From: a virus
DNA length: 23,002 bases
Virus record (IMG/VR): IMGVR_UViG_3300049020_000082
Coordinates: 1 to 23,002 of that record
Strand: one strand, 5' to 3'
Each line of letters begins with the position of its first letter. Position 1 is the stretch's first letter. Shown here piece after piece: positions 1-23,002 of the stretch. The translations under genes and the position numbers were made by a program. Under the pieces are notes generated by a model, which made no database searches, was not told the DNA's origin, and was given only the letters and a program-made list of their open reading frames with translations.

Positions 1-92
1 CGCCTGTGGCGCCTGCGCCCGCTCCGGAGCCTCCGCCGTCAGAGCCGCCACCCGCGCCGCGCAGGATGGTGCAGTTAGATCTGTTCTCGTAG
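1..92 (+). CDS. C-terminal end of an unidentified protein with a beta-clamp-binding-like tail
   Basis: Partial gene entering from the left edge; the reading frame starts at base 3 and stops with TAG at 90-92. The last 29 residues are a proline/alanine/glutamate-rich linker followed by MVQLDLFS. QLDLF matches the consensus by which many replication and repair proteins bind the hydrophobic cleft of the DNA polymerase III beta sliding clamp; such motifs often sit at the end of a flexible tail. Polymerases, nucleases, mismatch-repair proteins and some phage DNA-modifying enzymes carry it, so the enzyme class cannot be told. Third positions are mostly G/C, which supports coding. It converges on the leftward gene ending at 120, with 27 bases between the stops. 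Whether it belongs to the prophage or the flanking chromosome is unknown. Confidence 0.6.
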   Translation, partial: PVAPAPAPEPPPSEPPPAPRRMVQLDLFS

Positions 93-119
93 AGAACACG
101 CCAGCATGCCGGTGCGCAG

Positions 120-1091
120 CTATTTCTTTTTGATTCCCGGCGGGCTGCTCGTCGGCGCGAACGCCGCAACGGGCGGAGAGGGAGTCGGAGCGGGCGGGAG
201 CCTCCCATCCGGCGTGTCGACGGCCGCCAAGATCAGTTCCGCAGTGCTCGGCGGGAGGTCGCCGTTCTTGACCTTCCCGTTCAAGTAGTTCGGAAACTTC
301 TCCCTGATGTACGTGTCGAACATCCACCGGCGGAACTCGCCCAATGCGGCGACGGGGTATGCCCATGGCACCTGCGGGTTCGACGCCGCCTGCGGGAAGT
401 AGCTGGGGTAGTTGTGCGCATACTTGGTCCGTTCGCCGAATTGCGCCTCCAGGCCATTCTCGGTCCAGTGCGCGCTCCAGAACCTGCCGACGCTGATGTC
501 GGGCACCGTTCCGGCGTCGACTGTCAGCCCGCCCTGAATGGCAGCCAAAACGATATCCGACATCTCCCGAAACACGCTGAAGTAGCCACGCGGCACGACG
601 TTTAAAACGAGTCGATCGTGGAACTGACGCCACGCCTCCGGGATCCGCCTGGAAGGATCGTATCCCGTGGCTTGGTAGATGAAGAGGCGCAGCGCGCTTC
701 TGGCGAGCAGGCGGTAGTTCGTCAGCGCCGTGAAGTTGCCGGTCGTCTGCTCTGCCTCGAATGCGTAGTATTCGAGAATGAGCATGCACACGTCGTCGGT
801 GTACGCGTGAACGGTCGTGCCGTTGACCTTGGTCTCGATGTAGAGGTGCTCGCGCATCGGCTGCGCCGTCAGGATGAACCGCGCAAGCCGCCCGTCCCGC
901 TTGCCACTCTTCCAGTTCTGTCCTTGCTGCAAAATGGTGCTAGGGGCGACGCCGCAGAGCGTCGCGAGGCTGCGAGCGGTCAGGTAGCCGGTCCCGTCTT
1001 CCAACACACCCATTTCCAGCCCGTTCACTTCGCGTGCGGCCACGACCGCAAGCGGCGCAGGCTGTATTGGAGCTAACTTATTGTCGCTCAT
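120..1091 (-). CDS. BstA-like prophage anti-phage (abortive infection) protein
   Basis: A 323-residue soluble protein. Residues about 35-60 form a KilA-N/HTH-like segment (GYLTARSLATLCGV). Residues about 140-265 resemble the C-terminal domain of BstA-type proteins, with signatures such as IPEAWRQFHDR, VPDISVGRFW, HNYPSYFPQA and ALGEFRRWM. The tail is proline-rich and ends in KKK. BstA proteins are made by lysogens and stop replication of incoming phages, while the home prophage is spared by a DNA element (aba) in the bstA locus; that is family knowledge, not shown here. The ATG at 1091 is preceded by GAGGTG with 5 bases spacing. It is leftward and separated from the regulatory operon by 180 bases with its own candidate promoter. 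Its GC content looks lower than the structural genes, suggesting a transferred accessory (moron) gene. The assignment is from recalled family features and could instead be a generic KilA-N-type antirepressor. Confidence 0.6.
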   Translation of the reverse strand: MSDNKLAPIQPAPLAVVAAREVNGLEMGVLEDGTGYLTARSLATLCGVAPSTILQQGQNWKSGKRDGRLARFILTAQPMREHLYIETKVNGTTVHAYTDDVCMLILEYYAFEAEQTTGNFTALTNYRLLARSALRLFIYQATGYDPSRRIPEAWRQFHDRLVLNVVPRGYFSVFREMSDIVLAAIQGGLTVDAGTVPDISVGRFWSAHWTENGLEAQFGERTKYAHNYPSYFPQAASNPQVPWAYPVAALGEFRRWMFDTYIREKFPNYLNGKVKNGDLPPSTAELILAAVDTPDGRLPPAPTPSPPVAAFAPTSSPPGIKKK

Positions 1092-1156
1092 CCGATCACC
1101 TCAATTGCAATGATTACAATAGGTTACGGCTACAAATGCCCCGAGATCCGATCACC
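1090..1156 (-). repeat. 11-bp direct repeat pair in the leader of the BstA-like gene
   Basis: GGTGATCGGAT (minus strand) occurs at 1156-1146 and again at 1100-1090. The second copy covers part of the ribosome binding site and the first two bases of the start codon. The copies are 56 bases apart. The position suits an operator, a translational control site or a self-immunity element of the kind described for BstA loci. The repeat is seen; the role is inference. Confidence 0.5.
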
Positions 1157-1216
1157 CAGGGAACGTAAGGCAGCCAACAGTAGCCTGACGTTCGGCGGAG
1201 GTAGTCGAAGCTAGGA

Positions 1217-1245
1217 CGTATCGCAGGCCAGGCGACCGGAGTCAA
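1217..1245 (-). promoter_or_regulatory. Candidate promoter of the BstA-like gene
   Basis: On the minus strand, TTGACT (1245-1240) lies exactly 17 bases from GATACG (1222-1217). The -35 is near consensus and the -10 is weak. Transcription from it would give a leader of roughly 115-120 bases before the ATG at 1091. Called on sequence match only. Confidence 0.4.
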
Positions 1246-1280
1246 GCCGGCGGCGTGGGCTGGGGAGCGAGCGAGCGGGG

Positions 1281-1517
1281 CTACGCGCGCGTGAAGTGCC
1301 GCTCGATGGCGTCGAGGATTTGCAAGGCGCCGCGCGCTTCCGCGACGGCCTCGCGTTCAGCGCGCGTCGTCGCGCTCATCTGAGCGGCGAGCACGGCGGC
1401 CCAGAGCCGGTCATGGTCCCAGGGGTGGACGACGTACGGGTCAAGGGCGCGCGCCTGCTCCGCGAGGTAGGTGAGGTCGTCAGGGGTCAGCACGCGGCGT
1501 GTCTCGCGGTCGTTCAT
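1281..1517 (-). CDS. Small unknown protein, third gene of the leftward regulatory operon
   Basis: A 78-residue protein (MNDRETRRVL...) that I do not recognise. It is helix-rich, with an alanine/glutamate-rich second half (SATTRAEREAVAEARGAL) and no membrane segment or cysteine motif. The ATG at 1517 is chosen because it overlaps the stop of the sigma-like gene as ATGA and has GAGG 8 bases upstream; a GTG three codons earlier is possible. The coupling suggests co-regulation with, and perhaps an accessory role to, the sigma-like and HTH proteins. An anti-sigma role is conceivable but unsupported. Confidence 0.6.
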   Translation of the reverse strand: MNDRETRRVLTPDDLTYLAEQARALDPYVVHPWDHDRLWAAVLAAQMSATTRAEREAVAEARGALQILDAIERHFTRA

Positions 1518-2074
1518 CGTCGCCACCTCTTCAACCGAAGCGCCAGCGCCTCGCGCGCGATCCTGAGCCGCGACGCTGCCGTCGATGGGTTCATCCTGCG
1601 GCGCTTGGCGTACGCGACGAGGCTCTCCGGGCTGTCGACGGAGAGCAGCGCCTCCAACTGCCAGGGCGGGAGCTCGGCCATGGCGTCGAGCACCTCACGC
1701 GCCTCGATCTGGGCGTGCATGTCGATGCCGACCGGCTCGTGCAGGAACCCGAGCGGCGACGGGTGGAGCACGGCGCGCCGCACGTACGCGCTGTTGACGT
1801 AGTGCGAGGCGAGGCGCCACGCGATGCCGTGGAGCCACTTCCTCAGCGCGTCGCGCGGCTTGTCCCGCGGGTCCGGTCTGTAGAGCCCTCGGCGGACGGC
1901 GTTCCAGGCGTTGAGCAGCACCTCGGCCTCTACGTCGCGGCGGTCCCGTCGCGGGATGCCGGCGAGCGTGGCGAGGATGAGGCCGCGCTCCGCGAGGATC
2001 GCGGTGATCGTCGGCTTCTTCTTCGGATGTCGTGCGGTCGGCTGGCTCTTCGCCCCCTTCCGCCGGGGCTTCAC
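1514..2074 (-). CDS. ECF-like sigma-70 family RNA polymerase sigma factor
   Basis: A 186-residue protein with a basic N-terminus. Residues about 40-85 resemble sigma region 2 (RRDVEAEVLLNAWNAV ... KWLHGIAWRLASHYV), including the aromatic/basic helix used for -10 recognition. Residues about 130-183 resemble region 4 (AMAELPPWQLEALLSVDSPE ... MNPSTAASRLRIAREAL), an HTH that reads the -35. The size suits ECF-group sigma factors. The GTG start overlaps the stop of the HTH gene by 4 bases (GTGA), so translation is probably coupled. A prophage sigma factor could direct host RNA polymerase to phage promoters; candidate targets are the control regions at 2407-2834, 6101-6265 and 12922-13258. The match is by motif layout, and specificity is unknown. 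Confidence 0.65.
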   Translation of the reverse strand: MKPRRKGAKSQPTARHPKKKPTITAILAERGLILATLAGIPRRDRRDVEAEVLLNAWNAVRRGLYRPDPRDKPRDALRKWLHGIAWRLASHYVNSAYVRRAVLHPSPLGFLHEPVGIDMHAQIEAREVLDAMAELPPWQLEALLSVDSPESLVAYAKRRRMNPSTAASRLRIAREALALRLKRWRR

Positions 2075-2406
2075 CCGGATCTCCCGCAGGTTGGGCAGCG
2101 ATGGACCGGAGCGAGGTCACCGAGCAGCTGCTCGATGGTGACGCCCGCTGCCTTCGCAGCGCGCAGCGCGGTCGCTGGGGAGCCGTTGGCCCTGCCGTTC
2201 GCGATGCTCTCGAGCGCGATGACGGACATGTCCATCACCTCGGCCAAGCAGGACCACGAGCCGTACGCGGCGCGAAGGCTGCGCAAGGCTGCCCGGAGGC
2301 GTTTGCGCTGCGTGGGGGTCAGGGAGAGGCAAGGGGCGAAGCGGCGGCGCCGTGTAGGCGCACCTCCGCCTTGCCCACCGTCGGGTGGGATCAGGTACAG
2401 TTGCAC
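2071..2406 (-). CDS. Small helix-turn-helix transcriptional regulator
   Basis: A 111-residue protein, first gene of the leftward operon. After a basic N-terminus, residues about 30-95 form an XRE/Cro-like helical domain (QRKRLRAALRSLRAAYGSWS, then LAEVMDMSVIALESIANGRA, then SPATALRAAKAAGVTIEQLL). The C-terminus carries HRCPTCGR, a two-cysteine knuckle that could bind metal only by pairing with another subunit. The GTG at 2406 has GAGGT 7 bases upstream. It faces the P63C gene across a control region with TTGACC/GGTCAA repeats, the position expected of a lysogeny repressor or Cro-type regulator. That role is inferred from position. Confidence 0.65.
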   Translation of the reverse strand: MQLYLIPPDGGQGGGAPTRRRRFAPCLSLTPTQRKRLRAALRSLRAAYGSWSCLAEVMDMSVIALESIANGRANGSPATALRAAKAAGVTIEQLLGDLAPVHRCPTCGRSG

Positions 2407-2530
2407 TGTCGGACCTCGGTAGCTCGGGGTTCGGCCACGCTGCCCGGTGCGTTGGCGCGCACGCGGGCAGCACTTCCTTGCGCCGAACGCTACGGACCGA
2501 GATCGAGGTTCGCCACGCGAATCAGGCTAT

Positions 2531-2557
2531 TTTGACCACTAAGGGTCAAAGTTGACC
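2531..2557. promoter_or_regulatory. Operator-like alternating half-sites
   Basis: TTTGACC (2531-2537) is followed after 6 bases by its exact complement GGTCAAA (2544-2550), then after one base by TTGACC (2552-2557). Each neighbouring pair forms an inverted repeat. TTGACC is also a -35-like hexamer, so a protein bound here would block a promoter. Likely bound by the product of the HTH gene; the binding is inference. Confidence 0.55.
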
Positions 2558-2602
2558 ATTACCCAGGCCCGGCTGGGTGATACGCGGCGCGCGCTATGAC
2601 AT

Positions 2603-2616
2603 GCGTCGGCCGACGC
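2603..2616. promoter_or_regulatory. Perfect 14-bp palindrome
   Basis: GCGTCGGCCGACGC is its own reverse complement. TGAC (2597-2600) and GTCA (2617-2620) flank it as outer arms offset by two bases. It lies in the divergent control region and could be a second dimer-binding site. No partner protein is identified. Confidence 0.4.
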
Positions 2617-2834
2617 GTCAGGGCAAAAAATGAAGCGGTGTCCGCTTCTGGTTCTGCATCGGCGGATGCGCTCATTTCCGGGGCACAGCTGCCTTGACGC
2701 ACTCGACAGTCGCGGTCACACAAGACGCATTCGATCGCGTGAATATGCCGCGGCTGAAGCACGCTGTTTCAGCGGCAATGAAATTGCCCGGCGCTTTGGA
2801 GAGCCCGGGCGTGATCGCCGAGAGGTGTTCGACG

Positions 2835-3707
2835 ATGGGGAAAGAGAAGCACGGTGGATCGAACAGCGCAACCGGCAGCGGGAGCCCTCCGAGGGCTATC
2901 CACCGCTCCACCATCTTCGGTGGCGCGGTCGACGTCTACCTGCTCGATGACGGGCAGGAGCTGATCTCGAAGCGCGGCGTGATGCGCGGACTTGCGGGCC
3001 GGCGCACGGACAACGGTGGGGCCAAAGACGGCAAGCTGGACCGGCTTTTGGCCAGATTGCCGGATGAATACGCGGACTTGCGCGCTGGGGCCAAAGTCGC
3101 GTTCATCATGCCGGAGGGCGGCCTCGCTGAGGGGATCTCTCCGCTCAGCTTCGCAGACATCCTCGGGGCATACGCAGACCTGTTCCTTGCTGGCAGACTG
3201 CGCGAAAACCAGGAGCACCTTGGTCGGAACGCCATCGCGATCCTTCGGGCCGCGTCGAAGCTCGGCCTCTCCGAACTCGTCTCGGAGGCGCTCGGGACAA
3301 CCTGTCCTGCCGAGCAGCGCCACCGTGAGCGGCTCTTCCACGATCTGCTCCGGAGCGATGCTGGCGTCTGGGATCTTGCCTTCGACGTGACCCTGGTGCG
3401 AGCGCTCGCGCCGCTCTACGGCATCACCTACATGAATGGACCATACCCGAAGGGCCTGCATATGCCGTTCGGCATGATCTACGAGATGATCTTCGGGGTG
3501 GAGGTCGCCGTCGAGCTCAGGAAGCGCAACGAGCGACCCGAGACGTACAACCACCACCAGTACCTGCGCCCGCGTGGTGGGTCGACTCTCCGGAATGAAC
3601 TGGAGATCGTGGAGTTGTTGGCTCGACAGAGTCGAACGAAGGGCGAGTTCTGGGGCCGAATGCGGTCCCACTATCTTGGCGAGCCGCTGCAACTCGGATT
3701 TGCCTGA
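2835..3707 (+). CDS. P63C-domain phage protein
   Basis: A 290-residue protein. Residues about 20-60 (HRSTIFGGAVDVYLLDDGQE, then LISKRGVMRGLAG) match the usual start of P63C-family proteins, a compact beta unit followed by a helix. Residues about 195-290 match the P63C domain, named after the phage phiC31 gp63 C-terminus (LYGITYMNGPYPKGL, then MIYEMIFGVEVAVELRKRNE, then YNHHQYL, then the C-terminal helices). Its biochemical role is not established; it is found in phages and mobile elements. The ATG at 2835 is preferred over 2694 because GAGAGGTG precedes it and the family-like sequence starts just after. It is rightward, divergent from the HTH operon, and of slightly lower GC, like the BstA-like gene. 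Confidence 0.75.
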   Translation: MGKEKHGGSNSATGSGSPPRAIHRSTIFGGAVDVYLLDDGQELISKRGVMRGLAGRRTDNGGAKDGKLDRLLARLPDEYADLRAGAKVAFIMPEGGLAEGISPLSFADILGAYADLFLAGRLRENQEHLGRNAIAILRAASKLGLSELVSEALGTTCPAEQRHRERLFHDLLRSDAGVWDLAFDVTLVRALAPLYGITYMNGPYPKGLHMPFGMIYEMIFGVEVAVELRKRNERPETYNHHQYLRPRGGSTLRNELEIVELLARQSRTKGEFWGRMRSHYLGEPLQLGFA

Positions 3708-3743
3708 CGCCGGTGCCCGATCTTTGGCGCCAGGAGCGGTGAG

Positions 3744-4283
3744 ATGAGCGGAAAGCACCAGATGGCCGACGACGAGATCGAGGAGGTCGTCTGCCCGCGC
3801 TGCTTCGCCAACACGGGCGAGCCGTGTGAGACGCCGACCGGCGAGTTCGCCGTGGCCACACACGTCGCCCGCCGACGGAAGGCCGAGAGCATCCTCGATG
3901 ACCTCGCGACGCTAAGCTACCTGCCGGAGCTCGGACCCGAGACGGGGAGCGCCCCGGGCACGGCTGGCGGCGACCAGCCGGCCCAGGACGAGGACACGAG
4001 CCCGGAGCCGGCGGTGGCGAGGGGGAGGCTACATGCCCAGGTACCGCTCGAGGAGCGCCGCGGCGACCATGGCGAAGGCCACGACGACGGCGACGACCAT
4101 GCGGCGGAGGCGGCTGGGGGAGGTCCACCAGGGAAGCAGCTCGTAGAGCTCGCTGGCGAAGGTCAGGAGGACGAACATGACGATGTAGGCGAAATCGATT
4201 GCGGTCATCGCCCCTATGGGGCCGCGGGCGTGATGGCGGTGATTCCTGGCGGGGCGCCGCTGGCGAGTCGGGGGACGCGATGA
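3744..4283 (+). CDS. Zinc-finger-like phage protein with an anomalous C-terminal half
   Basis: A 179-residue ORF with GGAG 7 bases before the ATG. Residues 16-50 (VVCPRCFANTGEPCETPTGE then HVARRRKAESI) match a small phage zinc-binding motif, C-x2-C-x(n)-PC-x(n)-H-x2-R, thought to bind nucleic acid. Up to about base 4028 the codons keep the local G/C third-position bias. Beyond that the frame becomes an H/D/G/E-rich string with about 64% GC3, the typical shadow of an antisense hydrophobic gene. The stop overlaps the next ATG as ATGA (4280-4283), which argues that ribosomes reach it. Either the tail is a tolerated read-through over an antisense gene, or the original C-terminus was lost. Confidence 0.6.
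   Translation: MSGKHQMADDEIEEVVCPRCFANTGEPCETPTGEFAVATHVARRRKAESILDDLATLSYLPELGPETGSAPGTAGGDQPAQDEDTSPEPAVARGRLHAQVPLEERRGDHGEGHDDGDDHAAEAAGGGPPGKQLVELAGEGQEDEHDDVGEIDCGHRPYGAAGVMAVIPGGAPLASRGTR
4029..4208 (-). CDS. Small two-helix membrane protein, antisense to the zinc-finger ORF
   Basis: A 59-residue ORF on the minus strand inside a rightward block. It has one hydrophobic segment at residues 3-19 (AIDFAYIVMFVLLTFAS), a short polar/aromatic turn (ELYELLPWWTSPSRLRR), and a second hydrophobic segment at 37-52 (MVVAVVVAFAMVAAALL), ending ERYLGM. By hand count 56 of 59 codons end in G or C (about 95%), against about 64% for the opposite frame over the same bases. The layout resembles small holin-like or membrane-toxin peptides, but no family is recognised. 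The upstream ribosome binding site is weak (AGGGG only 2 bases from the ATG). It may be expressed separately from the surrounding operon. Confidence 0.5.
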   Translation of the reverse strand: MTAIDFAYIVMFVLLTFASELYELLPWWTSPSRLRRMVVAVVVAFAMVAAALLERYLGM

Positions 4284-4483
4284 GGATCATGGGCGAGATC
4301 CCGGTGCTCGTAAACGGGCAGCGCGTGGCGACGGCGCGAGAGGTGAGCTGGGGCGGCAGCTGGGAGGCGCGTCCGGCGCCCGAGGAGAAGTGGTGGCTGC
4401 CTGAGCCCGAAGCGCCGCGGGTGGAGAACCGCCACGATCGGCGCCGCGCGGCCGCGCTGGCGAGGAGGAGGGCAGATGGCTGA
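4280..4483 (+). CDS. Small unknown phage protein
   Basis: A 67-residue protein (MRIMGEIPVLVNGQRVATAR...) that I do not recognise. The N-terminus looks like a short beta unit; the middle is tryptophan-rich (WGGSWEARPAPEEKWWLPEP) and the C-terminus strongly basic (RHDRRRAAALARRRADG). The start overlaps the preceding stop as ATGA, and the end overlaps the next start by 8 bases, so it sits in a coupled chain. The basic tail could contact nucleic acid; that is speculation. Confidence 0.6.
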   Translation: MRIMGEIPVLVNGQRVATAREVSWGGSWEARPAPEEKWWLPEPEAPRVENRHDRRRAAALARRRADG

Positions 4484-4910
4484 CCCGGACGTCTACTACT
4501 TCGGCGCATGGGGCGCAGCGGGCCACTACCTCTGGACGCCGGACGGCGGGATGGCCCTGGAGGAGCAGCGGCGGCTTCCGTGGAAGGCCATAGACGGGCC
4601 GCTAGCAGGAGACCCGGCGCTCGCTGATCCTGGGCGACCGAGCCACTGGAGTACCGACAACCAGCCCGAAGGCATCGTCCGGGTGCACCATGCGGCGGGC
4701 TGGACGGCGATCGCCTTCTGGGACAGGTCGTGCGACACCCGCCACGGGTCGAACAGCGCGCTCATCGCCGCCGGGGAGCACAGCGCCCGGGAGATGGTCG
4801 AGCTGTTCCAGCGGACGTTCCCCGCGGTCTGGGAGCGGATCACGTGGCGGTTCCAGCTGGTGCTGCCGGTGGAAGCCCCGGTGGGCGGAGCGAGGAGGGC
4901 AGATGGCTGA
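4465..4910 (+). repeat. Two copies of a 19-bp gene-junction repeat
   Basis: The same 19 bases (GAGGAGGGCAGATGGCTGA) occur at 4465-4483 and 4892-4910. Each contains a strong ribosome binding site, the ATGGCT start of one gene and the TGA stop of the previous one, so both upstream proteins end in RRADG and both downstream proteins begin MA. It could be the scar of a duplication or a recombination site for swapping small gene cassettes. Confidence 0.6.
4476..4910 (+). CDS. Conserved-looking unknown phage protein
   Basis: A 144-residue soluble protein (MADPDVYYFGAWGAAGHYLW...). It is rich in aromatic residues, with an ordered core (GIVRVHHAAGWTAIAFWDRS, then CDTRHGSNSALIAAG, then MVELFQRTFPAVWERITWRF). 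The opening DVYYFGAWGxAGHYLW resembles hypothetical proteins I associate with other phages, but no function is known to me. A strong ribosome binding site lies 5 bases upstream, inside the 19-bp junction repeat. It overlaps both neighbours, so it belongs to the accessory chain upstream of the terminase block. Confidence 0.7.
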   Translation: MADPDVYYFGAWGAAGHYLWTPDGGMALEEQRRLPWKAIDGPLAGDPALADPGRPSHWSTDNQPEGIVRVHHAAGWTAIAFWDRSCDTRHGSNSALIAAGEHSAREMVELFQRTFPAVWERITWRFQLVLPVEAPVGGARRADG

Positions 4911-5265
4911 GGCGAGGATCTGTGGCTCGTGCGGGCAGGAGGCGAGCGTCGGAGGCTACCGGACGGCGGCTACGAGGGAAGCGGAGCCGGTAGAGAAGCC
5001 GGTGAAGGCGCCGCGGGTGGTGCTCGAGGAGGAGAATGACGAGGCCGAAAACGATTCGACCGGCTGGGGTGTTGGCGCCGCGGGCAGCTGGGGGTGCACC
5101 GGCTTCTTCGGCGCCGTCTGGGCATCGAACACGAACCCAGGCTGGGGCGTCGTCACCCTGTGCGCGCTCGTCTTCGCGGTGGTCTGCGTTGTCGGCTACC
5201 TCCGCTGCCGGGCGACCATCGCGGCGTGGCGGGAGCAAAAGCGGAAGGCGGTGCCCGGTGCCTGA
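4903..5265 (+). CDS. Small single-pass membrane protein with an N-terminal cysteine knuckle
   Basis: A 120-residue protein. It begins MAEARICGSCGQ, a CxxC knuckle like half a zinc ribbon. A charged linker rich in E/D follows (VLEEENDEAENDS), then a glycine/tryptophan-rich segment (GWGVGAAGSWGCTGFFGAVW). One clear hydrophobic segment is at about residues 83-102 (WGVVTLCALVFAVVCVVGYL), followed by a basic C-terminus (WREQKRKAVPGA). It is probably anchored in the inner membrane. The ATG lies in the second copy of the 19-bp junction repeat. Function unknown; a lysis or exclusion role is possible but unsupported. Confidence 0.65.
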   Translation: MAEARICGSCGQEASVGGYRTAATREAEPVEKPVKAPRVVLEEENDEAENDSTGWGVGAAGSWGCTGFFGAVWASNTNPGWGVVTLCALVFAVVCVVGYLRCRATIAAWREQKRKAVPGA

Positions 5266-5425
5266 GCGCGGCTTCACGATCCCGGCGGAGGACGTCGAGG
5301 CGGCGCTGGGGAGGGGCGTGCTGAGGGCGGTGATGCCGGAGGCGAAGCCGGCGGGGAGCGAGACGGAGAAACCATCGGCCGAGGACGCGGAGCAGGGTCC
5401 GGCCGAACCTGCGAAGGAGCAGTAG
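5258..5425 (+). CDS. Small acidic unknown protein
   Basis: A 55-residue protein starting at GTG 5258 (VPERGFTIPAEDVEAALGRG...), with GGAAGG about 8 bases upstream and an 8-base overlap with the preceding gene. The N-terminal half could form a short helix; the rest is a disordered acidic/proline tail (PSAEDAEQGPAEPAKEQ). The stop TAG is directly followed by the GTG of the next gene, and AAGGAG inside its last codons is that gene's ribosome binding site. Function unknown; it might be an accessory to the putative small terminase downstream. Confidence 0.6.
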   Translation: MPERGFTIPAEDVEAALGRGVLRAVMPEAKPAGSETEKPSAEDAEQGPAEPAKEQ

Positions 5426-6100
5426 GTGGGACGTCAGTGCACCGTGTGCGAGCACCCGCAGCGGAAGGCCATCGAGAAGCTGCTCGTGGACCCGTCGGTA
5501 CCGAATCGGCGCGTAGCGGCGCAGCACGGGCTCGCGGAAGCTAGCGTAAGGAGACACAAAAGCGACCACATGCCGATCCTGCTCACGCAGGTGGCCGGAA
5601 CGATTTCGACGCAATCGGCGCAGCAACCGGCTCAAACCGACGCGGCTCCGACGCTCGCCGAAAAGCCGGCCGGACTGAAGCCGACGGCGCCGCGACTCCA
5701 CGGCCTGCACACCAAGAAGGACGTCGAGCACGCCGACGAACTCGTGGACGGCCTGAAGGGCCTCCAGGCCAGGGCGCTGACCGCGCTGTCGAGCGCCGAG
5801 CTGACGGACAACTGGAGCGGGATCTCGGGGCTGATCCGGGAGGCCAGGGGCTGTCTCGAGCTCCAGGCCAAGCTGCTCGGGAGGCTGGGCCCGCAGGTCC
5901 AGATCAACATCCTCCAGGACCCGAAGGTCCTCGAGTTCGGAGCCGCTGTCGCAACTCTGCTCGCGGCCCTCTGCCCGGAGCACGCCGATGTGGTCGACGC
6001 GTGGCTCGCCGCGGTGGACAAGGACATCGACGGCGCCCGGAGCGATCCGGCTGGGTGGCTCGAGCGGCGGCGTGGAACGATCACCGTGGAGGCCGAGTGA
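5426..6100 (+). CDS. Zinc-motif/HTH phage protein, putative small terminase subunit
   Basis: A 224-residue protein starting at GTG 5426. Residues 4-48 (CTVCEHPQRKAIEKLL, then NRRVAAQHGL, then SVRRHKSDHM) combine a C-x2-C-x(n)-H-x3-H metal site with an HTH of the kind found in phage DNA-recognition proteins near terminases. A linker follows, then a helical region (SGISGLIREARGCLELQAKLLGRLG) typical of the oligomerisation part of such proteins, then a C-terminal helical tail. Small terminases recognise the packaging site and load the large subunit. The gene is five ORFs-lengths upstream of the large terminase rather than adjacent, with 165 non-coding bases and three small genes between, so the call stays provisional. 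Confidence 0.5.
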   Translation: MGRQCTVCEHPQRKAIEKLLVDPSVPNRRVAAQHGLAEASVRRHKSDHMPILLTQVAGTISTQSAQQPAQTDAAPTLAEKPAGLKPTAPRLHGLHTKKDVEHADELVDGLKGLQARALTALSSAELTDNWSGISGLIREARGCLELQAKLLGRLGPQVQINILQDPKVLEFGAAVATLLAALCPEHADVVDAWLAAVDKDIDGARSDPAGWLERRRGTITVEAE

Positions 6101-6265
6101 CGCAGCGATCGGCCATCGCGCTCCGCAGTCCGTGGAGCTGGGCGCGTTGACGTTGTCGCCGTCAGGACGGGGGTAGTAGGGGGTTGATCGACATTTCGTG
6201 TCAAGAGAAATAGCACCGCCAACTTCTACCATTGCGGCGCCAAGTTCTGGCGCTACGCTGCGCGC
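6101..6265. promoter_or_regulatory. Control region before the packaging block, with paired repeats
   Basis: These 165 bases contain no gene. GCCAACTTCTACC (6218-6230) and GCCAAGTTCTGGC (6239-6251) are imperfect direct repeats exactly 21 bases apart, two helical turns, as expected for side-by-side protein binding. The second copy lies in an inverted repeat GCGCCA/TGGCGC (6237-6242 and 6248-6253). TTGCGG (6233-6238) with TACGCT about 16 bases on would put transcription start near the ATG at 6266. This could be the late promoter and a target of the prophage sigma factor. Confidence 0.45.
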
Positions 6266-6511
6266 ATGGACAGGAGCGACGTCAAGCCGCTGGGTGGGCG
6301 GCCACCGATGCAGGTGCTGCTGGAGCGCGCCGCGCTGGGGCTCGGGAGGCCGGGGGACGCGCTTGCTGCGCGGGCGCAGCGGGTTCAGGCGGAACGAGCC
6401 TGGCGTGAAGGCGTGATGGCCAAGGTCCGTGAGGGACGCTGGGAGGACCTCGCTCCCGAGGAGCGCGGGCTCATCCTGCTGGCGCTGGCGACGGGATGCC
6501 CGGACGCCTGA
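6266..6511 (+). CDS. Small unknown protein opening the packaging block
   Basis: An 81-residue, mostly helical, basic/alanine-rich protein (MDRSDVKPLGGRPPMQVLLE...). No family recognised. There is no ribosome binding site before the ATG, and the candidate -10 (TACGCT) is only about 8 bases upstream, so a leaderless transcript is possible. The N-terminal GGRPP patch resembles the basic starts of some phage DNA-binding proteins, but that is weak. It is followed within 2 bases by the start of the PadR-like gene. Confidence 0.5.
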   Translation: MDRSDVKPLGGRPPMQVLLERAALGLGRPGDALAARAQRVQAERAWREGVMAKVREGRWEDLAPEERGLILLALATGCPDA

Positions 6512-6512
6512 C

Positions 6513-6923
6513 GTGGCGCACCTTGTCGCGCCGCACCTCGCGGTCCTCCAGGCGCTCGCCGTGGGGCCCTGCTGGAACGACGGCATCCGGGAGCGGGTGC
6601 GCGAGGCGACCGGAGGCGCGGTCGACCTGTCGCGTGGGAACGTGTCGCCGGCGCTCGACGCACTGGCCAAGGCGGGGCTCGTCGAGCCCGCCGGCGAGCA
6701 ACCTCGCGGCGACTTCGGCGGCACGGCGAGGAAGCTCTACCGGCTCACGCCGGCGGGGGCGGCCGAGGCAGCGAAGCAGCGCGAGGTGCTGGCGGCGCTG
6801 CTGGCCATGGCGGACGGGCGGCGCGACAGGTGCGGGACGCCTGCCTCTACGCCGCAGCCTGCCGCTGGCGAGTGCTGGGTGGAGCCCGACGGCGCCGAGG
6901 CCGACGAGGTGAGGGATGGGTAG
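6513..6923 (+). CDS. PadR-like winged-helix regulator
   Basis: A 136-residue protein from GTG 6513. Residues 8-85 match the PadR winged helix: LAVLQALAVGPCWNDGIRER, a recognition-helix region (LSRGNVSPALDALAKAGLVE), and a wing (TARKLYRLTPAGAAEAAKQR). The usual C-terminal dimerisation helices are replaced by a short acidic tail. PadR proteins usually repress nearby genes. Its place just before the large terminase suggests late-gene timing, or it may instead act as a small terminase-like DNA-binding protein. The upstream ribosome binding site is weak, so the start is uncertain by a few codons. Its stop overlaps the next ATG. Confidence 0.6.
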   Translation: MAHLVAPHLAVLQALAVGPCWNDGIRERVREATGGAVDLSRGNVSPALDALAKAGLVEPAGEQPRGDFGGTARKLYRLTPAGAAEAAKQREVLAALLAMADGRRDRCGTPASTPQPAAGECWVEPDGAEADEVRDG

Positions 6924-7167
6924 CGCTCTCGACGTGGAGATCGCCAGAGTGACGGCTGCCGCAGAGCGCGCCGACGACCGGCTGCATGAGCTGCGCCTCG
7001 AGGCGAAAGGTGGCTGCTGTCCCGACTGCGTACTCGGCGAGCGCTGGACCGTGCCCGTGGACGCTCAGCAGAGGCGGCTCGCGTGGCTCCGCATCCTGCT
7101 GGGCAAGCGAGGCGCCTTCGGTGATGCCGAACTGGCGCGCGACATCGAGCGGGACATATGGCCGTGA
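6916..7167 (+). CDS. Small unknown protein upstream of the terminase
   Basis: An 83-residue protein. The first 30 residues look like a coiled coil (LDVEIARVTAAAERADDRLH); then comes a cysteine cluster (GGCCPDCVLGERW) and a second helix (AQQRRLAWLRILLGKRG). GAGG precedes the ATG by 2-6 bases. It overlaps the terminase gene by 10 bases, so the two are probably made together. A packaging accessory role is inferred from position only. Confidence 0.6.
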   Translation: MGSALDVEIARVTAAAERADDRLHELRLEAKGGCCPDCVLGERWTVPVDAQQRRLAWLRILLGKRGAFGDAELARDIERDIWP

Positions 7168-9818
7168 CCGGCGAGCCGGCGGGCCTAGGCGAGCTCGTGC
7201 TGCGGAAGCGGCGCGAGATGGGGGCGCGGGCCAAGGCGCTGCCGACGTGGACGCCGCAGCCGGGGCCGCAGACCGAGTTCTACGAGTCGACCGCTGACGA
7301 GGTGCTGTACGGCGGCGCGGCTGGCCCTGGCAAGTCGTCCGCCGCCGTGGCCCTGCCGCTGCGGTGGGCGCATCACCCGATGTACCGGGCCCTCGTCCTA
7401 CGGCGCGAGACACCGCAGCTCGAGGACCTCTTCGACAAGGCGCGGTCCATCTACCAGCGCGGCCAGCCCGACGGGGCGAGGCCATACCGCGCGGCGGACG
7501 CCGCTGCCGAGTTCAACAGCGTCAAGGGGACGTGGACATTCAAGAGCGGCGCCCGCGTGCGGTTCAACCACTGCCAGCGCGACGACGACGCCTTCAACTA
7601 CCAGGGCCACGAGTACCAGACGATCATCTTCGATGAGCTGACGCACTTCACCGAGAAGCAGTACCTCGAGGTCAAGAGCCGCAATCGGTCCGGTATCCCC
7701 GATCTCCCGACCTACGTGCGCAGCACCACGAACCCGGGTGGGCCCGGGCACTGCGTGCCGCACGGGGAGGTGTTGACCCCCGGTGGCTGGCGAGACATTC
7801 GCGAGATGCAGGTCGGCGATCCGGTCTACTCTGTCCGGCCAGACGGTGAGCTCTACCAGACGCGCGTCGCCCAGGTGCACAAGTCGGAGTTCGACGGAGA
7901 GCTTGTGGAGGTGAGCGCGCGCGGGCTGCGGATCGTCTGCACGCCTAATCACAAGGTCGCGAAGGTCGGCGGCCGACGCGCCGGGCTGCATACCCGAGGC
8001 GGCGCGGTCGACACCTTCAGTTTGGTCCCGTTCTGCGAGCTCCCAGGGCAGGCGACGATCTTGCGAACGGTGCGATGGGTGGGACACGACCTCGCCGAAT
8101 TCCACCTGCCGGCGGTCCGAGCGAAGAACCAGTCGCACCTGCAGCCGACAAGGCTCAGCGGCCGGGACTTCTGCGAGCTGCTGGGATGGTACTTGTCCGA
8201 GGGCACATTCATCTACGAGCCCGAGAAGAAGTGGTTCAACATCGCCCAGGAGAAACCGGAGAACCGGTCGAAGATCGGGTCGCTGCTCGAGCGCAACTGC
8301 TTCAAGTACCACACCGGCCCGTCGGGCTTCACCGTCCACTCTGTGCCGTGGGCTGCGTACTTCTCGCAGTTCGGAAGGTGCAGGGACAAGTTCATCCCGG
8401 ACTGGGTAAAAGCTGGAAGCGTCGATGATCTGCGGGTGCTGTTTGACGCCATGATGGCGGGGGATGGCCACTGGCTGACGCCTGGCGAGTCTGGCTCCTA
8501 CTACACTATATCTGCGAAGCTGGCGGACGACGTCGCAGAGGTCGCGCTCAAGCTTGGCTACGTGGTCTACCAGTCGTCTCGGCAGCGGGAGCAGCGCAAT
8601 GGGCTTTCCTACGAGGTCTCGTTCAAGCGCACCAAGTCGGGTGGCACCGAGATCCTGACGGGGCAGCACTGCTACAACGTAGCGACCGCTACGACGCGTA
8701 GGTCGGACATCGTCAGGACCAAGTACACCGGTCCGGTGTACTGCATCGGGATCGACGAAACGCACTCCTTTCTCATCCGGCAGAACGGCTCGGTGTGGGT
8801 CAGCGGCAACTCCTGGGTCTTCAAACGGTGGGGCCCGTGGCTCGACCCCGACTTCAAGCTCGACGACTGGGAGCACGTGGACGTCCTGCCAGACGGATCG
8901 ACGGTCGTCGTGCGCGGCCATGGCCTCCCTCAGCGCATTGAGGGTGGCAAGAAGCTGCCGCCTGCGCGCGGGAGCCAGGTGCTCTACGTGGCCCGCATCG
9001 GCGAACGAGAGGTGTTCTCGACGCAGCCGTTCCGCATCGGCGGCGAGGAGGCCACGACCCGCACGTTCATCCCGGCCCGCCTCAGCGACAACCCAGCGCT
9101 GCTCGCCTCCGACCCGAAGTACCGCGCGAAGCTCCGCGACAACGACCCGGTGCGGCGGCGGCAGCTCGAGGATGGCGACTGGCTCGTGCGGCCCGCTGCT
9201 GGCCTCTACTTCAAGCGCGCGTGGTTCGAGATCGTGGACGAGGCGCCATCGGACTGCGTGTGGGTGCGCGCTTGGGACAAGGCATCCACGGAGCCGCACC
9301 CGGGGAACCGCGACCCCGACTGGACGCGCGGCGTGCTGCTCGGCAAGCACGCAGACGGCTACTACTACGTGGGCCACGTCGCCGGCATGCGCGGCGGCCC
9401 CGGCGCTGTCACGCGCTTCATGCGCCAGACGGCGGAGGTCGACACGTCCGCGGTGAGCATCCGCGTCCCGCAGGACCCTGGGTCTGCTGGCGTCCAGGCA
9501 TCGACGGCCGATGTGCGCGCGCTGGATGGGTTCGCCGTCAAGGCGGTGCGCGTGACCGGCAGCAAGCTCGACCGAGCGCGCCCGGTGTCGTCGCAGGCTG
9601 ACCCGCAGAGCACCGGCGAGAAGCACGGGCGCTTCCGCGTGGTGCGCGGCGACTGGAACGAAGCGTTCTTCTCCGAGCTCCAGAACTTCGACGGCGACAA
9701 GAACAACGGCGACCACGACGACCAGGTGGACGCCCTCTCCGACGCCTACGACGAGCTGAAGGGCGTCGACCTCGAAGAGGACAACCGGCCCATCAAAGCC
9801 GGCAGGCGCAGATGGTGA
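7158..9818 (+). CDS. Phage large terminase subunit (intein-containing precursor)
   Basis: An 886-residue precursor of the ATPase-nuclease motor that packages DNA into proheads. The ATPase domain has Walker A GGAAGPGKS (52-60), Walker B TIIFDEL (155-161, D159/E160) and the coupling motif NPGGPGH (192-198). After the intein (199-551), SWVFKRW resumes the terminase. The C-terminal RNase-H-like nuclease shows three acidic sites: AWDKAST (D707), QDPGSAG (D773) and HDDQVDALSDAY (853-864, D858). Removing the intein leaves 533 residues, normal for the family. The ATG overlaps the previous gene. The extein keeps the high local GC, while the intein is visibly less GC-rich. Confidence 0.93.
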   Translation: MAVTGEPAGLGELVLRKRREMGARAKALPTWTPQPGPQTEFYESTADEVLYGGAAGPGKSSAAVALPLRWAHHPMYRALVLRRETPQLEDLFDKARSIYQRGQPDGARPYRAADAAAEFNSVKGTWTFKSGARVRFNHCQRDDDAFNYQGHEYQTIIFDELTHFTEKQYLEVKSRNRSGIPDLPTYVRSTTNPGGPGHCVPHGEVLTPGGWRDIREMQVGDPVYSVRPDGELYQTRVAQVHKSEFDGELVEVSARGLRIVCTPNHKVAKVGGRRAGLHTRGGAVDTFSLVPFCELPGQATILRTVRWVGHDLAEFHLPAVRAKNQSHLQPTRLSGRDFCELLGWYLSEGTFIYEPEKKWFNIAQEKPENRSKIGSLLERNCFKYHTGPSGFTVHSVPWAAYFSQFGRCRDKFIPDWVKAGSVDDLRVLFDAMMAGDGHWLTPGESGSYYTISAKLADDVAEVALKLGYVVYQSSRQREQRNGLSYEVSFKRTKSGGTEILTGQHCYNVATATTRRSDIVRTKYTGPVYCIGIDETHSFLIRQNGSVWVSGNSWVFKRWGPWLDPDFKLDDWEHVDVLPDGSTVVVRGHGLPQRIEGGKKLPPARGSQVLYVARIGEREVFSTQPFRIGGEEATTRTFIPARLSDNPALLASDPKYRAKLRDNDPVRRRQLEDGDWLVRPAAGLYFKRAWFEIVDEAPSDCVWVRAWDKASTEPHPGNRDPDWTRGVLLGKHADGYYYVGHVAGMRGGPGAVTRFMRQTAEVDTSAVSIRVPQDPGSAGVQASTADVRALDGFAVKAVRVTGSKLDRARPVSSQADPQSTGEKHGRFRVVRGDWNEAFFSELQNFDGDKNNGDHDDQVDALSDAYDELKGVDLEEDNRPIKAGRRRW
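7752..8810 (+). mobile_element. LAGLIDADG-type intein in the terminase gene
   Basis: A 353-residue in-frame intein (precursor residues 199-551). It begins with Cys1 (CVPHGEVLTPGGW), has the block B T-x-x-H motif (CTPNHKV), two LAGLIDADG-like helices (ELLGWYLSEGTF and LFDAMMAGDGHW), block F (VYCIGIDETHSFLI) and ends VSGN before Ser+1 of SWVF. The splice junctions follow from the terminase motif NPGGPGH-SWV. The usual penultimate histidine is glycine here, an atypical but not unprecedented block G. The endonuclease helices retain acidic residues at the active-site ends (SEG, GDG), so homing activity is possible. Confidence 0.9.
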
Positions 9819-9846
9819 GTCGTGCTATCATGGGGGCGGAGGCGTG

Positions 9847-10053
9847 ATGGCGGGCAAGAACGAGGTCAAGCTGGTGCTGCGGAACATCCCGCTGCCGTTG
9901 GCCGGGATGCCGGAGCAAGACCCGGCCACTCCCGAGGAGGAGCGGCTGAAGCCCGGTGACCCCCTGCTCCTGCTGGAGCAGGACGACGCATCGCTCAATG
10001 GAGTCTGGGCCGTGTCCGAGGGACCATGGGCCAGGACGCAGTGGGAGGCGTGA
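9847..10053 (+). CDS. Small unknown protein with an NGVW/GPW motif
   Basis: A 68-residue protein (ATG 9847, GGAGG 4 bases upstream; a GTG one codon earlier is possible). The second half, KPGDPLLLLEQDDASLNGVW then AVSEGPWART, resembles the short beta module GD-x-VLLK-x-Q-x(n)-NGIY seen in phage structural and fibre proteins, including the protein at 20531-21487 here. It may be a minor virion part or a truncated copy of such a module. The stop overlaps the next start (TGATG). Confidence 0.55.
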   Translation: MAGKNEVKLVLRNIPLPLAGMPEQDPATPEEERLKPGDPLLLLEQDDASLNGVWAVSEGPWARTQWEA

Positions 10054-10241
10054 TGTTGTCGAGGCTGTTCCAGTGGGCGTACTACCGCGCGACCGGAGAC
10101 TGCTGGTCGCAGGTGCAGCGGGATCTCGGCATCCGTCCGACGCTGCGTTGGGTGCTGACCGGCCGAGAAGTGGACGCGATGCGGATCTACCCGACGCCGG
10201 GCGAGTCGTTCGCGCGGGCGATTCGCGAGGGGCGCCCCTGA
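10053..10241 (+). CDS. Small unknown protein
   Basis: A 62-residue protein (MLSRLFQWAYYRATGDCWSQ...) with GGGAGG 4 bases upstream. It has an amphipathic aromatic N-terminal helix, and a centre like a DNA-binding helix pair (QVQRDLGIRPTLRWVLTGRE). No family recognised. Overlaps both neighbours by 1 base (TGATG), so it belongs to a coupled chain. Confidence 0.55.
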   Translation: MLSRLFQWAYYRATGDCWSQVQRDLGIRPTLRWVLTGREVDAMRIYPTPGESFARAIREGRP

Positions 10242-10519
10242 TGTCGCACGTTGCGCAGACTGAAGACCTGATCGAGGTCGCGTCGTGGACCGGCGAGGTC
10301 CCGCGAGCGGGAGATACGGTCTACATGAACCCGGCCAAGTCAGGCGCAGCGGCCGGCAAGTGGCGCGTGGATGCGGTCGAGTGGGCCATGAGCTCAGGAG
10401 CATGGCTGGCCCCGTCGCGAGCGGAGTTGACGCTCTCGCCGGTCGACGACGTGGCGAAGGTGTGGCTCGAGGCGGCGCGGATGGAGCGGAAGCACGCAGA
10501 AGCGCTGGAGGCAAGATGA
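10241..10519 (+). CDS. Small unknown protein
   Basis: A 92-residue protein (MSHVAQTEDLIEVASWTGEV...). The middle (PRAGDTVYMNPAKSGAAAGK, then WRVDAVEW) reads as a small beta barrel; the C-terminus is a charged helix (VAKVWLEAARMERKHAEALE). No recognised family. Starts on the last base of the previous stop and ends in an ATGA overlap. Confidence 0.55.
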   Translation: MSHVAQTEDLIEVASWTGEVPRAGDTVYMNPAKSGAAAGKWRVDAVEWAMSSGAWLAPSRAELTLSPVDDVAKVWLEAARMERKHAEALEAR

Positions 10520-10731
10520 GCAGCCACGAGCCCCGCACGTCGCTGCCCCTGCTCGGTCCGTGGGCGCCGACTCGCACCGCGGACGTCACCATCACCTACA
10601 ACGACGGACGGGAAGAAGAGGTGACCGTGGAGGAACTCCAGCGCATCATGCCCGGCGCCGTTGTCGTCGATGCCGCGGCCCACGTGGTGCGCGAAGCTCG
10701 GCGCCCGTTCGCAGGACGGAGGATGTCATGA
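10516..10731 (+). CDS. Small unknown protein
   Basis: A 71-residue protein (MSSHEPRTSLPLLGPWAPTR...). It contains a beta hairpin-like stretch (ADVTITYNDGREEEVTVEEL) resembling small regulatory or adaptor folds, and a basic C-terminus. ATGA overlaps at both ends. Function unknown. Confidence 0.55.
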   Translation: MSSHEPRTSLPLLGPWAPTRTADVTITYNDGREEEVTVEELQRIMPGAVVVDAAAHVVREARRPFAGRRMS

Positions 10732-11087
10732 CCACCTCCCGGGACGACGACGCGCCCACCTCCTGCTCCACGCCGGAGAGCCACCCGGACGGCTGCGCGT
10801 GCGTGAGGCCGGGGGAGGAGGCGGCGCTGCCGCTCTGGCTACCGCAGGGCTTGCGCGAGCAGGTACTGGGAGAGGTGGACCGCATCGGTAGGGAGATGCT
10901 GTTGCGGGCGCAACGGCTGTTTCCAGATCGTCCCTCTGACGCGATGGCCGAATGGGCGTCCAAGCGCGAGACGGACATCAAGGCCGGGCTCGTCTTCGAG
11001 CGAGGCGTGGACCTCGATGAGGATCGTGTGGAGACCGACGACGAACTCAGGGCTCGTGTCAGGGCGCGTCTGGGTGGCAACCGATGA
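10728..11087 (+). CDS. Unknown phage protein
   Basis: A 119-residue acidic protein. After a cysteine-containing N-terminus (SCSTPESHPDGCACVRPGEE) it is mainly helical: LREQVLGEVDRIGREMLLRA, then AMAEWASKRETDIKAGLVFE, then DELRARVRARLGG. No family recognised. GGAGG lies 5 bases upstream of the ATG. Coupled by 4-base overlaps on both sides. Confidence 0.55.
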   Translation: MTTSRDDDAPTSCSTPESHPDGCACVRPGEEAALPLWLPQGLREQVLGEVDRIGREMLLRAQRLFPDRPSDAMAEWASKRETDIKAGLVFERGVDLDEDRVETDDELRARVRARLGGNR

Positions 11088-11365
11088 GCAGCGAGCACTG
11101 GGACCGCATCACGCTCGGCGGCGTCGAGTTCCCGCCGACGCGGGTCGAGATCAACGGGCTTCGAGAGCGGCTGCGGCAGGCGTCCGAGGCTGGGACCGTG
11201 GTGGTCATCCCGGAGGGCGCCGAGGTGCAGCTGCTGCCGCTTGAGGGCCACGGGCGCACGGCAGAGGTCTACCAGGAGACGGTGCGCTGTGCCGAAGAGG
11301 AGGTGACGCGTGCACTGGTGGGCAACGCGATGATCGATGCAGGTGGACTGGAGGAGGCCGAGTAG
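11084..11365 (+). CDS. Small unknown protein
   Basis: A 93-residue protein (MSSEHWDRITLGGVEFPPTR...). The centre (ASEAGTVVVIPEGAEVQLLP) looks like beta strands, the C-terminus like a helix rich in E/A. No family recognised. It ends the overlapping run of small genes; an inverted repeat follows 14 bases after its stop. Confidence 0.55.
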   Translation: MSSEHWDRITLGGVEFPPTRVEINGLRERLRQASEAGTVVVIPEGAEVQLLPLEGHGRTAEVYQETVRCAEEEVTRALVGNAMIDAGGLEEAE

Positions 11366-11379
11366 CCCTCACAGCACAA

Positions 11380-11409
11380 CGCCCGCCACCTCGGCCAAGG
11401 TGACGGGCG
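11380..11409 (+). terminator. Strong hairpin after the small-gene run
   Basis: Two 12-base arms (11380-11391 and 11398-11409, CGCCCGCCACCT with AGGTGACGGGCG) pair with one mismatch around a 6-base loop. No U-run follows, so it could be a weak terminator, an RNA-processing site or an mRNA stabiliser within the operon. Confidence 0.35.
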
Positions 11410-11482
11410 TCTCGGGATCTCCAGCGACGGCGTCCCATGCATCAACTACCGCGACGGGCTGGTCCTGTCGAGGAGGATCGCT

Positions 11483-12598
11483 GTGGGCAAGATCGAAGTC
11501 ATCGACAGGCGCGGTAGCGGGTCGCGTGCAGCGGAGTGGCTCGGCGCCGCCTGCTATCCTCATCCCGGACAAGAGTGGGAGACGTGGGCCGAGCGACTGG
11601 GGAGCTTCCCGAGCGGCGGGCTCGCGCGGGAGAAGGCGACGCACGCCGAGGAGCTCCGGGCCATGGGGTGGCTCCATCGGGACGAGCGGAGCGCCGCCGT
11701 CGACGACCCGGAGGACCATGGATGGATTGCGCCCGCTCGACAGCGCCGGAGCGTGGAGCAGGTGGCCCAGGTGGTTCGGCGCGCCGTCGACAGGCTGGAC
11801 CCGCGGGACCCGCCGGCGCACCTGCCGCGGCCGCTGGCGCTCACCATGGTGGGCGTCGTCCAGGCGCTCGGCGACTTGCTGTTCTACCCCACGACGGACG
11901 AGCCGTGGGCAGCTGCCACGGTCGCCCTCGCTGGGGTGGTCGGCAGGCAGCGGCGGGAAGACCCGGAGCAACCGCGCTTCCGGGGCGCCGGCCACGTGCT
12001 GGCGGTGGCCTCGGAGGTCGGTGAGGAGCGGCGCCTCGGCGCTGGCTCCCAGAGTCTCCAGGTGGCCGAGAGCCGCGGGCGCACGCGGGCGCACTGGCAC
12101 GAGGTGGAGTGCAAGCCGACGCACGTCACGGCCGGACACGTGAAGAACCTCGGCGCCGTCGAGCGCGCCATCGACGCTCAGCGGAGCGCACATGGGGCGA
12201 AGCTCGACCCGGTGGACCGCGCCGGCCTCGACGACTGGCTGTGCGACCGGGTGAGCCCGGCGACGCGGGTCCGGTTCTATCGGCGCAGGCTGGCGGCCAC
12301 ACGCGGGCACGGGGTCCGGTGGGGTGAGGGGCCGTTCGACGTGACGGTGAGCGATGCCGAGGCAGCCACGGCCACCGCCGACATCACCGACAAGGACATC
12401 CTCAGCAGGCTCACCCGGGCCAAGGGCGCCCTCGAGCGGCACCTGCGCAGGCTGGCGCCCAAGGCGGAGGAGATGGCCCTGCTGACCGGGGACAAGGCTT
12501 TCCTGGCGCCGCTGACGCCGGCGGCGAAGCCGAGGGGAGAGAGGGCGCAGAAGGCCGCCGTGACGCCCGTCCGCGCGCCCGCGCAGGGGTGGCTGTGA
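11483..12598 (+). CDS. Large unknown protein between terminase and portal
   Basis: A 371-residue protein I cannot assign. The GTG start is supported by AGGAGG 6 bases upstream. The N-terminal part is tryptophan-rich (WETWAERLGSF); the middle is helical (SVEQVAQVVRRAVDRLD, then LALTMVGVVQALGDLLFYPT); a later part is basic and helical (AIDAQRSAHGAKLDPVDRAG, then RVRFYRRRLAATRG). The tail has a coiled-coil-like stretch (ILSRLTRAKGALERHLRRLA) and a disordered alanine/proline end. No catalytic motif is evident. The frame upstream is open to the previous stop (11366-11482) but the ribosome binding site fixes the start. It overlaps the next gene (GTGA). Confidence 0.65.
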   Translation: MGKIEVIDRRGSGSRAAEWLGAACYPHPGQEWETWAERLGSFPSGGLAREKATHAEELRAMGWLHRDERSAAVDDPEDHGWIAPARQRRSVEQVAQVVRRAVDRLDPRDPPAHLPRPLALTMVGVVQALGDLLFYPTTDEPWAAATVALAGVVGRQRREDPEQPRFRGAGHVLAVASEVGEERRLGAGSQSLQVAESRGRTRAHWHEVECKPTHVTAGHVKNLGAVERAIDAQRSAHGAKLDPVDRAGLDDWLCDRVSPATRVRFYRRRLAATRGHGVRWGEGPFDVTVSDAEAATATADITDKDILSRLTRAKGALERHLRRLAPKAEEMALLTGDKAFLAPLTPAAKPRGERAQKAAVTPVRAPAQGWL

Positions 12599-12921
12599 GC
12601 GAAGAGGCGGCCCCCATCTTCCGTGGCTGGAAGGAGATCAGCCAAGCCCTCGAGGTCGACGAAGACACGGCTGTCAGCTACGCCGCGCGCGCGTACGACC
12701 CTCTCCCGGTGCGCTATGACCATGCCCGGCGGGTGTGGATCTACCAGGCGGCCCTCGGCGCGTGGGTCCACCGGCAGGACCTGCCGTACCACGCCTTTCA
12801 CGAGCTCGAGGCGGCGGGGCGGCTTCCGGGGCAGATCAAGGGGCCCGTGGCCACGCCGACCGTGGCGCGGACCAAAGTGGCGAAGCGGATGCGTTGCGCG
12901 ACCACACGTGTGGCGCGGTAA
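12595..12921 (+). CDS. Excisionase/MerR-like winged HTH protein
   Basis: A 108-residue protein from GTG 12595 (GTGA overlap with the previous stop; an earlier in-frame GTG at 12589 is possible). Residues 8-65 (IFRGWKEISQALEVDEDTAV, then LPVRYDHARRVWIYQAALGA) match the GWKEIA...LPVR...VWAY...LxAW pattern of excisionase-type winged helices. The C-terminus is basic. It may act as a DNA-binding packaging or regulatory factor; an excisionase role is unlikely this deep in the head-gene block. Confidence 0.65.
   Translation: MSEEAAPIFRGWKEISQALEVDEDTAVSYAARAYDPLPVRYDHARRVWIYQAALGAWVHRQDLPYHAFHELEAAGRLPGQIKGPVATPTVARTKVAKRMRCATTRVAR
12902..12913. promoter_or_regulatory. Perfect 12-bp palindrome CCACACGTGTGG
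   Basis: Lies over the last codons of the excisionase-like gene. CCACA or its complement TGTGG recurs at 12959-12963, 12990-12994, 13001-13005 and 13046-13050, giving six half-sites in about 150 bases. Possibly an operator cluster. Confidence 0.35.
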
Positions 12922-13258
12922 CTCGGGCTTGTTCGGGCCTGCGTGGTGGAGACGATGACCACATAGCCGATATTGGCTTGCTACTTTCGCCACAGATGGT
13001 TGTGGCGTTCGGGTTCGCTCGGGTAGCGAACGCCACTCGGAACCACCACAATCCCCTCACGCTCGCGAGACGCATCCCCGCTGGGGACCTCGCGGCCCTG
13101 ACGCCGGCCCCGCTCCCAGCGGTGAGCCGGCGTCGGCGCTTCCGGCAGCGTGATGCCGGGCAAGGAGCTGGCGCCATGCGCGTCGGCTGAACAGCTGCGG
13201 CTGTCGCTCTGGGGCGGCGGTGGGTGCGGCTGCAACCACCAGCCCAGCCCCACACCCC
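12922..13258 (+). promoter_or_regulatory. Structured non-coding leader of the portal/head operon
   Basis: These 337 bases hold no convincing gene. They contain two mutually exclusive hairpins: GTTCGCT/AGCGAAC (13013-13019 with 13025-13031, 5-base loop) and GTGGCGTTCG/CGAACGCCAC (13002-13011 with 13027-13036). A further GGGC..GGTGG/CCACC..GCCC hairpin lies at 13212-13245 just before the portal start. This suggests attenuation, antitermination or a terminator between the packaging and head genes. Which hairpin forms cannot be told by eye. Confidence 0.45.
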
Positions 13259-15094
13259 ATGGCCCTCCTCGACCGCGCGCTCTCCTGGCTCGCCTCCGCG
13301 CGCGCGAGGGCTGCGGCCGCTGCTGCGCCTCCCGCTCCTGGGTCGCCGTACCGCCAGTCCGCCTACGTGCCGCCGGCGGCTGCGGCTGACCAAGGCGTCG
13401 TCGTCCGGGAGGACTTCGCGCCAGCGCGGGCCCCGGTCGATCTCGACGACACGCGCCTCTACGCCGCGAGCGACTTCCGCGAGCCGTCGGCGCGGACGTA
13501 CCTGACGTGGACGCCGAGCGACATCCGCCAGGCTGAGCGCCTTGCCGACTGCGGGGAACTCCGCATGGCGGCGGATCTCTGCTCGGCCATCCTCGGCGAC
13601 GACCGCGCCGCGGCGGTCATGAACACCAGGGCCAACGCGGTCCTCGGCTCCGACCTGACATTCGAGAAGGGGCGCGGCCGCAAGCGCGGCGCCGCCGTCC
13701 GAGCGCTCGAGGCCGGCGAGGACTGGTACGAAGCCTTCGACGAGGCGGTGCTGGCCCAGATGCTGATCTGGGGGCGCCTCCTCGGCATCCAGCCGACGCA
13801 GCTGAAGTGGCGCGAGTTTGCTGACCACGGCGGGCGCGTCATTCCGGTCGCGGATATCTACCGCGCGCGCTTCCTGCGCTTCGACGAGCGCGAGTGCGCC
13901 TGGAAGATCAAGTACGGCAACTTCGGCTTGGAGATGCCGATCGAGCCGGGCGACGGCAAGTGGCTCCTGTTCGCGCCGTATGGGCTGAGCCGCCCCTGGG
14001 AGCACGGGCTCTGGCGCGGCTTCGCTCGACTGTGGCTGCTGAAGCAGTTCGCGATCGACGACTGGGGACGGCACTCCGAGGCCCACGGCAACCCGATGCG
14101 GGTCGGCATCCCGCCGAAGGTCGGGGACCAGAACCACGGCAACAAGAAGCTGCGCGCCGAGCTCGCGAACGACCTCTCCCAGCTCGGGGCGAACAGCACG
14201 CTGGTGCTCCCGCCGGGGTTCGACTTCAAGCTCGTCGAGGCGGCGGCGAACACCTGGGAGATGTTCAAGGCCCAGATCGAGATGGCGAACAGCGCCATGT
14301 CGGTGATGGCCATCGGAACGAACCTACCGACCGAGGTGGGTGGCAGCGCGTCGACCGGGGCCACGGCGCAGAACCTCGTCCGTCTGGACTACAAGAAGGC
14401 CGACGCCGAGGCGCTGAGCACGGCGACCCACGACCAGAGCCTGGTCTGGTGGGCGCAGTTCAACTTCGGCGACGCCGGGCTGGCCCCGTGGCCGGTTTGG
14501 GATGTCACCCCGCCGGCGGATGCGAAGGCCGAGGTGGACGTCCTCAAGACGTTCGCCGAGGCGGTGGACAAACTGACCGAGGCGAACATCCCGGTGGACG
14601 TCCAGGAACTCGCCGAGCGCTTCAACGTGCCGCTGCGCAAGGTCGAGGAGGCGCGGGTGCAGAGCCCTCGCATCTTCGAGTACCACCTCAAGTACGGAAT
14701 CCTGACCAAGAACGAGCTTCGCCAGTCGCTCGGGTACGACGCAGAGGCCGGCGGCGACGTCGTGCCCGAGCCGATCGTGCAAGTGCCTGGCACGCGGCCC
14801 GTGTCGCAGAGGTCGGAGGAGGCGGCGACGAACGTCGCTGCGCTCGACGCGCTGGCCGAGGCCCACAACGCCGCGCACGTCGAGCCCAGCCGCCAGACCA
14901 CAGCGGAGGCTCTGCGCGCCGTCTGGGAGCGCGGGGCGTCGCTCGCCACGGGCGCCGACCGCGACGCCTGGGCCATGGGCCGCGTGACGGCATTCCTGCA
15001 CCTGCTGGCCGCGGGGGAGCCGGAGCACCCGGCGTACGTGGCCGACAACGACCTGCTGCCCGAGGGGCATGAGCGGAGACGGACCGATGCCTGA
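13259..15094 (+). CDS. Phage portal protein (DUF935, Mu gp29-like)
   Basis: A 611-residue portal, the dodecameric ring at the head vertex through which DNA is packaged and on which the tail docks. The family core is clear: FREPSARTYLTWTPSDIRQA, then MAADLCSAILGDDRAAAVMN, then RANAVLGSDLTFE near residues 75-140, and the later LPPGFDFKLVEAA and PTEVGGSASTGATAQNLVRL stretches. It ends with a linker and a helical tail. No ribosome binding site precedes the ATG at 13259; a GTG at 13220 would add 13 residues and lies in a hairpin, so the start is uncertain. The stop overlaps the next gene, which carries sequence resembling the usual DUF935 C-terminus. Confidence 0.88.
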   Translation: MALLDRALSWLASARARAAAAAAPPAPGSPYRQSAYVPPAAAADQGVVVREDFAPARAPVDLDDTRLYAASDFREPSARTYLTWTPSDIRQAERLADCGELRMAADLCSAILGDDRAAAVMNTRANAVLGSDLTFEKGRGRKRGAAVRALEAGEDWYEAFDEAVLAQMLIWGRLLGIQPTQLKWREFADHGGRVIPVADIYRARFLRFDERECAWKIKYGNFGLEMPIEPGDGKWLLFAPYGLSRPWEHGLWRGFARLWLLKQFAIDDWGRHSEAHGNPMRVGIPPKVGDQNHGNKKLRAELANDLSQLGANSTLVLPPGFDFKLVEAAANTWEMFKAQIEMANSAMSVMAIGTNLPTEVGGSASTGATAQNLVRLDYKKADAEALSTATHDQSLVWWAQFNFGDAGLAPWPVWDVTPPADAKAEVDVLKTFAEAVDKLTEANIPVDVQELAERFNVPLRKVEEARVQSPRIFEYHLKYGILTKNELRQSLGYDAEAGGDVVPEPIVQVPGTRPVSQRSEEAATNVAALDALAEAHNAAHVEPSRQTTAEALRAVWERGASLATGADRDAWAMGRVTAFLHLLAAGEPEHPAYVADNDLLPEGHERRRTDA

Positions 15095-15464
15095 CGACCT
15101 CGGCTACGGCCCGGCGGCGCTACCGCCCTACCTGGCGCCCGTGACGCTCGCCGCTCGCGCGCCTGCCGTTCTGTCGGCCAGCCGCTCCGGCATCGGGCCC
15201 GCCGTCGCGAGCCAACTCTTCCTCGATCGCGTGGTCGACAGCGGCCTCCGCGCCGCTCCGGCCGCGCTGCACGAGACGCTCGCCGCCGTCATGGCTGCCA
15301 TCGAGGGCGCGCGATCGTACGAGGAGGTCGAGGCTCGGCTCATCGAGCTCGCTCCGGACGCCGTGGAGCGCTCGGAGGACTTTGCCGCCCTCGTCGAAGG
15401 CGCTGTGATGCTCGGCATCGGCGCGGGCGCGTGGGCGACGGGGGAAGAGGCGGACGCGTCATGA
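15087..15464 (+). CDS. Separate ORF resembling the DUF935 portal C-terminal region
   Basis: A 125-residue protein, ATG 15087 with GGAG 8 bases upstream (ATG 15069 is an alternative). Residues about 60-120 (LHETLAAVMAAIEGARSYEE, then VEARLIELAPD, then FAALVEGAVMLGIGAGA) resemble the helical repeat that normally ends Mu gp29-type portals (AL..I..A.S.EE...L.EL.PD...). The portal and this ORF overlap in different frames, so either the portal was split into two chains or a programmed frameshift joins them. Alternatively it is an independent helical head accessory. Confidence 0.6.
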   Translation: MPDDLGYGPAALPPYLAPVTLAARAPAVLSASRSGIGPAVASQLFLDRVVDSGLRAAPAALHETLAAVMAAIEGARSYEEVEARLIELAPDAVERSEDFAALVEGAVMLGIGAGAWATGEEADAS

Positions 15465-15619
15465 GCCACATCGCGACGGCGGGGCTCAAGGCGGAACTAC
15501 AAGCCGGGAACGGCGTCATCGCAGTGGCGATGGTGCCGTGCCCAGGCTTGCTGGTGCTGTCCATCCGCCGCAACGGGGCAGTGCTTCGGGTCTTCACGAA
15601 GGCGCTCGGGACGGCGTAG
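15461..15619 (+). CDS. Very small unknown protein
   Basis: A 52-residue protein (MSHIATAGLKAELQAGNGVI...) starting in an ATGA overlap with the previous stop; GGAAGAGG lies upstream. It reads as a compact beta-rich unit (VIAVAMVPCPGLLVLSIRRN then GAVLRVF) and is not membrane-like enough to be a clear anchor. Function unknown. Confidence 0.5.
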   Translation: MSHIATAGLKAELQAGNGVIAVAMVPCPGLLVLSIRRNGAVLRVFTKALGTA

Positions 15620-15636
15620 CGGCCCGATCATCAACC

Positions 15637-17190
15637 GTGCTCGTCGCCCTCGACACCATCGCGCCCGGCAAGGCGCCCGGCCTCCGTGTGTCCGCGGACC
15701 CGGTGCAGCCGCGCGAGGCGATCGACTGGTTCGGAAAGAAGACCCCACTCGACAAGAATGCGTGGGAGTCGCTGAGCGAGGACGCCCGCAAGCGTGCGTT
15801 CACGGCCGCGTGGGTCACCGACGTCAACGTCCTCCAGAGCGTCAAGGACTCGCTCAAGCAAGCCATCGAGTCGGGCGAGAGCTTCGAGTCGTGGAAGAAG
15901 CGCACCCGGGCCGAGCTGGGCAAGACCTGGAGCCGGGACAACGCGTACCTGGAGACGGTCTTCAGGAACAACGTCCAGAGTGCCTACGCCGCCGGCCGAT
16001 ACAAGGCGCAGACGACGCCGCTCATCTTGAAGATGCGGCCGTTCTGGCGGCTCGTTGTGCTGCTGGACGGCAGGACGTCGGAGTACTGCGAGCCGCTGGC
16101 GAAGCCGCCTGTCGTGCTGCCGGCGGAGCACCCGTGGTGGGCCAGCAACTTCCCGCCGCGGCATCACCGCTGCCGGACGACGACCGTGACGGTCAGTCGT
16201 CGGGAGGCCGAGCGCATCGGCATCTCCAAGGCGGCCCCCCGCACCACTGCGCAAGCGGGCTGGGGAAGCACGGCGGGTTTCGGCGAGTGGCAGCCCTCTG
16301 GCGAGGGCGTCGACCCGGAGCTCTTCAAGCCGGCGCAGAAGGCAGCCGACAAGGCGCTCCCGAAGGTGGAGCCGGTCGTTGAGGCGCCGGCGAAGGTGGT
16401 GCCGCAGGTCGCGGAGAAGCCAGAGACCGAGAAGCGGCGAGTGCCCACGCGCGAGGCGGATCGCCAAGTCGAGGCTGACGCCAGCACCGTGCCGGCGTGG
16501 ACCAAGGCCATCGCTGGTAAGCGCCGATTCCCGATCGACCGCGACGTCACCAAGGCGTCCAAGAAGGTGTTCGGCGGCAAGGCGCCGAGCTTCGACGCGC
16601 TGGAAAAGGCGTGGTCCGGTTCTGGCGTCACGGCCTCCATCTCCGGAGTGAACTGGGACGACACCCTGCAGACGCTGCAGGTCAACGCGACCGTGACCGC
16701 CAACGGTGAGCACGTCGGCCGCATGACTCGGTCCTTCCGCCGGAAGAACGGCGCGCTCGTCGTGGTCCACGACTATCTCGAGCTCGACAAGAAGGCTCAG
16801 GGCCGCGGATACGGCGCTGCGTCGCTGAAGAACTCGATCCTGCTGTACCAAGGCATCGGCGCGAAAGAGGTCGGACTCGACGCGCGCTGGGTTGGCCGGT
16901 ACACGTGGGCTCGGTTCGGGTTCAACTGGGACGAGTTCACCGCCAACCAGATCCGGCCCAAGCTCGTTGAGCACCTCGAGCGATCCGGCGTGCCACGCGC
17001 AGAGGCCGAATCGATGGCCGCTGCGACGTACCGGAGTGCCGGCGCGGTTGCGGGGTTGGAGCACAAGGGCCGATCCGTCGGGAAGGAATTCCTGCTGAGC
17101 GACGCGTTGACCAACTGGCGCGGCAGCCTGCGCGTCGATGACCCCAACGACCCCGGATACCGTCGAGCCGAGGAGCGCCTGGGTCTATGA
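15637..17190 (+). CDS. MuF-type minor head protein fused to a GNAT-like C-terminal domain
   Basis: A 517-residue protein. Residues about 95-205 are the MuF/SPP1 gp7 minor head domain: AYLETVFRNNVQSAYAAGRY, RTSEYC (C151) and PPRHHRCRTT (C179). A charged linker (about 240-315) follows. Residues about 330-450 carry a GNAT acetyltransferase-like unit: a YLELD strand, the acetyl-CoA loop pattern Q-x-x-G-x-G (QGRGYG, 388-393), and WARFGF (424-429). MuF proteins fused to variable C-terminal enzymes are known as phage polymorphic toxins, injected with the DNA or acting on the host. A structural role for the fused domain is the alternative. The GTG at 15637 lacks a clear ribosome binding site, so the start is approximate. 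It overlaps the next gene as ATGA. Confidence 0.8.
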   Translation: MLVALDTIAPGKAPGLRVSADPVQPREAIDWFGKKTPLDKNAWESLSEDARKRAFTAAWVTDVNVLQSVKDSLKQAIESGESFESWKKRTRAELGKTWSRDNAYLETVFRNNVQSAYAAGRYKAQTTPLILKMRPFWRLVVLLDGRTSEYCEPLAKPPVVLPAEHPWWASNFPPRHHRCRTTTVTVSRREAERIGISKAAPRTTAQAGWGSTAGFGEWQPSGEGVDPELFKPAQKAADKALPKVEPVVEAPAKVVPQVAEKPETEKRRVPTREADRQVEADASTVPAWTKAIAGKRRFPIDRDVTKASKKVFGGKAPSFDALEKAWSGSGVTASISGVNWDDTLQTLQVNATVTANGEHVGRMTRSFRRKNGALVVVHDYLELDKKAQGRGYGAASLKNSILLYQGIGAKEVGLDARWVGRYTWARFGFNWDEFTANQIRPKLVEHLERSGVPRAEAESMAAATYRSAGAVAGLEHKGRSVGKEFLLSDALTNWRGSLRVDDPNDPGYRRAEERLGL

Positions 17191-17468
17191 GCGAACGCAG
17201 GGGCCGCGGAGACGGTGGCCTAGCAGAGGACCTGTTGCCGCTCGCCGAGCGGAGCGAGGCTGGTGCCCCCGTCCCATGGGTTGCCATCGGCGAGATCGTG
17301 CAAGAGGCCGAGAATCTCCAGCATCGGCGGGCGCTCTCCTCGGGCGACTTCTCCTCGCTGCGGCGGCGGGCGCTGGCGTTGGTCGCGAAGCTTCCAGCCC
17401 ACAGGCAGTCTGAGGCATTGATGTCGCTCGATGCGCTGGGCCCGCGCCGCGCAGCAAGCGGCGGCTGA
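17187..17468 (+). CDS. Small unknown protein coupled to the MuF-GNAT gene
   Basis: A 93-residue soluble protein starting in an ATGA overlap with the MuF-GNAT stop. It has an acidic/basic N-terminus and a helical core (WVAIGEIVQEAENLQHRRAL, then FSSLRRRALALVAKLPAHRQ, then SEALMSLDALG). No family recognised. In polymorphic toxin loci the immunity gene lies directly after the toxin and is small and soluble, so it is a candidate for that role; it could equally be a head accessory. Confidence 0.55.
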   Translation: MSERRGRGDGGLAEDLLPLAERSEAGAPVPWVAIGEIVQEAENLQHRRALSSGDFSSLRRRALALVAKLPAHRQSEALMSLDALGPRRAASGG

Positions 17469-17507
17469 GCCTGCGAGCAGCAGCTATCGCGAGGCGACGA
17501 GAACACT

Positions 17508-18818
17508 ATGACCATCATCGAGACGCTCGCCGTCGGCGAGGACGTCCCGCTCCAGCTTGTCGACGGGCAGGCGCCGCGGGAGATCCGCCTCTTCCGGCGC
17601 GGCGAGAACCCGAGCACGAAGGGGAGCTTCCTCTTCGACGACACGGCCGCGCAGAAGGTCATGTCCGCGTACGAGCGGATGGGCCGCAGGTGGGTGATCG
17701 CCGACTACGACCACGGCTCGCTCCAGCGCAACCCGGTGGACCCGAGTCGCAGCGCGCGCAGCGCAGGCAAGGCCTCTCTGGAGCTTCGCGACGGGGAGCT
17801 CTGGGCGACGAACATCCAGTGGACGCCGTCGGCGAAGGCCTCGATCGAGGCCGGCGAGTGGCCGTCGGTGTCGCCCGCGTTCGCGCACGGCGAGGACCGG
17901 CGCCCGACGTGGCTCATGAACTTCGGGCTCACGGGGAACCCGGCGCTGCACGCTCCGGCGGAGCTCGTCGCGGCCAGCGCGCTGCGGGCGATCTTCGACC
18001 CGACCGATCCAGATGAACCGGAGGCGGCCGCCTCCACCAACACGGGCGCTGAGCCCGCAAGGACCGAGGCTGCGGCCGAGGTCACGGAGAAACTGCACAT
18101 GAAGACGCGAACGGCGGCCGAGCTGGCCGAGTTCCTGGGGTGGGCCGAGAGCGACGCGTCGACGCTCCTCTCGATGTGGAGCGGGCGCACGAAGGCGATC
18201 AGCGGCACGACCGTGGCGCTCAGCGTGGGTCTCGCGGCGGAGGCGGAGGAGAAGGCCGTCGTCGAGCGCCTGCACGCACTCGCGGGCACGGAGCGCGAGA
18301 TCTTCGCCGAGCTCAACGCCAAGGACAAGGCCGAGGCCCTCGGCGCGATCACCGGCCTGAAGGAGGCTGCCAAGACCGCGGCCTCCGCCAGCGCCGAGCT
18401 CGCCGAGGTCAAGGGCCGGCAGATCCGCTCCGAGGTGGACGCGCTGCTGAACGGAGGCAAGGACATCAAGAAGCTGACGCCGGCCGAGATCGCCGACGAG
18501 AGCGAGAATGGCCTCCGCGCCACGGCGCTGAGCAAGGGCGACAAGGCCACCGTGTGGCTCAAGGCCCACATCGCGAACCGCCCCGTCATCGCCGCGCTCT
18601 CGACCTCCGTGAAGGAGCCCGACGAGAAGACGCAGACCGAGGGCTCGGGGAGCGCCGACCGCGAGCCCGAGTGGATGGCCGGCAAGAAGTACGCGGAGTT
18701 GTCCATCAAGGACAAGGAGCGCCTCTCCGCCGAGGCCCCGGCGCTGTTCGAGCGCCTCTCCGCCGAGTACCGCCAGACCCTCCGCTCCCAGAACCAGACC
18801 GCGCTCCACGCGCGCTGA
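17508..18818 (+). CDS. Mu I-like prohead protease with fused scaffold
   Basis: A 436-residue protein. Residues about 55-130 match the Mu I-type maturation protease: WVIADYDHGS with His69, GELWATNIQWTP, and GEWPSVSPAF with Ser122 as likely nucleophile. The rest is a helical, E/K/A-rich scaffold region from about residue 198 (EEKAVVERLHALAGTEREIF, then LKEAAKTAASASAELAEVKG). The protease cleaves scaffold and itself during head maturation. A methionine at 198 (ATG 18099-18101) with GGAG 9 bases upstream could start a separate scaffold chain, as Mu Z does. The position between MuF and capsid is that of Mu. Confidence 0.87.
   Translation: MTIIETLAVGEDVPLQLVDGQAPREIRLFRRGENPSTKGSFLFDDTAAQKVMSAYERMGRRWVIADYDHGSLQRNPVDPSRSARSAGKASLELRDGELWATNIQWTPSAKASIEAGEWPSVSPAFAHGEDRRPTWLMNFGLTGNPALHAPAELVAASALRAIFDPTDPDEPEAAASTNTGAEPARTEAAAEVTEKLHMKTRTAAELAEFLGWAESDASTLLSMWSGRTKAISGTTVALSVGLAAEAEEKAVVERLHALAGTEREIFAELNAKDKAEALGAITGLKEAAKTAASASAELAEVKGRQIRSEVDALLNGGKDIKKLTPAEIADESENGLRATALSKGDKATVWLKAHIANRPVIAALSTSVKEPDEKTQTEGSGSADREPEWMAGKKYAELSIKDKERLSAEAPALFERLSAEYRQTLRSQNQTALHAR
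18099..18818 (+). CDS. Candidate nested scaffold protein (in-frame internal start)
   Basis: A possible 239-residue product sharing the protease frame and stop. GGAG lies 9 bases before the ATG, and the chain begins just after the disordered linker (MKTRTAAELAEFLGW) where the helical scaffold begins. This mirrors the protease/scaffold nesting of gpI and gpZ in phage Mu. Supported by position and ribosome binding site only. Confidence 0.45.
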   Translation: MKTRTAAELAEFLGWAESDASTLLSMWSGRTKAISGTTVALSVGLAAEAEEKAVVERLHALAGTEREIFAELNAKDKAEALGAITGLKEAAKTAASASAELAEVKGRQIRSEVDALLNGGKDIKKLTPAEIADESENGLRATALSKGDKATVWLKAHIANRPVIAALSTSVKEPDEKTQTEGSGSADREPEWMAGKKYAELSIKDKERLSAEAPALFERLSAEYRQTLRSQNQTALHAR

Positions 18819-18850
18819 GCCTCCACCACCACATCAACAACCTCAACAGG

Positions 18851-18864
18851 CACCGCGCGCGGTG
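18851..18864. promoter_or_regulatory. Perfect 14-bp palindrome upstream of the capsid gene
   Basis: CACCGCGCGCGGTG is self-complementary and extends to AGGC/GGCCT with one extra base. It lies in the 70-base gap before the capsid gene, ending 24 bases before the ATG. As RNA it could be a processing or stabilising hairpin that favours high capsid expression; as DNA it could be a binding site. Confidence 0.4.
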
Positions 18865-18888
18865 GCCTGAACGGCTGGAGTCCATCCA

Positions 18889-19779
18889 ATGCCTGTCACC
18901 AGAAGCTCCGATCTCTTCAACACGCCTCTCATGGTCGAGGCGATCATGGCTGCATTCCGGCAGCCGACGGTCCTCGCGAACTCGCGCGCGGTCGTCATCT
19001 CCAACACCCTTCCGCGCAATACCGTCGACGGCGCACGGCTGAAGGGCGGCGACAAGATCGCCGTCCCGTACTTCGAGTCCATCGGCCAACTCGATGACGT
19101 CGACGAGGACCACGCTCTCACGCCGGCGAAGCTGACGACCACCGATGAGGAGGCGTCGCTCCAGCACTCCGGCAAGATGGTCGAGATGACGCACTGGGCG
19201 CGCATCAAGATGCAGTACGCCGACCCGTACGCCGAGGTGGCCCGCCAGTTCCGCGCGGCGACGCAGGAGAAGTTCGACGCAAAGCTGATGTCCGCGGCGA
19301 GTACGTCGCTCCCGAGCGGGAACGTACTCGACGTCTACGACGCGGGCACCCCTCGCTACCTGGACTGGGACCTCCTCGTCGACGGCGCCATGCTGTTCGG
19401 CGACCAGCAGGCCGGCATCGAGATGATGGTCGTCGACTCGACCACGCTCGGTCGGCTGCGCAAGCTCAAGGACGGCATCGGCCGCCCGCTGCTCGAGGTC
19501 AAGCTCAACCCGGGTACCGGGGAATTCGAACTCAGCTTCCAGGGCATCCCGATCCGGGTCTCCGACTCGGAGACTGTGGTCGGCGGCCAGCACAAGACCC
19601 GCATCTACAAGCGGGGGAGCCTCGCGCTCTGGATCAACGAGGAGCCTCGCGTCCTCGAGGATACGGACATCTCCAAGGACAACGAGTTGATCGCGCTCCA
19701 CGTCTACTACGTGGTGCACCGCTACAAGCGGCTGCCGGCCACGAACAAGCCGGGCGTGGTCGAGATCATCCACAACTGA
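18889..19779 (+). CDS. Major capsid protein
   Basis: A 296-residue protein, ATG with GGAG 8 bases upstream. It has the sequence pattern of HK97-fold coat proteins of the SPP1 gp13-like kind: SDLFNTPLMVEAIMAAFRQP at the start, then an N-arm/E-loop region (KGGDKIAVPYFESIGQLDDV, then HALTPAKLTTTDEEASLQHS), then the P-domain spine helix (YADPYAEVARQFRAATQEKF, then DAKLM), and an A-domain with LDWDLLVDGAMLFGDQQAGI and the C-terminal strands (GQHKTRIYKRGSLALWINEE). It follows the protease/scaffold gene, as expected. It ends 4-30 bases before the connector-type genes. Confidence 0.85.
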   Translation: MPVTRSSDLFNTPLMVEAIMAAFRQPTVLANSRAVVISNTLPRNTVDGARLKGGDKIAVPYFESIGQLDDVDEDHALTPAKLTTTDEEASLQHSGKMVEMTHWARIKMQYADPYAEVARQFRAATQEKFDAKLMSAASTSLPSGNVLDVYDAGTPRYLDWDLLVDGAMLFGDQQAGIEMMVVDSTTLGRLRKLKDGIGRPLLEVKLNPGTGEFELSFQGIPIRVSDSETVVGGQHKTRIYKRGSLALWINEEPRVLEDTDISKDNELIALHVYYVVHRYKRLPATNKPGVVEIIHN

Positions 19780-19810
19780 GCCATGGGCGTCGGATTCTTC
19801 CTGGCGAACC

Positions 19811-20131
19811 ATGAGCGCGAGCGAAAGCGGCGGGCTCGGGAGCTACGTCCGGTACTGCCTGGAGAAGGAGTGGGCTGCGTTCCGACGGGAGGACATCCCG
19901 ATCGCGCTGGGCTGGCGGTGGAAGCGGGAGCAGGAGCTACGGACTCCGCTCCCGGAGACCTTCCCGGCGCTGGCGGAGCTGGCGGCCCTTCGGACGCCGT
20001 ACACGACGGTCGAGGACCTCAAGGGCCCGACCGAGGCGGACTGGGCGACGGTCGACGAACTGGTGGAGCGGGGGCTCCACCGCAGACTGGCCACGGTCGT
20101 GGTGAACGCGATCGCAGGCCTGGAGCCGTGA
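19811..20131 (+). CDS. Small head-completion-type protein of unknown family
   Basis: A 106-residue, mainly helical protein (MSASESGGLGSYVRYCLEKE...). It keeps good third-position G/C bias, unlike the overlapping frame at 19783. Its place just after the capsid gene matches where head accessory or connector genes usually lie, but I do not recognise a family. The ATG lacks a clear ribosome binding site. The stop is 1 base before the next ATG. Confidence 0.6.
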   Translation: MSASESGGLGSYVRYCLEKEWAAFRREDIPIALGWRWKREQELRTPLPETFPALAELAALRTPYTTVEDLKGPTEADWATVDELVERGLHRRLATVVVNAIAGLEP

Positions 20132-20132
20132 A

Positions 20133-20528
20133 ATGAGCGCGTACATCCGAACTGCGGGGAACGTCGACGCGGGTCGCTTCTCCGCCAACAACCACCAGTT
20201 CGTGCCGTTCGACATCCTCGGGCTCGAGAGCGGGGCGACGCTGACGGAGACCGACAGCGGCGATACCATCGAGCTCACCAACCGCCGCAGCCTCGTGCTC
20301 GTGCTCGACGTCACCGCGCACACCGCGGGCGGCGACACGCTCGACGTCACGGTGCAGACGTCCGGCAACGGGAGCACCTGGCGCACGCTGGGCACCTTCA
20401 CCCAGTCCACCGCGACCGGCTCGGAGCGCAAGTCGTTTCCCGGCGCCGATCGCTACGTCCGCTACGCGGCCACCCTCGCGGGCGCCGGCGTGAGCACCAC
20501 CTTCACCATCACCGGCGAGGCCTCCTGA
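20133..20528 (+). CDS. Beta-rich virion decoration/structural protein
   Basis: A 131-residue protein dominated by alternating hydrophobic and small polar residues (SLVLVLDVTAHTAGGDTLDV, then TVQTSGNGSTWRTLGTFTQS, then YVRYAATLAGAGVSTTFTIT), typical of a beta sandwich. It is paralogous to the N-terminal half of the protein at 21494-22228: both share LDV..T, a TS....TW...G.FTQ stretch, a Y/W-V/I-R-Y/I segment and a terminal GEA. Likely a capsid decoration or head-fibre unit. Confidence 0.6.
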   Translation: MSAYIRTAGNVDAGRFSANNHQFVPFDILGLESGATLTETDSGDTIELTNRRSLVLVLDVTAHTAGGDTLDVTVQTSGNGSTWRTLGTFTQSTATGSERKSFPGADRYVRYAATLAGAGVSTTFTITGEAS

Positions 20529-20530
20529 TC

Positions 20531-21487
20531 ATGAGCGCATCGAACGACACCTACTTCTTCCAGCCGAACGTCGACGGGGTCAAGTTCACCGTCAAGCGGC
20601 CTGCGTGCTTCACGGTGCGCGGCGCCTCGACAGCGAACATCCCCGACCTCACGGCCGCGAGCACCACGTTCGACGGGCTCACCCTCGCCGCTGGCGACAC
20701 GGTGCTCCTGAAGAACCAGACCACCGGCGCGCAGAACGGCATCTACGGCGTCACGCTCGTGGACGGCAGCGAGGCCACGCTCGCGCGCATCTGGCCGATG
20801 GAGGATGACGCGGATGGCGTGAGCGGCACGATGGTCTTCGTCGAGTCGGGGACCGCGAACGCCAAGCGCATCTTCAAGCTCGACACCGCGGGCGACATCG
20901 TGATCGGCACGACCGCGCTCACGTTCGGCGCCGTGGCGGACAGCAGCGGCATCTCGAACACCGCGGCGCAGGTCAACGTCCCGCTCGCGCTCGGGATCCT
21001 GGCCGCTGGCACCCCGCTCGCGGCGTTCGCCGACAACGCGTCCTCGAACCCCGGCATCACGCTCGCCGACTCCAAGGCGGTCGCGGTCCGGTGGAACAAC
21101 GCCGCCAGCCAGACCGCGGTCTGGTACTCCGTCGCACTCCCGCAGGACGTGGACGACACGGCGGACATCGTGATCCACGTGCTCGCCAGCAAGAGCGGCG
21201 CGACCGTGGGTGACGCGACCACGTTCACGATCGCGGCCTACTTCCAGACGCCGGGCGCGCTCCACGACGCGGACACGAACGCTGGCGGCGCCACCGGCGC
21301 GATGACGGGCGACGCGACGGCGAAGACCGTGGCCGAGCTGACCCGGACCATCGCCGCGGCCGACGTGCCCGCCTCGCCGAGCACACTGTCGTTCTCGATC
21401 AATCCCACCAACTCGACGCTCGGCACCGACGATGCCCTCGTCGAGGGGATCTGGATCGAGTACACGCGGAAGCTCTCGGCTTCCTGA
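20531..21487 (+). CDS. Virion structural protein (head fibre/neck type)
   Basis: A 318-residue beta-rich protein. Residues about 24-110 form a module found in many phage structural proteins (LTLAAGDTVLLKNQTTGAQN, then GIYGV). Residues about 165-318 look like a jelly-roll domain (VAVRWNNAASQTAVWYSVAL, then IVIHVLASKSGATVGDATTF, then DALVEGIWIEYTRKLSAS). Probably an externally exposed head fibre, decoration or neck protein. It starts 2 bases after the previous stop and lies between the two paralogous beta domains. Confidence 0.6.
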   Translation: MSASNDTYFFQPNVDGVKFTVKRPACFTVRGASTANIPDLTAASTTFDGLTLAAGDTVLLKNQTTGAQNGIYGVTLVDGSEATLARIWPMEDDADGVSGTMVFVESGTANAKRIFKLDTAGDIVIGTTALTFGAVADSSGISNTAAQVNVPLALGILAAGTPLAAFADNASSNPGITLADSKAVAVRWNNAASQTAVWYSVALPQDVDDTADIVIHVLASKSGATVGDATTFTIAAYFQTPGALHDADTNAGGATGAMTGDATAKTVAELTRTIAAADVPASPSTLSFSINPTNSTLGTDDALVEGIWIEYTRKLSAS

Positions 21488-21493
21488 TAGCCG

Positions 21494-22228
21494 ATGCCTG
21501 CGACCACGGAGATCACCCCGCTCGACGCTGAAGAGCGGAGCACGAGCGGGGTGAGCGATGCGCTGGACCTCGGCGCCGCGACGACCGTGGACCTGACGCT
21601 CGACGTGACCGAGGTCGCATCCGCATCGCTCGTCGTCTACGTCGAGACCGCGCGGTCAGAGACGTCGTCAACGTGGACTCGGGCCGGCGCGTTCACGCAG
21701 ACCTCTGCGGCAGGCACGCGCACGCAGTCGTTCGCGGACCTCGAGCAGTGGATCCGCATTCGCTGGGAGCTCTCCGGCGCGGCCACCTTCGGCGTCTCCG
21801 GAGAGGCGGTGTTCGTCTACTGCCGGCCGCGCGACATGAAGCGCGTCGTGGCCGCCCGCGGCCTGTTCGGGCAACAGGGTGACGACTCCACCGCAGCCCA
21901 GCTCGACGAGTACGCGCGCGACGCCACGGACGAGATCAACGGGTCGCTGGGCGCCGTGTTCTCGCTGCCCATCACCGCGTGGCGCGGCGACCTGCGGCGC
22001 AAGACCGCCGAGCTCGGCGTCTACTACGCCTTGCTGCACCGCGGGTTCTCCCCGGACGACGAGGGCGGCAAGGCCTACCGGAAGATGCACGACGACGTGC
22101 AAGCCTGGCTCAAGGACGTGCGCGACCAGAAGATCGAACTCCAGGGCATCGTCGATGCCACGCCGGAGGTCGAGGACGGCGGCGCGTACATCGTGACCGA
22201 CTCGCCGCGGGGCTGGGGGCGCCCGTGA
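21494..22228 (+). CDS. Beta-domain fused to a gp36-like head-tail connector (DUF1320)
   Basis: A 244-residue protein with two parts. Residues about 15-105 are a beta sandwich paralogous to the protein at 20133-20528. Residues about 110-240 (RDMKRVVAARGLFG, then LDEYARDATDEINGSLGAVF, then LPITAWRGDLRRKTAELGVY, then AYRKMHDDVQAWLKDVRD) match Mu gp36-like (DUF1320) proteins, which form a connector ring between portal and tail. The usual family member is only the second part, so the first is an added domain. It overlaps the next gene by 4 bases (GTGA). Confidence 0.78.
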   Translation: MPATTEITPLDAEERSTSGVSDALDLGAATTVDLTLDVTEVASASLVVYVETARSETSSTWTRAGAFTQTSAAGTRTQSFADLEQWIRIRWELSGAATFGVSGEAVFVYCRPRDMKRVVAARGLFGQQGDDSTAAQLDEYARDATDEINGSLGAVFSLPITAWRGDLRRKTAELGVYYALLHRGFSPDDEGGKAYRKMHDDVQAWLKDVRDQKIELQGIVDATPEVEDGGAYIVTDSPRGWGRP

Positions 22229-22740
22229 GTGCGACGTTCGACGCGCCGACGGGCGAGCTGGAAGCGCTCGCCAAGCGGCTGGAGGACGCGGCCTCGGGCA
22301 GTGGCCTGAGCGACCTCTACGATCTTCTGGCCGAGGAAGGGCGCACGCTCGTCATCGAGCGCTTCGAGGCGCAGGCGGACCCGCAAGGCGTGCCGTGGGC
22401 CCCTCGGAACCCAGACTTCGGGCGTGGCGGCGCCGGTCAGATCCTGCGCGACACCGCCCGCTTCCAGAACAGCTTCGTGGCCGAGGCGACCAGCGACGGC
22501 TTCAGGGTCGGCTCGAACTTCATCGGCGCGCGCGTGCTGACCGAGGGCGCCACCATCACGCCGAAGCGCGCCAAGCGCCTCCGCGTGCCGCTCGCCACCG
22601 GGGGCTTCGCCTTCCTCAAGAGCGTCAAGATCCCTGGGCGACGGGTGATCCCGGCGGGCGAGGCTGGCCCGATCTGGGGTCCGCGGCTCACCGAGGTCAT
22701 CGAGGACTACGGCGCCGAGGTGCTGGGGGGCAACGCGTGA
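22225..22740 (+). CDS. Phage virion morphogenesis protein (Mu gpG-like, tail completion)
   Basis: A 171-residue protein from GTG 22225. It matches the Mu gpG/virion morphogenesis family: ELEALAKRLEDAASGSGLSD helix, then EGRTLVIERFEAQADPQGVP then WAPRN, ILRDTARFQNSFVAEATSDG, a beta-strand stretch with GFRVGSNFIGARV, and a C-terminal helix. Such proteins sit at the head-tail joint. Ends in a GTGA overlap with the next gene. Confidence 0.82.
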   Translation: MSATFDAPTGELEALAKRLEDAASGSGLSDLYDLLAEEGRTLVIERFEAQADPQGVPWAPRNPDFGRGGAGQILRDTARFQNSFVAEATSDGFRVGSNFIGARVLTEGATITPKRAKRLRVPLATGGFAFLKSVKIPGRRVIPAGEAGPIWGPRLTEVIEDYGAEVLGGNA

Positions 22741-23002
22741 TCCTCGACACCAGGAACCCCGAGCGATATCCGCTCGACGACATAATGGCCGCGATCTGGG
22801 AGGACCTCGGCGTCATCCCGATAGCGGAGGCCACCAGCGGTGACGGCGCCGCGACGTGGCACAAGGGGTCGACGGAGCTGTTCGCGAACAACCGGCGGCC
22901 GCCGAGCTACGTGTGGTTCCGCGGCGACATCGACCCCGACGCTGGATTCAAGGGCGACTTCGGCCAGTACCAGTCGGTTCACGGCGGGGGAGAGACCGTC
23001 TT
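22737..23002 (+). CDS. Neck/tail protein, N-terminal part (runs off the window)
   Basis: The first 88 residues of a gene from GTG 22737 (MILDTRNPERYPLDDIMAAI...). It is soluble, with an aromatic stretch (NRRPPSYVWFRGDIDPDAGF). Position after the gpG-like gene and overall look match a Mu gp37-like neck/tail-terminator protein, but only the N-terminus is here, so the class is uncertain. Confidence 0.55.
   Translation, partial: MILDTRNPERYPLDDIMAAIWEDLGVIPIAEATSGDGAATWHKGSTELFANNRRPPSYVWFRGDIDPDAGFKGDFGQYQSVHGGGETV

Follow-up and report, generated by a model that had tools for sequence, protein, structure and literature searches.

Paired direct repeats at a fixed spacing form a candidate self-immunity element in a phage bstA locus and its relatives, and probably follow one small helix of BstA

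The window, the whole 23,002-bp stretch of DNA analysed here, is an IMG/VR virus record of high GC content (63–73% GC, about 31% AT). Pfam and PHROG searches detect a terminase, a Mu-type portal, Mu F-like and I-like head genes and a major head protein, and the carrier of the bstA gene described here is, by its origin in a virus record and by its terminase, portal and head genes, a phage or prophage. The best matches of the portal are in Meiothermus phages (40%) and, lower down, in Myxococcus phage Mx4 (33%). The bstA gene lies on the minus strand (1091..120) and codes for an abortive-infection protein of 323 residues, of the BstA family, which is known to block competing viruses. Upstream of it and on the same strand, three overlapping ORFs occupy positions 1281..2406: an XRE-like ORF (2406–2071), a sigma-like ORF (2074–1514) and an ORF of 81 amino acids (1526–1281). 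None of the three has a Pfam or PHROG match, the XRE-like and sigma-like labels being given by eye only; possibly, they form a regulator cluster, which would fit the usual place of bstA, commonly found downstream of the prophage repressor (Owen et al., 2021; PMC8585504). The nearest related phage contig that we found, L576, has a portal 70% identical to that of the window but no match to this BstA (the contig may be a fragment), and for this reason the window bstA looks like an accessory gene.

The original prediction was of a BstA-like protein with a KilA-N-like start, and its first part is well supported. The protein matches the PADLOC BstA profile (PDLC02356) with an E value of 2e-108, over profile positions 9–289 of 292, and PHROG 6287 ('BstA abortive infection system') with an E value of 9e-87; by tblastn, it is 37–49% identical to the BstA proteins of named phages (43–49% for most of them), with 43% identity to that of the Salmonella prophage BTP1. 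Judged by these profile and similarity matches, the assignment of the ORF to BstA appears secure; Pfam and NCBIfam hold no useful model for it. As for the KilA-N-like start, Pfam gives no KilA-N match; the AlphaFold model of the protein (mean pLDDT of 86, built from 41 sequences) has an N-terminal helix-turn-helix (HTH) domain. This HTH/KilA-N-like domain is predicted at about residues 16–150 and is followed by a C-terminal domain (about residues 151–291) and a Pro-rich tail. The predicted HTH, as assigned by DSSP in the model, covers codons 39–61 (909..977, minus strand), with helices at 39–46 and 50–61; codons 49–56 (APSTILQQ; 924..947, minus strand) correspond to the start of the second, predicted recognition helix. 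BstA has no sequence relative among solved structures, and a Foldseek search of the PDB with the model returned a best E value of 0.5. VIA-align matched residues 17–133 mainly to DNA-binding domains (RacA, MerR-type, DdrC and APSES), weakly and with Z scores under 6. Since the structure matches concern residues 17–133, we do not claim a new fold for the C-terminal domain.

Some distant homologues of the C-terminal half of BstA have a true Pfam KilA-N domain in the place of the N-terminal domain. In the proteins of loci L567, L568–L571, L574 and L575, a BstA-like C-terminal half is joined to an N-terminal domain of the classic KilA-N type. The BstA profile is matched by the C-terminal domain of L567 and L575, for example, whereas the N-terminal domain of L567 is Pfam KilA-N (PF04383, E value of 1.3e-22) and not of the BstA type. 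Four such matches, of equal length and score, are found in one genome (G320), and the two that were read (L568 and L569) are identical. The domain matches suggest that the C-terminal domain of BstA may be used with exchangeable DNA-binding heads. In another genome (G185), of the same phylum as the genome of locus L008, bstA is split across two reading frames (L562/L563) and is apparently a broken copy.

An exact 11-bp direct repeat, GGTGATCGGAT on the gene strand and ATCCGATCACC on the plus strand, is found at 1146..1156 and at 1090..1100, with a start-to-start distance of 56 bp; both positions, and the exactness of the repeat, agree with the original prediction. The distal half-site (copy 1) extends from −65 to −55 relative to the start codon, while the proximal half-site (copy 2) ends within the ATG (1091–1089), covering its first two bases, and contains most of the Shine-Dalgarno sequence GAGGTGATC (1094..1102, minus strand), so that one copy does cover the ribosome binding site, as had been claimed. 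We take GAGGTGATC (1102–1094) to be a strong Shine-Dalgarno sequence, as the complement of the 3′ end of 16S rRNA. Together with the 45-bp spacer (1101..1145, minus strand; 58% AT, in a contig of about 31% AT) the two half-sites make up a candidate aba, the self-immunity element of bstA loci, of 67 bp (1090..1156, minus strand), which runs from −65 to +2 and is thus upstream of the coding sequence but for two bases. An exact repeat of at least 11 bp at a spacing of 55–57 bp was obtained in 1 of 20,000 local shuffles (chance of about 5e-5), and not even a 9-mer is repeated at these spacings in any 150-nt stretch of the rest of the contig. The 23-kb contig contains no further copy of the half-site within two mismatches (shuffles average 6.3), possibly because the phage avoids the word in its own DNA, or because of codon bias. 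The promoter that had also been proposed for bstA, TTGACT-N17-GATACG, is present as letters (1217..1245, minus strand), with 8/12 consensus matches, but fails a promoter scan, in which no sequence in positions 1–3000 passes the threshold, and we do not accept it.

The only bstA locus with a mapped aba is that of BTP1 (Owen et al., 2021; PMC8585504). The element comprises 63 bp, of which 29 are upstream of bstA and 34 inside it, with CCCGCC at both ends, and immunity is lost when one G in either repeat is replaced by T (PMC8585504), a result that anchors the reading of the window repeat as a candidate aba. We find that the BTP1 repeats, too, have a start-to-start distance of 56 bp, equal to the spacing in the window. 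Immunity also depends on further bases within the 63 bp (PMC8585504), and the repeats are therefore not the whole of the element. Moreover, the bstA loci of Salmonella, Klebsiella and E. coli each protect only against their own BstA (PMC8585504). The window locus is like that of BTP1 in its BstA protein (43% identity), in being phage-borne and in having, at the start of the gene, an element with direct repeats 56 bp apart. It differs in the half-site itself (GGTGATCGGAT, as opposed to CCCGCCA), in the position of the element (−65..+2, over the ribosome binding site and barely coding, as opposed to −29..+34) and in residing in a high-GC phage with Mu-like head genes. The window locus would represent a new BstA-aba member, with its own word, GGTGATCGGAT, and an upstream-shifted element.

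A different account of the repeats is that they are an operator, through which the expression of bstA is controlled by BstA or by another factor, and that aba amounts to mere titration of BstA by extra operator copies. Copy 2 overlaps the ribosome binding site in the window, the pair, although variable in position among loci, straddles the start codon in most relatives, and residues of the HTH co-vary with the site (see below). However, the BTP1 aba acts as DNA that is not transcribed, when present in multiple copies, and its 63 bp protect from a plasmid also when BstA is produced from a foreign promoter (PMC8585504); because of this, self-immunity is not exerted via control of bstA expression. 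We thus regard an operator, although it is the main rival, as a rather unlikely explanation of the repeats, even if operator use could be an additional role of a candidate aba.

The aba reading of the window repeat is strengthened by the finding that bstA loci across the family have direct repeats with precisely this spacing. All of the first seven loci examined (7/7) have a pair at 56–57 bp; the words differ, with CCGCCAG in D14H and CCCGCCA in S137 at a spacing of 56, and TGGTCA in RCIP0114, TTAGGG in PseuP_222 and ATCCCT in CL707 at a spacing of 57. It is accordingly improbable that the window repeat is unrelated to aba and arose by local duplication of the ribosome binding site: by sequence reading, the GGTGATC of copy 2 does belong to a perfect Shine-Dalgarno sequence, but the identity of the copies extends through GGAT, past it, no start codon follows copy 1, and the spacing is the family constant, with the chance probability given above.

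A search of viral contigs with the window BstA as a single protein returned no relative, and the relatives came via alignments; profile searches led to 405 bstA loci, to which genome-wide family searches added few new full-length ones. The spacing was analysed in a non-redundant set of 123 loci, which share less than 70% identity over the 120 nt that precede a conserved Met-Gly codon pair; copy 1 was placed 150 to 90 nt before the Met-Gly codon and a local match score was computed at fixed spacing. At a spacing of 56/57, scores of at least 6, 8 and 9 are reached by 66.7%, 36.6% and 26% of the 123 loci, respectively, versus 7.3%, 1.9% and 1.1% when copy 1 of one locus is paired, in the same geometry, with copy 2 of another; control spacings give 3–7% at score 6. 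Among the first 100 loci, an exact 7-mer occurs at the right place in 41, versus 0–5 in stretches shifted upstream or into the gene. Importantly, the two copies of a given locus match each other but not those of other loci, so that base composition, a common motif or the geometry do not explain the signal. Loci found afterwards, and dissimilar to the first set, were held out, and all of them (10/10) have a pair with a score of at least 7. An attempt to count concerted changes in aligned pairs proved biased toward loci with good pairs and was replaced by the between-locus control and by the domain swaps described below.

The conserved spacing could, in principle, also stem from shared ancestry or from coding constraint, with no functional paired site. 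In one alphaproteobacterial group both copies are in frame and encode a repeated KEI[ST] motif, and coding constraint may contribute there. Yet the signal disappears when copies of different loci are paired in the same geometry, whereas it remains (63%) when the KEI group is left out; it also persists in loci whose copy 1 is cut off from the reading frame by an in-frame stop (54.5% versus 4.0%) and between proteins under 50% identical (8 of 21 clusters, versus 0.46 expected, at a score of at least 7). Moreover, unrelated half-sites at equal spacing are not expected from ancestry alone. Ancestry or coding constraint is therefore a very unlikely source of the pattern, and a functional paired site at fixed spacing remains the reading that we favour.

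Minor spacings also occur: 55 in the Verrucomicrobium locus L008 (AAAAGGTCACC) and 67 in L009 (CCGCGCACC, a word also visible in its relative L012) and in L062. A spacing of 67 bp adds about one helical turn, which hints that helical phase matters. In 33 of the 123 loci, several of them from marine gammaproteobacteria, no pair above threshold is detected (for example, L010, L013, L018, L019, L023 and L051); these loci may have other spacings or degenerate words, or may have lost aba. The repeat units of the family are GC-rich and the spacer is AT-rich (64% AT versus 50% in the flanks), although this may be ordinary, because the region upstream of the gene usually falls within the spacer. Within the family, the window pair is one of the longer exact pairs, and it is placed about 15 bp further upstream than the median (centre at −137.5 versus −122 from the conserved Met-Gly codon). 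Pairs are found in 39 of 50 viral and 45 of 67 genome contigs, a difference too small to use. According to the original prediction, a high-GC member with its own candidate aba would extend the system to a new host group. This is not supported for the window, since BstA was already known from alphaproteobacteria, in addition to beta- and gammaproteobacteria (PMC8585504). BstA relatives are nevertheless present in contigs labelled Verrucomicrobium, Limisphaerales, Methylacidimicrobium, Lentisphaerae, Leptolyngbya and Magnetobacterium, and, to the extent that these labels are right (some are of metagenome bins and may be mis-binned), would lie beyond the three proteobacterial classes of that study.

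Which part of BstA tracks the repeat was analysed with 62 BstA proteins that have a clear pair and share less than 75% identity, by comparing half-site similarity with residue identity; for each residue, numbered as in the window BstA, the association was computed with overall identity held constant and loci permuted. The residues most associated with the half-site are 50, 54, 77, 55 and 49, with 51 also associated. Over the whole protein, no stretch of eight residues is more strongly associated than 49–56 (p = 0.0005, corrected for all stretches), where the second helix of the predicted HTH begins. The same stretch is again the best when the KEI group is removed (53 proteins; corrected p = 0.033), and is still the best among the 28 proteins under 60% identity, also without the KEI group, although the association is weaker there (corrected p = 0.17), for a helix that was picked out on the full protein set. 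Several pairs of helix and word recur. The helices HHSVIQD, HHKVIQD and VHSVIQD (HxVIQD) occur with CCCGCC or CCGCC in three lineages, ARSTI/ARSVI with GGCCACC, QNAHIGTI with GGAAATC, DRKVLNR with TAGGCCCA and similar words, and SSRISE with CGCGCAC. In the helix class to which the window belongs, with PS at residues 50–51, GGTG is found in three of the four loci with a score of at least 6.5 (the window, L106 and L313). We had considered that the window half-site might have the opposite orientation to those of the family (as GATCACC, on the other strand), an idea that was dropped because L106 and L313 have GGTG on the same strand. The association suggests that the half-site is probably read by one small helix of BstA.

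Natural swaps between close relatives point in the same direction. The BstA proteins of L149 and L129 are 97% identical in the C-terminal domain but 56% in the N-terminal domain, with helices HHSVIQDL and DHTTLLPL, respectively; the half-site is CCCGCCA in L149 and CCACCA in L129, with both copies changed and a spacing of 56 bp in both loci, and the changed base is the G whose mutation in either copy inactivates the BTP1 aba. Likewise, the proteins of L002 and L095 share 98% identity in the C-terminal domain versus 67% in the N-terminal domain, with helices HHKVIQDI and SHTVILDI, and both copies are changed from CCGCCA in L002 to CCACCA in L095. Finally, two E. coli alleles with 84% protein identity have ATCCC and ATCGC, respectively, in both copies, 57 bp apart, the repeat of the second allele being read by eye. 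These swaps match the prediction of a code that would be read by the N-terminal domain. That the pair is bound by a neighbouring prophage regulator of the CI or Cro type, in keeping with the common location of bstA downstream of a prophage repressor (PMC8585504; loci L002–L007), is highly improbable, because the site follows residues of BstA itself, close relatives exchange the N-terminal domain of BstA and both sites together, and lambdoid operators are annotated elsewhere in CL707.

We propose, with good confidence, a BstA-aba module in which the HTH of BstA would read two half-sites at a fixed spacing, the occupation of which would neutralise the protein. BstA would bind DNA via its N-terminal HTH, and the tag would consist of two half-sites of roughly 7–11 bp, in the same orientation and 56 bp apart (56 or 57 bp in relatives), around the beginning of bstA. 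The half-site would be read by the first turns of the recognition helix (residues 49–56), such that each BstA would recognise only its own tag. The fixed distance and the same orientation of the half-sites suggest that one oligomer holds both. On the replicating phage's own DNA, a BstA oligomer occupying both half-sites would be inactive or sequestered and replication would proceed, while DNA with no matching pair would be attacked through the C-terminal domain. The identity of BstA, the repeat, the conserved spacing with locus-specific words and the association with the recognition helix are read here from sequences; direct binding by the helix, the single oligomer on both sites and the inactivation step are what we infer. 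A parallel can be drawn with iteron titration in the control of plasmid copy number (RepE/incC type), in which a replication protein binds same-orientation repeats and is neutralised by extra ones. Iteron systems differ in that they involve replication initiators and several, longer iterons, and we draw an analogy only, with no claim of a sequence relation.

With reasonable confidence, the proposal can be extended to all or most BstA proteins. These would carry a code in which residues 49–56 read a half-site needed twice, 56–57 bp apart (rarely 55 or 67 bp), and the exchange of the N-terminal domain together with the paired site would generate new, mutually blind self-immunity groups among prophages; aba would then be a barcode, predictable from sequence for most loci. 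In the literature that we searched, which included few subscription journals and no preprints, neither the general spacing rule nor the helix association was found, and a direct repeat is named for BTP1 only; relative to that literature, the general paired-repeat architecture appears to be new. How BstA spares its own virus was left open by Owen et al. (PMC8585504) and is now testable via the model of a fixed-spacing pair that follows one helix, which is concrete and falsifiable. The self-immunity element could be located by sequence in dozens of other bstA loci, and the model would explain how exclusive self-recognition by prophages evolves by the swap of one domain and two short words. The window adds to this a long exact pair and, via its helix class, a consistency check.

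Two other genes of the contig deserve mention. Divergent from the bstA cluster, positions 2694–3707 (plus strand) code for a protein of 337 residues that matches PHROG 2384 (unknown function) and, distantly, a phage protein with the annotation 'P63c domain'; it was not found in L576. The gene for the large subunit of the terminase (7158–9818, plus strand) contains an in-frame insertion, corresponding to residues 199–540, approximately, of the product, which the terminase gene of L576 lacks. The insertion has weak matches to intein-splicing and LAGLIDADG models (E values of 0.0057 and 0.0013, respectively, below the Pfam cut-offs), and is probably a homing intein.
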